A stretch of DNA of 64,000 bases from Pseudogemmobacter hezensis (lineage in GTDB: Bacteria; Pseudomonadota; Alphaproteobacteria; Rhodobacterales; Rhodobacteraceae): contig NZ_JABJXT010000006.1 in NCBI RefSeq assembly GCF_013155295.1, forward strand, positions 124,001-188,000, in the 5' to 3' direction. A program made the position numbers and the translations under genes. The notes beneath the pieces are model-generated. The model ran no database searches. It was not told the origin of the DNA and was given only the letters and a program-made list of their open reading frames with translations. Positions within the stretch are counted from its first letter, which is position 1; the number at the start of each line of letters is the position of its first letter. Shown piece by piece: positions 1 through 64,000 of the stretch.

Positions 1-124
1 CGCCCAGCGGGTCGAGATAGCCGTCGTCTTCGGCGATCCCCTCCATCGCGGCAAGCCATTCTGCCCCGGGACGCGACGCGAGGGCGTCGGATGGCGCGGG
101 ACAGGGGGCAGTAGGGCTGGACAT
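1..124 (-). CDS. N-terminal part of an unidentified protein, cut by window edge
   Basis: Reading leftwards from an ATG at 122-124 gives 41 codons that stay open to the window edge. The start has a good ribosome binding site (AGGA about seven bases upstream on the minus strand). The visible protein is an Ala/Pro-rich lead followed by GAEWLAAMEGIAEDDGY. From memory, this stretch resembles a small Rhodobacteraceae family often labelled phosphoadenosine phosphosulfate reductase, but too little is visible for a functional call. It is separated from gcdH by a 667-base gap. Confidence 0.55.
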   Translation of the reverse strand, partial: MSSPTAPCPAPSDALASRPGAEWLAAMEGIAEDDGYLDPLG

Positions 125-791
125 TTTTCTTCCTGTGTCTTGCTGTTGGGCTACGGCCTGAACATTTACGATACCAAAACTTACGTTCCGGACCCGGTAA
201 GCAAGCGATAGCTGACGGGCCTGGGGGCGCGCTGCGCCAGAGTGGGAAATGCGGCCAAAACCGATGGCCAGAACAGAAAGCCCGGTCACTCTTGCTGCAA
301 ACCGGTTAACATCAGGCTAACCGTGGAGCAGTCATTCCGCAAAAGGAAACGGGGCCCATCCGGTTACAAAGGCGTGAGACCGCAGGGATGTCAGGCCAGA
401 GAGAGATATCGGATGCCTTTCCCCTGCAGACAAGCCTGTGGCGGCCCCGCAGGCGGGTAATGTTCAGAAAAATTTTGTTTCCGAAATGGCAATTCTGCCG
501 ATGCGTTTCCCGGCTGGGGCGCGGTCGGCTGGGGCGCGGTCGGCAGATGCGGGGCACGCAGAGCGGGCCGTGGGAAAGCTGTTGGGGGCGGCTTGTTGGG
601 GGCAGGCCGGGTGCAGGTTGGGGCGCGGGGTCAGAACGGGGCGCGACCAGTCGGCCCGCCCCGTTGATGATGAAATACCCACTGTAACTCTGTGGCCCCT
701 CAGCCTGGGCCCTTGGTCTGGCCGCCCGGGGACGCCCCCGATTGCCCCGGGCCAACTGCGGCTGCGGGGCAAGGCAGGTGTTGCGACTGGC
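125..791. other. Gene-free stretch between the edge gene and gcdH
   Basis: No convincing gene is seen here. Open frames crossing it are low-complexity, Arg/Pro-rich and lack ribosome binding sites. A perfect 15-bp tandem duplication (CGGCTGGGGCGCGGT, twice) lies at 511-540, followed by G-rich sequence to about 650. The left end should hold the promoter of the edge gene and the right end the transcript end of gcdH, but no clear hairpin was found. Confidence 0.5.
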
Positions 792-2012
792 TCAGAAGAA
801 CGCCTGCAGCCCGGTGATCGCACGGCCAAGGATCAGCGCGTGGATGTCATGCGTGCCCTCATAGGTATTCACGGTTTCCAGGTTGACCATGTGACGGATG
901 ACCTGGAATTCCTCAGAAATCCCGTTGCCGCCATGCATGTCACGCGCCCAGCGGGCCGCCTCCAGCGCTTTGCCGCAGTTGTTGCGCTTGATCAGCGAGA
1001 TCATCTCGGGCGCGGCATTGGCCTCGTCCATCAGACGCCCGACCCGCAGCGAGGCCTGCAGGCCAAGGCTGATCTCGGTCAGCATATTCGCCAGTTTCAG
1101 CTGGTAAAGCTGGGTCTGGGCGATGGGCTTCTGGAACTGCTTGCGGTCAAGGCCATATTGGCGCGAGGCATGCAGGCAGAACTCGGCTGCGCCCAGCACG
1201 CCCCAGGAAATGCCATAGCGTGCGCGGTTAAGACAGCCGAACGGGCCCTTCAGCCCCTCGACATGGGGAAGCAGAGCATCCTCGCCGACCTCGACCTGAT
1301 CCATCACGATCTCGCCGGTGATCGAGGCGCGCAGGCTGATCTTGCCGCCGACTTTCGGGGCAGACAGGCCCTTGGTGCCCTTGTCCAGAACGAAGCCGCG
1401 GATCTTGCCGCCATGGGCCTCAGACTTCGCCCAGACGATGAAGACATCGGCGATGGGCGCGTTCGAGATCCACATCTTGGACCCATGCAGCACATAGCCA
1501 TTGGCGGTTTTCTTCGCGGTGGTTTTCATGCCGGCGGGGTCAGAGCCCGCATCCGGCTCGGTCAGGCCAAAGCAACCGATCCACTCGCCCGAGGCCAGTT
1601 TCGGCAGGTATTTCTTGCGCTGCTCTTCCGAGCCATAGGCATAGATCGGATACATCACGAGGGAAGACTGCACCGACATCATGCTGCGATAGCCGGAATC
1701 GACGCGTTCAACTTCACGCGCGATCAGCCCGTAAGAGACATAGGACGCGCCCAGGCCGCCATATTCCTCGGGGACCGTCACGCCCAGCAGGCCCATCTCG
1801 CCCATTTCGCGGAAGATCGACGGATCGGTTTCCTCATTGCGGAAGGCCTCGATCACGCGGGGTTGCAGCTTTTCCTGCGCATAGGCGCGGGCGGCGTCAC
1901 GGATGGCGCGCTCTTCCTCGGACAGCTGATCGTCCAGGCGGAAGGCATCCTCCCAGTCGAAGCGTGACAGATCGGGGGCGTCTTTGGCTTTCAGTTTCGG
2001 GCGGTCTGACAT
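792..2012 (-). CDS. gcdH: Glutaryl-CoA dehydrogenase (acyl-CoA dehydrogenase family)
   Basis: Predicted FAD enzyme that oxidises and decarboxylates glutaryl-CoA to crotonyl-CoA in lysine, tryptophan and glutarate breakdown. The 406-residue product has the acyl-CoA dehydrogenase order: N-terminal helical domain, middle beta domain with [14 protein letters not shown]-terminal helical domain. The C-terminal [19 protein letters not shown] is the glutaryl-CoA dehydrogenase signature and carries the catalytic glutamate near residue 385. The start is set at MSDRPKLK because AGAGGAC lies eight bases before it; a start ten codons upstream exists but lacks a site. A LysR gene is divergent, a common arrangement for gcdH, and probably controls it. 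Substrate is inferred from the signature and the neighbour. Confidence 0.9.
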
Positions 2013-2105
2013 CGGTCTGTCCTCTGGATGACTTTGCGCCATATTGCATGGAACAGGGGGAAAGGGGTATCGAAACTACGTCACTGGTTCATGAGGAAAA
2101 CTCAT

Positions 2106-3029
2106 ATGCTGCCGCGCCGCTATCTGCCCTCGGTCGCCTCGCTTACCGCGCTTGAGGCGCTGGAGCGGCTGGGCACCGCCTCGGCCGCGGCCACTGAACT
2201 GTCACTGACGCAAGGGGCGGTCTCGCGCCAGATCCAGATGCTGGAGGGGCAGCTGGGGGTGCAGTTGGTCACCCGCGAGCGTCAGCGCCTGATCCTGACG
2301 CCTGCGGCGCGGGACTATGTGGCCGAGGTGCGCCGCGCGATGAAGATCCTCTCAGATGCCTCGCTGACGCTGCGCGCCAATCCATCGGGCGGCACGCTGC
2401 ATCTGGCGATCCTGCCGGCCTTCGGCATGCACTGGCTGGCGCCGCGTCTGGCGGGCTTTGCGGCGCAGCATCCCGAGGTGACGATCAATCTTTCAACCAG
2501 GCTGCGCCCCTTTGAATTTGACGGCACCAGCTTTGACGCGGCCATTCATTACGGTCGCGAGGATTGGCCGGGCGTCAGCTATCTGCGGCTGATGGAGGAA
2601 GAGGTCCTGCCACTGGCCTCGCCCGCATTGATTGGTGCGGCGCTGGGGGGGAAGACACCCGGCGAGGCGTCAGACCTGCTGGCGCTGCCTTTGCTGCAGC
2701 TGGAGGGCCGGATGGGCGACTGGGGGCGCTGGTTCGCGCATCACGGTCTGCCTGGCCAGCGCCCGCCTGCGATGCTGTTTGACCAGTTCGCCACCATGGC
2801 CCAGGCGGCGGTGCATGGGATGGGGGTGGCTTTGTTGCCGACCTTCCTTGCCCAGGCGGATCTGGCGGCGGGGCGGCTGGTGCCGGTTTACGGCGACCCG
2901 GTCGCGGCGGCGGGGGCCTATTACCTGGTGCAGCCAGCGGGCCGGGCCGAGCGTGCGCCGCTGGCCTCCTTCCGCCGCTGGCTGATCCGGCAGGGCGGCG
3001 TGCCGGGGGCGCAACAGCCGGGCGGTTGA
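2106..3029 (+). CDS. LysR-family transcriptional regulator (GcvA-like), likely regulator of gcdH
   Basis: A 307-residue LysR-type regulator. The N-terminal winged helix includes AAATELSLTQGAVSRQIQMLE (about residues 28-48), followed by a linker helix and a periplasmic-binding-like effector domain (about 90-295). The effector domain has the GcvA-group look (PAFGMHWLAPRL, then HYGREDWPG). The start at 2106 is chosen because the upstream in-frame ATG at 2091 provides AGGAAAA as the ribosome binding site for 2106. It is divergent from gcdH across about 93 bases, so the shared gap should contain its operator. Control of gcdH is inferred from this arrangement only. The last residues (PGAQQPGG) are low complexity and probably disordered. 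Confidence 0.87.
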   Translation: MLPRRYLPSVASLTALEALERLGTASAAATELSLTQGAVSRQIQMLEGQLGVQLVTRERQRLILTPAARDYVAEVRRAMKILSDASLTLRANPSGGTLHLAILPAFGMHWLAPRLAGFAAQHPEVTINLSTRLRPFEFDGTSFDAAIHYGREDWPGVSYLRLMEEEVLPLASPALIGAALGGKTPGEASDLLALPLLQLEGRMGDWGRWFAHHGLPGQRPPAMLFDQFATMAQAAVHGMGVALLPTFLAQADLAAGRLVPVYGDPVAAAGAYYLVQPAGRAERAPLASFRRWLIRQGGVPGAQQPGG

Positions 3030-3289
3030 GCATCTGCGCCGGGCCTTTGGTCGGGGGGCAGGTAACGGGCGCGACAGAAGAAAACGGATCAAAGCAGAGG
3101 AAATCTGCTTTGCCAAAGAGCCTGTTATCATCTGTCAGACGGAACCCCGCTTCGCCTTTGGCATTGTTATCGCATAGCAGCACGCTTCGTGTGCAGGTTT
3201 GAGCAGACAAAGCCGCGATTCCCCCGCGATTCCCCGATGGGGTGGTTCAGGGATGGGTCCCGAACCCTCGTGGCATAAGAGGAAGCCAG

Positions 3290-5221
3290 ATGCGCAAGAT
3301 ACTCATATCCACGACCGCACTTTCAGTGGCGCTGAGCTCGTTCCACACTTTGCCAGCGCTGGCACAGGATCAGAGCGCGGATCCCGCAGTGATCGAGGCC
3401 CAGACCGAGACTGAGACCGAGGCGGAAGCCCAAGCCGCAGCTGAGGCAGAAGCCCAGGCTGCGGCAGAGGCTCAGGCGGCCGCAGAGGCTCAGGCAGCGG
3501 CAGAGGCCCAGGCCGCAGCTGAGGCTCAGGCTGCGGCAGAAGCCCAGGCAGCGACAGAGGCTCAGGCGGCGGCAGAGGCGCAGGCTGCGGCAGAGGCTCA
3601 GGCGGCGGCAGAAGCCCAGGCAGCGGCAGAAGCTCAGGCAGCGGCAGCGGCTCAGGCTGCGGCAGAGGCCCAGGCTGCGGCAGAGGCTCAGGCAGCGGCA
3701 GAGGCCCAGGCTGCGGCAGAGGCGCAGGCAGCGGCAGAAGCCCAGGCTGCGGCAGAAGCTCAGGCTGCGGCAGAGGCTCAGGCGGCGGCAGAAGCCCAGG
3801 CAGCGGCAGAGGCTCAGGCTGCGACAGAGGCACAGGCTGCGACAGAGGCACAGGCTGCGGCAGAGGCCCAGGCGGCGGCAGAGGCCCAGGCGGCGACAGA
3901 GGCACAGGCTGCGGCGGAGGCTCAGGCAGAGGCAGAGGCTGTAGCTGAACAGCCTGCACCCGCCGAGCCGACCGCCGAAGAGATTGAGAATGCGATAGAT
4001 GCGCCGGTCCCAGAGGTGGGCGCAGTTGATAGCCTGGCCGATATCCTGGCCGTGCCAGAGACAGCGGATAATGCGGCTGAGGCGGTGCTGGGCGCCGCCC
4101 CGGTTGCAGCCGCCGCCAGCCTGCTGGGGCGCACGCAAACGCCGGAAGATGCGGCCTCGGCAGATGGCAGCGCGGCGGCCTCACAGCCTGAAGTTACACC
4201 CGAGGCCCTGCTTGCCCCGGTCTCGGTCACCGAGGCACTGATTACCGAAGAAAATGCCCGCACCTCGGCGGATGAGTTCTCGGCAGCGCCGGTCATGGTC
4301 GGCAAGGACAAGAAATCCGGCCTCTCGGATCTGGAAAAGGTCGGCCTTCTGGCGCTGGGGGCGCTGGCGGTCGGCACCGTGATCAACAGCGGCAAGGCCG
4401 ATCAGCGCAAGGTGGTGACCAATTCGGGCGACCGGGTGGTGGTTGAAAACGCCGATGGCTCTTATGTGGTCTATAAGGATGATGACGCGGTATTGCGTCG
4501 CCCCGGCGTCCAGACCCAGACCGAGAACTTCGCCGATGGCTCGACCCGCACGGCGGTGCGCCGTGCCGATGGCACAGAGGTGGTGACGATCCGCGACGCC
4601 TCGGGGCGGGTTCTGCGCCGCGCGGCCTATGACCAATATGGCCAGGAGGTGCTGCTGATTGACGATCTGGCACCCGAACAGCCGATCATCGTGACCCAGC
4701 TGCCAAAGCCGCGCCCTGACCGGGTGGTGATCTCGACCGCCGATCAGAATGCGGCGCTGAAGGCCGAAATGGCCGCGCTTGAGGCCGAGCAGATCGGCCG
4801 CCGCTTCAGCCTGCGCCAGATCCGTGAGATCCCGCAGGTGCGCGCGCTGGCCGCCACGGTCGAGGTGGACAGCATCACCTTTGACACCGGCTCTTCGGTG
4901 ATCAACGCGACCGAGGCCCGCAAGCTGGCGGATCTGGGGCGGCTGATGCAGACCCTGCTGGCCTCTAACCCGCGCCATGTGTTCCTGATCGAGGGGCATA
5001 CGGATGCGGTCGGCTCGGCCAGCTCGAACCTTCTGCTGTCGGATCGGCGGGCGGAAAGCCTTGCGCTGGCGCTGACCGAGTATTTCGGCATCCCGCCGGA
5101 AAACCTGGTGGTGCAGGGCTACGGCGAGGCAGAGCTGAAGATCCCGACCGAGGCCGCCGAGCGCGCCAACCGCCGGGTTCTGGTGCGGCTGATCACGCCT
5201 CTGCTGCGCACCGCAGGCTGA
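3290..5221 (+). CDS. OmpA-family outer-membrane protein with long Ala-Glu-Gln hexad repeat
   Basis: A 643-residue envelope protein. It starts with a signal peptide (MRKILISTTALSVALSS... ending ALAQ), then a repeat of the hexad AEAQAA at about residues 41-215. A Pro/Ala/Glu-rich acidic linker follows, then a short hydrophobic segment (VGLLALGALAVGTVI, about 350-365) after DKKSGLSDLEK. A Gly/Val-rich region leads to a C-terminal OmpA/MotB peptidoglycan-binding domain from about 525 (SITFDTGSSVINATEARKL, then IEGHTDAVGS and NRRVLVRLI). The OmpA domain predicts non-covalent binding to peptidoglycan. The repeat should form a long alpha-helical spacer or coiled coil; that role is inference. The start has AGAGGAAG upstream and is preferred over an in-frame GTG-type start at 3242. 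It stands alone, with a weak stem-loop at 5257-5287. Confidence 0.85.
   Translation: MRKILISTTALSVALSSFHTLPALAQDQSADPAVIEAQTETETEAEAQAAAEAEAQAAAEAQAAAEAQAAAEAQAAAEAQAAAEAQAATEAQAAAEAQAAAEAQAAAEAQAAAEAQAAAAAQAAAEAQAAAEAQAAAEAQAAAEAQAAAEAQAAAEAQAAAEAQAAAEAQAAAEAQAATEAQAATEAQAAAEAQAAAEAQAATEAQAAAEAQAEAEAVAEQPAPAEPTAEEIENAIDAPVPEVGAVDSLADILAVPETADNAAEAVLGAAPVAAAASLLGRTQTPEDAASADGSAAASQPEVTPEALLAPVSVTEALITEENARTSADEFSAAPVMVGKDKKSGLSDLEKVGLLALGALAVGTVINSGKADQRKVVTNSGDRVVVENADGSYVVYKDDDAVLRRPGVQTQTENFADGSTRTAVRRADGTEVVTIRDASGRVLRRAAYDQYGQEVLLIDDLAPEQPIIVTQLPKPRPDRVVISTADQNAALKAEMAALEAEQIGRRFSLRQIREIPQVRALAATVEVDSITFDTGSSVINATEARKLADLGRLMQTLLASNPRHVFLIEGHTDAVGSASSNLLLSDRRAESLALALTEYFGIPPENLVVQGYGEAELKIPTEAAERANRRVLVRLITPLLRTAG
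3413..3936 (+). repeat. 18-bp in-frame tandem repeat (about 27 units) inside the OmpA-family gene
   Basis: Direct tandem repeat with consensus GCAGAGGCTCAGGCAGCG, coding for AEAQAA. Units differ mainly at third positions (GCG/GCA/GCC/GCT, GAA/GAG) and at an occasional Ala to Thr change (GCA to ACA), so the array has diverged under coding constraint. It stays open in several frames, which creates false Cys/Leu/Arg-rich and Pro/Leu-rich reading frames on the other strand. Copy number is a count by eye. Confidence 0.93.
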
Positions 5222-5256
5222 GGCTGGGGGACGGCGAGGGACGTGGAAGCCTTGTC

Positions 5257-5287
5257 GCGGACGTCGGGCCCCAGGCCGGACGTCCGC
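5257..5287 (+). terminator. Weak stem-loop after the OmpA-family gene
   Basis: GCGGACGT at 5257-5264 pairs with ACGTCCGC at 5280-5287, with a GGCC/GGCC inner pairing in the loop. There is no T-tract, so a termination role is only suggested by its place 35 bases after the stop codon. Confidence 0.3.
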
Positions 5288-5496
5288 CTTGCTTCGCCTG
5301 GCTTATGCCAGCTGTTCGATCCCGGCGGTGCCGGGGAACGCAAGCAGCTGAGGCCGGGCAGGAGAGCGCCATTGGTTTCAAAGAGGCCCGCCACCCGGCG
5401 TTGTTGTAAAAGTCCGCGGGGCGTCGGATTCACACCTGGAACCCATGGGCTTAAGTTTCTTGTATGGGCAAGCCTGCGCCCTCACGCTAAGGCACA

Positions 5497-5631
5497 ATGA
5501 ACTGGAAGCCCTGCAATGACGCTCTGCGGCAGCGCGGGCCACTGCTGACCTGGCTGGACAAGGACATGATGTGGGTCGCGCCGAAGGCTGGCGCTGCCCG
5601 AGGCCAGGGCGCAATGCAGGATCCACGGTGA
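5497..5631 (+). pseudogene. N-terminal fragment of an IS5-type transposase
   Basis: The 44-codon frame begins NWKPCNDALRQRGPLLTWLDKDMMW, which matches in style the conserved start of alphaproteobacterial IS5-group transposases (NW..YN.AL..RGSL..W.D..M.W). The frame then degenerates and stops, and no DDE catalytic core follows, so this is a dead remnant. No inverted repeats were found at either side. It lies at the left edge of the prophage debris. Confidence 0.5.
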
Positions 5632-5841
5632 AGACAGGACCCGCTGCTGGGCCATGATATCGCGGTGGCGAATGAGATGGTCGGCAACATGGCCGGCCTG
5701 GTTCTCGGGGCTGAGGTTTGGGAACTGACCGTGACCGATCCTGTCGGGCCGGTGGTGCTGCCATTGGCGCCGGTTGCCGGGCTTGTCTGGGTGAATGGCG
5801 ATGATGATGTGTCGGGGTTTATTCTGAGGGTGCCGTTTTAA
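5632..5841 (+). other. Unrecognised open stretch, possible fragment of a phage structural gene
   Basis: Continues in the same frame directly after the stop of the transposase fragment, with no start codon of its own near the beginning. The 69-codon product (containing GHDIAVANEMVGNMAGLVLG and VVLPLAPVAGLVWVNGDDD) has protein-like composition and ends naturally at TAA. It looks like the tail of a larger gene cut by the transposase junction. The family was not recognised; phage origin is inferred from neighbours only. Confidence 0.3.
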
Positions 5842-5956
5842 GGTGCTCTATCATCCGGTCGATCACAGCGTCAGGATCGAGGCCAGCGAGGGTGCCGACG
5901 GTTGTGAGGTCGTCGCTGGGTGTCGTCAGATAGCGCCGTGCTTCCTTGCACCGCAT
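5819..5956 (-). CDS. Small phage-type protein, 45 residues
   Basis: Starts MRCKEARRYLTT and runs through AGLDPDAVIDRMIEHL to a TAA. The pattern of a short N-terminal helix followed by 'AGLDPDAVI.R' resembles small proteins encoded near HNH and terminase genes in alphaproteobacterial prophages. The role is unknown. It lies downstream of the HNH gene on the same strand with about 115 bases between them. No strong ribosome binding site is seen, so it may be a remnant. Confidence 0.4.
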   Translation of the reverse strand: MRCKEARRYLTTPSDDLTTVGTLAGLDPDAVIDRMIEHLKTAPSE

Positions 5957-6072
5957 GGTGCGCTGCACAGGGGCGCGGCTTCCATCGCTACCCGGACCTA
6001 AAAGAGCCTCATCGACGGCCCGGAGGGGACTTTCTGCCAGAGGTTACGGCACGGATCGATCCTGCTTCGCGC

Positions 6073-6417
6073 TCAAACACTTGCAGCGCGCTTCTCACGC
6101 TGTTTGTGCCGGTTGTGGCAAGACTGGCAAAGCGGTTGCCAGTTGAAGCGATCCCAGAAGAGCGCAAGGTCGCCTCGATGCGTCCTGATATGATCGACCA
6201 CGCTCGCGGGCGCACCACAGCACGCACAGATCGGGTGGGCTGCGAGGAACTCGGCGCGCATTTTCGGCCATTCTGACGTATAATCGCGCGCGCGAACTGA
6301 AGGTCTCGTCGCGTCATGGCGGCGGTTCCTGGCGCGGGTGCTGGCGATCTGGCAGCTACAGCGCGCACCATGAGGCACAACGCGGCCACAGGTGCAGATA
6401 TGGGGCGGGCGCGGCAT
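6073..6417 (-). CDS. HNH endonuclease, phage type
   Basis: A 114-residue protein with an N-terminal Cys/His cluster (CTCGRVV, ARCSC) and an HNH core: CACCGAPASVVDHIRTHRGD followed by WQPLCQSCHNRHK. The CxxC pairs and the DH/NRH residues are those of the HNH zinc-stabilised nuclease fold. Such genes sit next to terminase genes in tailed phages and assist DNA packaging. Its ATG overlaps the upstream stop codon (TAATG), so it is translationally coupled to the preceding phage frame. It appears intact although the surrounding prophage is decayed. Confidence 0.72.
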   Translation of the reverse strand: MPRPPHICTCGRVVPHGARCSCQIASTRARNRRHDATRPSVRARDYTSEWPKMRAEFLAAHPICACCGAPASVVDHIRTHRGDLALFWDRFNWQPLCQSCHNRHKQREKRAASV

Positions 6418-6596
6418 TACCGCATCGACCGGAGCCGTGCGAGACCGTCACGATCGAAGTCAGGATCGAGGCCAGCGGCGACATTTGCCTGGCGTTGTTC
6501 CTTCGTCGGCCCGGAGCGCTTCGGCTCGGGATTGCCGCTCATAGCAGTCAGCTTTTTGACATGACCGAGCACAGCGAGATTGATCTCGGCGGGCGT
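6417..6596 (-). pseudogene. C-terminal part of a small phage protein fused in frame to broken integrase
   Basis: The segment from TPAEINLAVLGHVKKL to GLDPDFDRDGLARLRSMR looks like a complete or nearly complete small phage protein of the kind encoded just before HNH genes. It has no start codon of its own and is continuous in frame with integrase sequence. The natural start was probably lost in a deletion that joined the integrase gene to this late-region gene. Confidence 0.5.
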
Positions 6597-6605
6597 CGAG
6601 GCCCA

Positions 6606-7803
6606 GGTCTCGACAGGTGCCCATCGTTTCGCTGCGACAGATTCAGGGGGCTCATGGACGCGACCGAACTCGTCGGCTTTTGGTTCATAGCCGCGACACG
6701 CCTTTAGAACGACCACGGCTTCCTCGGCGGTATAGCCTCGCTCGCGGTTCCTGATCCGCTTTGGCGCGGCCTGGCGCACTGTCTCAGCGATGTTTTCGGC
6801 CAGTCTCTCTTCGTCATGCGCCCATTTGAAAAAGGGACCGGACATTCGAGCGATAAGCGTCATTGACCGTCTTTGCGGACAGGCTGGGCAAGAGGCTGTC
6901 GCGCCAAGCGAGGAGGTCTTTCTTCGTGACCTTGCGGGCGTCATTGTGCCTGAGGAAGGCGCGGAGGTTGGCGACCACCTGCTTTTGACGCTTGCCAGCG
7001 TCCTTCATAAATCCAGCTTGTATCCTCGCCCGTATATAGTCGTCTGACAGTTTTGTCAGGTTGACCGGATCAGCGGCATGTTCTGGAGCTGGCTGTCTGA
7101 CGATCGGATCGGTCGGCTGGCAGCGATAATTGCCGCTGTCGCGCTCGATCGTGCGTTCCCGCGCCTCGATCTCGGCGCGCATCATCTGCTTTGCAGGACA
7201 GTGCGCTCAGCAGATCCGCGCTCTGCGCTCAGGTGCAGCCGGTCGAGACAGGCGTCGATGTCGTGCTGCGCCTGGTGCGTTTCGCTGGCTATCAGATAGC
7301 GTTTCAGGGCTGCGAGACGTGCAGCTCGCGCCTCATGGTCGATTGTCGCAGCATCCTTTTTCACGAGGAAATCGACCGAGGCGTCGAGGATAGTCAGGGG
7401 GGCTGACGTATCGACCGCACCAGATTGCACCATGGCGATCAGCTTCGCCCTTTCCGCCTCGTTCTCTTCGTCGGTCGGATAGGCTGGCTCGTGCAACCTC
7501 GTCGGCTTCGATCGCAGCCGTGTATCGTTGCCAGACAGCGCGACCGAAGTCGGCGGTCGTGATCGGAGAGCGAGGCCCGACATCGCTCGGCTTGTCGCCG
7601 TAAAGCTGGCGCTCGGCGCGCTCGATCTCGTCGAGCATGGCAGCGACCGCGCGGGGAAGACGCCTCTCAGCTTCGCGCTGATCGGCTCCAAGAGCCTTCG
7701 TCAGCTCTTTCTTTCCGATGATCGCTTGCAGCGGCTGCGGCACCACGATTCTTGCGCAGTAGCGCTTACGCTTGAAGTAGAGATACTTCGACTTGCCAGA
7801 CAT
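6606..7803 (-). pseudogene. Tyrosine recombinase/integrase, broken by three frameshifts and a C-terminal deletion
   Basis: The N-terminus MSGKSKYLYFKRKRYCARI with QREAERRL is typical of tRNA-targeting phage integrases of this order (N-terminal arm-binding domain). Reading must jump frame near 7493, near 7190 and near 6840 to keep similarity: DEENEAERAKL, then the core-binding part LTKLSDDYIRARIQAGF and SAKTVNDAYRSNVRS, then KWAHDEERLAENIAE and YTAEEAVVVLKA. It breaks off at AAKRWAP, just before the catalytic domain, so the R-H-R-Y residues are missing. It starts 93 bases from the 3' end of tRNA-Val, as expected for an element integrated there. Not functional. Confidence 0.82.
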
Positions 7804-7896
7804 GATCCCGCATCCGTTTTGGGGTCGGTTTTGGGGTCACGTAATGGGGCAAAACCCAGCAATAAAAGGGTTTTCTTTGCGATTAATGGCTTGGGA

Positions 7897-7972
<76 letters not shown>

Positions 7973-8512
7973 GCCCTCAGACAGCCCTAGCAAGCCATGC
8001 CGCCCGAGGCAAGGGCCGGTGACGCATTCTCTGAAGTTTGTGGACACTGTTTTACAGCCGCAGCTGACATTGGCCTCGCATGTTCTTCGACTGCCATTTC
8101 TAAGGTTGCTATCCATTGAATGTGATCCCGTTCGGGGCATCACAGGAGGATTGGAGTTCCTTCTGAAAAACAGTCGGTTCCGGCTGGTGGAATGCGGTTG
8201 TTTGCCCCAATGAAATGCTATGATGCCGCTGCAGCGCAGCCCCGCGCCAGCACTGATAATGGGCTGTCTGATCAGCAAGATGCACGGGCACGACGGGGTG
8301 CCGCGGCTGTTTCTGTCCCGGTGGATCTGCGGTGATGTCTGGCCCATCCCGGAAACGATCTGCCATTTGCCCGGTCTGTCGGGCCAGGATGTGGGCATAT
8401 GTTACAATAACCCGTCATCAATGAAGGGAAATCCGCCGCCTGAGCACCTTTTGCCCCCTGTTTCCCGCAAAGGCCTTCCGGTAAAACCAGCGCGTTCGGT
8501 GCAGGAGTGTCT
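7973..8512. other. Gene-free stretch between tRNA-Val and mgtE
   Basis: No supported gene. Open frames here lack ribosome binding sites, and one reads through the tRNA. The DNA between 8030 and 8220 is less GC-rich than the core genes, which may mean further mobile-element debris, but nothing could be identified. The right end should hold the mgtE promoter and leader; no magnesium riboswitch was recognised. Confidence 0.4.
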
Positions 8513-9883
8513 ATGAGGGAATCGGTTCAGGAACGCGACGAAGAGGCCGTGATCGCCGGGCTGGTGACCGATGTGCTGGAGGCGGTAGAGGGCGCGGATG
8601 CTGCGCGTCTGGATGCGCTTCTGGATCCGCTGCACCCGGCGGATATCGCCGATATTCTGGAACAGATCTCTCCGGCAGAGCGCAGCGGGCTGCTGGCGCT
8701 GTGGCACGGCGGCATTGATGGCGACGTGCTCTCTGAGATCGACGAGGCGATCCGCGAAGAGGTGATCGAGTCTCTGCCCGACAATGTCGTCGCCGAGGCG
8801 ATGCGCGAGCTTGATACCGATGATGTGGTTGATATCCTTGAGGATCTCGACCAGCCCGCCCAGGAGAAGATTCTCGAAGCGCTGGAGGATGCCGACCGGA
8901 TCGCGGTCGAGCAGGCGATGTCTTATCCCGAGGGCTCTGCCGGGCGTCTGATGCAGCGCGAGGTGGTGATCGCCCCCAGCCACTGGACGGTGGGCGAGGC
9001 CAGCGACTTCCTGCGCGGTGCCGACTGGCTGCCCGATCAGTTCTACCACGTGATCCTGGTCGATCCGAGGATGCGCCCGACGGGCTATGTCACGCTGGGG
9101 CGCATCCTGTCGGCCCCGCGTGAGGTGCTGCTGTGGGATCTGATCGAGGACAGTTTTCGCACCGTCAAAGCCAGGGATGAAGAGGCCGATGTCGCCTATT
9201 ACTTCAACCAGTATCACCTGATTTCCTGCCCGGTGGTCGATGAGGATGGCCGGCTGGTCGGCGTGATCACCATCGATGACGCGATGAATGTGCTGGATGA
9301 GGAACATGAAGAGGACATGCTGCGTCTGGCGCGGGTGTCGGATGATGCCTCGATCCAGGATGGGGTGCTGGTAACGGTGAAAAGCCGCATCCCCTGGCTG
9401 TTCATCAACCTGATCACCGCCAATATCTCGGCGCTGGTGATCGGCCAGTTCGAACATACGATCGGCCAGATCGTGATCCTGGCGGCACTGATGCCGATCA
9501 TTGCCTCGATGGGGGGGATCGCGGGGACGCAGGCGCTGACGATTGCGGTGCGCGCACTGGCGACGCGGGATCTGACGGTGTCGAATGCGATGCGGGTGGT
9601 GCGGCGCGAGGCGCTGGCGGGGCTGATCAATGGCTCGGTCTTTGCGGCTCTGATGGGGCTGGGGGGCTGGCTGATCCTCGGGATGCCGATGCTGGGGGTG
9701 GTGCTGGCGCTGGCGATGGTGATCAACCTGCTGGTGGCGGCGCTGGCGGGGATCCTGGTGCCGCTGGGGCTGGAGAGACTGGGCTTTGATCCGGCGCTGG
9801 CCTCTGGCACATTCGTAATGACGATGACCGATGTGATCGGCTTTTTCGCCTTCCTGGGGCTGGCAACGGTGGTTTTGCTATGA
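8513..9883 (+). CDS. mgtE: Magnesium transporter MgtE
   Basis: A 456-residue magnesium-gated Mg2+ channel of the inner membrane. In order: cytosolic MgtE N domain of helical repeats (about 35-130; LHPADIADILEQ), two CBS domains (about 135-260; IAPSHWTVGEASDFL, YYFNQYHLISCPVVDEDG), connecting helix, then a five-helix membrane domain (about 285-455). The last helix carries MTMTDVIGFFAFLG, with the conserved pore aspartate. The ATG at 8513 is preferred over a GTG two codons upstream because AGGAG sits five bases before it. The stop overlaps the start of the next gene (ATGA), implying co-translation. Confidence 0.93.
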   Translation: MRESVQERDEEAVIAGLVTDVLEAVEGADAARLDALLDPLHPADIADILEQISPAERSGLLALWHGGIDGDVLSEIDEAIREEVIESLPDNVVAEAMRELDTDDVVDILEDLDQPAQEKILEALEDADRIAVEQAMSYPEGSAGRLMQREVVIAPSHWTVGEASDFLRGADWLPDQFYHVILVDPRMRPTGYVTLGRILSAPREVLLWDLIEDSFRTVKARDEEADVAYYFNQYHLISCPVVDEDGRLVGVITIDDAMNVLDEEHEEDMLRLARVSDDASIQDGVLVTVKSRIPWLFINLITANISALVIGQFEHTIGQIVILAALMPIIASMGGIAGTQALTIAVRALATRDLTVSNAMRVVRREALAGLINGSVFAALMGLGGWLILGMPMLGVVLALAMVINLLVAALAGILVPLGLERLGFDPALASGTFVMTMTDVIGFFAFLGLATVVLL

Positions 9884-10425
9884 AGGACGTGAAATCCTCC
9901 GCGCGGGCGGCGGCAGCGGCGGCAAGAGCAGAGGCTTTCGCGCGGGGGCAGGGGCAGGCGGCAGAGCTGCTGGCGGATTTCCTGGCCGCGCATCGTGGCA
10001 AGGTGCTGTCAGGCTATATGCCCTTTCGCACCGAGATCGACCCTTTGCCCGCCATGGCCGCCCATCAGGGTCCGGTCGGCCTGCCGGTGATCCCCGGGCG
10101 CGATCAGCCGCTGCAGTTTCGGGAATGGAGCCCCGGCGCCCCCCTGATCGAAGGCGCGTTCAAAGCCCTGATCCCGGCCGAGGGCGCCTGGCTGGAGCCA
10201 GAGATCCTGATCGTGCCGATGCTGGCCTTTGACGCGCGTGGCTGCCGTCTGGGCTATGGCGGCGGGTTCTATGACCGGACGCTTGAGATGCTGCGTGCCC
10301 GCCGCCCGACACTGGCAGTTGGCTTTGCCTTCGATGCCCAGGAAGTGGCCGAGGTGCCGATCGAGGACACCGATCAGCGGCTGGATGTGATGGTGACCGA
10401 AAGCGGTGTGAGGGTCTTCGGTTGA
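9880..10425 (+). CDS. 5-formyltetrahydrofolate cyclo-ligase
   Basis: Predicted to convert 5-formyl-THF to 5,10-methenyl-THF with ATP, returning a storage folate to the one-carbon pool. The 181-residue product matches the family length. It has GYMPFRTEIDPLP near residue 46 and the hallmark GCRLGYGGGFYDRTLE near 122-137, the nucleotide/substrate-binding motif. The C-terminus EVPIEDTDQRLDVMVTE is also typical. Its ATG overlaps the mgtE stop by four bases, and its own stop overlaps a TTG start of the next gene. The functional link to mgtE is not obvious beyond a shared transcript. Confidence 0.9.
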   Translation: MKDVKSSARAAAAAARAEAFARGQGQAAELLADFLAAHRGKVLSGYMPFRTEIDPLPAMAAHQGPVGLPVIPGRDQPLQFREWSPGAPLIEGAFKALIPAEGAWLEPEILIVPMLAFDARGCRLGYGGGFYDRTLEMLRARRPTLAVGFAFDAQEVAEVPIEDTDQRLDVMVTESGVRVFG

Positions 10426-11066
10426 TCAGCAGCCCCCTGGGCCTGATCTGGCGCCGTCCGGTCTGGTGCCGTTCGCTCTGGAACTGTCCGGGCTGGATGG
10501 GCGCGGTCGGCCTTGCCGCGACGGCGCTGGCAGCCGCCCCTGGATTTGCAGGCTGTTTCACCACCACTGACCTGCCGAAGCGCGCGATCTATGAAGGCGG
10601 CAGCACGCTTGACTATATCGCGGTCGAGGATGAGGTGCTGACCTATCAATCGGGCGAGGTGGTGTCACGTATGGCATCCGGGCTTTGGCCGATTGATATA
10701 AAGACGCCAGGGTTTACAGTGACTTATGACTGGGATGGCGATCTTCCCGACCTCGCAGCGATCCGGGATGCCGGTGGCAGTCTTAGCCGCAATGCAATGA
10801 TGAAGCGTGGCAAGGGCGCATCCGGGAAGGTCTCTCTCGCCGTTGAAATCCTTGGCCAGGAGGATGTGGTCTGGGAGGATTGCATCTATAAGGCCTGGCG
10901 GCTTCGCAAGGTGGTGACTGCGGCGGATGGCAAGACAATCTCGGATGGGACGATGGTATTCGCGCCCTCGGCTTTCATTGCCTTTTCCACCGAGGCGATT
11001 GATCCGGCCGACGGAAGCTCATCGCTGTTTCGGCTGAAAGCGCTGGAACAGGGCGAAGCCCCCTGA
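10422..11066 (+). CDS. Uncharacterised exported protein
   Basis: A 214-residue protein of unrecognised family. The N-terminus has basic and aromatic residues (IWRRPVWCR) followed by a hydrophobic run (MGAVGLAATALAAAPGFAG) that reads as a signal peptide or membrane anchor. The rest is a soluble beta-rich pattern (TYDWDGDLPDL, WEDCIYKAWRL) suggesting a periplasmic domain. The TTG at 10422 is chosen because GAGGG lies seven bases upstream and it gives the same four-base overlap seen one gene earlier. An ATG at 10497 would leave the hydrophobic run at the very start but has no ribosome binding site. It probably ends the mgtE transcript. Confidence 0.6.
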   Translation: MISSPLGLIWRRPVWCRSLWNCPGWMGAVGLAATALAAAPGFAGCFTTTDLPKRAIYEGGSTLDYIAVEDEVLTYQSGEVVSRMASGLWPIDIKTPGFTVTYDWDGDLPDLAAIRDAGGSLSRNAMMKRGKGASGKVSLAVEILGQEDVVWEDCIYKAWRLRKVVTAADGKTISDGTMVFAPSAFIAFSTEAIDPADGSSSLFRLKALEQGEAP

Positions 11067-11211
11067 GCGGGATCGCTTGGCCGGCAATCCCTGCCCATAA
11101 CATCAAAGGGAAGAGGCGTGTTTCCTGCGCCTATCCCCCTGGCTTATGCAGCCATTCTGTGTTGCGCCCCGCCAGGGGCACAAACGCAGGCACGCGCAGG
11201 CACGACGGCGC

Positions 11212-12537
11212 TTAGTGCGAGAACTCGGATTCTGCCACGAACATATTGCCCCAGGCGCGGTCGATCAGCTCTGGCGTCATCTGGTTCGGGATGCCCTCAA
11301 ACTGGCAGATCGAGATCATCTGGTCGATCAGGAAGGTCGGCTGGTAATTGGCGAAATTCATGTCGATGGTCGGATATTTGACCTTCAGCAGATGCATCAG
11401 TGCCCGCTCGTCCAGCGGCATTTTCTTTTTGCGGGCGACCATGGCGAAGATCTTCAGGAACATCTCCTGGCTGGGGCCGTCGATCAGGATCTTGAAGAAG
11501 ATCCGCCGCAAAGCCGCGCCGTCGAAGATCTGGTTGGGGTGGAAGTTGGTCGAGAAAATCACCAGCGTGTCAAAGGGCACGGTGAATTTCTCACCCGACT
11601 GCAGCGCCAGAATATCGCGGCTTTCTTCCAGCGGCACGATCCAGCGGTTGACGATCTTTTGCGGCGGCTCGGCCTGGCGACCAAGGTCGTCGATGATGAA
11701 GATGCCGCCGGTCGCCTTCAGCTGCAAAGGGGCCTGATAGGTGCGCGCAACCGGGTTATAGGCCAGATCAAGCATGTCAAGCGACAGCTCACCCCCGGTG
11801 ATCACCGAGGGGCGCTCACAATAGACATAGCGGTTGTCAAAGCGGTTCGAGGTGCGGCGCAGGGAATTCGGATCATCCACCGCCGCCTCTGCTGCGGCAT
11901 GGACGATCGGGTCATAGACCGAGATCACCTGGCCGGAATATTCAATGGCACGCGGCACATAGACCTTATCGCCAATCGCCTTGCGGATCCCGTGCGAGAT
12001 AGAGGACTTGCCGTTGCCGGGCGGGCCATACATCAGGATAGAGCGCCCCGAGGTCACCGCAGGGCCAAGGTTGCCGATCAGATCGGGGGGCAGGATCAGC
12101 CCGCCCATCCCATGCATCAGCTGCTCGCGGTTGAGGCTGATGTTGCGGATCGACTGGCGCTTGATCTGTTCGCTGTATTGATCCAGCGGCACCGGGACCG
12201 CGCCATAATATTCCGATTGCGCCAGCGCATCCAGCGCCCGGGCCTTGCCGGCATCGGTCAGCTGAAAGCCCATCTCATTGCCGGATCCCGCATGCATGGT
12301 GCCGGTCGCCTCCAGCAGGCGCTGGCTGCGGGCGAGGTCGATCAGCTCTTGCGTCAGCGGCACCGGCAGCGCGATGGCCTGGGCGATTTTCGAGCACAGA
12401 TCCAGATTGGTGCGGAACATCGTTTTCAGCAGGATATCGCGCAGCATCACCACGCCGATGCCCGTATCGGCCAGCGATTTCGGCGAAGGCGGGGATTGCA
12501 CGCCCACTGTTCCGGTATTTGTCAGCTGAACATTCAT
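11212..12537 (-). CDS. AAA+ ATPase linked to the Tad pilus locus
   Basis: A 441-residue ATPase with Walker A GPPGNGKSS near residue 173, Walker B IFIIDDLGR near 280, and a sensor-like segment VIFSTNFHPNQIFDGAALRR. The N-terminal 150 residues are helical without a known motif (GIGVVMLRDILLKTM, PLTQELIDLA). Proteins of this type recur next to tad genes in Rhodobacterales; a role in pilus assembly or its regulation is inferred from place only. The ATG at 12537 begins MNVQLTN. The upstream in-frame start gives a charged, low-complexity extension and is rejected. A terminator lies between this gene and cpaA, so it probably has its own promoter. Confidence 0.75.
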   Translation of the reverse strand: MNVQLTNTGTVGVQSPPSPKSLADTGIGVVMLRDILLKTMFRTNLDLCSKIAQAIALPVPLTQELIDLARSQRLLEATGTMHAGSGNEMGFQLTDAGKARALDALAQSEYYGAVPVPLDQYSEQIKRQSIRNISLNREQLMHGMGGLILPPDLIGNLGPAVTSGRSILMYGPPGNGKSSISHGIRKAIGDKVYVPRAIEYSGQVISVYDPIVHAAAEAAVDDPNSLRRTSNRFDNRYVYCERPSVITGGELSLDMLDLAYNPVARTYQAPLQLKATGGIFIIDDLGRQAEPPQKIVNRWIVPLEESRDILALQSGEKFTVPFDTLVIFSTNFHPNQIFDGAALRRIFFKILIDGPSQEMFLKIFAMVARKKKMPLDERALMHLLKVKYPTIDMNFANYQPTFLIDQMISICQFEGIPNQMTPELIDRAWGNMFVAESEFSH

Positions 12538-12610
12538 GACCACAGGCCCCCGCGTCGCGCCCCATCGCGCATTTGAACTCTGCCGTCCCCGTCGCAAGGC
12601 GCGACAGGGC

Positions 12611-12646
12611 GGAAAACAAAAGGGCCGTCACGGTGGGTGACGGCCC
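12611..12646 (-). terminator. Rho-independent terminator after the prepilin peptidase gene
   Basis: A perfect 9-bp stem (GGGCCGTCA/TGACGGCCC, 12622-12646) followed on the minus strand by TTTTGTTTTCC. It lies 30 bases after the cpaA stop and ends the leftward tad transcript before the AAA+ gene. Confidence 0.85.
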
Positions 12647-12675
12647 GCTTGTGCAGGAGTTTGCAGGAAATAATG

Positions 12676-13176
12676 TCAGCCTTTGGGCAGGAAGGCGGCG
12701 AGAAGATAAACAATCAGCATCATCGCCAGCGCCAGCCCCATCGGGAATTTTCCCGAGCTCCAGCTGACCCAATCGGGCGCGATCCGCAAAACGAAGGGGA
12801 TCTTGCGGGCGATGCGCTGCAAGACCAGCGCCAGAATCGAGCAGACCGCGTAAAGCACCGCAATACGGACCGGATCGCCGCCAACAAAGACGCCCGACAT
12901 GGCGGCCGCGAATTTCGCATCCCCCGCGCCGAACAGCCCGATCGCATTGCCGAAAAAGCCCAAGACCAGCACGATCGCCATGATCGCAAAGCCCCAGAGC
13001 CAAAGGGTCATGCCGACCGCAGGCCAGCCAAGAAAGACCCAGACCGCAATCATCGCCAGGCAGGCGTCATTGCGGATCTTCATGAATTTCAGGTCGGTCC
13101 AGGCGACCCAGATGGCGATTGGCAGGCAAAAGGGCAAAAGCCACAGGGCCTGTGTGACGGTTGGGTTCAGATACAT
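12676..13176 (-). CDS. cpaA: Prepilin peptidase CpaA/TadV (A24 family)
   Basis: An aspartic prepilin peptidase of the inner membrane that removes the leader from Flp pilins. The 166-residue protein has about six hydrophobic segments. It shows the two catalytic aspartates of the family: one in AWTDLKFMKIRN (about residue 27) and one in GAGDAKF (about 86, the GxGD motif). Length fits the minimal CpaA/TadV type without the methylase domain of PilD. It starts one base after the tadD stop (TAGCATG), so the two are coupled. Substrates are probably the two pilins at 22.9-23.6 kb. Confidence 0.9.
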   Translation of the reverse strand: MYLNPTVTQALWLLPFCLPIAIWVAWTDLKFMKIRNDACLAMIAVWVFLGWPAVGMTLWLWGFAIMAIVLVLGFFGNAIGLFGAGDAKFAAAMSGVFVGGDPVRIAVLYAVCSILALVLQRIARKIPFVLRIAPDWVSWSSGKFPMGLALAMMLIVYLLAAFLPKG

Positions 13177-13177
13177 G

Positions 13178-14035
13178 CTATTGCTTCACATTGGCGTCGA
13201 GCGCCGCAAGGCTGCGGGCTGCGGCTTCGAAATATTGCGGGTGGGTGTCAATGGCCTGCTGCAGCAGCCCTTTTCCGGTGGTGACATCGCCCTGTTTGAT
13301 CGCGGCCAGCGCCATGGTGTAAAGCAGCTCGGCGCGCTCGGGCTGGGTCATATCGACGACCGGAAGGTCATATTTGCGCTGCGCGGCCCGGGCCATGACC
13401 AGGTTGTTTTTCGAGGTGAAAAGCGAGGGGTCATAGGTCAGCGCCTGCTGGAACAGCCGCTCGGCGCCAGGGTAATCCTTGCGCGTCAGTTTGGAAAATC
13501 CCCAGTTGTTGTAAATGCCAGAGGGGCGGGTGGTCAGGCCTGCCGCGATCTCATAAAAGCTGTCGGCCTTTTTCCAGTTCTTTTCGCTGTCGGCGACCAT
13601 CGCTTCAAGGCGGTAGCGGTCATAGGTTTCATGGGTCGGCGGCACGCTGGCCAGCGTCGCCTTGGCGCGGGGCCAGTCATTGGCGCGGATCTGGGCATCG
13701 GCCAGCATCACCCGGTCTTCGGGGCCGCTGCCTGCAGAGGCGATAACCTTTTCCCAGACCTGGGTGGCCTCGGTCGATTTTCCCGCGCGTGTCAGCGATT
13801 TGCCAAGACCGCGCATCAGATCCAGATTGTCGGGCTTCTTGTCCAGCTCGCTGCGGAAATAGGCGACCGATTCATTGGGGTCGCCCGCCGTCAGCATCAC
13901 CTCATTGAGGTTGTTCTGATCGACCGCCGTTATGTCATTGATGGCGCGCTGGACCTCGGCATCTTTGTTGCCTGCACAGCCAGCAAGAATGACCGTGCCG
14001 CCAAGGCACAGTGTCGCTAAAACCAGGTGGCGCAT
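13178..14035 (-). CDS. tadD: TPR lipoprotein TadD (pilotin-like)
   Basis: A 285-residue lipoprotein: the lipobox is in LGGTVILAGCAG with Cys20 as lipidation site. Tetratricopeptide repeats follow across about residues 55-270 (PDNLDLMRGLGKSLTRAG, GIYNNWGFSKLTRKDY, LLYTMALAAIKQGD). TadD proteins help the secretin reach or assemble in the outer membrane. An AAAGGA site precedes the start. It lies between a second TPR lipoprotein and cpaA. Confidence 0.85.
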   Translation of the reverse strand: MRHLVLATLCLGGTVILAGCAGNKDAEVQRAINDITAVDQNNLNEVMLTAGDPNESVAYFRSELDKKPDNLDLMRGLGKSLTRAGKSTEATQVWEKVIASAGSGPEDRVMLADAQIRANDWPRAKATLASVPPTHETYDRYRLEAMVADSEKNWKKADSFYEIAAGLTTRPSGIYNNWGFSKLTRKDYPGAERLFQQALTYDPSLFTSKNNLVMARAAQRKYDLPVVDMTQPERAELLYTMALAAIKQGDVTTGKGLLQQAIDTHPQYFEAAARSLAALDANVKQ

Positions 14036-14125
14036 TTCTCTGCGTCCTTTATCTTTTACTGCCCAAAAGCAGGCGATCCCAGTCTTTTGATCCGTGTCTT
14101 TTGACCCGTGTCCTGAACCCGTGTC

Positions 14126-14683
14126 TTAAAGCTGCGTCAGAAGCACGAATTGCCCCTTCTCGCGGCGGACCAGCTGGAATTCGCCTTTTTCCTCGCTGCT
14201 ATCATACACCGTTGCCTCGGTTCGCGCGATAGCCAGTTTCAGATTGTCGCGGATCGAGTCCGATTGGCCACTGTCAAGCGCATAGGCCTGCTGGAACACC
14301 AGCCGCGCCTCGCCGGTCTTGCCGCGCTCCATCAGCACGACGCCCAGATTGTTCAGCGCGGGCACGAAGGTTTCATCGGCCTCAAGCGCGCGGCGCAGCA
14401 CCTGTTCGGCCTGTCCCAGCCGCCCAAGCGCCAGATTGGCCGAGCCGATGGCCGAAAGCGTATCGACCGAGACCCCATCTTCGGCGGCGGCGCGGTAATA
14501 GGCCTTCAGGGCCAGCTCTGCCTCGCCCGCCTCAAGCAGGCGGTGCCCGACCAGCAAGCCGTCAACCGCCTTGCCCTTTGGATCGACGCGGATCCCGTCC
14601 TTGCCAGATGTGCCAAAGCCGCCCATGTCTCCACAGGCGGCCAGCATCAAAACGATCAGCAAAAAACTGGCTGATACTTTCAC
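14126..14683 (-). CDS. Second TPR lipoprotein of the tad locus
   Basis: A 185-residue lipoprotein with a short signal ending LMLAACGD (lipid Cys near 17) and about three TPR units (GHRLLEAGEAELALKAYYRA, LSAIGSANLALGRLGQAEQVL, NNLGVVLMERGKTGEARLVF). The start is a GTG seven bases after the tadC stop, with GAGGG on the minus strand upstream. It is probably a partner or paralogue of TadD in assembling the secretin; this is inference from domain type and place. Confidence 0.8.
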   Translation of the reverse strand: MKVSASFLLIVLMLAACGDMGGFGTSGKDGIRVDPKGKAVDGLLVGHRLLEAGEAELALKAYYRAAAEDGVSVDTLSAIGSANLALGRLGQAEQVLRRALEADETFVPALNNLGVVLMERGKTGEARLVFQQAYALDSGQSDSIRDNLKLAIARTEATVYDSSEEKGEFQLVRREKGQFVLLTQL

Positions 14684-14690
14684 ATTACCC

Positions 14691-15671
14691 TCATTGACCG
14701 CCCATTTCCCCCAGCATGGTCACGATACCCCAGACCGAAGGTCCGATCAGGATAATCAGCAGAGGCGGAACTGTGAACATCATAGTTCCAAGCGTCAGCT
14801 TTGTCGGCAGCATATTTGCCTTTTCTTCGGCGCGCATGATCCGTTTGTCACGCATATCGGCGGAATAGACCCGCAGCGCCTCGGAAACGGGGGTACCAAA
14901 GGTGGCCGACTGGATCAGCGTCGTCACGAAAGAGGAAACATCCGGGATGCCGACGCGGTCTGACATGTCGCGCAGCACCTGGGTGCGCTCTTTCCCGGCC
15001 TTTACCTCCTGGGCGACCAGGTCGAATTCATCGGCCAGCGCCGGATAGCCAGCCCGGCTTTCCTTGCCGACGCGGATGATCGACTGATCCAGCGCCTGGC
15101 CCGCCTCGACGCAGACCAGCATCATGTCCAGCGCATCGGGAAAGCCCTGAATGATCTCATTCTTGCGCTTCTCCACCCGCTTATTGACCCAGTATTGCGG
15201 CAGGTAGTAACCGGCAATCGCGGGGATCGCGGCATAGATCAGCATCGACTGTGTCGAGGTCTCTTCGGTGGCCGTCGACATCACATAGACCAGCCCCAGC
15301 ACAATCCCGGTAACACCCAGAACCATTTTGGCGGCGTGGAAAATCCGCACGGCCCCTTTGTCAGGATAGCCGGCCCGCATCAGCGTCAGCCGCAGCGCCG
15401 ACATCTCTTCGGCCTTTTGCGGCTCCAGCAGATGGGCGTATTTTTCAAGGCGGTCGCCCGCGCTGGTGCGGCGCAGCTTGCCGGAACCGGCATTTTTGCC
15501 GCCCACCGCACGCGCGTTCTGGCTGCCCAGCTCGGCAAAGCGGTCGCGCTGTTTCTTCATCATGGTCGGCAGGGCGACCAGAACCAGCACGATACCAATT
15601 CCGGCGATCAGGATCAGCGGCCCCAGCGGCCCCAGGATACCTGTCAGCGTGTCATTGATGGATTGGAGCAT
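14691..15671 (-). CDS. tadC: Type II/IV secretion inner-membrane protein TadC
   Basis: A 326-residue GspF-fold platform protein. It has an N-terminal membrane helix (GPLILIAGIGIVLVLVALP), a cytosolic region with PQKAEEMSALRLTLMRAGYP, a GspF domain (FPDALDMMLVCVEAGQALDQSI, about 165-300) and a C-terminal membrane segment (MMFTVPPLLIILIGPSVW). It works with TadB as the platform on which CpaF acts. GAGG lies just upstream, and the gap to the tadB stop is nine bases, so the genes are co-translated. Confidence 0.9.
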   Translation of the reverse strand: MLQSINDTLTGILGPLGPLILIAGIGIVLVLVALPTMMKKQRDRFAELGSQNARAVGGKNAGSGKLRRTSAGDRLEKYAHLLEPQKAEEMSALRLTLMRAGYPDKGAVRIFHAAKMVLGVTGIVLGLVYVMSTATEETSTQSMLIYAAIPAIAGYYLPQYWVNKRVEKRKNEIIQGFPDALDMMLVCVEAGQALDQSIIRVGKESRAGYPALADEFDLVAQEVKAGKERTQVLRDMSDRVGIPDVSSFVTTLIQSATFGTPVSEALRVYSADMRDKRIMRAEEKANMLPTKLTLGTMMFTVPPLLIILIGPSVWGIVTMLGEMGGQ

Positions 15672-15680
15672 GGTCGCGCC

Positions 15681-16649
15681 TCAGACTTTGATATTGACCA
15701 TGATCTTCATGAAGATCACGTTGATGACGAGGAAGGCACAGACCACCAGGGCGGCCGGAACAAAGACCGGGGTCTCTTTGACGCCGTCGTAATAGTCGGG
15801 CTTGATCATGTTGATCATGACCAGCGCGAGGATCGGGAAGGCCGAGAGGAACATGCCGGACCATTTCGCCTCGGCGGTGATGGCACGAACCTTGCGGAAC
15901 AGTTTGAACCGGGCCCGCACCACTTTCGACAGGCCGTCGAGGATCTCGGCAAGGTTGCCGCCCGATTGCGCCTGGATGGTCACTGCCACCGCAAGGAAGC
16001 GCAGATCCTGGCTGTCCATCCGCTCGGCAAAGGCCTTCAGGCTGTCGGGCATATTGGCGCCATAGGCCGTCTCATCAGAGATCACGCCAAATTCGGTGCC
16101 AAGCGGATCGGGGATCTCTTTCGAGACGATGCTGACGGCGGTGGGGAAGGGGTTGCCCACCCTGAGCGAGCGCACCATCAGGTCAATCGCATCGGGAAGC
16201 TGCTCTTCCATCAGGCTCATACGCTTTTTGGCCTTGCCATTGACCCAGACATAGACGCCGCCCACGCCCATGCCGATGGCAACCAGCACCCGCACGCCAA
16301 AGGCGGCGCCGGTTCCGACGGTCAGCAGCAGGAAGGCAAAGACCGACACCGCGCCCATGATCCCGATCAGCTGAATGGGCGAGAAAGCGATATTCGCCCG
16401 CTGCGCCTTTTTCGCCAGGATCGAGTAAAGCGGAATGTTCCTTGCATTCATATGCTGGTTCATCTCCTTGCGGAGTTGGGCCAGCACCTGTTCGCGGTTC
16501 GAATTCTTCTCAAGCAGCGTCAGACGCCGCGAGATGCGGTTGTTCAGGCTGATCGATTTGCCAAAGACCGTGAGGTAGACGCCCTCGACCAGCACAATGA
16601 CGGCAACGAAGATGACAATATAGATAAGCGGTGCGATCGAAAGTGTCAT
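15681..16649 (-). CDS. tadB: Type II/IV secretion inner-membrane protein TadB
   Basis: A 322-residue GspF-fold platform protein and partner of TadC. It starts with a membrane helix (IAPLIYIVIFVAVIVLVEGVYL) and has two further hydrophobic segments near 100-130. The GspF domain contains LPDAIDLMVRSLRVGNPFP and QAQSGGNLAEILDGLSKVVR, and the C-terminus is a membrane helix. The spacing to cpaF is nine bases and AAGG precedes the start. It anchors the CpaF motor in the inner membrane. Confidence 0.9.
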   Translation of the reverse strand: MTLSIAPLIYIVIFVAVIVLVEGVYLTVFGKSISLNNRISRRLTLLEKNSNREQVLAQLRKEMNQHMNARNIPLYSILAKKAQRANIAFSPIQLIGIMGAVSVFAFLLLTVGTGAAFGVRVLVAIGMGVGGVYVWVNGKAKKRMSLMEEQLPDAIDLMVRSLRVGNPFPTAVSIVSKEIPDPLGTEFGVISDETAYGANMPDSLKAFAERMDSQDLRFLAVAVTIQAQSGGNLAEILDGLSKVVRARFKLFRKVRAITAEAKWSGMFLSAFPILALVMINMIKPDYYDGVKETPVFVPAALVVCAFLVINVIFMKIMVNIKV

Positions 16650-16658
16650 TGGCGTGCC

Positions 16659-18110
16659 TTAGACAATAGGTTCGTAGATCGAGGCGGGCAGATCAAAGCC
16701 CCAGGTGCGGAAGCGCTCGGAATGGGCCGAGCGGATGCCGGTGGCGTTGAAGCGCCCGATGATCTTGCCATTGGGCTCGACGCCCAGGCGTTCAAAGCGG
16801 AAGATTTCCTGCATCGAGATGACTTCGCCTTCCATGCCGGTGATCTCGGTGATCGAGGTCATGCGGCGCGAGCCGTCCTGCAGACGCGAGGCCTGGACGA
16901 TCAGGTTCACAGCCGAGGCGATCTGGCTGCGCACCGCCTTCAGCGGCATCTCGATCCCGGCCATGGCGACCATATTTTCCAGACGCGAAATGCCGTCGCG
17001 CGGGTTGTTGGCGTGGATCGTGGTCATCGAGCCATCGTGACCCGTGTTCATCGCCTGCAGCATGTCGATAACCTCTTCGCCGCGGGTTTCCCCCACGATG
17101 ATCCGGTCAGGACGCATCCGCAGCGCGTTCCTGAGACAGTCGCGCTGCGTCACCGCACCCTTGCCCTCGACGTTCGCCGGGCGGCTTTCCATCCGGCCCA
17201 CATGCAGCTGTTGCAGCTGAAGTTCGGCGGTGTCTTCGATGGTCAGCACGCGCTCGGCATTGTCGATGAAGGAGGACAGCGCGTTCAGCGTGGTGGTTTT
17301 CCCCGAACCCGTACCGCCAGAGACGATCACGTTCAGACGGGTCGAGACGGCGGCCTGCAGATAGGCGGCCATTTCCTCGGTGAAAGCGCCAAAGCGGACA
17401 AGGTCCTCAATCTTCAGCTTTTCTTTCTTGAATTTCCGGATGGAAACCAGCGAGCCATCAACGGCAACCGGCGGCACCATACAGTTGAAACGCGAGCCAT
17501 CCAGCAGACGCGCGTCGCAATAGGGGTTCGATTCGTCGACGCGCCGGCCCACGGCCGAGACGATCTTGTCGATGATGCGCATCAGATGGCGCTCATCGCG
17601 GAAGGTGACGTCTGACAGCTCCAGCTTGCCGCCACGTTCGACAAAGACCCGGAACGGGCCATTGACCAGAATATCGTTGACGGTCTCGTCTTTCAGCAAA
17701 GGCTCCAGCGGGCCAAGGCCCATGACCTCGTCATAAAGCTCTTGTACCAGCGTCGCGCGGTCGCTGCTGTTCAGCGCCACCGACAGCTCGTCCAGCGCCT
17801 CAGAGGTCTGGGTCGAGATCTCTGATTTCAGGCTTTGCTCTGAGGCATGTTCCAGCGCCGCCAGGTTCAGGTTTTCCAGCAGCCGCTTGTGGATCTCAAG
17901 CTTGAGTTCCATCATCCGGTTGCGCCGCTTGGCCTCTTTGTCGACCTGGATCGCCTCTGCGGGTGAGCGCGAGCCCCCCATCATCGAGCCGGGGCGGGTG
18001 ATCTTGACCGTTGCCGCCGGGGCGGCTGCAGCGGGGGCGGCCGATTTGGCGGCAGGCGTGGCGGCGGGGCCCCCCGAGGGCGGGGCGTCTTTGCGAAAAC
18101 GGCTGAACAT
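16659..18110 (-). CDS. cpaF: Pilus assembly ATPase CpaF/TadA
   Basis: The hexameric secretion ATPase that powers Flp pilus assembly in the cytoplasm. The 483-residue product has an Ala/Pro-rich N-terminal linker (residues 10-50), a helical domain, then the GspE core. Visible motifs are Walker [13 protein letters not shown] near 267, the Asp box [17 protein letters not shown], Walker [20 protein letters not shown] and the His box [20 protein letters not shown]. The last two support an active motor. It lies between cpaE and tadB, as in most tad loci. Confidence 0.94.
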
Positions 18111-18134
18111 GACTGCTTGCCTTTGAAATAATGG

Positions 18135-19439
18135 TTACGACCGGGCGCTTGCGCTGACCTTGCTCAGCTCGAACAGGGATTTCGCCAGCTTCTGCAGCTC
18201 TTTGCGCAGCGGATTTTTGGCGGCGCTTTCGGCCAGCGGCAGGCCGTGATCATTGGATTGGGTGACCTGGCCGCCGCCATCGGGCAGCTGCACCTCGATC
18301 TGGATTTCCAGGCTTTCTGCCATTCTCTTGACCCGCGACTTGGCGGAAAGATCGGTGAATTTCGGCGCTTTGTTCAGCACATAGCGCAGCTTTTCATGCG
18401 GCAGCGCCTCGGCCTTCAGGGCGCGCACAAAGCGCAGCACGTTTTGCGCCGAACGCAGATCCAGATCCATCAGCGCGAAATAGACATGGGCGCGCGACAG
18501 CACGGCCTCGGTCCAGGTCACAACCGTCTTTGGCATATCGATCAGCACAAAGTCGAAATTCGCCGCCGCCATATCGATCAGGCGGCCAAGATCCTCGCCG
18601 GAAATGATGTCCAGCGGCAGCATCTCGGCCGGGGCGGTGAAAACCGACAGCCTGTCATTATAGGTCTGCATCGAGCGGATCAGCGCATCGCTGTCGACAT
18701 TGGTCGGGTCGGTCAGCACCTCGAAGATGGTGTCTTTGCGCGGCAGATCGAGATAGGTCGCAATCGAGCCATATTGGAAATCGAGATCCAGCAGGCAGAC
18801 CCGCGGCGGGCTGAGCTTGTCGGAATTGGCCAGCTCCCATGCCAGGTTGGCGGCGAAGGTCGAGGCCCCGCTGCCACCGGCCATGCCATGGATCGGCAGC
18901 ACCAGCCCGTTGCGGTTGCCAGTGGCACGCAAAGCGGTCGAGTTGCCATCATCGACCAGCACCAGTGACGAGCCGGTCTGCGGCATGGGCGCCGCGGCCC
19001 GGGCCTGTGCGGCCTGTGCCGAGGCCTGCGCCGCCGCGCGGATCTTTGAGATCGCATCATGCAGCGCCCCTTCGGGCAGCGGGTAGGGGACGAAATCATC
19101 CGCGCCAAGGCGCATCAGCTGATGCAGCCCGGCCGGGCTGAGCTGATTGGCCACGAGGATCACATGGGTGTTTGCTGTCCTGGCGGCGCGGATGACACTG
19201 GCGATCAGTGTCAGATCATCTTCATCCTCTGCATCCAGCGCGACGGCGATGAACTCCAGCTCGCTGGCCTCTGGCTGCTGCAGGAAAACAAGTGCATCCT
19301 CAAAGCCCAAGTCGCCCCAGGCCTCGCCCATTTCGCGCTCCATCTCGTCGATGAGCATCTCGAAGTTCTGCACGTCGCGCGAAATTGTGCAGGCTGCAAT
19401 CGGTGCAGGATCTGGCTGTATGGTTGCCACGCTCGTCAT
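18135..19439 (-). CDS. cpaE: Pilus assembly protein CpaE (MinD/ParA-like)
   Basis: A 434-residue protein with an N-terminal receiver-like domain (about 25-150; LEFIAVALDAEDEDDL, HVILVANQLSPAGL) and a C-terminal MinD/ParA-type P-loop domain. The P-loop is the deviant form GMAGGSGASTFAANLAWEL near 188, followed by CLLDLDFQYGS and FVLIDMPKT. CpaE proteins localise the pilus machinery, often to a pole. GAGG precedes the ATG. The gap to the OmpA-like gene upstream is 247 bases and holds a terminator, so cpaE-cpaF-tadBC-tadD-cpaA may form a separate transcript. Confidence 0.9.
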   Translation of the reverse strand: MTSVATIQPDPAPIAACTISRDVQNFEMLIDEMEREMGEAWGDLGFEDALVFLQQPEASELEFIAVALDAEDEDDLTLIASVIRAARTANTHVILVANQLSPAGLHQLMRLGADDFVPYPLPEGALHDAISKIRAAAQASAQAAQARAAAPMPQTGSSLVLVDDGNSTALRATGNRNGLVLPIHGMAGGSGASTFAANLAWELANSDKLSPPRVCLLDLDFQYGSIATYLDLPRKDTIFEVLTDPTNVDSDALIRSMQTYNDRLSVFTAPAEMLPLDIISGEDLGRLIDMAAANFDFVLIDMPKTVVTWTEAVLSRAHVYFALMDLDLRSAQNVLRFVRALKAEALPHEKLRYVLNKAPKFTDLSAKSRVKRMAESLEIQIEVQLPDGGGQVTQSNDHGLPLAESAAKNPLRKELQKLAKSLFELSKVSASARS

Positions 19440-19631
19440 CTCGCCTCACGTTTTTTCTGTCCTGTGATCCCGGGGGGGCTGGCGCCATGGATATGGCACC
19501 AACAGAAAACCCGGGAATCATTGTGCGGAATTTGGCCCGCATACCGTTCTCATCGCAGCAATCTGAACGTGGACTTGGGCGAGATTGGGGCCGAATTAGC
19601 GTCAATCTTTGGTAATTGCCTGTCCCGGAAA

Positions 19632-19659
19632 GCAAAAGACCGGGCAGATGCCCGGTCTT
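19632..19659 (-). terminator. Rho-independent terminator after the OmpA-like lipoprotein gene
   Basis: AAGACCGGGC (19636-19645) pairs perfectly with GCCCGGTCTT (19650-19659). On the minus strand it is followed by a T-rich run. It lies 28 bases past the stop of the OmpA-like gene and separates the cpaBC-ompA transcript from cpaE. Confidence 0.8.
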
Positions 19660-19686
19660 CGCAATGTCTTTGCAGATATTGGCAGA

Positions 19687-20343
19687 TCAGCCGCCACCGG
19701 CAACCGAAGTGCTGGGACCAGCCGAGCCGCCCTGAGTGCGCGCGGGGGAATCGACGGCGTAGCTGCGCCAGACCACTTCGGCATATTTGCCGTTCAGCAC
19801 CATCGGGTTGTTCGAGACAAAGCCCGAGACCTCGGTGACGGTGCGGCGGTTGCGCTCTTCCGGGGCGTTGGTCTGGATCAGCGGGCGTGTTTTGCCATAG
19901 CTGACCACCGCCTGCAGGCGCGATTTCTGAACGCCGCGCTGCACCAGATAGGCCACAACCGCATCCGCCCGTTTTTTGCCCAGCGTTTTGTTGAAGCCCT
20001 GACCACCGACCAGATCGGTATGGCCAAAGACCTTAAAGCGCACTTCGGGGAACTGACGGATGAAATTCGCCTGCTTGTCGAGGATAGCCATCGCCTCGGG
20101 CGTCAGCTGCGACGAGTTGAAGGCAAAGTTCACAGTATCAGGCACTTCGGCCGCAAAACGCTGTGCCAGGGCGATGGTGTAATCCATCTGACCCGACTGG
20201 ATCAGCGAATTGTTCATCGTTGCATTGCCAAAGGCACCGCCTTCAAGCTGGGCACCCATCTCGCTGTTGCCGGTGGCACCACAGCCAGCAAGCGACAGGA
20301 TGCAAAGCGAAGCCGCGATTTTAGAGGTCATCTTGCTCAGCAT
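19687..20343 (-). CDS. OmpA-family lipoprotein of the tad locus
   Basis: A 218-residue lipoprotein. The lipobox is in LCILSLAGCGA (Cys near 21). The OmpA-type peptidoglycan-binding domain spans about 75-175 (VNFAFNSSQLTPEAMAIL, KVFGHTDLVGG, RNRRTVTEVSGF). The C-terminal tail is Gly/Ser-rich. It starts four bases after the cpaC stop (TGAGACGATG), so it is coupled to the secretin gene. It occupies the place where CpaD often lies, and probably ties the secretin to peptidoglycan. That role is inference. Confidence 0.85.
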   Translation of the reverse strand: MLSKMTSKIAASLCILSLAGCGATGNSEMGAQLEGGAFGNATMNNSLIQSGQMDYTIALAQRFAAEVPDTVNFAFNSSQLTPEAMAILDKQANFIRQFPEVRFKVFGHTDLVGGQGFNKTLGKKRADAVVAYLVQRGVQKSRLQAVVSYGKTRPLIQTNAPEERNRRTVTEVSGFVSNNPMVLNGKYAEVVWRSYAVDSPARTQGGSAGPSTSVAGGG

Positions 20344-20347
20344 CGTC

Positions 20348-21724
20348 TCACTCCATCACATAGCCATAGGAGGACGAGAAGTCCTGCCGGGCAACCTCAC
20401 CAGCCGCGCCTTTGGCCTTGTGACCCACGTCACCAAAGAGGAACAGCTCGTTTTCGGTCGGGATGCGGACACGGTCGGTCGGCAGGGCCAGCGCCTCGCC
20501 ACGCACCGGGCTGACCAGATGCGGGGTGACGATGATCACCAGCTCGGTCTGTTCACGCGCATATTCCGACGAACGGAACAGGGCGCCCAGAACCGGCACA
20601 TCGCCAAGCCACGGAACCTGATCGGCCGAGTTGCGGAAGTCATCCTGCAAGAGGCCCGCGATTGCAAAGCTTTCACCGTCGCGCATCTCGACGGTGGTCG
20701 AGGTCTCGCGGCGCTTGAAGCCCTCAAGCGTAATGCCGCCATTGGAATAGGTAATGGACGAGTCGATCGAGCTGACAGCCGCATTGATCTGCAGGTTGAT
20801 GATATCGCCATCCACCACATAGGGGGTGAAGTTCAGCTCTACGCCGAAGGGCTTATATTCAACCGTGATCCTTGAGCTGCCACCGGAACTTTCAGATTGG
20901 GCGACGGGGATCGGATATTCGCCACCGGCCAGGAATTTGGCTTCCTGCCCGGAAAGGGCCGTCAGGTTGGGCTCTGCCAGCGTGCGGACAAGGCCCTTAT
21001 TCTCAAGGGCTTCCAGCGCAACATTGAACTGAAGCGCATTCGAGACAAAGCCCAGGCCCAGGCCGCCGGCTGCACCGGCAAGGCTGCTGCCGCTGCCACC
21101 AACCACGTTCCAGCCATTGCCAGTCCGGTTGTTGCTGCCCCGGACCTGTGAGGACAGGCCCTTCGACACAGAGCGGTTCATCTCAGCGAAGCGCACTTTC
21201 AGCATCACCTGCTGGGTGCCACCGACAACCATCAGGTTCGAGATGCGGTCAGGTGCATAGCGGTTGGCAAGATCCAGCGCCCGGTCAAGCTTTGCGCTAG
21301 AGCTGATGGTGCCCGACAGCACGATACCGTCATTGGCAGTGCGCACTTCGATTTTTTCATTCGGCAGGATCTGCCGCAGCCGTTCTTTGAACTCGGCGAT
21401 GTCGGGGGTGACATGCACATCGACGTTCGAGATCAGCTTGCCCTCGGGCGACAGAAGGGTCAGCGTGGTGCGCCCCGGTGCCTTGCCAAGAACGTAAATC
21501 GAGCGGTCCGAGAGTGTCGAAATATCGGCAATCCCGGGGTTGGCAATCGAGAGCTCCGAGAAGGGAACATCACTTTCAACAACGACCGCGCGGTTCATCG
21601 GTACATTTAAAGCGCCTGATGCCTGTCCAGACATGACGCGCAACACTTCAGCGGAAACCGGAACTACCGACACCGCGACTGCAAGGCCGACAAAGCCGGC
21701 CGCAACTTTGGTCTTAATGCTCAT
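20348..21724 (-). CDS. cpaC: Outer-membrane secretin CpaC/RcpA
   Basis: A 458-residue secretin that forms the outer-membrane pore for the Flp pilus. It has a signal peptide (VAAGFVGLAVAVSVVPVSAEV) and an N-terminal pilus-specific domain (SELSIANPGIADISTLSDRSIYVLGKAPG). A BON-like segment follows (RTANDGIVLSGTISSSAKLDRAL). The C-terminal secretin domain has LAEPNLTALSGQEAKFLAGGEYPIP and ELVIIVTPHLVSP. The start MSIKTKV at 21724 has GAAAGGG upstream; an in-frame start seven codons earlier is less good. The 225 bases before it hold a stem-loop at 21909-21937 (GCGAAAGCC/GGCTTTCGC). Confidence 0.93.
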   Translation of the reverse strand: MSIKTKVAAGFVGLAVAVSVVPVSAEVLRVMSGQASGALNVPMNRAVVVESDVPFSELSIANPGIADISTLSDRSIYVLGKAPGRTTLTLLSPEGKLISNVDVHVTPDIAEFKERLRQILPNEKIEVRTANDGIVLSGTISSSAKLDRALDLANRYAPDRISNLMVVGGTQQVMLKVRFAEMNRSVSKGLSSQVRGSNNRTGNGWNVVGGSGSSLAGAAGGLGLGFVSNALQFNVALEALENKGLVRTLAEPNLTALSGQEAKFLAGGEYPIPVAQSESSGGSSRITVEYKPFGVELNFTPYVVDGDIINLQINAAVSSIDSSITYSNGGITLEGFKRRETSTTVEMRDGESFAIAGLLQDDFRNSADQVPWLGDVPVLGALFRSSEYAREQTELVIIVTPHLVSPVRGEALALPTDRVRIPTENELFLFGDVGHKAKGAAGEVARQDFSSSYGYVME

Positions 21725-21908
21725 GTGATCTGCCCTTTCGATCACGCCTCGTTATGTGGGTCTTAGTGCCCTTACATCTTCCCAAAGTGCCGGAAGATGG
21801 ATTTTTTTGCAATAATCAAACTCTTGGACGGGTTTTCTTATGTGGATAACCTGCAACAGACAGGCAATTCCAGGTCTTTGCCGCCCGGGACACCCCAGAT
21901 GCGGTGGT

Positions 21909-21937
21909 GCGAAAGCCCGTTCAGGTCAGGCTTTCGC
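21909..21937 (-). promoter_or_regulatory. Stem-loop between cpaB and cpaC
   Basis: A perfect 9-bp stem (GCGAAAGCC/GGCTTTCGC) without a T-tract, 13 bases after the cpaB stop. It could be a processing or partial-termination site that sets cpaB and cpaC levels apart. Confidence 0.4.
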
Positions 21938-21949
21938 GCTGTAATGGCC

Positions 21950-22789
21950 TCAGTTGGTCGGGCAGGGGATCTGCGTTTCGACCAATTCGCCGCCTTTGCG
22001 GGTCTTGGTGGTGCAGATTTTTTCCTCTTCCACCACTTCAGCCTGCGCCCGCTCGGTGCCAAGCAGATTGTAGCTGTCGACCTCAATCGTATCGGCAGTG
22101 CCTTCGCCAGGACCGCTGACCCCGGCCATCGAAAGGCGGCCTGTGGATTGCGCAAGAGTAAGGCGGCCGACCTGCTCGCTGCTTGCAGCGACGGTGACTG
22201 TGCTGGCCTCGCTGGTGCGGACTGTGCTCTGATCAGAGGTCTGGTCGACCGCGATCACCTGCATGCCAGCCTCGATACGTTTGGTAATGTCGCCCGTGTC
22301 GCTGGAGCCGGTCCAGTAGATATCAATGTAATCCCCTGGCATGATAAAGCCTGCAACACCCGAGTTGGAACTGACGCGGATCTGGAAGGCGCTCATGCCG
22401 GGCCCCAGCTTGCCTGCGATACCGGCGACTTCGCCGGGCTCGGTCAGGCGGCTGGAGAGCAGGATCTCATTGGCCTCAAGCGGGCGCATAGAGAAACGTG
22501 GCCGTGTGGCGTTTTCCGGGAAAAGCACATAGCCGTCTGTATAGGCATTGGCGGGCATGAATTGCTTTTGCACCCAGACCTGCTGCACATTCTCCATCTC
22601 GATCGGCCCGCCATATTTGACTGGCTCTATGACCGAAAAGACCTGGACCAGCTCGCCGGTCTGACGCTCGCGCTCAAGCGCGGCATTCATCCGCACCTCG
22701 TTAGACTGAATGTAGCCCTGAGCCATATAGACGGCAAAGCCCGCAAGGGCGACGCCGATGATCAGGACAATACCGAAAATTGCTCGCAT
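21950..22789 (-). CDS. cpaB: Flp pilus assembly protein CpaB/RcpC
   Basis: A 279-residue protein with an N-terminal membrane anchor (IFGIVLIIGVALAGFAVYMAQ). A SAF domain of the CpaB type follows (EANEILLSSRLTEPGEVAGIAGKLGPGM), then a C-terminal beta region (GDYIDIYWTGSSDTGDIT, IAVDQTSD). CpaB proteins sit in the periplasm beside the secretin. AAGAGGTAAGT precedes the ATG. It is the first large gene after the pilin pair and is transcribed towards cpaC. Confidence 0.9.
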   Translation of the reverse strand: MRAIFGIVLIIGVALAGFAVYMAQGYIQSNEVRMNAALERERQTGELVQVFSVIEPVKYGGPIEMENVQQVWVQKQFMPANAYTDGYVLFPENATRPRFSMRPLEANEILLSSRLTEPGEVAGIAGKLGPGMSAFQIRVSSNSGVAGFIMPGDYIDIYWTGSSDTGDITKRIEAGMQVIAVDQTSDQSTVRTSEASTVTVAASSEQVGRLTLAQSTGRLSMAGVSGPGEGTADTIEVDSYNLLGTERAQAEVVEEEKICTTKTRKGGELVETQIPCPTN

Positions 22790-22882
22790 ACTTACCTCTT
22801 ATAAACATTCACACCCTGGGCGCATGCCGCGTTGTGCGGCGCCCGGGACCGGATGGCTGCGCGGGCCGCCATGTCCTGTCGG

Positions 22883-23095
22883 TCAGGGCGTTCCATCGAT
22901 GCTGGCCGATTGCATTTGCTCAGATACGATGCCCATGGTGAGGCCAATCTCCTCGACCACCCCCATCACCGCATCCCGGGCGGGCTGAAAAAGCAAGACC
23001 ATGTTCAGAGCGACTACGCCTGCGGTCAGCACGACCCAGTCAACCGTGACGGCCCCATCTTCCTGCCGGAAGAAAGCTGAAAGCGAATTTTGCAA
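22883..23095 (-). CDS. Flp-type pilin, second copy, TTG start
   Basis: A 70-residue pilin-like protein. The leader LQNSLSAFFRQEDG is followed by the hydrophobic pilin helix AVTVDWVVLTAGVVALNMVLLF and a charged tail. The cleavage site fits CpaA, after the Gly of EDG. Position +5 of the mature part is Asp and +6 is Trp, where classical Flp pilins have Glu and Tyr. The start is a TTG with AAGGAG six bases upstream; the longer frame reaching 23353 has no such site. It lies between the first pilin and cpaB, separated from the first by a terminator and 340 bases. Confidence 0.78.
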   Translation of the reverse strand: MQNSLSAFFRQEDGAVTVDWVVLTAGVVALNMVLLFQPARDAVMGVVEEIGLTMGIVSEQMQSASIDGTP

Positions 23096-23334
23096 CTCTG
23101 TCTCCTTGGAGTTTGCCGTCCGACTGGAATCGCCGTTCCGGATACCTGAGCGATACTGGCGGCAGAATGCGGCAAAATGAGGGAGAAAGGATTGCCTTTT
23201 CCGCCCGGACGGCGCCTTGCGGCAGCCTTTGGGCGGCTGATTTCTGCGGTCCTGATCCGGCTGAACGGGCAGCCGAAGGGAGGCTTCGATCAGGCTGAGA
23301 TGGCGGTTAAACGTGGGGCAGGATCCGGCGTTAT

Positions 23335-23373
23335 AAATGCAAAATGGCTGCATCCCGAGAGGGGGCAGCCATT
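23335..23373 (-). terminator. Terminator after the first flp pilin gene
   Basis: AATGGCTGC (23343-23351) pairs with GCAGCCATT (23365-23373), followed on the minus strand by TTTGCATTTATAA. It lies about 60 bases past the flp stop. Such a site lets the major pilin be made in large excess over the downstream assembly genes. Confidence 0.75.
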
Positions 23374-23435
23374 CTGTTATATGATTTGCGGCTCAGCTTG
23401 CCCCGGGTCAGGCCCGGTCAGGCGAGTCCGGCAGA

Positions 23436-23633
23436 TCAGCTGGACGGACGCTGCCTCTTCATCCAGTTGCCAGCCTCGCCAACTTCGGCGGAGATGTCGT
23501 TCGAGAGGGTGCCGATTGCCGGGCGAACAGCTTGCATAACCAGCAGGCCCAGGCCAACAACAGCAGCGGTCAGCACAACCCAGTCAACGGTGACTGCGCC
23601 GTCTTCGTCTTTGATGAAATTCATAGCGTTCAT
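23436..23633 (-). CDS. flp: Flp-type major pilin
   Basis: A 65-residue pilin with leader MNAMNFIKDEDG and mature helix AVTVDWVVLTAAVVGLGLLVM, then a short polar tail ending KRQRPSS. The GAVTVDW start matches the second copy exactly, so both are probably cut by the same peptidase. ATG at 23633 has AAAGGG eight bases upstream; frames beginning further out (to 23747) lack a site. It is followed by its own terminator. It is divergent from the lytic transglycosylase gene over a 365-base gap. Confidence 0.85.
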   Translation of the reverse strand: MNAMNFIKDEDGAVTVDWVVLTAAVVGLGLLVMQAVRPAIGTLSNDISAEVGEAGNWMKRQRPSS

Positions 23634-23998
23634 GGTTCTGTCCCTTTCAAAGGTGCTCAGTTTCTTTAACATCCGCCACGGTGGCGTTCGGCCGGCCTCT
23701 GTTCCGTTCCGATCTTCCGTTCGGGATGAGCACATATAGACCCTCAATCGTGGCGACTTTTGGAACAGGTTGAGGCATTTTCGCAGCGTCGGACCAGCGG
23801 GCCGTTATCTTGCGGTATTGCTCTGATTTTGAAGGAATAATTTTTTGTAAATTTTCGAACACCCCGAACGGCTGTGCGAAAATTGCGTTGCATTTCGATC
23901 AATTGGGGCAGTTTCGCCACTTTTGAAGGGCGATTCTGCTTTGCTGATGGCCTGAACTCTGCGATTCCTTAAAAAAACAAGAAGAGCAGGCACCCGAA
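23634..23998. promoter_or_regulatory. AT-rich divergent promoter region between flp and lytic transglycosylase
   Basis: No gene. The stretch at 23815-23990 is markedly AT-rich for this genome (for example AATAATTTTTTGTAAATTTT at 23838-23857), as expected for a strong promoter. It should hold the flp promoter and a long pilin leader on the minus strand and the transglycosylase promoter on the plus strand. No specific operator was identified. Confidence 0.5.
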
Positions 23999-24883
23999 AT
24001 GATGCGCGGATTATCAGGCCCACTGCTGGTGGCGCTGGCGGCTGTGGCGATTCCAACCCCTGGTCAGGCCGAGCTGGAGGATTTCACCTTTCGTCGGGTC
24101 AAAGTTGGCGATTCCGCGCCGGGCAAAAGAATCACGGTGCAGATCGATCCCGCCGAGCAGGCACGCCGCCTGGCTGCGACGGCCTGGAAGGATCCCGCGC
24201 TCAGACGTGATGAGGATCAGCCGCAATCCCCCGCCGGAACGGCTGAAGGTGCCGACGGGGCGGTGCCGGGGGCGGGGCCAAAATCGAACTATGCCTGGTA
24301 TTGGGAGATGGTGGCGCCGGATCGGGCCAGCTCGGCAGGGCAGTTTCCGAAAGCGATGGCGGCACTGACCCAGGGGCCTGGCGGGGCCTCGGTTGCGGCG
24401 CCCAGGATGCAGTCGATGCAGACCATGGCAGAGATCTATGGCCGCGATATTCTGACAGCAACTGTTGGGACCGATGTGTCGCCTGCGCTGGTGCTGGCGG
24501 TGATCGGGATCGAGAGCGCCGGGCGCAAAGAGGCGGTTTCTTCGGCGGGGGCGGTGGGGCTGATGCAGCTGATCCCCGCAACGGCTGAGCGCTTTGGCGT
24601 GACCGATTCCACCGACCCCGCGCAAAACATCAAAGGCGGCGTCGCCTATCTGGACTGGCTGCTCGATGAATTTGACAATGATCCGCTGATGGCGCTGGCG
24701 GCCTATAATGCCGGTGAGGGGGCGGTGAAGAAAAACGGCGGCGTGCCGCCCTATGCCGAGACCAGGGACTATGTGCCCAAGGTGCTTGCGGCCTGGCAGG
24801 TGGCGCAGGGGCTGTGCATGACCCCGCCCGAGCTGGTGACTGATCCCTGCGTTTTCAGGATTATGGCTTCGACCGGGGGCTGA
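23999..24883 (+). CDS. Lytic transglycosylase (SLT domain)
   Basis: A 294-residue periplasmic murein-cleaving enzyme. The signal peptide is LLVALAAVAIPTPGQA. A Pro/Gly-rich linker covers about 65-95, and the SLT domain about 155-265. The catalytic glutamate lies in VIGIESAGRKE near 171, followed by AGAVGLMQLIPATAERFG and the C-terminal MALAAYNAGEGAVKK, all standard goose-lysozyme-fold motifs. It is divergent from the Tad locus and may open the wall for the pilus; that link rests on place only. Two ATGs in a row (23999, 24002) make the exact start uncertain by one codon. Confidence 0.88.
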   Translation: MMRGLSGPLLVALAAVAIPTPGQAELEDFTFRRVKVGDSAPGKRITVQIDPAEQARRLAATAWKDPALRRDEDQPQSPAGTAEGADGAVPGAGPKSNYAWYWEMVAPDRASSAGQFPKAMAALTQGPGGASVAAPRMQSMQTMAEIYGRDILTATVGTDVSPALVLAVIGIESAGRKEAVSSAGAVGLMQLIPATAERFGVTDSTDPAQNIKGGVAYLDWLLDEFDNDPLMALAAYNAGEGAVKKNGGVPPYAETRDYVPKVLAAWQVAQGLCMTPPELVTDPCVFRIMASTGG

Positions 24884-25037
24884 GGCAGTGAAAGAGAGGC
24901 CCGGCAAGAGCCTTGAAAGAGGCCTTGAAAGTGGGGTCTGTCTGTCCCGGCGCAGATGCGAAGGCCCCCTTGCGAAACCTTTCGCCCTTAGCAGGGGGAG
25001 GGATTTGTCCGGGGCAGCGCTGCCTGTCAGACGCCTG

Positions 25038-25328
25038 TCAGCTGGTGAACTGGTCGGCCCATTCGGGATGGCGGCGGCGCATGGCATCGACAAAGGTGCA
25101 AAGCGGCACGATGCGATAGCCGTTTTCGCGGGCATCTTTAACCAGCGCTTCGACCAGGGCCTTGCCGGCACCTGTTCCGTGGAAACTGTCGGGGACGCCG
25201 GTATGGTCGGCTGATACGACACCGGGGCTGCGCCGGGTGAAGGTCAGCTCGGCCTCGTCACCATCTTTGCAGATCACAAAGCGGCCCTGATCATTGCTGG
25301 TTTCATGGTGGATTTCGAAATCGGCCAT
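25038..25328 (-). CDS. Small GNAT-family N-acetyltransferase (YidJ/Gcn5-like minimal type)
   Basis: A 96-residue minimal acetyltransferase. It has an antiparallel start (GRFVICKDGDEAELTFTRR), then DHTGVPDSFHGTGAGKALVEALVKDARENG, which is the acetyl-CoA pyrophosphate-binding loop (HxGTGxGxxL), and a C-terminal PLCTFVDAMRRRHPEW. The length and the PLCxF ending match the short group of GNAT proteins of unknown substrate. It is a lone gene between the transglycosylase and tRNA-Leu. Confidence 0.82.
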   Translation of the reverse strand: MADFEIHHETSNDQGRFVICKDGDEAELTFTRRSPGVVSADHTGVPDSFHGTGAGKALVEALVKDARENGYRIVPLCTFVDAMRRRHPEWADQFTS

Positions 25329-25430
25329 CTGACGCTCTCCTGAACGGGTGTGACAGATAAAGGGATGCCGGATGCCACTGTCAATGTGGGGCTGTCGAAT
25401 CGCGTTCAGCCATGTATGTCAGTGCTGTGT

Positions 25431-25792
25431 GCGGACGTGGCGAAACTGGTAAACGCAGCAGACTTTGACGATTTGGAGTGCCCGTGGGGAAACCTGCGGT
25501 GCAGAACCGCTCAAATTCGGGGAAAGCTAAGGGAGGGCCTGAACGGGCGCTTCGATGCCAATCCCGAGCCAAGCCCCGGTCGGTGATCGCAGGATCCAGG
25601 CCAGGGAAGGTGTAGAGACTGGACGGGCGGTGCCTGTAGCCACGAAGGCCGGATCGGTGTTTCGCGGCCATGGCAAAGGGACAGTCCAGACCACGAACGC
25701 CCGGCATGTGCGGGGCGGCGGCGAAAGTCGAAGTGGGATGAAAATCTGCCTTCCGAAAGGAATTACGGGTTCGATCCCCGTCGTCCGCACCA
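25431..25792 (+). tRNA. tRNA-Leu (anticodon UAA) interrupted by a group I intron
   Basis: Exon 1 is 25431-25465 and exon 2 is 25741-25792. Joined, they give an 87-nt tRNA: acceptor GCGGACG/CGTCCGC, D-stem GCG/CGC, anticodon stem GCAGA (25458-25462)/TCTGC (25745-25749), loop CTT+AAAA with anticodon TAA, long variable arm TTCC-GAAA-GGAA as in tRNA-Leu, T-arm ACGGG/CCCGT, discriminator A and encoded CCA. Every stem is fully paired. The break falls between U34 and A35. Without splicing, the anticodon loop could not form. Confidence 0.95.
25466..25740 (+). ncRNA. Self-splicing group I intron (tRNA-Leu type, probably subgroup IC3)
   Basis: A 275-nt intron with the conserved core elements in order. 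P is AATTCGGGGAAAGCTAAG from 25515 and Q is AATCCCGAGCCAAGCC from 25560; TCGGG at 25517-25521 pairs with CCCGA at 25563-25567 as P4. R is GGTGTAGAGACTGGACGG from 25609 and S is AAGGGACAGTCC ending 25687; GACT at 25617-25620 pairs with AGTC at 25683-25686 within P7. It ends in G at 25740, as group I introns do. The 5' exon end ACTT can pair with GAGT at 25475-25478 to give P1 with the U.G pair at the splice site. It has no reading frame long enough for a homing endonuclease. Core and site resemble the cyanobacterial tRNA-Leu(UAA) intron. Confidence 0.92.
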
Positions 25793-25825
25793 ACTACCAT
25801 TGATTTTATTGAGTTATTGGCGATT

Positions 25826-26026
25826 TCAATCTCTGGTCCACCAGTTAGCCCGCCACAGAGTCGGCGAATTTTTCAGGTCGGCGCATTTCCAGAGCCGAGA
25901 ACCGTCGATCATGACGCCCTCATTCAGGCGGCCCGCCGCAATCCATTTGCGAAATGTCGGGCGGCTGATACCCATGATTGCCGCGGCAACCTTTTCACGG
26001 ATAAGCAGTGGCTGAATGTCCATCAT
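25826..26026 (-). CDS. Small helix-turn-helix protein, AlpA/excisionase type
   Basis: A 66-residue protein with one HTH: LIREKVAAAIMGISRPTFRKWIAAGRL, then a basic segment that ends in WRANWWTRD. This is the MerR-like fold of AlpA/Xis proteins, which regulate or assist excision of integrated elements. Its ATG overlaps the stop of the next upstream gene (ATGA), so the two are co-translated. It lies 34 bases from the tRNA-Leu gene, a usual place for such genes in elements that target tRNAs. No integrase is seen nearby. Confidence 0.68.
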   Translation of the reverse strand: MMDIQPLLIREKVAAAIMGISRPTFRKWIAAGRLNEGVMIDGSRLWKCADLKNSPTLWRANWWTRD

Positions 26027-26301
26027 CCGCCCCCTTTCTCTTGCGCGGCGGCGGGGCGGAAACGGCGCCAGGCCAAGACGGGCAGCGGGTTTACCTCGCG
26101 ATGTTCCTCGACCAGTTCGATGACCCGGCCAATTCCGCCACGGGCGTTCGCGCCTTCTTCCGCGCTGCCGCGATCCATCACGAGGTTGCGGGCAAGCAGA
26201 AGCTCCAGCGCCCTGATGCGGTCGGCTGCCTCAAGGCTATGCGCCTGGCAAGGCGGCTGCGTCACGAACCTCGCCACCAGCGTATCGGTGTCAGTGATCA
26301 T
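26023..26301 (-). CDS. Uncharacterised small protein of the element next to tRNA-Leu
   Basis: A 92-residue protein of unrecognised family. The middle is helical and charged (LEAADRIRALELLLARNLVMD and GRVIELVEEHREV). It overlaps the HTH gene by four bases, which supports it as a real gene. Probably phage or island cargo. Confidence 0.5.
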   Translation of the reverse strand: MITDTDTLVARFVTQPPCQAHSLEAADRIRALELLLARNLVMDRGSAEEGANARGGIGRVIELVEEHREVNPLPVLAWRRFRPAAAQEKGGG

Positions 26302-26343
26302 GGGCGGCCTCCGTACGTGCGGAGGGCGTAACTGCCGCTGGTT

Positions 26344-26457
26344 TCAGGCGATGCTGATGAGCAAAAGCAGCACGACAATGTCTGTCGCCATAGTGGCTGT
26401 CACCTGGTCGCGCGAGATGAGGCCGCGGTACCAAAGGAAAAAGGCTGTGGGAAACAC
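26344..26457 (-). CDS. Possible 37-residue membrane peptide
   Basis: A GTG with GGAGA seven to eight bases upstream opens a short frame: VFPTAFFLWYRGLISRDQVTA, then a hydrophobic run IVVLLLLISIA at the end. It is a single-pass peptide by appearance, of the size of small phage membrane proteins. Short length keeps the confidence low. Confidence 0.3.
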   Translation of the reverse strand: MFPTAFFLWYRGLISRDQVTATMATDIVVLLLLISIA

Positions 26458-26546
26458 GGTCACTCTCCATAAATCTCATCAGCAACGTGAGGTTGTGTGA
26501 TTGGTTCCCTGAGCGTTGATTATTTCGGGCGGGGGCCGCCCCTCCA

Positions 26547-26885
26547 TCACGCGCGGTCATTGGGGGCCTCCGGGGTGTGCTTGATTGCGGGTGGCGGCTC
26601 GTCGCGCTGCCCGAACAAGCAGCAGGCGAGTGCGTTGCAGGTGAAGCGCCGGTTTGCTTTCCGGTGCTTGAGCTTGTGGCATCCGCCCTTCTTGAGCCGC
26701 CCCTGCGGCGGCCTTGTTGCTCTGCGCATAGTGCCCCGGGGGGGCGTTGCGATGCGGTCTTTCACCTTCCCGATTTCCCAGAAGGCGCATTCGCGGCAGG
26801 TTTTGCCTTCCGGGCCGGTGCCCGCGATATGGGCTTGGCCAAGGAAGGTGTTGCGAATGGCTGCCTTATGGGGAAGGGCCTTCAT
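26547..26885 (-). CDS. Cys-rich phage-type protein (probable zinc ribbon)
   Basis: A 112-residue protein starting MKALPHKAAIRNTFLGQAHIAG. It contains GKTCRECAFWEIG (CxxC) and later GGCHKLKHRK and FTCNALACCLFGQ, giving a four-Cys-pair pattern of a small zinc-binding fold. Proteins with 'GKTC.DCA.W' starts are common in alphaproteobacterial prophages; their role is unknown. The start at 26885 is chosen for GGAG five bases upstream; longer frames to 26930 lack a site. Confidence 0.5.
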   Translation of the reverse strand: MKALPHKAAIRNTFLGQAHIAGTGPEGKTCRECAFWEIGKVKDRIATPPRGTMRRATRPPQGRLKKGGCHKLKHRKANRRFTCNALACCLFGQRDEPPPAIKHTPEAPNDRA

Positions 26886-26930
26886 CCTTGCTCCGAACTG
26901 GAGGTGGTCGCTCAACATCCCAGGCTTCAT

Positions 26931-27321
26931 TGAGCCCGATCAGGGGCTTTGGGTTTCCTGATCCGATCTGCTGAACCCGATTGAGGATCTGCTGGTCTGG
27001 CTCTGGGTCACGATGCGCCAGATGCGCGGGGAAGAGCCGGATTTCATGTGGTCAGTTGGGGCGGAGATCCAGGCCAGCCCCAGGGCAAGGGCAGGCCATG
27101 ACCCAACGCACAAACGCGCCTGCTGACGATGAAACAGCGGCGCGTCTGGCTGACACTCGTAAACAATCACATCGACGCCTGGTCATGAGGGCTTTGACCA
27201 TCGCGCCGGGCACTCACAAAAACCGCCCCCGTCACTCGCACACCGGGGAAACGCAGAAAACACGGATCGGTTTCCAGGCATCTTTGCCTATGCCGCAGGA
27301 AAAAACGGAACGAGGGAAGGA
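26931..27321. other. Gene-poor stretch of the island remnant
   Basis: Frames here are short and lack start signals. One plus-strand stretch (about 26958-27125, containing PIEDLLVWLWVTMRQMRGEEPDF) has protein-like composition but no start codon, so it may be a fragment. Nothing else was recognised. Confidence 0.35.
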
Positions 27322-27522
27322 ATGACACCACTCGCAATCATCGGCGGCGCTGTCGTCGCAATCACCATCATCGTCGGAGCGGTCCAGATCGCCCGATCAT
27401 TCACGAAACCCACCAGGAAAGGAAATCACCGTAGGAAAAACGGAATTCACCATCGGCGGCGTGGTCAGTGCCGCAATCGTCGCAATCATCAGCCTTTTCG
27501 GCAGCTTCTATACCGTCGATGA
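27322..27522 (+). CDS. Short frame with one membrane helix, possibly overlapping a decayed gene
   Basis: The ATG has AGGGAAGGA directly upstream and is followed by TPLAIIGGAVVAITIIVGAVQIARS, a good membrane helix. After about 30 residues the frame turns Arg/His-rich because it runs out of frame through the SPFH pseudogene. The original gene may have ended near residue 30, or this is the corrupted start of the next gene. Confidence 0.3.
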   Translation: MTPLAIIGGAVVAITIIVGAVQIARSFTKPTRKGNHRRKNGIHHRRRGQCRNRRNHQPFRQLLYRR

Positions 27523-27774
27523 GGGCGAGCGCGGCGTGATCGTGTCTTTCGGGACCGTGCAGGGCACAGCGGATCCTGGCATTCATTTCAAGATGCCGAT
27601 CATCACCTCGGTCCATACGGTGCCGCTACGGTGCCGCTGCGCAATCAGGTCACCAGCTACGAAAGCCGTGAGGCCTATACGACAGACCAGCAGATCGTCA
27701 CCATTGAGGCCCCTGCACATCACCTGCCAGATCCCCGCGGACCGCGTCGAAGAGGTATACCGCGAATAAGCTGA
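27434..27774 (+). pseudogene. SPFH/prohibitin (Band 7) family gene, frameshifted and truncated
   Basis: The frame EFTIGGVVSAAIVAIISLFGSFYTVDEGERGVIVSFGTVQGTADPGIHFKMPII is the membrane helix plus start of a Band 7 domain, as in small phage-borne prohibitin-like proteins. A perfect 11-bp tandem duplication (TACGGTGCCGC, 27616-27637) then shifts the frame. Removing one copy restores TVPLRNQVTSYESREAYTTDQQIVTI. A second shift follows before IPADRVEEVYRE, and a stop cuts off the rest of the domain. No start codon lies at the expected place (ATC at 27424 where ATG might have been). Confidence 0.7.
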
Positions 27775-27892
27775 TGGTGAACGGGCGTAATGCCGTTCTG
27801 GCACTGGAGAGGATTCGCGATTCGCAAAGAGGCTAACCGGTTCGGCGGAACATTTTAATAGTCTGCGAAAGTGGGTTGTGCGCCTGCGAGAG

Positions 27893-27925
27893 AACGCCCG
27901 AAGCATCCCCGCTGCCGGGCGTTTT
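27893..27925 (+). terminator. Rho-independent terminator past the SPFH remnant
   Basis: AACGCCCG (27893-27900) pairs with CGGGCGTT (27916-27923), followed by a short T-rich stretch. It may be the original end of the decayed operon. Confidence 0.6.
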
Positions 27926-28134
27926 ACCTTTCATCTGCCTTGGGCTTTCACGCGGTCACCCTGCCAGCCGGAACATCCCCGATGGGCGAAAGCCTTCAGC
28001 CGCCAGGGCCTCCAGCCGTAATGGGCCGGTCCAGTCATGGGCGCGAATGGCGGTAATCGGGGACGGTGGGACTTCCCGAAGCAATGTCACAGGGCTATCG
28101 TCCGGGCGATATAGAGGTCACAGGGTTCTGGTGG

Positions 28135-28836
28135 ATGTTGATCCGGGTCGGAAATGCACGGACAGGGAAAATAGATCTCGCCCTCGCCGGGATCATGTCC
28201 TTCGTTGCGGGGGCTATCAATGCGGTTGGCTTCCTGATCGCCGGAGCGTTTTCTGCAAATATGACGGGTAATGTCTCCGCGCTGGCGGATGAACTCGCCG
28301 CTGGCAACCTGGTGATGGCCTTGTCATTTCTGGGGCTTTTCGTCGCGTTTGTCGCCGGCGCCGCGTTCGCTGCTTTCGGGATCCAGGCCGGGGAGCGGTA
28401 TGGGATAAGGTCCGTCTACTCGCTCGCGATCCTTTTCGAAGCCGCGCTTCTCTTTGCCTTGGGTATGAGCGATCTGTTCGACAGCCGCATCACTGGGCAT
28501 GAGATGCTGATCATCACGCTTTGCTTTGTCATGGGGCTGCAAAACGCCGTGACAACGATGATTTCTCAGGCGCGTGTCAGGACGACCCATGTCTCGGGCA
28601 TGGCGACAGATCTTGGCATAGGGCTGGCAACGCTGCTGGGGGATAAGGCTGCGAAAAGCGAAGCTGTCCCGAAGCTTAAGCTTCACGCACTGACGCTGAC
28701 CTGTTTCGCAGCCGGCGGGGTGCTGGGCGCTCTCGTCTATAGCATTGCCGGCCACTGGGTCTTTATCGTGGGCGCTGCAGTTTTGCTGATGGTGGCGGGG
28801 CCAGAAGCCTGGTTGGCCCGTCGCAAAGGCCAATGA
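28135..28836 (+). CDS. DUF1275 (YoaK-like) integral membrane protein
   Basis: A 233-residue membrane protein of unknown function. About six hydrophobic segments are seen, starting ALAGIMSFVAGAINAVGFL, followed by the family signature FSANMTGNVSALADELA near 40-55. Later come MGLQNAVTTMISQARVRTTHVSGMATDLG, also typical of DUF1275, and a C-terminal helix. The start at 28135 puts the family signature at the usual distance; ATG at 28084 and GTG at 28066 are alternatives, none with a strong ribosome binding site. It is the first intact gene after the island remnant. Confidence 0.78.
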   Translation: MLIRVGNARTGKIDLALAGIMSFVAGAINAVGFLIAGAFSANMTGNVSALADELAAGNLVMALSFLGLFVAFVAGAAFAAFGIQAGERYGIRSVYSLAILFEAALLFALGMSDLFDSRITGHEMLIITLCFVMGLQNAVTTMISQARVRTTHVSGMATDLGIGLATLLGDKAAKSEAVPKLKLHALTLTCFAAGGVLGALVYSIAGHWVFIVGAAVLLMVAGPEAWLARRKGQ

Positions 28837-29204
28837 TCGTCGCAAAGGACAATGATCAAAGCCAGGAGCTGGCCGCTTATGACCGCGCCGCCAAAGGCGC
28901 GGGTGAGGGTTTGACACATTGACATGCCCCGCCCGACCGTTCTTCGGCCCCTGATCGCCAGGCTGCCAGCCCGATAGCACCCCATGTTGTTGTCGATTGG
29001 GCACGTCTTACCGGCATTTTTCCGACCATCCTGGCGCTATTGCGCGGCGGGCGTGGAAAAGAGGGTGAATCGCGGGAAGTCGCGGGCTATAAGGACGCAT
29101 CTGCCGCATGTGCCCCGCCTGATCGGGGCAGGGCGGGCGGTGCTGGTATGTGTTGGCGGGGGGCTTGTCCTGCCGGTGTTGAGGGTAACATTGCATTGAG
29201 CGGC
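28837..29204. other. Gene-free stretch before the polysaccharide-deacetylase-like gene
   Basis: Nothing supported. A frame open upstream of 29205 is Arg/Gly/Ala-rich and lacks a binding site. TTGACA occurs at 28912-28917 but without a convincing -10 box. Confidence 0.4.
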
Positions 29205-31286
29205 ATGGAGAAACAATTGGTCGGCAGGTTCCTTCTGGGTGCGGGATTGGGCGGTCTTGTCGGGACCGGAGTCCTCGCGCTGCTCTCTGTTTCGTTTTCC
29301 GGCCCGTTTCCCCAGCAACGGACAGCTGCGTCGATCCGCGAGGATCAGGCTGCGGCCCTGCCTGCGCCTGCCAATAACGGTTCGGCCAATAACAGTCCGG
29401 CCAATAACAGTCCGGTCAATTCTGGGCCCGTTGATGATATTCCGGCCGCCGGCGCAAACTCAGATGCTCTTTCGGCCAATAACGGGGCGCAGCCTGAGGC
29501 GCCCGCTGCCCCCTCTGTCGCCGCCTCGGAGGGCGGGCTTGTTCCCCCGGCTGCGACTGCGGCTCCCGATATTGCGCCAGATGCTTTGCCCGATCCGCAG
29601 GGTATGGCGGCAAATCAGGGCATGGCGGCACCAGAGGCCCTGCCGGAACTGGACCATGATCTGGCCCCGGATCTGGACCCTGACGCTGGATCAGTGGCGG
29701 ATGCCGCGATCACGCCGCCGGCAGAGGCCTCTGCAGAGACCCAGGCCGAGGCAGAGCAGGGTCCTGGCAATGGGGGCGCACAGGATGCGCTGGTGACCCT
29801 TCTGCCAGAGCCGCCGCCACTGACCGAAGAAGAAGAGCTTTTGCTGGCACAGATGGCGGCTGATGCGCTGCTGGAAGAGGCCCAGCCTGCGGAAAACGCG
29901 CCGATCCTGTCGGCGGGCGATGAGTTCGTCATCCTTGACCAGCTGCCGCCGAATGCGATGGCGCAGCGTCAGCCAGAGGGGCAGCCTCAGCCCCTGGCCG
30001 ACACCCCCGAAGGGGCCAGGGTTGCGCAGCAGGATCAGGAAGAAACATTGCTGGCGCAGGCGACGCCCGAGACCCCGCCCGCTGGGACTGAGGCGGATAG
30101 GGCTGAGGCGGATCGGTCTGCGGTTGCAGATGTCGCAGCACCCGACAGTGCCGCGCAGGATGCAGAGCCTGCACCGCCAGAGCCTGGACCGCCAGAGACT
30201 GCAGAGGCTGAGCCTGCAGCAGAACCCGCCGCAGTACCCGTCGCAGATCCCGAGGCTGCACCCGTGGCAGAGGCTGCGCCGACGCAGCCTGCGCCAGAGA
30301 CGGATGCAACAGCCTCCGATTTGCCCGATGAGGCCATTGCTCTGGATAGCGCTGACGCGCCCGTCGCCCCTGAGGTCGAAGCAGAGGCCCAAGCAGAGGC
30401 CGAAGTGGAAGAGGGGGCGGCAGCCGCTCCTGCCGAAGATACACCGCAGCCTGCCGATCCGGGCAAGGCGCGGATGATCACGCTCGACAGCGAGGCATCC
30501 CAGCCGGGGGCAGCCTCCTCTGCTGCCAATGGGGTAGAGACCAACCGCCTGCCGCGTATCGGTGATGCCCCGGCGGAGGTTGCGACAGCAGAGGAGTCTG
30601 CCACAAGCGCAGAGCCGCGCCATGCCTTTGCCCGCGCTTTTGACAACCCTGCAGAGCGGCCGAAATTCAGCGTGATCCTGATTGATGATGGCTCGGCCAC
30701 GCTGGATCGCCAGGCGCTGGCGGATCTGCCCTTTGCCGTCAGCTTTGCGATTGATCCGCAGCTGGCCAATGCCGGCGCGATCTCGGAAATCTATCGTGCC
30801 GCCGGGCAAGAGGTGGTGATGCTGGCGGGATCCTTGCCCAAAGGGGCCTCGGCCAGCGATATTGCCGTCAGCTTTGACGCGATGGCGCATGCCCTGCCAG
30901 AGGCGGTGGCGGCCATGGATGTTCCGGCCCGCACCTTCCAGGCCGACCGGCAGCTTTCGGGCCTGGTCGTGCCGGAAATCAACGCCCAGGGGCGCGGCCT
31001 GATCACCTGGAATGTGGGGCTGAATGCGGCTGACCAGCTGGCCAAACGTGGCGATGTGCCTTCGGCGGTGGTGTTCCGGCTGCTTGATGCCGAGGGCGAG
31101 TCTGCGCCTGCGATCCGCCGTTATCTTGACCGCGCCGCCTTCAAGGCCGTCCAGGAAGGCGGCGTGCTGGTGGTTGGCCATGCGGCCCATGGCGATACCG
31201 TGGCCGCCTTGCTGGAATGGGCGGTTGAGGGGCGCGCCGACAGCGTGGCGCTGGCCCCGGTTTCAGCGATGCTGAGCATCGACTGA
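29205..31286 (+). CDS. Divergent polysaccharide deacetylase (DUF610) protein with long acidic spacer
   Basis: A 693-residue envelope protein. An N-terminal membrane anchor (FLLGAGLGGLVGTGVLALLSVSF) is followed by about 400 residues that are Ala/Pro/Glu/Asp-rich, including short Asn-rich repeats (NNGSANNSPANNSPVN). The C-terminal 200 residues form the divergent deacetylase domain: RPKFSVILIDDGSATLDRQAL, LPFAVSFAIDPQLANAG, GQEVVMLAGSLPKGASA and VLVVGHAAHGDT. Family members associate with the divisome or wall in some bacteria, but catalysis is unproven. The anchor and spacer suggest a domain that must reach across the periplasm. ATG at 29205 is chosen; an in-frame TTG three codons upstream is possible. 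It converges on putR. Confidence 0.78.
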   Translation: MEKQLVGRFLLGAGLGGLVGTGVLALLSVSFSGPFPQQRTAASIREDQAAALPAPANNGSANNSPANNSPVNSGPVDDIPAAGANSDALSANNGAQPEAPAAPSVAASEGGLVPPAATAAPDIAPDALPDPQGMAANQGMAAPEALPELDHDLAPDLDPDAGSVADAAITPPAEASAETQAEAEQGPGNGGAQDALVTLLPEPPPLTEEEELLLAQMAADALLEEAQPAENAPILSAGDEFVILDQLPPNAMAQRQPEGQPQPLADTPEGARVAQQDQEETLLAQATPETPPAGTEADRAEADRSAVADVAAPDSAAQDAEPAPPEPGPPETAEAEPAAEPAAVPVADPEAAPVAEAAPTQPAPETDATASDLPDEAIALDSADAPVAPEVEAEAQAEAEVEEGAAAAPAEDTPQPADPGKARMITLDSEASQPGAASSAANGVETNRLPRIGDAPAEVATAEESATSAEPRHAFARAFDNPAERPKFSVILIDDGSATLDRQALADLPFAVSFAIDPQLANAGAISEIYRAAGQEVVMLAGSLPKGASASDIAVSFDAMAHALPEAVAAMDVPARTFQADRQLSGLVVPEINAQGRGLITWNVGLNAADQLAKRGDVPSAVVFRLLDAEGESAPAIRRYLDRAAFKAVQEGGVLVVGHAAHGDTVAALLEWAVEGRADSVALAPVSAMLSID

Positions 31287-31327
31287 GCCAGAAGCCAGAA
31301 GAGAACCCAAGGGGCAGGAAAGGGGCG

Positions 31328-31789
31328 CTAAAGCGCCTCTTTCACCGCCTCCATCGCGACATAGGTCGAGGTCTGCGCCACATGGGGCAGGGCAGAGATG
31401 CGCTCGGCCAGCACGCGGCGATAGTCGGAAATATCGGTGGTGCGCACCTTCAGCAGATAGTCGAAACGGCTGGCGATCATATGGCATTGCTCGACCTCGG
31501 GCACGGTCAGCACGGCGCGGTTGAAGGCCTGCAGCGCCGCCTCGCGGGTGTCATCCAGCCGCACCTCGACAAAGGCCACATGCGACAGCCCCATTTTCAC
31601 CGGATCAAGGATCGCGCGATAGCCCGCGATCACCCCCGCCTCTTCCAGCCGCTTCATCCGCGCCTGGACGGGACTTTTTGACAGGCCGACACAGCGGGCC
31701 AGCTCGACCGCGGCAATGCGGCCCTCGGTGGCCAGGATCCGCAGAATCGCATGATCGAAACGGTCCAGGTCCGGCAATGATTGTGGCAT
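31328..31789 (-). CDS. putR: Lrp/AsnC-family regulator PutR
   Basis: A 153-residue Lrp-type regulator. The N-terminal HTH is FDHAILRILATEGRIAAVELARCVGLSKSPVQARMKRLEEAG. The C-terminal RAM ligand-binding domain contains VEVRLDDTREAALQAFNRAV and EVEQCHMIASRFDYLLKVRT. It is divergent from putA across 103 bases. In alphaproteobacteria such Lrp-type PutR proteins activate putA in the presence of proline; here that is inferred from orientation and family. Confidence 0.88.
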   Translation of the reverse strand: MPQSLPDLDRFDHAILRILATEGRIAAVELARCVGLSKSPVQARMKRLEEAGVIAGYRAILDPVKMGLSHVAFVEVRLDDTREAALQAFNRAVLTVPEVEQCHMIASRFDYLLKVRTTDISDYRRVLAERISALPHVAQTSTYVAMEAVKEAL

Positions 31790-31892
31790 GAATTATCTCT
31801 GATTTATGGTCATATTGGCTGTATAATTTCAAAAGATCGGGAAGAATGGCCCCGGCTTTGGGTGTATTATAGCCAAAACGCAGGAGGTCTGC
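31790..31892. promoter_or_regulatory. putR-putA divergent control region
   Basis: A short AT-rich gap (for example GAATTATCTCTGATTTATGG and GCTGTATAATTTCAAAAG) that must contain both promoters and the PutR sites. CAGGAGG at 31882-31888 is the putA ribosome binding site. No operator half-sites could be fixed by eye. Confidence 0.55.
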
Positions 31893-34800
31893 ATGAAAAA
31901 TCCGTCTGATCTGGTCCGTGATGCTTCGCTTGCACCTGAGGGTGAGTTGGTCAGGGCGCTGATCGCCCAAAGCGGGTTGGATCAGACCGCCCGCGACCGG
32001 ATCGCCGCCGCCGGGGCCGATCTGGTGCGGCGCATCCGCTCGGGCGCAAAGCCCGGCCTGATGGAGGTTTTCCTCGCCGAATACGGTCTGTCGACCGATG
32101 AGGGCATCGCGCTGATGTGTCTGGCCGAGGCGCTTTTGCGGGTGCCGGATGCGCCGACGATGGATGCGCTGATCGAGGATAAGATCGCCCCCTCTGACTG
32201 GGGCAAACATCTGGGGCACTCGGCCTCAAGCCTGGTGAACGCCTCGACCTGGGCCCTGATGCTGACGGGCAAGGTGCTGGACGAGCGCGGGCCCGGTATT
32301 GCAGGCAGCCTGCGCGGTGCGATCCGGCGGCTGGGCGAGCCGGTGATCCGAAGCGCGACGACGCGGGCGATGAAAGAGATGGGCCGCCAGTTCGTTCTGG
32401 GTGAAACCATTGAAAAGGCGATGAAACGCGCCGAAGAGCTTGAGGCCAAAGGCTATACCTATTCCTATGATATGCTGGGCGAGGGGGCCCGCACTGAGGC
32501 CGACGCCCGCAGCTATCACCTGGCCTATACCCGCGCGATCACCGCGATCGCCAAAGCCGCGAAATCGCGCGATGTCGGCACCAATCCCGGCGTTTCCGTT
32601 AAGCTTTCCGCCATACATCCGCGCTATGAAGTGGCCCATGAAGCGCGCGTGATGGAGGAACTGGTGCCCCGGCTGCGGGCACTGTCGGGGCTGGCAAAGG
32701 CGGCCGGGATCGGCCTGAATGTTGATGCGGAAGAGGCGGATCGGCTGGATCTGTCGCTGAAGGTGATTGCGGCCACGCTGGAAGATCCCTCGCTGGCGGG
32801 CTGGGATGGTTTCGGTGTGGTGGTCCAGGCCTACGGGCGGCGCTGCGGGGCGGCGCTGGATGTGCTTTATGACCTGGCGACCCGGCTGAACCGCCGGATC
32901 ATGGTGCGCCTCGTGAAGGGGGCCTATTGGGATTATGAGATCAAGCGCGCCCAGGTGCTGGGGCTTGAAAGCTTCCCGGTTTTCACCCGCAAACAGGCAA
33001 CCGATGTCTCTTATATCGCCAATGCGCAAAAGCTGCTGGCGATGACCGACCGCATTTACCCGCAGTTCGCGGGCCATAATGCGCATACGGTGGCGGCGGT
33101 GCTGGATATGGCCGAACAGGCTGGCATTCGCCCCGATCAATATGAGTTCCAGCGCCTGCATGGCATGGGCGAGCGTCTGCATGACATTGTTCATACAGAT
33201 AAAAACACCCGCTGCCGGATCTATGCGCCTGTCGGGGCGCATCGGGATCTGCTGGCCTATCTGGTGCGCCGCTTGCTGGAAAACGGCGCGAATTCGTCCT
33301 TCGTGAACCAGATCGTCAATGAAGAGGTCTCGCCTGAAGAGGTCGCGTCCTGCCCGCTGACCTATATGGAGCGAGTCTCGCCGCTGGAAAATCCCTCGGT
33401 GCCGCCGGGGCCGCAGATCTTCCCGGGTCGTGTCAATTCGGCGGGTTTCGACCTGACCTCGCATGCGGATCTCGATCGGATCAATGCCGCCATGGCGCCC
33501 TTTATGACGCAGCGTTTCAGCGTCACGCCCAGCCTTGCCGGGCCGTTTACGGGCGGTCCGCGCCAGGATGTGATCAATCCGGCAACCGGCGAAAGCGTCG
33601 GTCAGGTGACGACCGCCAGCGCCGCAGATGTCGACACCGCGCTCAGCCTGGCCACGCCATGGGCGGCGAGCGCCAGCATCCGGGCTGCGACCCTGCGCCG
33701 CGTCGCCGACGCCTATGAGGCGAATTTCGGCCAGATCTTTGCGATCCTGATCCGTGAGGCCGGGAAGAACCTGCCCGACGCCGTCGCCGAGCTGCGCGAA
33801 GCTGTTGATTTCCTGCGCTATTACGCCAATGAGGCCGAGGGGCTGACCGCGCCCGCCCGTGGCCGCTTTACCTGTATCAGCCCGTGGAATTTCCCGCTGG
33901 CGATCTTCTCTGGCCAGATTGCGGCCGCGCTGGCGGCTGGCAATGCCGTGCTGGCCAAACCGGCCGAGCAGACGCCGATGATCGCCGATCTTGCGGTCGC
34001 TCTGATGCACCAGGCGGGGGTGCCGCTGACGGCGCTGCAGCTTTTGCCGGGCGAGGGCGATATCGGGGCGGCTCTGACCTCAGACCCGCGTGTCGATGGG
34101 GTGGCCTTCACCGGCTCGACCGAGGTTGCGCTGATCATCCGCCGCGCTATGGCGGAAAACCTGGCCCCCGGCGCGCCGCTGATCGCCGAGACGGGCGGCA
34201 TGAACGCGATGGTTGTCGATTCGACCGCGCTGCCCGAACAGGCGGTGCGCGATATCGTCGCCTCGTCCTTCCAGTCGGCGGGGCAGCGCTGCTCGGCCCT
34301 GCGCTGCCTTTACGTGCAGGAGGATATCGCGCCCGGCATCATCGAGATGCTGGAAGGCGCGATGGATGAGCTGGCGATCGGCGATCCGGCATTGCTGCGC
34401 ACCGATGTTGGCCCGGTGATCGACGCCGAGGCCCTGGCCACCATCAACGCGCATATTGCGAAAGCCCGCACCGAGGGGCGGCTGCTGAAAGAGCGGGCGG
34501 TGCCCGAGATCGGCACTTTCGCGCCCCCCGCCGTGATCCGCGTTGACGGTATCGCCGCGATGGAGCGTGAGATTTTCGGCCCCGTCCTGCATGTGGTGAC
34601 ATTTAAATCCGGCGAGATTGACATCGTTATCAATCAGATAAACCAAACCGGCTATGGGCTGACCTTCGGCCTGCACACCCGGATCGATGACCGCGTGCAG
34701 CACTTTGTCGAGCGTGTTCATGCGGGCAATATCTATGTGAACCGCAATCAGATCGGCGCGGTGGTCGGCAGCCAGCCCTTCGGCGGCGAGGGGCTTTCGG

Positions 34801-35336
34801 GCACCGGGCCAAAAGCGGGCGGGCCGCAGTATCTGCCGCGCTTCACCCGGCAGGCGGCCCAGGTCTCAGGCCAGCCCGGCAACGCCATCGCGGATGAGGC
34901 GGCGGTGGCGGCGGCCCTGGCCTCTGCCACGCTGCCCGCCGCGCCCGAGCCGCGCGAGCTGCCAGGCCCCACCGGCGAATCGAACCGCCTGGGCCAGTTC
35001 CCACGCGAGCCGCTTTTGTGCCTCGGCCCGGGGGCTGCGGCGCTGGCGGCCCAGGTCAATGCGGTGCGCGCGCTTGGCGGTGCGGCGGTTGAGGCCGATG
35101 GCCTTACCCCCGAGGCGCTGGTGCGGCTGCAGGGCTTTGGCGGTGTGCTTTACTGGGGCGACGAGCCCGGCGCCCGTGCCCTGACCCGCGCTTTGGCCAG
35201 CCGCAAGGGGCCGATCCTGCCGCTGATCACCGGCAGCCCCGACCAGGCGCATATCATGCATGAGCGCCATGTCTGCATCGACACCACGGCCTCTGGCGGC
35301 AATGCCAGGCTGCTGGCCGAGGTTGCGGATGCCTGA
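31893..35336 (+). CDS. putA: Bifunctional proline dehydrogenase / glutamate-semialdehyde dehydrogenase PutA
   Basis: Oxidises proline to glutamate in two steps with FAD and NAD+. The 1147-residue protein has a helical N-terminal region, then a proline dehydrogenase barrel at about 180-460 (GVSVKLSAIHPRYE, VRLVKGAYWDYEIKRAQ, YEFQRLHGMGERL). The aldehyde dehydrogenase domain spans about 560-1000: FTGSTEVALIIRR, the ETGG motif in LIAETGGMNAMVVDS, and the catalytic Cys near 800 in SAGQRCSALR. A C-terminal domain of about 100 residues remains. There is no ribbon-helix-helix DNA-binding domain, so it is not self-regulating, which agrees with PutR next door. CAGGAGG precedes the ATG. Confidence 0.96.
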   Translation: MKNPSDLVRDASLAPEGELVRALIAQSGLDQTARDRIAAAGADLVRRIRSGAKPGLMEVFLAEYGLSTDEGIALMCLAEALLRVPDAPTMDALIEDKIAPSDWGKHLGHSASSLVNASTWALMLTGKVLDERGPGIAGSLRGAIRRLGEPVIRSATTRAMKEMGRQFVLGETIEKAMKRAEELEAKGYTYSYDMLGEGARTEADARSYHLAYTRAITAIAKAAKSRDVGTNPGVSVKLSAIHPRYEVAHEARVMEELVPRLRALSGLAKAAGIGLNVDAEEADRLDLSLKVIAATLEDPSLAGWDGFGVVVQAYGRRCGAALDVLYDLATRLNRRIMVRLVKGAYWDYEIKRAQVLGLESFPVFTRKQATDVSYIANAQKLLAMTDRIYPQFAGHNAHTVAAVLDMAEQAGIRPDQYEFQRLHGMGERLHDIVHTDKNTRCRIYAPVGAHRDLLAYLVRRLLENGANSSFVNQIVNEEVSPEEVASCPLTYMERVSPLENPSVPPGPQIFPGRVNSAGFDLTSHADLDRINAAMAPFMTQRFSVTPSLAGPFTGGPRQDVINPATGESVGQVTTASAADVDTALSLATPWAASASIRAATLRRVADAYEANFGQIFAILIREAGKNLPDAVAELREAVDFLRYYANEAEGLTAPARGRFTCISPWNFPLAIFSGQIAAALAAGNAVLAKPAEQTPMIADLAVALMHQAGVPLTALQLLPGEGDIGAALTSDPRVDGVAFTGSTEVALIIRRAMAENLAPGAPLIAETGGMNAMVVDSTALPEQAVRDIVASSFQSAGQRCSALRCLYVQEDIAPGIIEMLEGAMDELAIGDPALLRTDVGPVIDAEALATINAHIAKARTEGRLLKERAVPEIGTFAPPAVIRVDGIAAMEREIFGPVLHVVTFKSGEIDIVINQINQTGYGLTFGLHTRIDDRVQHFVERVHAGNIYVNRNQIGAVVGSQPFGGEGLSGTGPKAGGPQYLPRFTRQAAQVSGQPGNAIADEAAVAAALASATLPAAPEPRELPGPTGESNRLGQFPREPLLCLGPGAAALAAQVNAVRALGGAAVEADGLTPEALVRLQGFGGVLYWGDEPGARALTRALASRKGPILPLITGSPDQAHIMHERHVCIDTTASGGNARLLAEVADA

Positions 35337-35382
35337 GGGCAGGGGCTATTGACCAAAGGCGCGACCCGGGCCAGGGTCGCGC

Positions 35383-36117
35383 ATGTTTCCAATTCGTGAC
35401 CACAATCCCTCGGGGCGCGTCCCCTTTGTCACCTTCGCGCTGATTGCGGTGAATGTGGTGACGTTTCTGGCCTATTATCCAGCCGCGTCAGAGCTTTGGC
35501 TGGCGCGGTTCTATTACACCTGGGGCGTAATTCCGGCCGATATGTGGGCGTTTGACAGCGCTGCGACCTGGATCAGCCATATGTTCATCCATGCGGGCTG
35601 GATGCATCTTGCCGGGAATATGCTGTTCCTGTGGATCTTTGGCGACAACCTGGAAAGCGAGATGGGGCATGCGGGCTTTTTGCTGTTCTATCTTCTGGCA
35701 GGGGCTGCGGCGGCGATTGGCCAGGCCTTGCCCGATCCCGGTTCTGCGGTGCCGATGGTCGGGGCCTCTGGTGCGATTGCCGGGGTGATGGGGGGATATC
35801 TGCTGCTTTATCCGCGCGCGCAGGTGGATGTGCTGCTGATCGTGGTGATCTTCTTTCGGGTGTTCACGCTGCCGGCCTGGCTTGTGCTGGGGCTGTGGTT
35901 TGCGATTCAGATCTTTTCGGGCGTGGCTGTTCCGGGCGACGGCGTCGCCTATCTGGCCCATGCCGGCGGCTTTGTCGCGGGGCTGATTTTGACCTTGCCG
36001 CTATGGCTGCGGCGTGGCGGGCGGCGGTTCTGGCAGGAAAACGCCGGCCACCCCCCGCATCCCGGCGCAGAATATAGCCTGTCGCAAAGCCGAATCCCCA
36101 GGGTGGGCAGGCGCTGA
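35383..36117 (+). CDS. Rhomboid-family intramembrane serine protease
   Basis: A 244-residue membrane protease. Hydrophobic segments start with FVTFALIAVNVVTFLAYY. The signature HAGWMHLAGNMLFLWIFGDNLE is the loop-helix region with the conserved HxxxN. The catalytic serine is in MVGASGAIAGVMGGYLLL near 129, and the catalytic histidine in VAYLAHAGGFVAGL near 192. The soluble tail after 212 is basic and short. It follows putA by 47 bases, but no functional link is known. Confidence 0.9.
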   Translation: MFPIRDHNPSGRVPFVTFALIAVNVVTFLAYYPAASELWLARFYYTWGVIPADMWAFDSAATWISHMFIHAGWMHLAGNMLFLWIFGDNLESEMGHAGFLLFYLLAGAAAAIGQALPDPGSAVPMVGASGAIAGVMGGYLLLYPRAQVDVLLIVVIFFRVFTLPAWLVLGLWFAIQIFSGVAVPGDGVAYLAHAGGFVAGLILTLPLWLRRGGRRFWQENAGHPPHPGAEYSLSQSRIPRVGRR

Positions 36118-36243
36118 CCGGGCCGCCAGATTTGCGCTATGGCCGGACAGAAGCGATGGCGGCAGGTGTCTTGTCAGGTGCCCAGGCTGTCAGGGTTCTG
36201 CGGATTGCACCCAGGCTGACGGATCATGACTGATAGGGGAAGG

Positions 36244-36327
36244 TGGTACGGGTGGTCGGACTCGAACCGACACTCCTTGCGGAAACAGAGTTTGAGTCTG
36301 TCGCGTCTACCATTCCGCCACACCCGC
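36244..36327 (-). tRNA. tRNA-Leu (anticodon CAA)
   Basis: The minus strand folds to acceptor GCGGGTG/CACCCGT (with G.T at the end), D-arm GGCGGAATGGTAGACGC, anticodon stem ACAGA/TCTGT around CTCAAAC (anticodon CAA), long variable arm TTCCGCAAGGAG, T-arm GTCGGTTCGAGTCCGAC, discriminator A and encoded CCA at 36244-36246. This gene is uninterrupted, unlike the tRNA-Leu(UAA) gene 10 kb away. Confidence 0.94.
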
Positions 36328-36602
36328 ATCATCCAGCATCTGCCTGGCAGGACCTGGCGTATTTGGCCAGATCGCAGAGCTGTGTCGCATCCGCCTGTCA
36401 GCACTCTGGTCACGCCCAGCCAGAACCCCGCTATCAGCAGGCGACCGGAAAAAGACCCATGCGGCAGGCACCGCGATGTGCCGTATATGCTTCGGTTCCG
36501 CGCAGTCAGTCAAGCGTCATTCCATCCTGACGGTCTGTCCTCTGGCCACCAGGGCGGGTGGCGGTCTGCACATTATTGCATCGCAAGGCGGCGCAGCAGG
36601 CG

Positions 36603-36957
36603 ATGAAGATCCTTTTGCTGGGCGACTATGGCCTCTTTGGCGGCAGGCTGGCCCGTCTCATGCAGGATATGGCCGGGCTTGAGTTGCTGATCTGCCGCCG
36701 TGCCCCCCGCGCCGCCCAGGCCTTTTATGCCGGGTGGAGGGGGGGCGCGGCTGCAGCTGATACCGCGCCGCTGGTCACTTTGGGGGCTGTCGCTGTCCAA
36801 AGCCCTGCTGCCAGGAGTCGGGTCGTATAAGCACGAGACTGACGGCCGTTTTCAAATCGATGTGGAAATCGCCGTGCCTGTGATTGGGTGGATCGTGCAT
36901 TATAAGGCGGGCTGCGGCAGGACGTTTGCGCGCATGATCCCCGGGTTTGACGGGTAG
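36603..36957 (+). pseudogene. Dehydrogenase-DUF4166 gene with large internal deletion
   Basis: The 5' part, MKILLLGDYGLFGGRLARLMQDMAGLELLICRR, is the Rossmann start of a saccharopine-dehydrogenase-like oxidoreductase (GxGxxG-like GDYGLFGGR). The sequence fails near 36760. In another frame the 3' part, LLPGVGSYKHETDGRFQIDVEIAVPVIGWIVHYKA, resembles the C-terminal end of a DUF4166 domain. Oxidoreductase-DUF4166 fusions of about 500 residues are known, so most of the middle seems to have been lost. About 115 codons remain. Confidence 0.55.
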
Positions 36958-37141
36958 ACCTGTCACTGACAGAGGTTGAGCGACTTGTGATTGACCGGCT
37001 GCGGAGGCCGCAGCGCTTGCTCTGGCAGGGCTAAAAGAGGCTGGCAGGGCCGGGTCGCAGCCGGTATTTTCCCGCAAACGGGCCGTATCCTGCACCCGAT
37101 TGCTCGGATGCAGGGCTATGCGCCTGGCCTGTGGGGGCAGA

Positions 37142-37678
37142 TCAGAACCGGAAGCCCGCGATGACCTGGGTGCTTTCCCCGGTTGCACGGACGCCCAGCG
37201 ACATTTTGTTGAATGACACATTCACCACCGCGCCGAAATTGCCTTTATATTCGGTATCCGGCTCGGTATTGGCCCAGCATTGGTAGCCGAGATAAGATGC
37301 GGCACAATCGCTGGTGTCTTCACGAACGCCGACCAGCAATGCGGCATCGGTCCGGAAACGGCTGTTTTCAATGACATTCGCGCCGATCAGCAGATTGTAG
37401 GAGGTCGCCTGTTTCACCGCTTGATCGCGGCCCCAGGTCGAATCGAGCAAAGTTCCCTCGCGCCCGATATCTGCGCCGAGAACCAGTTTGCGGCCCGCCA
37501 GCTGATGCATGATCCCGATCGAAAGGGGGGTGCTGTCATCTCTGAACTCACTGGCGGATTTGGCACCGCCAAGGCCGAAATAAAGCGAGGTGCGTCCGGC
37601 TGTGCCGTCTTGGGCGATGGCAGGAGCAGCCAGCAATGCCAGTGGCGCAGCAAGAAGAAGAGCTTTGAAATTAAACAT
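37142..37678 (-). CDS. Small outer-membrane beta-barrel protein
   Basis: A 178-residue protein with signal peptide FKALLLAAPLALLAAPAIAQ, then alternating beta strands (TSLYFGLGGAK, LSIGIMHQLAGRKLVLGADIG, YNLLIGANVIENSRFRTDAALLVG). It ends in a C-terminal Phe (VIAGFRF), the outer-membrane insertion signal. This suggests an eight-stranded barrel. Two cysteines lie in one loop (DCAASYLGYQCW). Family not recognised. The start codon is followed upstream by an AT-rich region that may be its promoter. Confidence 0.72.
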   Translation of the reverse strand: MFNFKALLLAAPLALLAAPAIAQDGTAGRTSLYFGLGGAKSASEFRDDSTPLSIGIMHQLAGRKLVLGADIGREGTLLDSTWGRDQAVKQATSYNLLIGANVIENSRFRTDAALLVGVREDTSDCAASYLGYQCWANTEPDTEYKGNFGAVVNVSFNKMSLGVRATGESTQVIAGFRF

Positions 37679-38075
37679 TTGTCACATCCACATATCATTT
37701 ACGTTCGGGAAAAGCCGTCATCTTCTCGTTTGAAATCACAAAATTCGTAATAATTTCATAACGCCTGCTGCGGATGATCCAGAGGGCAGACATTATCGCC
37801 CGCCCCGGTCATATCATCGCAAAATGACGGCAAACCTATGCTCTGGGGCGGGCATCGGGGGATCAAATTTGTGGAATTATTGTGCTCCGTAGCGGAACAA
37901 TTACGGAAAAACGCAGAAAATGAAGCATTGTCTTAAACATTTACCGCCATAAACCGAAGGCACAGGTGCTGCGGCACCTGTCACTGAAACTGATGCGGGA
38001 ATTACATCTTTGTGAAATTATTTCATGGCCTTAGCTTTGGCGCAGGACCATGCCAGAGCAGACCCAGAGCAGACA
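37679..38075. other. AT-richer gene-free stretch with divergent promoters
   Basis: About 400 bases with no supported gene, more AT-rich than average (for example AAATTCGTAATAATTTCATAA near 37740 and GTGAAATTATTTCATGG near 38012, the latter a near-palindrome GAAATTATTTC). It should hold the promoters of the barrel protein and of the DUF2189 gene. Confidence 0.4.
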
Positions 38076-38975
38076 ATGACAGCCTTCCCCGATCGTAAGC
38101 CAGACAATGACTGCGACACGCGCCCCGGTTCCGGGGGCCGCCGTGGGGCTCAGACGGGGGTGGTCTCTGGTCGGCTGGCCGGTGCAAAGCCGGAAATCAT
38201 GCGGCTTGATGCAGGTGATTTTCGCTTTGCATTGGCGATGGGCTGGCGCGATTTTTGTGCGGCTCCGATCTGGGGGATCTTCTTCGCGCTGATCTATGTT
38301 CTGGGCGGCTGGCTGGTTTTCTGGGCTCTGACCGCGCAGGGGCAGCTTTGGTGGACGTTGCCTGCCGCGGCAGGATTTCCAATTCTTGGGCCCTTTATTG
38401 CCTGCGGCCTGTATGAGGTCAGCCGCCGACTTGAGCGGGGCGCGCCGCTTGACCGGGCTACAGTTCTGGGGGCGATCTTTGCGCAAAAGGACGGGCAAAT
38501 TCCGTCAATGGCGGCGCTGATTGTGTTCTATTTCCTGTTTTGGAACTTCTTTGCGCATATGACTTTTGCGCTGTTCATGGGCAATGTGACGATGACCAAT
38601 GTCTCACAATCGCTGGCCGTTTTCATGACGCCTGCGGGGCTTGGGCTGTTGGTGTTCGGCACGCTCAGCGGGGCGCTGATTGCGGCGCTTTTGTTTTCAC
38701 TGACGGTGGTCAGCCTGCCGATGCTGCTGGAACGTGACATTGATTATGTGACGGCGATGCTGACCAGCCTTTCGCTGGTGCGCGAAAATATGCTGCTGAT
38801 GCTGGCATGGGGTGCGTTTATTGCGGCGCTGCTGTTTCTGGCGATGCTGCCGGGTTTTCTGGGCCTGTTTGTGGTGCTGCCGGTGCTGGGGCATGCCAGC
38901 TGGCATCTCTATCGTCGCGCGGTTGCCTGGCCTGATGCCCCGCCTGATGCCAGCCACCAGACCCAATCGGCGTAA
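38076..38975 (+). CDS. DUF2189 integral membrane protein
   Basis: A 299-residue membrane protein of unknown function. After a polar N-terminus of about 45 residues there is LGWRDF-like signature AMGWRDFCAAPIWGIFFALIYVLGGW, then about six hydrophobic segments, ending with GHASWHLYRRAV, which is typical of DUF2189. ATG at 38076 is chosen; an upstream start at 38025 adds 17 polar residues. The 15-bp repeat array begins 40 bases after the stop. Confidence 0.75.
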   Translation: MTAFPDRKPDNDCDTRPGSGGRRGAQTGVVSGRLAGAKPEIMRLDAGDFRFALAMGWRDFCAAPIWGIFFALIYVLGGWLVFWALTAQGQLWWTLPAAAGFPILGPFIACGLYEVSRRLERGAPLDRATVLGAIFAQKDGQIPSMAALIVFYFLFWNFFAHMTFALFMGNVTMTNVSQSLAVFMTPAGLGLLVFGTLSGALIAALLFSLTVVSLPMLLERDIDYVTAMLTSLSLVRENMLLMLAWGAFIAALLFLAMLPGFLGLFVVLPVLGHASWHLYRRAVAWPDAPPDASHQTQSA

Positions 38976-39015
38976 GGGGGTGCGCCTCTCTGACGCCTTT
39001 GATTTCCCTCTGGCC

Positions 39016-39100
39016 CAGATCGGCTTGACCCAGATCGGTTTGACCCAGATCGGTTTGGCCCAGATCGGTTTGGCCCAGATCGGTTTGGCCCAGATCGGTC
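39016..39100 (+). repeat. 15-bp tandem repeat, five full units and a partial sixth
   Basis: Consensus CAGATCGGTTTGGCC, with variants CGGCTTGACC in unit 1 and TTGACC in unit 2. Units 3-5 are identical, pointing to recent slippage. It lies between the DUF2189 gene and psd. In one frame it reads as repeats of the pentad QIGLA, but that frame has no start codon with a binding site after the DUF2189 stop. Confidence 0.92.
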
Positions 39101-39168
39101 GCGGACAGATTGCCGCTGCCTGACAGAGCGGTTACAACAGGCGAAAGCTGTCAGAGAGGTAAATGCCC

Positions 39169-39861
39169 ATGCGAATGATCGACACCTTCGTAAAGCCGAT
39201 GCATCGTGAGGGGATCCCCTTTGTCGCGATTTTTGCGCTGATCACCCTGGTTCTCTTTTTCATCTGGGAACCGCTGGGCTGGCTGGGTCTTGCCCTGACG
39301 ATCTGGTGCTATTACTTCTTCCGCGACCCCAAACGCGCGGTGCCGGAAAACAAGGGGCTGCTGGTCAGCCCGGCTGACGGCATCGTCTCGATGATCACCC
39401 CTGCCGTCCCCCCGGTCGAGCTGGGTCTGGGCAATGAGGCGCTGACCCGGGTCTCGGTTTTCATGTCGGTGTTCAACTGCCATGTGAACCGCACGCCGAT
39501 CTCGGGTAAGGTGACGGCGCTGGCCTATCGGCCGGGAAAATTCCTGAACGCCTCGATGGACAAGGCCTCGGACGATAACGAGCGCAACTCGCTGGCGATC
39601 CAGCTGGAAGATGGCCGCCATATCGCGGTTGTGCAGATTGCAGGCCTCGTGGCGCGCCGTATCGTTTGCTGGACGAAGCCGGGCGACATGCTGCGCACGG
39701 GCGAGCGGTTCGGCCTGATCCGTTTCGGCTCGCGGCTGGATGTCTATCTGCCGCCGGGCGTCGAGCCGCAGGTTGCCGTTGGCCAGACCGCAGTTGCAGG
39801 TGAGACGGTTCTTGCGCTGATCGGAACGGATGCGCCAGCGCGCCACGCCAGGATCGAGTGA
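39169..39861 (+). CDS. psd: Phosphatidylserine decarboxylase
   Basis: Makes phosphatidylethanolamine from phosphatidylserine at the inner membrane. The 230-residue product is the short proenzyme type. It has two N-terminal membrane segments ([16 protein letters not shown]), the region [22 protein letters not shown], then [21 protein letters not shown] has the Gly-Ser self-cleavage site; Ser near 187 becomes the pyruvoyl group. ATG at 39169 suits the spacing from GAGAGG; ATG two codons earlier is possible. pssA follows directly, so the two steps of the pathway are encoded together. Confidence 0.94.
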
Positions 39862-40695
39862 ATGAGCCTGCCCGACCAGAGCCCCGTTCCGGCCGGTCCG
39901 GATGCAGCGAACACAGCTGAGGGCGCAGCGCAGGTCACGCGCCCGATACCGGATCCTGACACGCCTGATCCTGACACGCCCGAGCGCGGCCTTCTGGTTT
40001 TGCGGCTTTTGCCCAATCTGGTCTCGATCCTGGCGCTTTGTGCCGGGCTGACCGCGATCCGCTTTGCCTTTGCGGGCAATGTGAATATCGCGGTGCTGTT
40101 GATTGCGCTGGCGGCGTTTCTGGACGGGCTTGACGGGCGTCTGGCGCGAATGCTGCGATCAGAAAGCGCGATCGGGGCCGAACTGGACAGTCTTTGCGAT
40201 TTCGTGAATTTCGGCGTGGTCCCGGCGCTGGTGCTGTATTTCTGGGGGCTCAGGGCTGAGGCCTCGATGGGCTGGATCGCGGTGCTGGTCTATGCGGTAT
40301 GCTGCATGCTGCGGCTGGCGCGGTTCAATGTCGGCAATCGGGAAGCAAGCCCGAAAGAGAAAACCGGCTTTATCGGCGTGCCTTCACCGGCGGGCGCGAT
40401 GCTGGTGCTGACGCCGATCTATCTGGCGCATGTGACCGGCTTCCGCCTGCCAGAGGCGGTGGTGACCTTCTGGATGGTCGCGGTCGGGGCGCTGATGATC
40501 TCACGCGTGCCGACCCCCAGTCTGAAGCGGGTGCGGATCCCGGCCAGCGCGGCGCCCTATGCGCTGGTGGGCGCGGTGGCGGCGGTGGCACTGGTGATCA
40601 CCTACCCCTGGGTGACGCTGCTCTTGTTCTCGCTGGGCTATGGCAGCGGGCTGATGTGGCACGCAATCCGGCATCTTCGGCGCAACGAAACCTAA
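39862..40695 (+). CDS. pssA: CDP-diacylglycerol-serine O-phosphatidyltransferase
   Basis: Makes phosphatidylserine from CDP-diacylglycerol and serine, supplying Psd. The 277-residue membrane protein carries the CDP-alcohol phosphotransferase motif FLDGLDGRLARMLRSESAIGAELDSLCDFVNFG near 95-125, with the metal-binding aspartates in place. About eight hydrophobic segments follow. The N-terminal 40 residues are Pro/Asp-rich (PIPDPDTPDPDTPER, a small repeat). The ATG follows the psd stop with no gap (TGAATG). Confidence 0.94.
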   Translation: MSLPDQSPVPAGPDAANTAEGAAQVTRPIPDPDTPDPDTPERGLLVLRLLPNLVSILALCAGLTAIRFAFAGNVNIAVLLIALAAFLDGLDGRLARMLRSESAIGAELDSLCDFVNFGVVPALVLYFWGLRAEASMGWIAVLVYAVCCMLRLARFNVGNREASPKEKTGFIGVPSPAGAMLVLTPIYLAHVTGFRLPEAVVTFWMVAVGALMISRVPTPSLKRVRIPASAAPYALVGAVAAVALVITYPWVTLLLFSLGYGSGLMWHAIRHLRRNET

Positions 40696-40700
40696 AGCGA

Positions 40701-40733
40701 GAGCGCCCGTTTTCGGGCAGAAAACAGGCGCTC
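40701..40733 (+). terminator. Stem-loop after pssA
   Basis: GAGCGCC (40701-40707) pairs with GGCGCTC (40727-40733), with a small inner CCCG-TTTT-CGGG hairpin. No T-tract follows, so a termination role is only likely. Confidence 0.4.
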
Positions 40734-40742
40734 GCCGCGCGG

Positions 40743-41177
40743 TCAGCTGTGGTAGGTTGCCTTGCGCCTGACCCTGCCAAGGGGATCAATCTCAAGCGCG
40801 CGGCGCGCGGGAACCCCTTCATAGTCGGTTTTCGCAACTTTGCCCGAGCTGTCCTCGATGATCAGCGTAAATCCTGGCATAACCGGGTCTGCATGGAACT
40901 CGGCCATCACAGTCCGCCAATCGCTCCTTCCGAACCCTTTTGCCCGGCTCAGACGGTCAAACGCCTCGATAATATGCGGCATTGCTGATGACAAATAAGC
41001 GGAAGGGGTGCCCTGAACCACCTTGCCGTTCAAAAAGTCGATGGTCAGCACGCCGTCCTGGGATTGCGCGGCATCTTTATAGACGTTCAAATCGTAAAAT
41101 GTTGTGAGAAAGCTCATCCCGCCTACGATAGAGTCCGCAACACTGTGCGCGACCGACCTGACATCACTCATTCTCAT
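40743..41177 (-). CDS. Uncharacterised 144-residue protein
   Basis: Family not recognised. It starts MRMSDVRSVAHSVADSIVGGMSFLTTFYDLNVYKDAAQ, and the C-terminal half is beta-rich and polar (GFTLIIEDSSGKVAKTDYEG, EIDPLGRVRRKATYHS). No signal peptide or membrane segment is clear. The start at 41177 has AGGAG seven bases upstream; the frame extends further to 41279 without a site. It lies between pssA and the pepF terminator, as a lone gene. Confidence 0.65.
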   Translation of the reverse strand: MRMSDVRSVAHSVADSIVGGMSFLTTFYDLNVYKDAAQSQDGVLTIDFLNGKVVQGTPSAYLSSAMPHIIEAFDRLSRAKGFGRSDWRTVMAEFHADPVMPGFTLIIEDSSGKVAKTDYEGVPARRALEIDPLGRVRRKATYHS

Positions 41178-41262
41178 GATAAATCTCCTGACGCCCCGCC
41201 AGGAAGCGTAGCGGCTGGATGGTCGTCCGTAAATCGTTAAGATTTGCCGGGCCAAAGCATGG

Positions 41263-41296
41263 AAAAGCCCCCGGATCACGCGATCCGGGGGCTTTT
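41263..41296 (-). terminator. Strong bidirectional terminator after pepF
   Basis: AAAAGCCCCCGGATC and GATCCGGGGGCTTTT form a perfect 15-bp stem (41263-41277/41282-41296) with loop ACGC, with A/T-tracts on both arms. It lies two bases from the pepF stop. Confidence 0.95.
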
Positions 41297-41298
41297 AA

Positions 41299-43137
41299 TC
41301 ACTCCATCGCTTCCAGCTCGTCGATGAAGCCTGCGATCATCGACAGGCCCTTGTCCCAGAATTTCGGGTCCGAGGCGTCAAGGCCAAAGGGGGCCAGCAG
41401 CTCTTTGTGGTGCTTCGATCCGCCCGCTTTCAGCATCTCGAAATACTTGTCCTGGAAGCCCGGCAGCCCATCGGCATAGGCGGCATAAAGCGCGTTCACC
41501 AATCCGTCGCCAAAGGCATAGGCGTAGACATAGAAGGGCGAGTGGATGAAATGCGGGATATAGGCCCAGAAGGTCTGATAGCCATCCATGAAGTCAAAGA
41601 CCGGGCCAAGGCTTTCGGCCTGCACAGACATCCACAGCGCGTTGATGTCGTCGGGCGTCAGCTCGCCCCCGGCGCGGGCGGCGTGCAGCTTGCACTCGAA
41701 ATCGTAAAACGCGATCTGGCGGACGACCGTGTTGATCATATCCTCGACCTTGCCCGCCAGCAGCACCTTGCGCTCGGCCGGGGTTTTGGCCTCATCCAGC
41801 AGCTTGCGGAAGGTCAGCATCTCGCCAAAGACGGATGCGGTTTCCGCCAGCGTCAGCGGGGTTGAGGACAAAAGCTCGCCCTGGCCCGCCGCCAGCACCT
41901 GGTGGACGCCATGGCCCAGCTCATGCGCCAGCGTCATCACGTCGCGCGGTTTGCCCAGGTAGTTCAGCATCACATAGGGGTGGACGGTGGTGACCGTCGG
42001 ATGCGCGAAGGCGCCCGGCGCCTTGCCCGGCTTCACCCCCGCATCAATCCAGCCCTTTTTGAAGAAGGGCTGCGCCAGTTCGGCCATGCGCGGGTCAAAG
42101 GCAGCGTAGGCCTCGGTCACCTGACGCTCGGCGGTGGCCCAGTCGATCAGTTTGGGATCCTCGGCGGGCAGGGGGGCGTTGCGGTCCCAGACCTGCAGCC
42201 GATCCAGACCCAGCCATTTCGCCTTCAGCGCGTAATAGCGATGCGACAGCTTCGGATAGGCGGCGACGACGGCGTTACGAAGCGCCTCGACCACCTCTGG
42301 CTCGACATGGTTCGAGAGGTGCCGCCCGGACTGGGGCGTCGGCATCTTGCGCCAGCGATCCTCGATTTCCTTTTCCTTCGCCAGCGTATTGGTGATCCGC
42401 GCGAAAAGCTTGACGTTTTTGTCAAAGACCTCGGCCAGGGCATGGGCCGCAGCTTCGCGCCGGGCGCGGTTCGGGTCGGTCAGAAGGTTCAGCGTCGCCT
42501 CAAGGTTCAGCTCTTCCTCTTCGCCTGCCACGGTGAACATCAGGCCTGCGGTGGTCTCATCAAACAGTTTGTTCCAGGCAGATGCGCCGACAACAGACTG
42601 ATCATGCAGGAATTTCTCCATCTCATCCGACAGCTGATGCGGGCGCATGGCGCGCATACGGTCAAAGACCGGCTTATAGCGGGCGAGATCCTCATTGGCA
42701 TTCAGCAGTGCGGTCAGATGCGCGTCATCGAGGCGATTGAACTCAAGGCTGAAAAAGACCAGCGATGTGGTCGCGACCGTCACCGCATCCTGGGCGTCGG
42801 CCATGAATTTGGCGCGCTCCGAGTCCATGGTGTTCTGGTAATAGCGCAGCCCCGCATAGGACATCAGCCGCCCGGCGGTCACGTCGATCGCCTCATAATC
42901 CTGCACGCATTTCAGAAGGCCCGCCGCATCCAGCGTGGCCAGCTTGCCTTCATATTTCGCGGCAAAATCGGCGCAGGCCTTTGACAGCCACTCTGTATCG
43001 CGGGTGAATTCCGGGGCGTCGGGGGCGGGGTAGAGATCGCGCAGATCCCATTCCGGCAGATCGCCAAAGCCCTTTCCAGACGCATTTGCATCGAAAACCG
43101 GAAGGGGGGGGCTGAAGGTGAAAGGGCTGCGGATCAT
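41299..43137 (-). CDS. pepF: M3-family oligoendopeptidase F
   Basis: A 612-residue cytosolic zinc metallopeptidase for short peptides. The zinc site is HELGHGVHQ near residue 400 (HExGH), followed by LAETASVFGEMLTFRKLLDE, which supplies the third ligand. The N-terminal LPEWDLRDLYPAP is the usual start of PepF proteins. Near the C-terminus are HFIHSPFYVYAYAFGDGLVNALYA and the substrate-binding Tyr/His residues. Start MIRSPF at 43137 has AGGT before it; an in-frame start 16 codons upstream is less good. The gap to the next gene is large, so it is a single-gene unit. Confidence 0.92.
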   Translation of the reverse strand: MIRSPFTFSPPLPVFDANASGKGFGDLPEWDLRDLYPAPDAPEFTRDTEWLSKACADFAAKYEGKLATLDAAGLLKCVQDYEAIDVTAGRLMSYAGLRYYQNTMDSERAKFMADAQDAVTVATTSLVFFSLEFNRLDDAHLTALLNANEDLARYKPVFDRMRAMRPHQLSDEMEKFLHDQSVVGASAWNKLFDETTAGLMFTVAGEEEELNLEATLNLLTDPNRARREAAAHALAEVFDKNVKLFARITNTLAKEKEIEDRWRKMPTPQSGRHLSNHVEPEVVEALRNAVVAAYPKLSHRYYALKAKWLGLDRLQVWDRNAPLPAEDPKLIDWATAERQVTEAYAAFDPRMAELAQPFFKKGWIDAGVKPGKAPGAFAHPTVTTVHPYVMLNYLGKPRDVMTLAHELGHGVHQVLAAGQGELLSSTPLTLAETASVFGEMLTFRKLLDEAKTPAERKVLLAGKVEDMINTVVRQIAFYDFECKLHAARAGGELTPDDINALWMSVQAESLGPVFDFMDGYQTFWAYIPHFIHSPFYVYAYAFGDGLVNALYAAYADGLPGFQDKYFEMLKAGGSKHHKELLAPFGLDASDPKFWDKGLSMIAGFIDELEAME

Positions 43138-43590
43138 CGGACTACCTGTGCTGTTTTGCCCCTGAGTAAGGGCCTTACCCACCATCTAGGCGTGAGGGGG
43201 GGCGGGCTGCAAGGGTTGGCGCAATCCCTGGGGCTGGAGATAGCGTGATCTTTACAGCCCCGATCTGACCATAGAGCACCGCTTTTCCGCCTGGCCCCGG
43301 GCTTTGGCCTGGCCCCGGCGCTTTGATCGCGGCTTTTGGCCGGTGATCGGAATTTTGCTCTGGTTATTCCTGATCTTCGCGGCAACAGTTCTGCATGTCT
43401 GCCCCCGTCAGGAGGGGGGGCAGAAGGGGGATTGACCGTGGAACCGCAGCCTGCATTTGGCGTTTGCTCTGGTGTTGCTTAAAAAATGTGCAGGTGCACA
43501 TGACGCAACCAGTGGATAGCCGGATGAGGTCTTTACGCTGCCGCATCTGCGCGATTGACTGAAAGTGCCATTAAGCGAGTGGAGCCAGAT
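43138..43590. other. Gene-free stretch between pepF and the ATP-grasp operon
   Basis: No gene is supported. The region holds the pepF promoter on the minus strand and that of the ATP-grasp operon on the plus strand. GCCTGGCCCCGG occurs twice close together (about 43289-43317). No regulator site was identified. Confidence 0.4.
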
Positions 43591-45006
43591 ATGGGCGTAT
43601 TCTTCGACGAGATGAACGGATCGGGTGGGGGCACCCGCATCCCCTATGCAAGGCTCGAAGAATGGCTGGCAACCATGCCCAAAGAGTTACGAAGCCTGAA
43701 ACAGGCCGAGGCCGAGGCACTGTTTCGCCGCATCGGCATCACCTTCGCGGTTTATGGTGAGGGCGGCGATCCGGATCGGCTGATCCCTTTCGATATGTTC
43801 CCGCGCGTCTTCTCGGCCGCCGAATGGGCGCGGCTGGATCGCGGCGTCAAACAACGCGCCAAGGCGCTGAATATGTTTCTGGTCGATGTCTACGGACGCG
43901 GCGAGATCATTCGTGCGGGCCGCATCCCCGCCAATCTGGTCTATCAGAATGAGGCCTATGAGAAGGCGGTCGTCGGGTTCGTGCCGCCCAAAGGCGTCTA
44001 TTCCCATATCGTCGGCATTGATCTGGTGCGCACCGGGCCGGAGGATTTCTTCGTGCTGGAGGACAATTGCCGCACGCCTTCGGGCGTCTCCTATATGCTG
44101 GAAAACCGCGAGATCATGATGCGGATGTTCCCCGGTCTTTTCCGCGAGAACCGCATCCAGCCGATTGATTCCTATGCGGAAATTCTGCGCCGCACGCTGG
44201 CCTCTGTCGCGCCCGTGAAATGCAAAGGCGAGCCGAAGGTTGTGATCCTGACGCCGGGTCATTTCAACTCGGCCTATTATGAACACTCGTTCCTGGCCGA
44301 TCTGATGGGGGTCGAGCTGGTCGAGGGCCAGGACCTCTTTGTCGATGGCGAATTCGTCTATGCCCGCACGACCGAGGGCCCGAAGCGCGTCGATGTGATC
44401 TACCGCCGGATTGATGACGCCTTCCTGGATCCTTTGTGCTTCCGGCCGGATTCCATGCTGGGCGTGCCGGGGCTGATGGATGTCTACCGCTCTGGCGGCG
44501 TTTCGATCTGTTCCGCGCCGGGCGCGGGCGTTGCCGATGACAAGGCAATCTACACCTATGTGCCTGAAATGATACGTTTCTATCTGGGTGAAGAGCCGAT
44601 CCTGAAAAACGTGCCCACCTGGAAATGCGCCGAGCGTGACGATCTGAAATATGTGCTCGACAACCTGGGTGAGCTGGTCGTCAAAGAGGTGCATGGCTCG
44701 GGCGGCTATGGCATGCTGGTTGGCCCCAAGGCCAGCAAGGCCGAGATCGAGGCCTTCCGCGCCCAGCTGGTGGCGAACCCCTCGAATTACATCGCGCAGC
44801 CGACGCTGGCGCTTTCGACCGTGCCGACCTTCGTGGATGAGGGCGTCGCGCCGCGCCATGTCGATCTGCGCCCCTATTGTCTGGTGGGCGAGCGGATCGA
44901 GCTGGTCAAAGGCGGTCTGACGCGGGTCGCTTTGCGTGAGGGCAGTCTTGTCGTGAACTCGTCGCAGGGCGGGGGCGTCAAGGACACCTGGGTTTTGGCG
45001 GAGTAA
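43591..45006 (+). CDS. Circularly permuted ATP-grasp protein (type 2)
   Basis: A 471-residue predicted ATP-dependent amide/peptide ligase. Motifs of the permuted ATP-grasp family are present: GIDLVRTGPEDFFVLEDNCRTPSGVSY near 140-165 (metal and ATP contacts), FVYARTTEGPKRVDVIYRRIDDAFLDP near 255-280, and VVKEVHGSGGYGMLVGP near 360-376. Family members precede alpha-E domain proteins and are thought to make a peptide or peptide tag. Start at 43591 has GGAG six bases upstream. The next gene starts six bases after the stop. Substrate is unknown. Confidence 0.88.
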   Translation: MGVFFDEMNGSGGGTRIPYARLEEWLATMPKELRSLKQAEAEALFRRIGITFAVYGEGGDPDRLIPFDMFPRVFSAAEWARLDRGVKQRAKALNMFLVDVYGRGEIIRAGRIPANLVYQNEAYEKAVVGFVPPKGVYSHIVGIDLVRTGPEDFFVLEDNCRTPSGVSYMLENREIMMRMFPGLFRENRIQPIDSYAEILRRTLASVAPVKCKGEPKVVILTPGHFNSAYYEHSFLADLMGVELVEGQDLFVDGEFVYARTTEGPKRVDVIYRRIDDAFLDPLCFRPDSMLGVPGLMDVYRSGGVSICSAPGAGVADDKAIYTYVPEMIRFYLGEEPILKNVPTWKCAERDDLKYVLDNLGELVVKEVHGSGGYGMLVGPKASKAEIEAFRAQLVANPSNYIAQPTLALSTVPTFVDEGVAPRHVDLRPYCLVGERIELVKGGLTRVALREGSLVVNSSQGGGVKDTWVLAE

Positions 45007-45012
45007 CCGGAT

Positions 45013-45963
45013 ATGCTTTCAAGAACCGCCAATAATCTTTACTGGATCGCCCGCTATATGGAGCGTGCCGATACCGTCGCACGGCTGCTGGATGTGGGCA
45101 GCCGGATCTCGCTGATCCCCTCGGAACATGGTTATCGCAGCGAATGGGACAGTCTTTTGCAGGCCAGCGGCATGGCCGAGGGCTTTACCGCCAAATATGG
45201 CGACCCGGTGCAGCGCAACCTGGAAAGCTGGCTGTTTTTCGACCGCGACAACCCCTCATCTGTGGCCAGTTGCCTGACCTCGGCGCGGGAGAATGCGCGG
45301 ATCGTGCGCACCGCGATGACCGCTCAGGTCTGGGACGCGCTGAACGGCGCCTTTCAGGAGCTGCGCCAGCTGGAGCGGCAAGAGAGATCCAGCCTGGATC
45401 AGTCGACGCTGACCGAATGGGTGACGCGGCAATCGGCGCTGGTTCGCGGTGCGATTGACGCCACGCTTTTGCGCGACGATGGCTATAACTTCCTGAACCT
45501 GGGCTATTATCTGGAGCGTGCCGACAATACCGCCCGGCTTTTGGACGTGAAATATTACGTGCTGCTGCCGCGTCTGGATTTCGTGGGCTCTGGCCTCGAC
45601 AATTACCAGTGGTCAACGCTTTTGCGGGCCATGGGGGCGCAGCGCGCTTTCCACTGGGCATATGGTGGCGAGATCACCGCCGGAAAGATCGCCGATTTCC
45701 TGATCCTGAACCGGCAAAGCCCGCGTGCGCTGATCACCTGCATCGCCGGGGCTGAAAACCATCTGGCGCGGCTGGCCAAGACCTATGGCAAGGAAAATGC
45801 CGCGCAAACGCTGGTGCGCGAGATGATGACTGAACTGGAGACCGAGACCGTCGAGCGCATCTTCGATGAGGGGCTGCATGAATATCTGTCGCGCTTTATC
45901 GGCTCGGTTGCGGGTCTCGGCTCGGTCATCCATGAGGTCTATCTTGGCGGAGAGGTCAGCTGA
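45013..45963 (+). CDS. Alpha-E domain protein
   Basis: A 316-residue all-helical protein of the alpha-E family. It starts MLSRTANNLYWIARYMERADTVARLLD, the family signature, and repeats it at about 170-185 (LNLGYYLERADNTARLLDVKYY), giving two related halves. Alpha-E proteins always travel with permuted ATP-grasp enzymes and are thought to act with them, perhaps as substrate carrier or partner. The stop overlaps the start of the next gene (TGATG), so the stoichiometry is probably fixed by coupling. Confidence 0.9.
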   Translation: MLSRTANNLYWIARYMERADTVARLLDVGSRISLIPSEHGYRSEWDSLLQASGMAEGFTAKYGDPVQRNLESWLFFDRDNPSSVASCLTSARENARIVRTAMTAQVWDALNGAFQELRQLERQERSSLDQSTLTEWVTRQSALVRGAIDATLLRDDGYNFLNLGYYLERADNTARLLDVKYYVLLPRLDFVGSGLDNYQWSTLLRAMGAQRAFHWAYGGEITAGKIADFLILNRQSPRALITCIAGAENHLARLAKTYGKENAAQTLVREMMTELETETVERIFDEGLHEYLSRFIGSVAGLGSVIHEVYLGGEVS

Positions 45964-46823
45964 TGCGTCTGATCGTTGATCACATCACCCGCTATGATTA
46001 CGAGCGCCCGGTTCGCGGCCTGGTGCAAAGCCATCGCCTGACGCCCTCGGTCTTTCAGGGGCAAAAGGTGATCTCCTGGCAGGTCAGCGTGACCGCCGGG
46101 CAGACCGGAGAAGAGGGGGGCGAAACGCCTGGCCTTTTGGGGGCCGAGTTTACCGATGGGGCGGGTGACCGCATCCAGGGCTGGCGTATCGCGGGGCCCG
46201 CAACCCGGGTCACGGTTCGCGTGCAGGGTGAGGTCGAGACCGCTGATCTTGCCGGCATGCTGAAGGGCCACCGCGAGGTGATCAACCCCTGCGCCTATAA
46301 GCGCGAAACCGCGATGACGGCGGGCTCGGCGGCGCTTGAGGCGCTGGCCGAGACGGTCTCTGATGCGGGCGGGCAGCTTTCGCTGGCGCATGGTCTGTCG
46401 GCGGCGGTCTCGGGGGCGATCCGCTATCAGCCGGGGGTGACGCATGCCCATACCTCGGCCTCTGAGGCGCTGGCCCTGGGCGAGGGGGTCTGCCAGGACC
46501 ACGCCCATGCGCTGATCGCGCTGGCACGGTTGCGCGGCCTGCCGGCCCGTTATGTCTCGGGCTATCTTTTCGCCGATTCCAGCGGAGCCGCACCCGATTC
46601 TGCAGCCGAGGCCGCCCATGCCTGGGCCGAGATTTTCGTCGATGGCCTGGGCTGGATCGGCTTTGATCCGGCCAATGAATGCTGCCCGGATGCGCGTTAT
46701 ATCCGGCTGGCCTCGGGCTTTGATGCGCGTGACGCAGCCCCGATCCGGGGCGTGGCACGCGGCGGCACTGCCGGAGACGAGTTTATGGATGTATCGGTTG
46801 CGGTCCTTTCGGCGGATCAGTAA
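45963..46823 (+). CDS. Transglutaminase-like cysteine protease family protein
   Basis: A 286-residue protein. An N-terminal beta domain (MRLIVDHITRYDYERPVRGLVQSHRLTP, the bacterial transglutaminase N-terminal signature) is followed by the transglutaminase-like core. The catalytic triad is visible: Cys near 176 in LGEGVCQDHAHALIALAR, His near 219 in AAHAWAEIFVDG, and Asp near 235 in GWIGFDPAN. Such proteins usually cleave or transfer peptides rather than cross-link proteins. It overlaps the alpha-E gene by one base and precedes the Anbu gene, which suggests a shared peptide-processing pathway. Confidence 0.9.
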   Translation: MRLIVDHITRYDYERPVRGLVQSHRLTPSVFQGQKVISWQVSVTAGQTGEEGGETPGLLGAEFTDGAGDRIQGWRIAGPATRVTVRVQGEVETADLAGMLKGHREVINPCAYKRETAMTAGSAALEALAETVSDAGGQLSLAHGLSAAVSGAIRYQPGVTHAHTSASEALALGEGVCQDHAHALIALARLRGLPARYVSGYLFADSSGAAPDSAAEAAHAWAEIFVDGLGWIGFDPANECCPDARYIRLASGFDARDAAPIRGVARGGTAGDEFMDVSVAVLSADQ

Positions 46824-46856
46824 TGTCCCGGTGGTGAAGACTTTTTCCGGTGAGAA

Positions 46857-47579
46857 ATGACCTATTGCGTCGGCCTGTTGCTTAATCAGGGCATGGTATG
46901 TCTGTCTGATACCCGCACCAATGCGGGGCTCGACAATATCTCGACCTACCGCAAGATGTTCACCTTTGAAAAACCGGGTGAGCGGGTGATCACCATCATG
47001 ACCGCGGGCTCGCTTTCGGTCACCCAGACCACCATCGCCCGCCTGCATGAGGCGATGGATGAGGAAAACGCCACGCCGGAAACCTCGATCATGCTGGCGC
47101 CGACCATGCTGAAAGTGGCGGATCTGGTCGGAAACACCCTGGCCGCCGTGCGCCGCGAGATCGGCGAGAAACTGTCGATGGCGCAGGGGGCCTCGGCCTC
47201 GATGATCGTGGCGGGGCAGAGGAAGGGCGGCGGCATGCGCATGTTCCTGATCTATCCCGAAGGCAATTATATCGAGGCCACCGACGACACCCCCTTCCTG
47301 CAGATCGGCGAGCATAAATACGGCAAGCCGATTCTCGACCGCGTCGTGCGCCCCGAAACCACCATTGCCGAGGGCAAGCGGGCGGTGCTGGTTTCAATGG
47401 ATTCGACCCTGCGCTCGAACCTTTCGGTGGGCATGCCGCTGGATCTGGTGGTGATCGAGAAAGACGCGCTGCGCGTCACCAGCACAAGGCGCATCGAGGC
47501 CGGGGATGAAGGGTTCCGCGCCATGAGCGAGGCCTGGTCCAACGCGCTGCGCGACGGCTTTACCCGTATCGAGATCTGA
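46857..47579 (+). CDS. Anbu, proteasome-like peptidase
   Basis: A 240-residue Ntn-hydrolase of the proteasome beta/HslV superfamily. It starts MTYCVGLLLNQGMVCLSDTRTNAG, with Thr2 as the likely N-terminal nucleophile after Met removal and the conserved SDTRTNAG. Later come STYRKMFTFEKPGERVITIMTAG, ASASMIVAGQ, YGKPILDRV and LVSMDSTLRSNLSVGMPLDL, all in the Anbu pattern. It has no partner ATPase in this operon. The co-occurrence with ATP-grasp, alpha-E and transglutaminase genes is the known Anbu gene neighbourhood. A terminator lies 29 bases downstream. Confidence 0.92.
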   Translation: MTYCVGLLLNQGMVCLSDTRTNAGLDNISTYRKMFTFEKPGERVITIMTAGSLSVTQTTIARLHEAMDEENATPETSIMLAPTMLKVADLVGNTLAAVRREIGEKLSMAQGASASMIVAGQRKGGGMRMFLIYPEGNYIEATDDTPFLQIGEHKYGKPILDRVVRPETTIAEGKRAVLVSMDSTLRSNLSVGMPLDLVVIEKDALRVTSTRRIEAGDEGFRAMSEAWSNALRDGFTRIEI

Positions 47580-47607
47580 GCGCGCTCCAGGGGGCCGAGG
47601 CCCGGTT

Positions 47608-47630
47608 ACAGGCGCGGAAGCGCCTGTTTT
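47608..47630 (+). terminator. Rho-independent terminator after the Anbu operon
   Basis: ACAGGCGC (47608-47615) and GCGCCTGT (47620-47627) pair perfectly around GGAA, followed by TTTT. It closes the four-gene operon. Confidence 0.85.
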
Positions 47631-47771
47631 AACCTGCATTTCAGGCGGAAAGGGCATTTCCACCGTCAAAATATGTAAAATGCGCTGATTATCTCATTTG
47701 CTTTGTCACAGGGGCTTCACATCCGCGCGGCGCGTGCCTAGCTTTTCCTCACAGGACAGGAGAGACGACTC

Positions 47772-48083
47772 ATGCCAAAGCTTGTGAAACTCTACATCCA
47801 ATCCGTGGCGATTGGCTTCGCGCTTTCGGCAGGCTTTGTCGCGCTTTTGCTGATGAGCAATGTCGCCTCGGTGGGCGGGCTGATCATCGGGGCTGGGGCC
47901 ATGGGCGCCGTCGCGGTTGCGATGCTGGTGGTGTTCTTTGGCATTCTCTTTTCAGGCGTCCAGTTCGCCATTCGCATCATGATGATGGCCGAAGATCAGG
48001 GCGGGCCGCGCGGTGGTCTGCGCCAGCAGCTGGTCCCGATCCGCGTCCATGCCGAAAGCCGCAAGCGTCAGACCCGTCGCTGA
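47772..48083 (+). CDS. Uncharacterised small membrane protein
   Basis: A 103-residue protein with two membrane helices (SVAIGFALSAGFVALLLMS and VGGLIIGAGAMGAVAVAMLVVFFGILF) and a basic C-terminal tail (RVHAESRKRQTRR) that should face the cytoplasm. AGGAGAGACGACTC precedes the ATG. Family not recognised. It is a single-gene unit with terminators on both sides. Confidence 0.75.
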   Translation: MPKLVKLYIQSVAIGFALSAGFVALLLMSNVASVGGLIIGAGAMGAVAVAMLVVFFGILFSGVQFAIRIMMMAEDQGGPRGGLRQQLVPIRVHAESRKRQTRR

Positions 48084-48185
48084 GGTTTGGTGTCGCTGAG
48101 GTTTGGTATCGCTAAGATTTGGTTCTGGCCCCGACCGGCTTTTGCGGAACAGGTCTTCACGCGTTCAGTCCGATATATTTCCTGA

Positions 48186-48219
48186 CCCGCCGCCTCCGTG
48201 AAGGAAAGCGGCGGGTTTT
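48186..48219 (+). terminator. Rho-independent terminator after the small membrane protein
   Basis: CCCGCCGC (48186-48193) pairs with GCGGCGGG (48208-48215), followed by TTTTC. Confidence 0.82.
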
Positions 48220-48312
48220 CGCATTTGCGGCCCCCGGAATGGGCCTCTGGCCTCGTATCGGCGGGGGCAGGCGGGTAAGCATTTGCATTACAGTGAATAA
48301 AAGGTGGTCGTT

Positions 48313-49212
48313 ATGGAACTGGCGCTGATCAGAAGCTTTGTCGAGGTCGCCGAAAGCGGCTCATTCGCGGCGGCCTCAGACCGGCTTTTTGTGACACAAT
48401 CCGCGGTTTCACTACGGATCCAGCGGCTTGAGGAACAGCTTGGCCGCCCGCTTTTTCTGCGCTCAAAGGATGGGGTGGCGCTGACCGTGGCCGGGCGCGA
48501 GTTTCGCACCTTTGCCAATACCATCATGCGCAACTGGGAAGAGGCGCGTCAGCGCGTGGCGCTTGCCGAAGACGGGGCGGCCTCGCTGGCGCTGGTGGCA
48601 CCGCCGACGCTTTGGTCGGGTTTTGGCTATAGCTGGATCGACAATCTGCGTCAGCGTCTGCCGCATTTGCATTTGCGCGCAGAGGCGGCCCGCAGCGAGG
48701 CGCTGGCGATGATGCTGGTCGCAGGCCAGGCGCAAATCGGGCTGAGCTATGCGCCCGCCACCCGCAGCGGCCTGGTCAATGCGCCTTTGTTCGATGATCA
48801 GCTGGTCATGGTCGCCTCATGGGAGGGCGCTGATCTCGCAGATATGGCGGGGCGTTACGTTTTGGTCGATTGGGGCCAGGACTTCATGCGCCAGCACCAG
48901 GAGGCTTTGCCCGGTCTGCATCAGGCGCTGCTTGTGCTGTCTTTGGGGGCATTGGCGGCGCCGTTTATTGCTGCCCGTCCCTGTGCCGGCTATCTGCCCG
49001 CCCGCTATGCAAAGGGAGAGATTGAGGCGAAACGGCTATATCTTGTGGCCGGTGCCCCGGTTTTCACCCTGCCAGCCTGGGTGATCTGGCGCGAAGATAT
49101 CCAAACAGAGTTGCGGACTGTTGCGCAGGAGACACTTGCCCTGGCGGTGGAACAGGTGCTGTCGGACACCTCCGAGGCCCTGGCAATGCACGGCCAGGAA
49201 CAATGTTCATGA
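48313..49212 (+). CDS. LysR-family transcriptional regulator
   Basis: A 299-residue regulator. N-terminal HTH is LIRSFVEVAESGSFAAASDRLFVTQSAVSLRIQRLEEQLG, followed by a linker helix and the effector-binding domain with MMLVAGQAQIGLSYAP. The ligand is unknown. ATG at 48313 has AAGG eight bases upstream; a GTG three codons earlier is less likely. No divergent partner is near; the preceding gene is co-oriented and separated by a terminator, so the target is not suggested by the context. Confidence 0.87.
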   Translation: MELALIRSFVEVAESGSFAAASDRLFVTQSAVSLRIQRLEEQLGRPLFLRSKDGVALTVAGREFRTFANTIMRNWEEARQRVALAEDGAASLALVAPPTLWSGFGYSWIDNLRQRLPHLHLRAEAARSEALAMMLVAGQAQIGLSYAPATRSGLVNAPLFDDQLVMVASWEGADLADMAGRYVLVDWGQDFMRQHQEALPGLHQALLVLSLGALAAPFIAARPCAGYLPARYAKGEIEAKRLYLVAGAPVFTLPAWVIWREDIQTELRTVAQETLALAVEQVLSDTSEALAMHGQEQCS

Positions 49213-49431
49213 ACGCCGTTCAGCATATCTGGTTGGAATCATACGGATAATTTCGAGTCGCTTCCCCGGTATTGGCAGGTTTTCACGACACAAGATCTGG
49301 TTCCGTGAGTAATTCCGGGGGCAGCCTCAAGTTTCGTAAATGTTTCGTTTCTGGCCGCAATGCCTCAGATCAGTATCACACAAGCCGACCGGATGTTCCG
49401 GCCCCGGCGGGTCACTGTGAAAGGTGTAAAG

Positions 49432-50298
49432 ATGAAAAAGGTTGCTCTCTTCGCTACCGCTTCGGCTCTGTCGCTGTCGCTGGCTGCGCCGCTCTTCGCG
49501 CAAACTGAAATTACCGGTATCAGAGCCGTTGAAGATCGCATTGAGGATCTCCAGTATGACGCGAACCGTGACATGAATCGTGCTCGCGATGAGTTCCGCT
49601 TCGGTTCGCCCGATCAGCGCCAGGGCCTCTCGGGCTCGGCCTCGCTGGGCTTCTCGGGTAAAACCGGCAACAATGAATCGCAGGAACTGGCTATCGGCCT
49701 GCGCATCCGTCACGCTGCCGGCCCGTTCGTTCAGACCATCGGCGCTGTGCTTGACTATGCAGAATCGAACAACCGTTCGACCAAGAAGGACGTGTTCGCC
49801 ATCTATGACGCGAACTACTACTTCAACGACAAGGTCTATGGCTTCATCCTGGGCCGCGTTCAGTCGGACGGCAAGGCTGATGAACTGAGCGCTGATCAGA
49901 TCGCCGCTGGCAACACGCTGCGCGACAACGTGAAGCGCGACGCTTTCCTTGGCTTTGGTCCGGGCTACCGTGTGGTGAACACCGATGACGTGGCATGGCG
50001 TGTCCAGGCTGGTATCGGTATCAGCTATCTGCAGTATGGCGATGACAGCTCGGTGACCGAAGAAACAGGGATCGTTTCGTCGCGCCTCTTCTACAAGATC
50101 AACGACAATGTCTTCCTGACCAATGACACCGACGTTCTGAAATCGGACACTGCTCTGCGGGCCAACAACGACTTTGGTGTGAACTTCAAGATCTCTGACG
50201 CAATGTCGACCCGCGTCAGCTATCTGACCGAGTATAACGAGAGCCGTGCGATCCGCACCGACAACAAGCTGGGCGTCTCGATCGTCTTTGGCTTCTGA
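49432..50298 (+). CDS. DUF481 outer-membrane protein
   Basis: A 288-residue outer-membrane protein. The signal peptide is MKKVALFATASALSLSLAAPLFAQ. After a short helical stretch (VEDRIEDLQYDANRDMNRARDEFRF) come beta strands in the DUF481 pattern (GLSGSASLGFSGKTGNNESQELAIGLRIRH, VFAIYDANYYFNDKVYGF, FLGFGPGYRVVNTDDVAWRVQAGIGISY), and a terminal Phe (LGVSIVFGF). DUF481 proteins are barrels linked to salt or envelope stress in some bacteria. The codon use (CGT, GGT-rich) differs from the neighbours and suggests high expression. Start at 49432 has AAAGGTG. Confidence 0.85.
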   Translation: MKKVALFATASALSLSLAAPLFAQTEITGIRAVEDRIEDLQYDANRDMNRARDEFRFGSPDQRQGLSGSASLGFSGKTGNNESQELAIGLRIRHAAGPFVQTIGAVLDYAESNNRSTKKDVFAIYDANYYFNDKVYGFILGRVQSDGKADELSADQIAAGNTLRDNVKRDAFLGFGPGYRVVNTDDVAWRVQAGIGISYLQYGDDSSVTEETGIVSSRLFYKINDNVFLTNDTDVLKSDTALRANNDFGVNFKISDAMSTRVSYLTEYNESRAIRTDNKLGVSIVFGF

Positions 50299-50338
50299 GG
50301 CTGACTTAGCCTGATTGACTTCAAGGGGAATTGAAAAC

Positions 50339-50370
50339 TCCGGGGGCGCGTCTGCGCCCCCGGAATTTTT
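50339..50370 (+). terminator. Strong rho-independent terminator after the DUF481 gene
   Basis: TCCGGGGGCGC (50339-50349) pairs with GCGCCCCCGGA (50354-50364), then ATTTTTAT. A perfect 11-bp stem with T-tract. Confidence 0.93.
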
Positions 50371-50513
50371 ATATCCGGCCGGCCTTTGTGCTTTCGCGGC
50401 GGGGCAGGCCCTGGCCGAGGCTTGCCGCCCTGCGCAGGGCAGGACTTGGCAAGATTGACGGAATCCCTGTAAGACGGGGCAAGACAGTATTGACGGCAGG
50501 AAGGCCCAGGACC

Positions 50514-51215
50514 TTGAGCGACTCCTCCAGCTTCATTGATGAAGTCACCGAAGAACTCCGCCGTGAGCGGTTTACCAAAGCTTTTCGCCGTTGGGGCTGG
50601 CTGGGTGGCGTGCTGATCGTCGGCATCGTCGCGGGCACGGCCTGGACGCAATATGCCAAATCGCGGGATGCGGGAATCGCCCAGAACTTCGGCGATGCGC
50701 TGATCGAGGCGATGGATACCGGCTCGCCCGAGGCCCGGCGTGAGGCGCTGGCCGCCGTTCCGGCGCAGGGCCAGCAGCTGGTGATCCGCGAGTTGATCGC
50801 CGCCTCTGACCCGGCCGAGGACCGCGTAGCGACGCTGGCGGCGCTGGATCAGGTGATTGCCGATACCGCGCTTGCGCCCGTCTGGCGCGATCTGGCGATC
50901 CTGCGCCGGGCGATTGTGGCCGGGCCGGACACCCCACTGGCAGAGCGGCGCAGCGCCCTTGGGGGGATTGCGGTCGCAGGCCGCCCCTACCGGGCGCTTG
51001 CAGCCGAGCAGCTGGCCTATCTGCTGATCGAAGAGGGCAAGATTCCCGAGGCGATTGCCGCCCTGAACCAGCTTGCGACCGAGCAGGATGCCAGTGGCCC
51101 GCTCAGGGCGCGTTCGGGCCAGATCGTGGTCGCGCTTGGCGGCAAGCCCGCTGAAATCATCACCGATATTGCCCCCGCTGCACCAGCGCCCGGGCCGGAT
51201 GCGGAACAAGAGTAA
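50514..51215 (+). CDS. YfgM-like TPR membrane protein
   Basis: A 233-residue protein with an N-terminal cytosolic stretch (IDEVTEELRRERFTKAFRRWG), a membrane helix (WLGGVLIVGIVAGTAWTQY) and a periplasmic helical part with TPR-like repeats (EQLAYLLIEEGKIPEAIAALNQL). The C-terminus is Pro/Ala-rich. In E. coli YfgM is an ancillary partner of the SecYEG translocon, encoded next to bamB and der; the same gene order here supports the call. The TTG at 50514 is chosen with AGGAAGG upstream. Frames reaching further up pass through the terminator region and are rejected. Confidence 0.8.
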   Translation: MSDSSSFIDEVTEELRRERFTKAFRRWGWLGGVLIVGIVAGTAWTQYAKSRDAGIAQNFGDALIEAMDTGSPEARREALAAVPAQGQQLVIRELIAASDPAEDRVATLAALDQVIADTALAPVWRDLAILRRAIVAGPDTPLAERRSALGGIAVAGRPYRALAAEQLAYLLIEEGKIPEAIAALNQLATEQDASGPLRARSGQIVVALGGKPAEIITDIAPAAPAPGPDAEQE

Positions 51216-51311
51216 CGACCGCAGGCCCTCGGGCGTGACCGCCCGGGAATTTGCGCGGCGCGTATGTGTGATACGGGCTCAATGAGTGGGCAGAGATGCC
51301 AGAGGACGGAT

Positions 51312-52661
51312 ATGAAGGGGCACGGCGTGGGCAAGAAACAGCGGATCGGCGGGCTGATGGGCGCGGTTGCGGGGCTGGCCCTGCTGGCCGCCTGTGGCAA
51401 TAAAGAGCTGATCCTGCCGGGCGAGCGGATCGATGTGCGTGACGTGCTTGAGGGCTCGGCCTCGCGTGAGGCGGGCCCGGTGGCGCGCTCTGCACCGATC
51501 AGCCTGCCCGCGCAGCAAAACAACGCCGAATGGGCGCAGCGCGGTGGCAATGTGCGCCATGATGCGCCCCATGCAGCGCTTCGCGCCACCCCGCAGCTGG
51601 CCTTTGCCACCACCATCGGCGAGGGCTCTTCGCGCCGCTTCCGTATCGCCGCCGCCCCGGTTGTCGCGGGCGGACGGGTGTTTACGCTGGATGCGGCAAT
51701 GGTCGTGGCCGGGGTTTCGACCGGCGGGCAGCTTTTGTGGCAGACCGATCTGACGCCGGCGACGGATCGCGGCGGCCGGGTCTCGGGTGGTGGTCTGGCC
51801 GCAGATGGCGGCCGGCTTTACGCCTCGACCGCTTATGGCGAAGTGGTTGCGATGGATGCGGCCTCGGGCCGGATGCTGTGGCGTCAGCGCGTTGACAGCC
51901 CGATCCAGGGGGCACCTGCGGTTGCGGATGGGGTGGTCTATGTCACCGGGCGTGATGGCTCGGCCTGGGCGATTGGCGCGAATGACGGCAAGGTGCAATG
52001 GCAGGTTGTCGGCACGCCAGGGCCTGCGGGCTATCTGGGGTCTGCGGCGCCCACGGTTGCAGACCGGGCGGTGATCTTCCCCTCGGGGGCTGCGGATCTG
52101 ATCGCGGTCATGAAGATCGGCGGCGGCAATAAGATGTGGCAGAAATCGGTCGCAGGGCGGCGCCCCGGCATCGCCTATGGCGAGGCGCAGGATGTGACGG
52201 GCGATGCGGCGCTTGTGGGCGGCACGCTTTACACCGGCACCGCGGTCGGGCGCACCGTCGCCATGGACGCCACCTCGGGCGAGCGGATCTGGGACGCGGA
52301 AGAGGGCGCTCTGGGCCCGCTGGCAGTTGCGGGCGGCTCGGTTTTCCTTGTGTCGGATGAGGCGCGTCTGGCGCGTCTGAATGCCAGCACCGGCGAGGTG
52401 ATCTGGGCGGTCGAGCTGCCCTATTTCACCGCCGAAAAGGTGAAAAAGCGCAAGGCGATCACCGCCCATTACGGCCCGGTTCTGGCAGGCGGGCGGCTTT
52501 GGGTTGCCTCGTCTGACGGGGTGCTGCGCGGCTTCTCGCCCGTTGATGGCAGCCTGGTTGCCACTGTTGAAATTCCCGGCGGAGCGGCGACCCAGCCTGC
52601 AGTCGCGGGGGGCACGCTTTACGTCGTCTCGAATGACGGGCAACTTCTGGCTTTCCGCTGA
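51312..52661 (+). CDS. bamB: Outer-membrane assembly factor BamB
   Basis: A 449-residue lipoprotein of the BAM complex. The signal ends ALLAACGNKE (lipid Cys near 27). An eight-bladed PQQ-type beta-propeller follows, with repeats such as AVVAGVSTGGQLLWQTDL, VVAMDAASGRMLWRQRV and VAMDATSGERIWDAEEG (W near the end of each blade). The start at 51312 has AGAGGA five bases upstream; an in-frame start 16 codons upstream would bury the signal peptide. It lies between the YfgM-like gene and der, the conserved cluster. Confidence 0.93.
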   Translation: MKGHGVGKKQRIGGLMGAVAGLALLAACGNKELILPGERIDVRDVLEGSASREAGPVARSAPISLPAQQNNAEWAQRGGNVRHDAPHAALRATPQLAFATTIGEGSSRRFRIAAAPVVAGGRVFTLDAAMVVAGVSTGGQLLWQTDLTPATDRGGRVSGGGLAADGGRLYASTAYGEVVAMDAASGRMLWRQRVDSPIQGAPAVADGVVYVTGRDGSAWAIGANDGKVQWQVVGTPGPAGYLGSAAPTVADRAVIFPSGAADLIAVMKIGGGNKMWQKSVAGRRPGIAYGEAQDVTGDAALVGGTLYTGTAVGRTVAMDATSGERIWDAEEGALGPLAVAGGSVFLVSDEARLARLNASTGEVIWAVELPYFTAEKVKKRKAITAHYGPVLAGGRLWVASSDGVLRGFSPVDGSLVATVEIPGGAATQPAVAGGTLYVVSNDGQLLAFR

Positions 52662-52704
52662 GGTCTTTCCCGTGTAACTGGGCGAGCTTCAGGAGATCTG
52701 CGCC

Positions 52705-54183
52705 ATGAGCTTCACACTCGCCATTGTCGGCCGCCCCAATGTCGGCAAGTCCACGCTGTTCAACCGGCTTGTGGGCCGCAAGCTGGCGCTGGTCGATGAC
52801 CAGCCCGGCGTCACCCGCGACCTGCGCGAGGGGGATGCGAAACTTTTCGACCTGCGCTTTACCGTGATCGACACGGCGGGGCTGGAAGAGGTTACCGATG
52901 ACAGCCTGCAGGGCCGCATGCGCCGCCTGACCGAACGCGCGGTCGAGATGGCAGATGTCTGCCTTTTCGTGATCGACGGGCGGGCAGGGGTGACGGCCAC
53001 GGATGAAACCTTCGCCGAGATCCTGCGCAAGAAGAACGCCCGCGTGATCCTTGGCGTGAACAAGGCCGAGGGCAAGGCAGGCGATGCCGGCGCGCTTGAG
53101 GCCTATAGCCTTGGCCTTGGTGAACCCGTGCGGATGTCTGCCGAACATGGCGAGGGGATGGATGATCTGTACCACATCCTGCGCCCCTTTGAGGAAGAAT
53201 TCGCCGCGCGCGAGGCCGAGATCACGCCCGAAACCGATCTCGACCTGCCCGAGGACAGCGAGTTCGACAGTGATGATGAGGATGCCGATGAAAGCTGGCG
53301 TCCCTCGGTCACCAAACCTTTGCAGATCGCGGTGATCGGCCGCCCGAATGCGGGCAAATCGACACTGGTGAACAAGATCCTTGGCGAGGACCGGATGCTG
53401 ACCGGGCCAGAGGCCGGGATCACCCGCGATGCGATCTCGATCAGGACCGAGTGGCAGGGCACCCCGATCCGTATCTGGGATACGGCGGGCATGCGCAAAA
53501 AGGCGCGGGTGACGGAAAAGCTGGAGAAGCTTTCCGTCTCGGATGGACTGCGGGCCGTGCGCTTTGCCGAGGTCGTCGTGGTCCTTCTGGACAATGAGAT
53601 CCCCTTTGAGACCCAGGATCTGCGGATCGCCGATTTCGCCGAGACCGAGGGCAGGGCGGTCGTGGTGGCGATCAACAAATGGGATCTGGAAACCGACCGC
53701 CAGGACAAGCTGGCCGAGCTGAAAGAGATGTTCGAGCGGCTGCTGCCGCAGCTGCGCGGTGCGCCGCTGGTCACCATTTCCGGCAAGACCGGGCGCGGCA
53801 TGGACCGTCTGCATGACGCGATCCTGCGCGCCCATGCGGTCTGGAACCGCCGGGTGGCGACGGCACGGCTGAACTCCTGGCTTTCGGCCATGACCGAGGC
53901 GCATCCGCCGCCCGCGCCGGGCGGGCACCGCATCAAGATGCGCTATATCACCCAGGCCAAGACCCGGCCGCCGGGTTTCGTTATCAAATGCTCGCGCCCT
54001 GATGAGCTGCCCGAAAGCTATAAACGCTATCTGGTCAATGGCTTGCGCGATCACTTTGACATGCCTGGCACGCCGATCCGGTTGTTCCTGCGCGGCCAGG
54101 GCGATCAGAACCCGTTCCGGGAAAAGAAGTTCCACACCCCCTCGCGGCTGCGCAAGCACCAGGGGAAACAGGTCAAGAAGTAA
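52705..54183 (+). CDS. der: Ribosome-assembly GTPase Der (EngA)
   Basis: A 492-residue double GTPase for 50S subunit maturation. The first G domain has [24 protein letters not shown] and VNKAEG; the acidic linker [16 protein letters not shown] follows; the second has [29 protein letters not shown] and NKWDLE. A KH-like C-terminal domain includes [14 protein letters not shown] and ends basic ([19 protein letters not shown]). The first G domain has NKAE instead of NKxD, as is common in Der. Length is normal. Confidence 0.96.
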
Positions 54184-54366
54184 CGGTTGCAGGCGCTCGG
54201 TTTCGGGGCGCATTTCTATGGGCTGGTCTGCCGCGCCCTTTGCGGCAGATCCCCGCACAGATCACGGCCCAGGGCCCCTGGACAGAGCCTGACCGACCCA
54301 GACCGATCCGGGGCCGAAAGCGATATGCCTCTCGTGCAGTGAGGGCCAAGCCAACAGGATTACAGC

Positions 54367-56862
54367 ATGCCCGTCGTCACTGTCATCGTCCCGGCCTATA
54401 ACGCAGGCGCCTATCTGGATGCGACGCTGGCCTCGATCAGCAAACAGAATTTCCGGGATTTCGAATGTATCGTCGTTGACGATTTTTCCGACGACAACAC
54501 CTTTGAGATCGCCAAAAACTGGCGGGCCAAAGATCGCCGGATCCGGGTGGTCATGCAGCGGGCGCGGGCAGGGGTCTCGGCGGCCAGAAACACCGGACTG
54601 AGGGCCTCGAACAGCCCGCTGGTCTGTTTTCTGGATGCCGATGATTTGATGATGCATGACAGTCTGGTGCTGCGGCTGCGGGCCTATCAGCAGGCGCTTC
54701 GTGCCGATCCAGAGGGCGCGGGCCGGGTTGCGGGCAGCTATTGCGCCAGCCAGAGCATCCCCGAAGAGGCGAAATCGCCGCCGCCCAGCCGCCCGATGGT
54801 GCTGTCACCGCTGGGTTTTGCGACGACGGGCGGGGCTTGCCCCTTCAACGCCAATCAGCCGCTGATCCGCACCGATGTGCTTTATGAATGCGGTGGTTTC
54901 AACGAGGCGATGGATCAGGCCGAGGATTATGACCTCTGGGCGCGGATCCTGCGGGCGGGCTATTGGTTCATGCCGGCCCCCCATGTCGCGGTTACCTATC
55001 GCAATCGCCGGGGCAGCGCGGTGCGCAAGGCGCCTGTGCGGCATCTGACCAACTCGCTGGCGCTTTATGACAGTGCGCTGCAAAGCCTGGATGCGGACGC
55101 CCTGGGGCGCTCGCCGTATCGGCTGATCCGGCCCTTTGGCGATTACGCGCATCAGGCGGGCAAGGCGGGCCGTATTTTGCAGTTTTCCGGCATGTCGATG
55201 GCCGCACCCGATGCGCCGCCGCTGGCAGAGATTGCCGCAAGGATCACCGCGCAGCTGCCAGACCTTGGCCATGTGGTGGCCCCCGCGAAGCCGGTTCGCA
55301 GACAGGTAGAAGAGGGCATCCGCCGTCAGCTGTCAGGCCCGGTTCCCGAAGAGATGGAGCCACAGCTCGACCAGCTTTTGCAGATGCTGGCCGAGGCCCC
55401 GCCGCCCGCCAGCGTTTATGAAAGCACTGACGCGACCGCATTCGGCCCTTACGGAGAGGCGGATCAGGATCGGCTCTGGCATCCTGCTCGCCAGGCTGAG
55501 GCCGATATCCTCTTCCTGCCGCATAAGGATTATCACGCCTGGACGATCGGCCTGTTTGCGCCTGCGCTGCAGCGGCTGGGGATCAGCTTTGCCGTGGTCG
55601 ATCTTGCCGCCACCTGGCGTGAGGGCGGCGTGCGGCAGGTGGCCGAGGATCTGGGCCTGCCGCTGATCCGCTATGGCGAGGTGGCGCTTGGCCGCTATGC
55701 GCCGCGCCTTGTGGTCGCCTTCAACGACTGGGACTATGTCACCCGCCCAATCCTGGTGGCAGCTCAGGAGGCCGGGATTGCCACCGCCGCCATTGTCGAG
55801 GGCATCCAGGACTATCTCGACAAGGATACGGGCCGCCCGCGTCACGCCTATCGCACGGCGCAGACCGTCTTGCTGCCCGGTGCCTTTGACCGCCGCTATT
55901 TCCCGCAAGACGGCGCGCAACATCTTGAAGTGGTTGGCATTCCCCGGATCGAGCATCTGCGCAGCCAGCCCCGCCCGAGCCGCCCGCCCGCAGGGCCTGG
56001 CGCAAAGGTTCTGATCAATTCGAATTTTTCGCATAATGTGCTGGTCGAAAAGCGCGACCTCTGGCTGCGTCAGGTGGTTGAGGCTGTTCAGGCCGCAGGC
56101 ATGGTGCCGGTGATCAGCCGCCACCCCGAGGATCGCGGAACGCTTTTCCCGGAATTTGTCACCGATCAGGATTTCTACACCGCGATCCAGGACTGCAGCC
56201 TCTCGGTGCAACGCTTTGCCTCGGGGATCCTTGAAGCGCTGGCGATCAATGTGCCGGTGATCTATTTCAACCCGCATGGCGAAGAGGTGGACAAGTTCAG
56301 CTCTGACCCAATGGGGGCCTATCCGGTCGCCCTTACCCCCGAGGCACTGTCGGCGGCGCTGGCGGATTTGCCGAACTGGCAGCAGGCGGCTTTGGCGGCG
56401 GCCCCGGCCTTCCTCGACCACCACGCAGGCGCGCCCAAAGGCGATACCGCCACCAGCACCGCAGAGGCGCTGGTGCGTGCGATGGGGGCAAAGCCGGATG
56501 ATGCGGTGCTGGATCGCTTCTCGCATAATCTGCGGGTGCTGGACTTTGAGACCCAGTCCCTGACCCGCCGCGTCAATCTGTTTGAGGATCCGGCCACCGC
56601 GATTGCCCAGCTGCGCGAGATGACCGCCCGCCCTGAATTCCAGCCTGTCTCATCAGAGAGCATGCGGCTTTGGTCGCTGCAGACCGTCAAAGAACCTAAT
56701 GCTCAGCCGACTGTCAGGCGTTCCGGGCTGGTCTGGCGGATTCGGATGCGGCTGCACAACCGGCTGGAGCGGGCCTATATGGCAACCGCCCGCTGGCCGC
56801 GACTGCAGGCGCGGTTGCGGGGGATGGCCGAATATTACCGCCGTCGGTTCTGGCCGCTTTGA
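54367..56862 (+). CDS. Two-domain glycosyltransferase (GT2 plus GT-B-like C-terminus)
   Basis: An 831-residue protein. The N-terminal GT-A family 2 domain (about 1-250) has VTVIVPAYNAGAYLDATLAS, DADD near 94 for the metal/nucleotide, and a DQAEDYDLWARIL acceptor motif. After a charged linker, a second domain (about 380-680) has a glycerophosphotransferase-like GT-B pattern (ILFLPHKDYHAWTIGLFAPALQRLG, KVLINSNFSHNVLVEKRDLWLRQVVEA, PVISRHPEDRGTLF, LSVQRFASGILEALAINVPVIYFNP). The C-terminal 60 residues are basic and amphipathic. Predicted role is assembly of a capsule or other surface polymer; donor and acceptor are unknown. No signal peptide. It is a lone gene. Confidence 0.78.
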   Translation: MPVVTVIVPAYNAGAYLDATLASISKQNFRDFECIVVDDFSDDNTFEIAKNWRAKDRRIRVVMQRARAGVSAARNTGLRASNSPLVCFLDADDLMMHDSLVLRLRAYQQALRADPEGAGRVAGSYCASQSIPEEAKSPPPSRPMVLSPLGFATTGGACPFNANQPLIRTDVLYECGGFNEAMDQAEDYDLWARILRAGYWFMPAPHVAVTYRNRRGSAVRKAPVRHLTNSLALYDSALQSLDADALGRSPYRLIRPFGDYAHQAGKAGRILQFSGMSMAAPDAPPLAEIAARITAQLPDLGHVVAPAKPVRRQVEEGIRRQLSGPVPEEMEPQLDQLLQMLAEAPPPASVYESTDATAFGPYGEADQDRLWHPARQAEADILFLPHKDYHAWTIGLFAPALQRLGISFAVVDLAATWREGGVRQVAEDLGLPLIRYGEVALGRYAPRLVVAFNDWDYVTRPILVAAQEAGIATAAIVEGIQDYLDKDTGRPRHAYRTAQTVLLPGAFDRRYFPQDGAQHLEVVGIPRIEHLRSQPRPSRPPAGPGAKVLINSNFSHNVLVEKRDLWLRQVVEAVQAAGMVPVISRHPEDRGTLFPEFVTDQDFYTAIQDCSLSVQRFASGILEALAINVPVIYFNPHGEEVDKFSSDPMGAYPVALTPEALSAALADLPNWQQAALAAAPAFLDHHAGAPKGDTATSTAEALVRAMGAKPDDAVLDRFSHNLRVLDFETQSLTRRVNLFEDPATAIAQLREMTARPEFQPVSSESMRLWSLQTVKEPNAQPTVRRSGLVWRIRMRLHNRLERAYMATARWPRLQARLRGMAEYYRRRFWPL

Positions 56863-56900
56863 TCCAGGCTTCGGTGCCTTAACTCATTGCACCCAAAAAG

Positions 56901-56930
56901 AAACGCCGCTCCAGGGGGGCGGCGTTTTTC
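56901..56930. terminator. Bidirectional terminator between the glycosyltransferase gene and serS
   Basis: AAACGCCGC (56901-56909) pairs with GCGGCGTTT (56919-56927), followed by TTC; on the other strand TTTCTTTTTGGG follows. It serves two convergent genes. Confidence 0.88.
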
Positions 56931-56975
56931 ATGGCGGATGGTTCGACGCGGATTGTTTGACCGGGGGCGGCCTGA

Positions 56976-58268
56976 TCAGCTTAGCACGCCGTCAGCGCCG
57001 ATCCGGGTTTTGCCCCCCATATAGCGATGAAGGACCTCGGGGATTTCGACCGATCCATCCGCTTGCTGGCCGTTTTCCAGCACCGCAATCAGGCAGCGCC
57101 CGACCGCAAGGCCAGAGCCGTTCAGGGTGGCGATGAACTCGGGCTTGCCGCCCTCGGCGGGGCGGAAACGCGCATTCATCCGCCGCGCCTGGAACTGGCC
57201 GCAGGTCGAGATCGACGAGATCTCGCGGTAGCGGTTCTGCCCCGGCAGCCAGACCTCGATGTCATGGGTCTTTTGCGCCCCGAACCCCATATCCCCGGTG
57301 CAAAGCACCACCGTGCGATAGGGCAGGCCCAGCTTTTGCAGGATCGCCTCGGCCTGGGTGGTCATGCGCTCATGCTCGGCCAAAGCGGTCTCGGGCGTGC
57401 AAAGCGTCACCATCTCGACCTTTTCGAACTGGTGCTGGCGCAGCATGCCGGTGGTGTCCTTGCCCGCAGACCCGGCCTCGGAACGGAAGCATTGGGTATG
57501 CGCGGTCATCCGGACGGGCAGCGAAGCCGCGTCAAGGATCTCGCCAGCGGCGGAATTGGTCAGCGTGACCTCGGATGTCGGGATCAGCCACCAGCCATTG
57601 GTGGTTTCATAGCTGTCCTCGGCGAATTTCGGCAGCTGGTTGGTGCCAAACATCGCCTCGGATTTGACCAGAACCGGAGTCCAGACCTCGGTCAGGCCAT
57701 GGTCCTCGACATGGGTGTCGATCATGAACTGCGCCAGCGCCCGGTGCAGCCGGATCACCGCGCCCTTCAGCACCACGAACCGCGCCCCGGACAGTTTCGC
57801 CGCCGTGGCGAAATCCATGCCGGGCTTTACGCCTGCGATTTCAAAGTGTTCGACCGGGGTGAAGTCGAATGCAGCGGGCGTGCCCCAGCGGCGGATCTCG
57901 ACATTGTCATCCTCATCGGCCCCTTCGGGCACCTCGTCCAGCGGCAGGTTCGGGATGGTCGCCAGCTGCTCGCGCAGGCTGCGGTCCTCGGCATCGGCCT
58001 CGGCGGTCAGACGGGCGATCTCGGCCTTCTTCTCGGCCACAAGCGCGCGAAGGCGCTCAAATTCGGCCTCATCGCCTTTGGCTTTGGCAGCACCCACCTC
58101 TTTGCTGGCGCGGTTCTGCTCAGCCTGGGCGGTCTCGGCGGCGAGGATCTTCGTCCGGCGCGCCTCATCCAGCGCCAGCAGCGCAGGCGACAGCGCAGCC
58201 AGACCGCGACGGGACAGGGCCGCATCGAAAGCGGCGGGATTTTCGCGGATCATGCGGATATCATGCAT
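56976..58268 (-). CDS. serS: Seryl-tRNA synthetase
   Basis: A class II synthetase of 430 residues. The N-terminal coiled-coil arm covers about 25-110 (helical, with [21 protein letters not shown] and [15 protein letters not shown]). The catalytic core has motif 2 [26 protein letters not shown] near 260-285 and motif 3 [21 protein letters not shown] near 385-405, with the Arg in place. Length is standard. The divergent upstream gene yajC is 289 bases away. Confidence 0.96.
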
Positions 58269-58557
58269 GGAACTGGCCTCGCTGGCTTGCAGGAATTGCG
58301 TGAGGGCTTATGCCAGATGGTTGGGCCCGGGAAAAGAGGCAGGCTGCATTGCGGTGCTCTGGATTGTCTGCAGGCCGCCGGTAAGCGCCCTGTGATGCTT
58401 ACGGCCCTGTCAGATCGTGCAGTTCCTCTGGCGCAGGGGACAAAAAGCGCTTAGATGGGCCGATAATCACGAAGGCGGGCCGCCGACGGGCACCGTTTTC
58501 TAAAGACTCACACGGTTTTCACAGACCCACACGCCAAACGCCGGAGATTTCGCCCTC
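58269..58557. other. Intergenic region between serS and yajC
   Basis: About 290 bases with promoters of both divergent genes. No gene or stable hairpin is seen. Confidence 0.4.
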
Positions 58558-58890
58558 ATGTTCGTGACCCCCGCATTCGCCCAGACCGCCTCTGCAACCG
58601 GAACAGGCTCTGCCCTGGCTTCATTCGTGCCGCTGATCCTGATCTTCGGGATCATGTATTTCCTGATGATCCGCCCGCAGCAGAAAAAGATGAAAGTGCA
58701 CCGCGCCATGGTCGAGGCCCTGCGTCGTGGTGACCAGGTCGTCACCCAGGGCGGGATCGTCGCCAAAGTGGTGAAGGTCCAGGAGGACGGCATGGTTGAG
58801 GTCGAGATCGCCGAGGGCGTGAAGGTGAAGGTTGTCAAACACACCATCACCCAGGTTCTGAACCGCACCGAGGCTGCTGCCTCGGCCTGA
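58558..58890 (+). CDS. yajC: Preprotein translocase subunit YajC
   Basis: A 110-residue single-span membrane protein of the Sec holotranslocon. An N-terminal polar stretch is followed by LASFVPLILIFGIMYFLMIRPQQKKMK, with RPQQKK as the family signature. A small soluble SH3-like domain follows (VEALRRGDQVVTQGGIVAKVVK). It precedes secD and secF, the normal order. Confidence 0.94.
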   Translation: MFVTPAFAQTASATGTGSALASFVPLILIFGIMYFLMIRPQQKKMKVHRAMVEALRRGDQVVTQGGIVAKVVKVQEDGMVEVEIAEGVKVKVVKHTITQVLNRTEAAASA

Positions 58891-58901
58891 ATAAGGGGCG
58901 T

Positions 58902-58951
58902 CCGGCCCCTGGGGCCGGCCCTCATTCTGCCGGCCCGCTACAGGGGCCGGC
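58902..58951 (+). promoter_or_regulatory. Alternating hairpin segments between yajC and secD
   Basis: Four short segments of the same complementary pair follow each other: CCGGCC (58902-58907), GGGCCGGC (58912-58919), GCCGGCCC (58929-58936) and GGGCCGGC (58944-58951). Neighbours can pair with each other, so pairing of 1 with 2 and of 3 with 4 competes with 2 with 3. TTTCCTGTTGTG follows the last. It lies 27 bases before the secD start. Confidence 0.6.
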
Positions 58952-58978
58952 TTTCCTGTTGTGACTTCTGAGGCTGAC

Positions 58979-60646
58979 ATGACGCCGACCGAGACCTGGA
59001 AACGAGTTCTTATCCTGCTGGTATGTTGCTGGGGGATAATCGCCGCGCTGCCAAACGCGCTTTATGACCGGGTCGAGCGTCACAATGACGCCGCCGCCGC
59101 GATTGCCAAAGCCGATGGCGTGGCCACTGTGGAAGAGGCCGCCGATCTGGCGCTCTGGCCGAACTGGATGCCTTCGGCGCTGATGCCGCTGGGTCTGGAT
59201 CTGCGGGGCGGGGCGCATCTTCTGGCCCAGGTCCAGGTTGAGGATGTCTATAAGGCGCGGATGGATGGGCTCTGGCCCGAGGCGCGTGATGCGCTGCGCG
59301 AGGTGCGCGATCAGGTTGGTGCGGTGCGCCGTGCGCCTTCGCCCGATGATACGGTGCGCATCACCATCTCACGCCCCGAGAATATGGCGGCAGCGCTGGC
59401 GGCTGTGCAAAAGCTGGCAAGCCCGGTGATGACGCTGACCGGGATGCAGGCCTCTGACATCACGATCACCTCGCAGGGCGCGGATATCGTCATCCAGCTG
59501 ACCGAGGCGGAAAAGACCGCAACCGATGATCGCACGATGCTGCAAAGCCTTGAGATCATCCGCAACCGGGTTGACCAGGCGGGCACGCGTGAGCCTACGA
59601 TCCTGCGCCAGGGCAAAGACCGGATCCTGATCCAGGTTCCCGGAATCGGCTCGGCTGCCGAGTTGAAAGGGCTGATCGGCACCACAGCGAAGCTGACCTT
59701 CAACGCGGTGATCAGCACCACCACCGATCCGGGCGCAAATCCCGGGCCGCGCAATCTTTTGCTGCCGTCGAAGGATCAGCCGGGGCTTTACTATATCGTG
59801 GAAGAGACCCCGGTGGTCTCTGGCGACAATCTTATCGACAGCCAGCCCAGCTTTGACCAAAATCAGCGCCCGGCCGTCAGCTTCCGCTTTGACGCCTCGG
59901 GCGGGCGGAAGTTCGGCGATTACACCGCGAACAATATCGGCAAGCTCTTTGCCATCGTGCTTGATGGCCAGGTAATTTCGGCCCCGATGATCAATGTGCA
60001 TATCCCAGGCGGCTCGGGCATCATCACTGGCCGCTTCACGGTGGAAGAGACCACCGAACAGGCGATCCTGCTGCGGGCAGGGGCTTTGCCTGCGAAGATG
60101 GACTTCCTTGAAGAACGCACCATCGGGCCGGAACTGGGCGCCGATTCCATTGAGGCGGGCAAGACCGCAGCGATGATCGGTCTTGCGGCGGTGCTGATCT
60201 ATATGGTCGCCTCATATGGGATGTTTGGCTGGTTCGCCAATGTGGCGCTGGTGCTGAACGTGATCATTCTGGTGGCGCTGCTTTCTGCGATCGGGGCGAC
60301 GCTGACGCTGCCCGGTATCGCGGGGATCGTGCTGACCATGGGGATGGCGATCGACCAGAACGTGCTGATCTTTGAGCGCATCCGCGACGAGCTGCGCGAG
60401 GGCCAAAGCCCGCAACGCGCCTGCCAGGCCGGGTTCGAGCGAGCGTTTTCCGCAATCATGGACGCCAATGTGACCGCATTGATGACCGGCTTCATCATGT
60501 TCTGGATCGGCTCTGGCCCGGTGCGCGGCTTTGCCGTGACCTTCACGCTGGGGGTGATCACCTCGATGTTCACCGCCGTTTACGTGACACGCCTGGTGGT
60601 CGAGCTTTACATCAACACCCGCCGTCCGAAGCAGATCGTGGTTTAA
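58979..60646 (+). CDS. secD: Protein translocase subunit SecD
   Basis: A 555-residue RND-type membrane protein that uses proton flow to help complete export. An N-terminal membrane helix (VLILLVCCWGIIAALPN) is followed by the periplasmic P1 domain with LDLRGGAHLLAQV. Later come the QVISAPMINVHIPGGSGIITG segment and the membrane half with IGPELGADSIEAGKTAAMIGLAAVLIYM and MGMAIDQNVLIFERIRDELREG. The ATG at 58979 has GAGG five bases upstream; a GTG at 58961 is a less likely start. Confidence 0.95.
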   Translation: MTPTETWKRVLILLVCCWGIIAALPNALYDRVERHNDAAAAIAKADGVATVEEAADLALWPNWMPSALMPLGLDLRGGAHLLAQVQVEDVYKARMDGLWPEARDALREVRDQVGAVRRAPSPDDTVRITISRPENMAAALAAVQKLASPVMTLTGMQASDITITSQGADIVIQLTEAEKTATDDRTMLQSLEIIRNRVDQAGTREPTILRQGKDRILIQVPGIGSAAELKGLIGTTAKLTFNAVISTTTDPGANPGPRNLLLPSKDQPGLYYIVEETPVVSGDNLIDSQPSFDQNQRPAVSFRFDASGGRKFGDYTANNIGKLFAIVLDGQVISAPMINVHIPGGSGIITGRFTVEETTEQAILLRAGALPAKMDFLEERTIGPELGADSIEAGKTAAMIGLAAVLIYMVASYGMFGWFANVALVLNVIILVALLSAIGATLTLPGIAGIVLTMGMAIDQNVLIFERIRDELREGQSPQRACQAGFERAFSAIMDANVTALMTGFIMFWIGSGPVRGFAVTFTLGVITSMFTAVYVTRLVVELYINTRRPKQIVV

Positions 60647-60661
60647 GGGGAGATAACAGTC

Positions 60662-61636
60662 ATGGCATGGCGTCTTAAACTCGTTCCCGACCGGACAAAT
60701 TTCGACTTTTTCAAATACCAGTGGATCACCTTCTCGATCTCCATCGGGATGATCATCGCCTCATTCGTGCTGGTCGCGGTGATGGGGCTGAACTTTGGCG
60801 TCGATTTCAAAGGCGGCACGACAATCCGCACGGAATCCAACCAGAAGGTGGGAATCGCCGCCTATCGTGAGGCGCTGGCTGCGCTGCAGCTGGGCGATGT
60901 CTCGATCTCCGAGGTCAATGACCCGGGCTTCCGTGCCGATCAGCATGTGGCGCAGATCCGTATCGGTGCCCGCGAAGGCGAAGAGGCGGTCACGCCTGAG
61001 GTGATCCAGGAGGTTGAGGATGCGCTGAAAGCCGTCGATCCGGCGATCACCTTCCCCTCTGTCGAATCGGTCGGGCCCAAAGTCTCGGGCGAGCTGATCT
61101 GGAAGGCAGTTCTGGCGGTTCTGGCGGGCTCGGGCGCGATTCTCGTCTATATCTGGATGCGGTTCGAGTGGCAGATGGCGGTCGGGCTGGTCGCGGCGCT
61201 TTTGCACGACGTGATCGTGACGGTTGGTGTGTTCGCGCTGTTCCAGATCCGCTTTGACCTGTCCATCGTCGCGGCGCTGCTGACAATCCTTGGCTATTCG
61301 GTGAATGACACGGTGGTGATCTTTGACCGGCTGCGGGAAAACCTTGCCAAATACAAGACGATGCCACTGCGCGAGATGATGAACCTGACCACCAATGAGA
61401 CGCTGTCGCGCACGGTGATGACGGCGACCTCGACGCTTTTGGTGTTGATCGTTTTGCTGATCTGGGGCGGCGATGTGATCCGGGGCTTTGTCTTTGCAAT
61501 GACGCTGGGCGTGGTTCTTGGCACCTGGTCGACGCTGTATATGGCGAAAAATATCGTGCTTTATCTGGGCGTTGATCGTGGTGATAAGCCGAAAGTGGCG
61601 AAAAAAGGCGGTGAATTCGCCGATGTCGACGCCTGA
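60662..61636 (+). CDS. secF: Protein translocase subunit SecF
   Basis: A 324-residue partner of SecD with six membrane segments. After the N-terminal helix comes GVDFKGGTTIRTES (periplasmic loop signature). The membrane half has SVESVGPKVSGELIWKAVLAVLAGSG, ALLHDVIVTVGVFALF and ILGYSVNDTVVIFDRLRENLAK, with the conserved acidic pair. GGGGAG precedes the ATG. The gap to secD is 15 bases, so they are co-transcribed. Confidence 0.95.
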   Translation: MAWRLKLVPDRTNFDFFKYQWITFSISIGMIIASFVLVAVMGLNFGVDFKGGTTIRTESNQKVGIAAYREALAALQLGDVSISEVNDPGFRADQHVAQIRIGAREGEEAVTPEVIQEVEDALKAVDPAITFPSVESVGPKVSGELIWKAVLAVLAGSGAILVYIWMRFEWQMAVGLVAALLHDVIVTVGVFALFQIRFDLSIVAALLTILGYSVNDTVVIFDRLRENLAKYKTMPLREMMNLTTNETLSRTVMTATSTLLVLIVLLIWGGDVIRGFVFAMTLGVVLGTWSTLYMAKNIVLYLGVDRGDKPKVAKKGGEFADVDA

Positions 61637-61645
61637 GGCTTGCCG

Positions 61646-62002
61646 ATGCGTCTGACGGAAATCACCTATGCCGAGGCCATGCCGATAGAGAGCTATGGCC
61701 CCGGCTTTTTCCGGGTCGGCGGCCATCTGCTGCGCGGTGCGTCCCTGATCACCCCCTGGGATGCGGGGGGCTGGGGGGGCGTTGACGATCTGGATACCTT
61801 GCTTTCCCTTGCTGGCCGCATTGATGTTTTGCTGATGGGCATGGGCAAAGAGATCTCCTGGCCGCCTGCCAGCCTGCGCCAGCGTCTTGACGAGGTGGGG
61901 ATCGGGGTCGAGCCCATGTCCTCGCCAGCAGCTTGCCGCACATATAACGTGCTGCTCTCAGAGGGCCGCAGAATTTCGGCAGCCTTGCTGCCTCTGGGCT
62001 GA
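61646..62002 (+). CDS. Mth938-like domain protein
   Basis: A 118-residue protein of the Mth938/NDUFAF3 fold. It contains GPGFFRVGGHLLRGASLITP, then IDVLLMGMGKEISWPP and VGIGVEPMSSPAACRTYNVLLSEGRRISAALLPL, which are the family landmarks (the MG.G and TA..TYN-like segments). It commonly follows secF in alphaproteobacteria, and mitochondrial relatives assist respiratory complex I assembly. The function here is unknown. ATG at 61646 has GAGG seven bases upstream; a TTG two codons earlier is possible. Confidence 0.85.
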   Translation: MRLTEITYAEAMPIESYGPGFFRVGGHLLRGASLITPWDAGGWGGVDDLDTLLSLAGRIDVLLMGMGKEISWPPASLRQRLDEVGIGVEPMSSPAACRTYNVLLSEGRRISAALLPLG

Positions 62003-62008
62003 GGCAGC

Positions 62009-62053
62009 CCGGAATTTTTGAAAATTCCGGACCAATTCCTTCGAAGGAATTGG
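62009..62053. repeat. Two adjacent perfect palindromic hairpins before ccmA
   Basis: CCGGAATTT-TTGA-AAATTCCGG (62009-62030) and CCAATTCCT-TCGA-AGGAATTGG (62032-62053) lie one base apart. The first may terminate the secDF transcript in part, but there is no T-tract after it. The paired form looks like an interspersed palindromic repeat unit rather than a chance sequence; its copy number in the genome cannot be seen here. Confidence 0.65.
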
Positions 62054-62084
62054 CGCGGCCCACAGGATCCGTGACGGAGGAACA

Positions 62085-62741
62085 ATGTTACTAACGGTCC
62101 GGGATCTGGCAGTTTCGCGCGGCGGCCTTATCGCGCTAAGCAAGGTTAGCTTCGCGCTGGCGCCTGGCCGCACACTGGTTTTGCGCGGTGCCAATGGCAT
62201 TGGCAAAACGACGCTCTTGCGGACAATCGCAGGCCTGCAGCCTGCTGCGGCCGGTCAGATCGAGGCCGCGTCCGAGAGCATTGCCTATGCCAGCCACGCC
62301 GACGGGGTAAAGCTGGCGCTGAGTGTTTCAGCCAATCTCTCATTCTGGTCTGCTATTTTTGGAACCGGAAAGGCGGCCACTGCAGAGGCGATGCAGCGCA
62401 TGAACCTGACCTCTCTGGCGGATCGCCCTGCGGCCCGGCTGTCAGCGGGGCAAAAGCGCCGCCTTGGTCTTGCGCGGATGCTGGTCACGGGCCGCCCCGT
62501 CTGGCTGCTGGATGAGCCGACCGTGTCTCTCGACCAGGAGTCCGTAGCGCTTTTTGCCGATGTGTTGCGCGATCATCTTGGCGCCGGCGGCGCGGCCCTG
62601 ATTGCAACCCATATCGACCTTGGCCTGCCCGAGGCCGCCATTCTTGATCTGACGCCCTATCGGACCGCGCCACACCAAATGGCAACGCCTGGGTTTGACG
62701 ATGCCTTCGGCGATGCTTTCAGCGATGGAGCATCGCGATGA
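62085..62741 (+). CDS. ccmA: Haem exporter ATP-binding protein CcmA
   Basis: The ATPase of the CcmABCD haem-handling complex for cytochrome c maturation. The 218-residue product has Walker A GANGIGKTTLL near 39, the signature LSAGQKRRLGLARML near 120, Walker B VWLLDEPTVSLDQ near 140 and the switch His in LIATHIDLGL. The stop overlaps ccmB by four bases. GGAGGA precedes the ATG. Confidence 0.94.
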   Translation: MLLTVRDLAVSRGGLIALSKVSFALAPGRTLVLRGANGIGKTTLLRTIAGLQPAAAGQIEAASESIAYASHADGVKLALSVSANLSFWSAIFGTGKAATAEAMQRMNLTSLADRPAARLSAGQKRRLGLARMLVTGRPVWLLDEPTVSLDQESVALFADVLRDHLGAGGAALIATHIDLGLPEAAILDLTPYRTAPHQMATPGFDDAFGDAFSDGASR

Positions 62742-63394
62742 TTGCCCTGTTGAAGCGCGACCTTCTGCTTTCGTTTCGGGCGGGCGGCGGCTTTGGCCTT
62801 GGGCTTGCCTTCTTCCTGCTGGTCGCGGTGCTGGTGCCGCTTGGGGTCGGGCCGGAAAGCGGCGTTCTCGCCACAATCGCACCTGGCGTTCTTTGGGTTG
62901 GGGCCTTGCTGGCCTGTCTGCTCAGCCTCGACCGGATCTTTGCGCTTGATTACGAGGATGGCAGCCTTGATCTGCTTGCCACAGCCCCGCTGCCAATGGA
63001 GGGGGTCGTCGCACTGAAAGCGGTCGCGCATTGGCTGGTGACCGGGCTGGCGCTGACGCTTGTCTCGCCTCTGCTGGCGATCCTGCTTAGCCTGCCGCCT
63101 GTGGCCTGGCCCTGGCTGATGCTGTCACTGGCAATCGGCACCCCGGCGCTATCGGTGATCGGTGCCTTTGGCGCGGCGCTGACCGTCGGCATCCGCCGCG
63201 GGGGGCTTTTGCTTTCGCTTCTGGTTCTGCCGCTCTATCTGCCCACGCTGATCTTTGGTGCCGAGGTCGTGCGGCGCGGCGCGTCCGGTATGGCCCTTAC
63301 GACGCCACTGGCCGCGCTGGCAGCGATTACCGCAGGATCATTGGCGCTGTTGCCATTTGCCGCAGCAGCGGCAATCCGCGTGAATTTGCGGTAA
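62738..63394 (+). CDS. ccmB: Haem exporter membrane protein CcmB
   Basis: A 218-residue membrane partner of CcmA with six hydrophobic segments. It starts MIALLKRDLLLSFRAGGGFGLGLAFFLLVAVLVPLGVGP, the usual CcmB N-terminus. It then has DRIFALDYEDGSLDLLATAPLPMEG and LLVLPLYLPTLIFGAEVV. It overlaps ccmA (ATGA) and is followed by ccmC after 62 bases. Confidence 0.94.
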   Translation: MIALLKRDLLLSFRAGGGFGLGLAFFLLVAVLVPLGVGPESGVLATIAPGVLWVGALLACLLSLDRIFALDYEDGSLDLLATAPLPMEGVVALKAVAHWLVTGLALTLVSPLLAILLSLPPVAWPWLMLSLAIGTPALSVIGAFGAALTVGIRRGGLLLSLLVLPLYLPTLIFGAEVVRRGASGMALTTPLAALAAITAGSLALLPFAAAAAIRVNLR

Positions 63395-63456
63395 ATCAGT
63401 TTATTTTGCAGCCGGGCAAGCTATACCCGCCACCGTAAGGAAGCATCTGGATCGCC

Positions 63457-64000
63457 ATGTCGTTTTGGGAATTTGCCAATCCAAGGAATTTCATGCAGCT
63501 GTCAGCCAGGGTCTTGCCCTGGCTGGTCGGGCTGACTGCGGTGTCGCTGATCCTGGGCCTTGGCTGGGGCTTTTTCTTTACCCCGGATGACTACAAACAG
63601 GGCGCGACAGTTAAGATCCTGTTCATCCATGTGCCTGCTGCGATGATGGCGATCAATGCCTGGATCATGATGCTGATCACCTCGCTGATCTGGGTGGTGC
63701 GCCGGCACCATGTCTCGGCGCTGGCTGCGCGGGCGGCGGCACCTGCGGGGCTGGTGTTTACGCTGATCGCGCTGGTGACCGGGGCCTTCTGGGGGCAGCC
63801 GATGTGGAACACCTGGTGGGAATGGGACCCGCGCCTGACCTCATTCCTGATCCTTTGCCTGTTTTACCTGGGCTATATCGCGCTTTGGTCGGCGATCGAG
63901 GATCCTGACACCGCAGCCGATCTGACGGCGGTGCTTTGTGTGGTCGGCTCGGTCTTTGCGCTGCTGTCGCGCTATGCGGTCAAGTTCTGGAACCAGGGGC
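63457..64000 (+). CDS. ccmC: Haem-handling protein CcmC, cut by the window edge
   Basis: The frame from ATG at 63457 runs 181 codons and is still open at the edge. It starts MSFWEFANPRNFMQLSARVLPWLVG, the usual CcmC N-terminus. It has ILFIHVPAAMMAINAWI with the conserved His, and the haem-binding signature GAFWGQPMWNTWWEWDPRLTSFLILCLFYLGY (WWxWD motif). CcmC loads haem onto CcmE. The full protein should be about 240 residues, so roughly 60 are missing here. Confidence 0.95.
   Translation, partial: MSFWEFANPRNFMQLSARVLPWLVGLTAVSLILGLGWGFFFTPDDYKQGATVKILFIHVPAAMMAINAWIMMLITSLIWVVRRHHVSALAARAAAPAGLVFTLIALVTGAFWGQPMWNTWWEWDPRLTSFLILCLFYLGYIALWSAIEDPDTAADLTAVLCVVGSVFALLSRYAVKFWNQG

Follow-up and report, generated by a model that had tools for sequence, protein, structure and literature searches.

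A group I intron in the tRNA-Leu(UAA) gene of Pseudogemmobacter hezensis and its probable arrival by whole-gene replacement

An interrupted tRNA-Leu(UAA) gene

The window examined in this study, a 64,000-nucleotide stretch of contig NZ_JABJXT010000006.1 of the alphaproteobacterium Pseudogemmobacter hezensis, contains an interrupted tRNA-Leu(UAA) gene whose group I intron is expected from its family to be self-splicing, and which has probably replaced, exons and intron together, a different gene at the same locus (probability about 0.85, from comparison of sequences). This kind of ribozyme is already known, and the surprise is the mobility of the intron-bearing gene: the evidence for gene replacement is good, and a relative carried on plasmids is striking. 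Host tRNA and intron together form a marker that can be traced across species and that here points to in-place replacement of a tRNA gene.

Removal of positions 25466-25740 leaves an 87-nt tRNA-Leu with the anticodon UAA, an acceptor stem GCGGACG...CGUCCGC, A73, CCA, a long variable arm and the anticodon loop CUUAAAA. The 5' exon (25431-25465, + strand, 35 nt; placed by sequence and the intron mode of ARAGORN) ends in U34, and the 3' exon (25741-25792, +, 52 nt; sequence and ARAGORN) begins with A35 and ends in an encoded CCA. The 275-nt intron (25466-25740, +), delimited by sequence, the Rfam model RF00028, a covariance model (R1) and covariation, therefore lies between U34 and A35, as in the 14 aligned genes, and these relatives fix the splice register. 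Its final base is G25740; since the boundaries were chosen to give a terminal G, this serves as a consistency check.

Neither default ARAGORN nor Rfam at the gathering score reports anything at 25431-25792. RF00028 does match the intron (29.8 bits, E 8.2e-6), though below the curated gathering cut-off of 50 bits, and ARAGORN with introns allowed returns the same outer ends and the 275-nt length, with the cut one base early and the call Phe(GAA); placed so that the intron closes with G and the 5' exon with U, the cut makes the gene Leu(UAA), not Phe(GAA). The initial annotation, made from the letters alone, had proposed a group I intron at U34/A35 of an alphaproteobacterial tRNA-Leu(UAA), with P4 and P7 pairings and a terminal G, and had expected standard tRNA annotation to miss it. 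The tRNA, the RF00028 match, the covariation described below and the silence of the two default searches all agree with it, and P3 and P8 can be added to the pairings. Gene finders blind to tRNA introns drop such genes, so that the genomes look devoid of the tRNA needed for UUA codons.

According to the ORF list, no frame of at least 80 aa lies wholly within the 275-nt intron, and a homing endonuclease, which would mark a mobile intron, was not recognised there. A 138-aa frame that crosses the tRNA gene on the opposite strand has no Pfam match. The roughly 2 kb between the tRNA and the DUF1275 gene (25793-27770) hold no clear genes; by eye, the remnant of an excisionase-like HTH can be made out, together with a band-7 ORF that is truncated (a single ORF was run against Pfam, with no match), and the stretch has no DNA match in the flanks of six intron-bearing sister species.

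Conservation of the intron core

Relatives were drawn from 198 genomes of the same family, 41 of which gave matches; 30 loci were kept, and 20 of these carry a recognisable intron (14 in Leu(UAA), three in Arg(CCU), two in Arg(UCU) and one in Thr(GGU), the window included). Across 18 aligned related cores (P3-P8 with P7), standard pairs make up 99.1% of 557 pair cells. Two-sided changes occur in 13 of the 31 pairs, a number as high being reached in none of 500 shuffles, which ignore kinship, and each helix is 92-100% paired, compared with only 27-47% in slid registers. The paired strands, all on the + strand, were placed by comparative alignment at 25507-25512 and 25625-25630 (P3), 25517-25521 and 25563-25567 (P4), 25526-25527 and 25557-25558 (P5, where G-C becomes C-G in 6 of the 18 cores), 25568-25570 and 25609-25611 (P6), 25617-25621 and 25682-25686 (P7, whose last pair is A-U in 11 and G-C in 7 of the 18), and 25631-25634 and 25672-25675 (P8). 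Covariation was found in the core helices by which a group I intron is recognised, namely P3, P4, P6, P7 and P8. Single-sequence folding, in a model without pseudoknots, gave an MFE z-score of -1.73, with 10 of 200 shuffles as low; as this value is not remarkable, it was dropped as evidence.

Introns of subgroup IC3 are marked by GNRA loops in L2 and L9 and by a subgroup-specific core sequence. Among the 14 aligned genes, GAAA in the P9 region is invariant (14 of 14), as is G.AA in P2, and the window intron may belong to this subgroup. The R1 model, built from the aligned family introns, finds one intron in the P. hezensis genome and gives 101 matches over 100 named sources (E<1e-8), a set that was preselected by a 20-base core motif and of which at least three members (L112, L126, L186) come from genomes that had also contributed rows to the model.

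Judged by comparison with its relatives, the intron transcript would fold into a P3-P9 core, with P1 aligning U34 with G25476 of the guide. If catalysis proceeds as in the rest of the family, exogenous guanosine bound in P7 would cut at the 5' splice site, and exchange at the terminal G would join the exons into a functional tRNA-Leu(UAA). The ribozyme is a small one, lacking a recognised homing endonuclease.

The guide sequence and the host tRNA

The putative internal guide sequence, GAGU at 25476-25479 (+), was located by eye; it would form P1 with ACUU at the end of the 5' exon (25462-25465), and G25476 stands opposite U25465, the guide G facing the 5' exon U. A neighbouring UUU (25472-25474, +) is proposed as the P10 partner of the AAA that opens the 3' exon (25741-25743).

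Guides were compared in 133 introns with host and boundaries set, five fMet introns with unsure boundaries being left out. A first test, satisfied by an exact four-letter match at any point within the first 26-30 nt, was not strict enough and partly failed: the motif of the host itself turned up in 66 of 88 Leu introns, 8 of 24 Arg(CCU) introns and none of the 26 introns with other hosts, and the motif predicted for Arg(CCU) also in 58 of the 88 Leu introns, probably from the GGGGAAA of P2. The test that replaced it, chosen after the first had been seen, uses three letters and only the stretch before P2. By this measure, GAG is present in 81 of the 88 Leu(UAA) introns and in none of the 24 Arg(CCU) introns, all of which carry GGG. 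GUG was found in all eight Ile(CAU) introns and GCC in four of five Thr(GGU) introns, and GAG recurs in Arg(UCU) (3/3), Thr(UGU) (2/3) and Lys(UUU) (2/2). Six of the seven Leu exceptions carry GGG, still pairing through U-G, and the boundary of the seventh (L146) is probably misplaced. GUG also occurs in 72 of the 88 Leu introns and GCC in seven of the eight Ile introns, owing to the letters that follow the guide, so the contrast between GAG and GGG is the telling one. For the most part, then, the guide sequence tracks the host tRNA, as would be required of working ribozymes.

Some of these hosts are uncommon. Introns were seen in Lys(UUU) of Actinomycetota (L152, L153), Thr(UGU) of Betaproteobacteria (L182, L187), Thr(GGU) of Alphaproteobacteria (L014, L114, L183, L214) and Arg(UCU) (L013, L015, L230). 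They lie after a U of the anticodon loop, as the scan required, and the guide matches in most. None of the four tRNAs is among the group I intron hosts named in the relevant passages of the reviews.

The same locus with a different gene

The surroundings of the gene are conserved in order. Upstream lie an SLT transglycosylase (23999-24883, +) and a GNAT acetyltransferase (Acetyltransf_CG; 25038-25328, -), both assigned by family match, and downstream a gene at 31328-31789 (-) that we take from its sequence to be an Lrp-like regulator, followed by a presumably PutA-like gene at 31893-35336. The order SLT-GNAT-tRNA-Leu(intron) is shared by the window and the intron-bearing genomes G199, G206 and G209, and G200 has SLT-tRNA-Leu(intron)-Lrp-PutA; in the window, two extra genes (DUF1275 and a deacetylase) stand ahead of Lrp-PutA. 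In the intronless G198, G202, G203 and G204, a tRNA-Leu(UAA) gene likewise follows SLT and GNAT, about 1.5 kb further down. The Lrp-like gene then follows in G202 and G204, and no Lrp-like match was found in G198 and G203 within about 2.7 kb beyond the tRNA. The intronless gene of G207 is close to a contig end, the tRNA and GNAT of G201 are on different contigs, and in G205 neither an intron-bearing nor an intronless form was found.

Over the 87 nt of its exons, the window gene is 67% identical to the intronless gene of the sister species G202. Identity is higher with an unclassified proteobacterial MAG (L220; 94%), with a genome of the Caulobacteraceae (89%) and with the intron-bearing genes of Enterovirga, Novosphingobium and AGun1 (84-86%). 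The same tendency is seen across the family: in 25 of its 28 intron-bearing genes, the exons resemble those of an intron-bearing gene from another order or an unclassified record more closely than those of any intronless family gene; the 28 intronless genes comprise 20 sampled from 296 pattern-positive genomes and eight chosen, and the two sets compared differ in size.

As the locus is the same and the gene is different, the simplest reading is import of tRNA and intron with loss of the old gene, and whole-gene replacement is most likely to have taken place in the window's genus. Intron and exons would have entered together, displacing an older, different tRNA-Leu at the same chromosomal locus. 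Their source may have been a pool of intron-bearing tRNA-Leu(UAA) genes common to alphaproteobacterial orders, one branch of which would ride enterobacterial plasmids, often adjoining aac(3)-II.

One intronless gene (G083, L027) belongs to the intron-bearing exon class, being 80% identical to the window gene and up to 93% identical to other intron-bearing genes. Its existence implies that exact intron loss or gain in place also happens or happened, or that there is an intronless source gene.

Distribution and phylogeny of the introns

A scan of 84,980 species genomes with the 20-base core pattern gave at least 118 stretches, which represent a sample; 117 cores from it were aligned, two short ones being dropped and one contig contributing two cores. 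The host is Leu(UAA) for at least 62 of the 117, distributed among the matches listed over Alphaproteobacteria (35), Cyanobacteriota (11), unclassified Pseudomonadota (4), Bacteroidota (4), Acidobacteriota (3), Betaproteobacteria (2), Gammaproteobacteria (2) and Vulcanimicrobiota (1). Many of the sources are metagenome bins, which may be contaminated, and others are named strains of Rhodovulum, Enterovirga, Bradyrhizobium, Reyranella, Sphingomonas, Sphingobium, Caulobacter sp. CCUG 60055, Rhizobium, Carnimonas, Falsigemmobacter and Phaeodactylibacter.

Hosts were assigned from a table of known anticodons, a general splice-site scan having let too much through. Of the 186 motif places scanned, 23 received no host, and one of these (L076) was set to Leu by hand. 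Hosts are unsure for L105 (Thr(GGU) or Leu(GAG)), L110, L133, L151, L157 (set to Ile(CAU) by hand), L171, L190 and L201, and L113b, the second core of one contig, was left out of the Leu count. The two cores of that MAG contig (L113:5593-5721 on the + strand and 6080-6216 on the - strand) lie about 360 bases apart on opposite strands, with one host tRNA assigned.

Core identity to the window intron reaches 0.92 within the genus and 0.87 for other Leu introns of the family; among the matches listed, it reaches 0.84 for Leu introns of other alphaproteobacterial orders and 0.79 for alphaproteobacterial Arg(CCU) introns. A first tree of 164 cores was unstable. The second, with 124 cores, from which 34 named rows (long branches and several rare or unassigned hosts) and the rows with unassigned hosts had been dropped, places the cyanobacterial introns in a clade of their own (99/97) and unites the window intron with those of six further species in its genus (100/95). 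A clade of all Leu introns, cyanobacterial ones included, was not recovered. Approximately unbiased (AU) tests on 143 columns rejected none of four groupings (p 0.27-0.72), and two constrained trees scored better than the free tree. The intron-core phylogeny put forward as a check in the initial annotation thus yields the cyanobacterial clade and the genus clade, with the deeper grouping not separated by its roughly 145 columns; since no grouping is rejected, it does not give the direction or number of transfers.

It is conceivable, if unlikely, that the window gene descends vertically from an early alphaproteobacterium or older ancestor with an intron-bearing tRNA-Leu(UAA), which most lineages lost or replaced. 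One insertion site is used in several phyla and in many alphaproteobacterial orders, the seven introns of the genus form one clade, most of them at the same locus, and the AU test does not reject a single clade of all Leu introns (p 0.34, 143 columns). Such descent accords poorly with the 67% exon identity to the sister species' gene at the same locus and with the 25 of 28 cases in which exons are nearer to other orders, and the identical exons of Enterovirga and enterobacterial plasmids represent real transfer elsewhere.

Less probable again is entry of the intron alone into a resident tRNA-Leu, by reverse splicing or homing, perhaps from an alphaproteobacterial Arg(CCU) intron. Leu and Arg(CCU) introns of Alphaproteobacteria intermingle in the unstable first tree of 164 cores, the identity between Arg(CCU) cores and the window core reaches 79%, two genomes (G337, G372) carry introns in both genes, and G083 is a candidate intronless allele of the same exon class. 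Against this, each class of intron is accompanied by its own exons, the guide changes from host to host, no endonuclease was recognised, and the mixing of hosts is not significant by the AU test.

The initial annotation had offered horizontal acquisition or an under-noted vertical lineage as alternatives. Our comparisons suggest some of both: an alphaproteobacterial intron lineage as the vertical part, and passage between species with apparent whole-gene replacement, as indicated by exon identity and synteny, as the horizontal part, with a recent cyanobacterial gift set aside on core identity.

Copy number in the genome and the family

Apart from the split gene, no tRNA-Leu(UAA) was detected in the draft. 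Of 40 tRNA matches in P. hezensis none is Leu(UAA), and the contiguous Leu(UAA) pattern is absent from the draft. A second intact copy, the finding that the initial annotation would have held against its own proposal, was therefore looked for and not encountered in this draft, which also lacks a few other tRNAs: tRNA-Tyr (by pattern as well), Ile(GAU) and Ala(UGC) were not found in it, despite a completeness rating of 100%. Some tRNA genes are thus missing from the assembly or escaped the search, and a second copy of Leu(UAA) may lie in a gap.

R1 introns are present in 41 of 394 sampled family genomes and in 7 of 13 genomes of the window's genus. The hosts in the 41 genomes are Leu(UAA) (27), Arg(CCU) (8), Arg(UCU) (3) and Thr(GGU) (2, one unsure), with one genome lacking an assigned host; G337 and G372 have introns in both Leu and Arg(CCU) genes. 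The contiguous pattern occurs in one of the 27 Leu-intron genomes (G401), compared with 295 of the 367 other family genomes, a lower bound because the pattern overlooks some intronless genes, such as those of sister species with the loop CUUAAAC; it occurs in 8 of the 14 genomes with introns in other or unassigned tRNAs.

These counts bear on the very unlikely case of a decayed, non-splicing relic, with the functional Leu(UAA) gene hidden in an assembly gap. The draft is GC-rich, with 64 contigs and other expected tRNAs absent, and the MFE z-score is weak. Nevertheless, the intron retains its conserved pairs, its guide and its terminal G, the exon stems are intact, and 26 of 27 family Leu-intron genomes have no contiguous copy, which chance gaps would not give. 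We rejected a decayed relic on account of the covarying core.

UUA accounts for one of 291 leucine codons in eight window genes. It is nearly unused, so slow splicing would be cheap.

The intronless genes of four genomes of the genus (G198, G203, G204 and G207; L256-L259) have the loop CUUAAAC, with C38, and A38 is present in the other genes listed in the exon comparison, apart from L022. The latter (L022:1448-1536, G175) is an ARAGORN tRNA with the anticodon UUA (a stop reader) and the loop CUUUAAA, in a genome without the contiguous Leu(UAA) pattern; it may be a Leu(UAA) tRNA whose loop is unusual, or else resemble a suppressor.

Relation to known tRNA introns

An alphaproteobacterial group I intron in tRNA-Arg(CCU), from Agrobacterium, was reportedly described by Reinhold-Hurek and Shub in 1992 (cited in PMC4033280). 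Introns of this kind resemble that of the window in the core (up to 79% identical) and occur in the same taxa, two family genomes holding both; they differ in being inserted after U36 of another tRNA and in their guide (GGG in 24 of 24, as against GAG).

The classical intron of cyanobacterial and plastid tRNA-Leu(UAA) (Kuhsel 1990 and Xu 1990, as cited in PMC3984707) shares with the window intron the tRNA, the U34/A35 site, the core, the guide logic and the terminal G. It differs in that its core is 61-67% identical to that of the window (11 introns, among the matches listed), in the alphaproteobacterial host and different exon class of the window gene, and in falling into a separate clade, although a common grouping is not rejected by the AU test. 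A recent transfer from cyanobacteria, for which tRNA, site and the AU test speak (p 0.60 for window plus cyanobacteria, the constrained tree being slightly better), was rejected and is the least probable origin of all, given a core identity of 0.61-0.67 as against up to 0.84 with other alphaproteobacterial orders among the matches listed, and the separate cyanobacterial clade.

The tRNA-Ile2 introns of Acidovorax and Burkholderia (described in a passage of PMC8450103) and of Azoarcus (cited in PMC4033280) are also small group I ribozymes in a tRNA anticodon loop. Unlike the window intron, they lie after U36 and have the guide GUG, and their median core identity to it is 61% (9 rows).

Where PMC4033280 treats the proteobacterial host range of such introns, it names a few alpha- and beta-proteobacteria, and the corresponding passages of this review and of PMC3984707 contain no description of the alphaproteobacterial Leu-intron lineage. 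No report of proteobacterial tRNA-Leu(UAA) introns was found in the literature searched, most subscription journals being outside its scope.

Relatives on plasmids and in Escherichia coli

With the window gene as query, 1,267 of 72,556 PLSDB records gave matches, 1,257 of them over at least 80% of the gene. Nearly all of the matches listed are 71% identical to the window gene. By genus, Escherichia (486), Klebsiella (357) and Salmonella (114) are represented, and 921 of the matching plasmids are typed conjugative. The plasmid gene itself, used as query, again found 1,257 records, and identity is 99% or more in 1,273 of its 1,280 matches. This plasmid tRNA-Leu(UAA) gene is intact and carries an intron, being made up of a 35-nt 5' exon, a 213-nt intron and a 51-nt 3' exon (R1, 156.7 bits).

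In pCTX-M3 (L405:4001-4299; NC_004464.2 61823-62121), this gene lies in an unannotated stretch between a small ORF and a tmrB-like ATPase that adjoins aac(3)-IId, with IS26 and intI1 close by, and L406 and L437 have the same order with the tRNA gene also unannotated. A resistance module aacC2-tmrB-orf192-orf228-orf1182-ISCfr1 is described in a passage of PMC7096625; in pCTX-M3, the interval from tmrB to the next small ORF (192 bases, taken as orf192) holds the intact relative, which differs from the window gene in being plasmid-borne, in Enterobacteriaceae and others, in its 213-nt intron and in its 71% identity. By word search, neither tRNA nor intron is named in the text of PMC7096625 or of another paper on the module. 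Literature containing both tmrB and intron concerned group II elements elsewhere, not a tRNA intron.

Among 5,426 complete E. coli genomes, 624 (about one in nine) match at least 80% of the plasmid gene and 635 have any match. The places comprise 589 on plasmids and 81 on chromosomes, and 656 of 658 records are at least 99% identical. No annotated feature underlies the match in the ten matches listed, and one RefSeq record has no RNA annotated there. Linkage was assessed in 60 records taken at even steps from 989 E. coli records that match a 1.8-kb tRNA-tmrB-aac(3) stretch; 30 hold the whole stretch and most of the others are without the tRNA, including rows with aac(3)-IIe, so that the tRNA accompanies many aac(3)-IId modules and not all aac(3)-II. 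The aac(3)-IIe modules match from query position 383-386, about 85 bases past the tRNA, and many aac(3)-IId modules include it; the two module forms have different left ends.

The plasmid gene has the same exons as Enterovirga aerilata, and when 50 upstream bases are included its identity to the gene of this species is 92%; to Bradyrhizobiaceae AGun1 it is 84% identical over 472 bases, including 167 upstream. When the plasmid segment was compared with 385 Alphaproteobacteria, 51 matched, 14 of them (P. hezensis included) over the whole tRNA gene. In these 385, no chromosome carries an intron tRNA with a tmrB-like gene, no match reaches into the tmrB-like gene, and a source of aac(3)-II was not found. 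The tRNA and intron point to an alphaproteobacterial origin for part of this widespread aac(3)-II plasmid segment.

Since the plasmid gene is only 71% identical to that of the window, it indicates that such genes can move, and does not thereby indicate that the window gene arrived by plasmid; judged from these sequences, plasmids are a possible vehicle for intron-bearing tRNA-Leu(UAA) genes. More tentatively, such genes may be a mobile class of their own, tRNA and ribozyme moving together on phages and on plasmids alongside resistance genes and replacing the resident tRNA-Leu gene at its locus, with one unit, probably of Hyphomicrobiales-like chromosomal origin, in E. coli that is perhaps a working UUA-reader; we consider this somewhat doubtful as a whole. 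In E. coli, the plasmid gene makes a convenient laboratory system in which the expected self-splicing of a tRNA gene can be put to the test.

Introns on viral contigs

The same core pattern found at least 120 stretches in IMG/VR (L285-L404), metagenomic contigs that may be misassigned. At least 60 of the 120 are at the Leu(UAA) site (including L292:7290-7680 and L299:6000-6380), 44 have no assigned host, and R1 gave 105 matches in the first 100 stretches. In published phage records, the window gene was matched only in part, and a passage of a 2014 review (PMC3984707) places all phage introns then known in protein genes. The exons of L292 match the annotated, intronless tRNA-Leu of cultured cyanophages such as S-TIM5, in two pieces spanning 88 bases. 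The intron-bearing tRNA of L292 sits among tail genes that we label T4-like.
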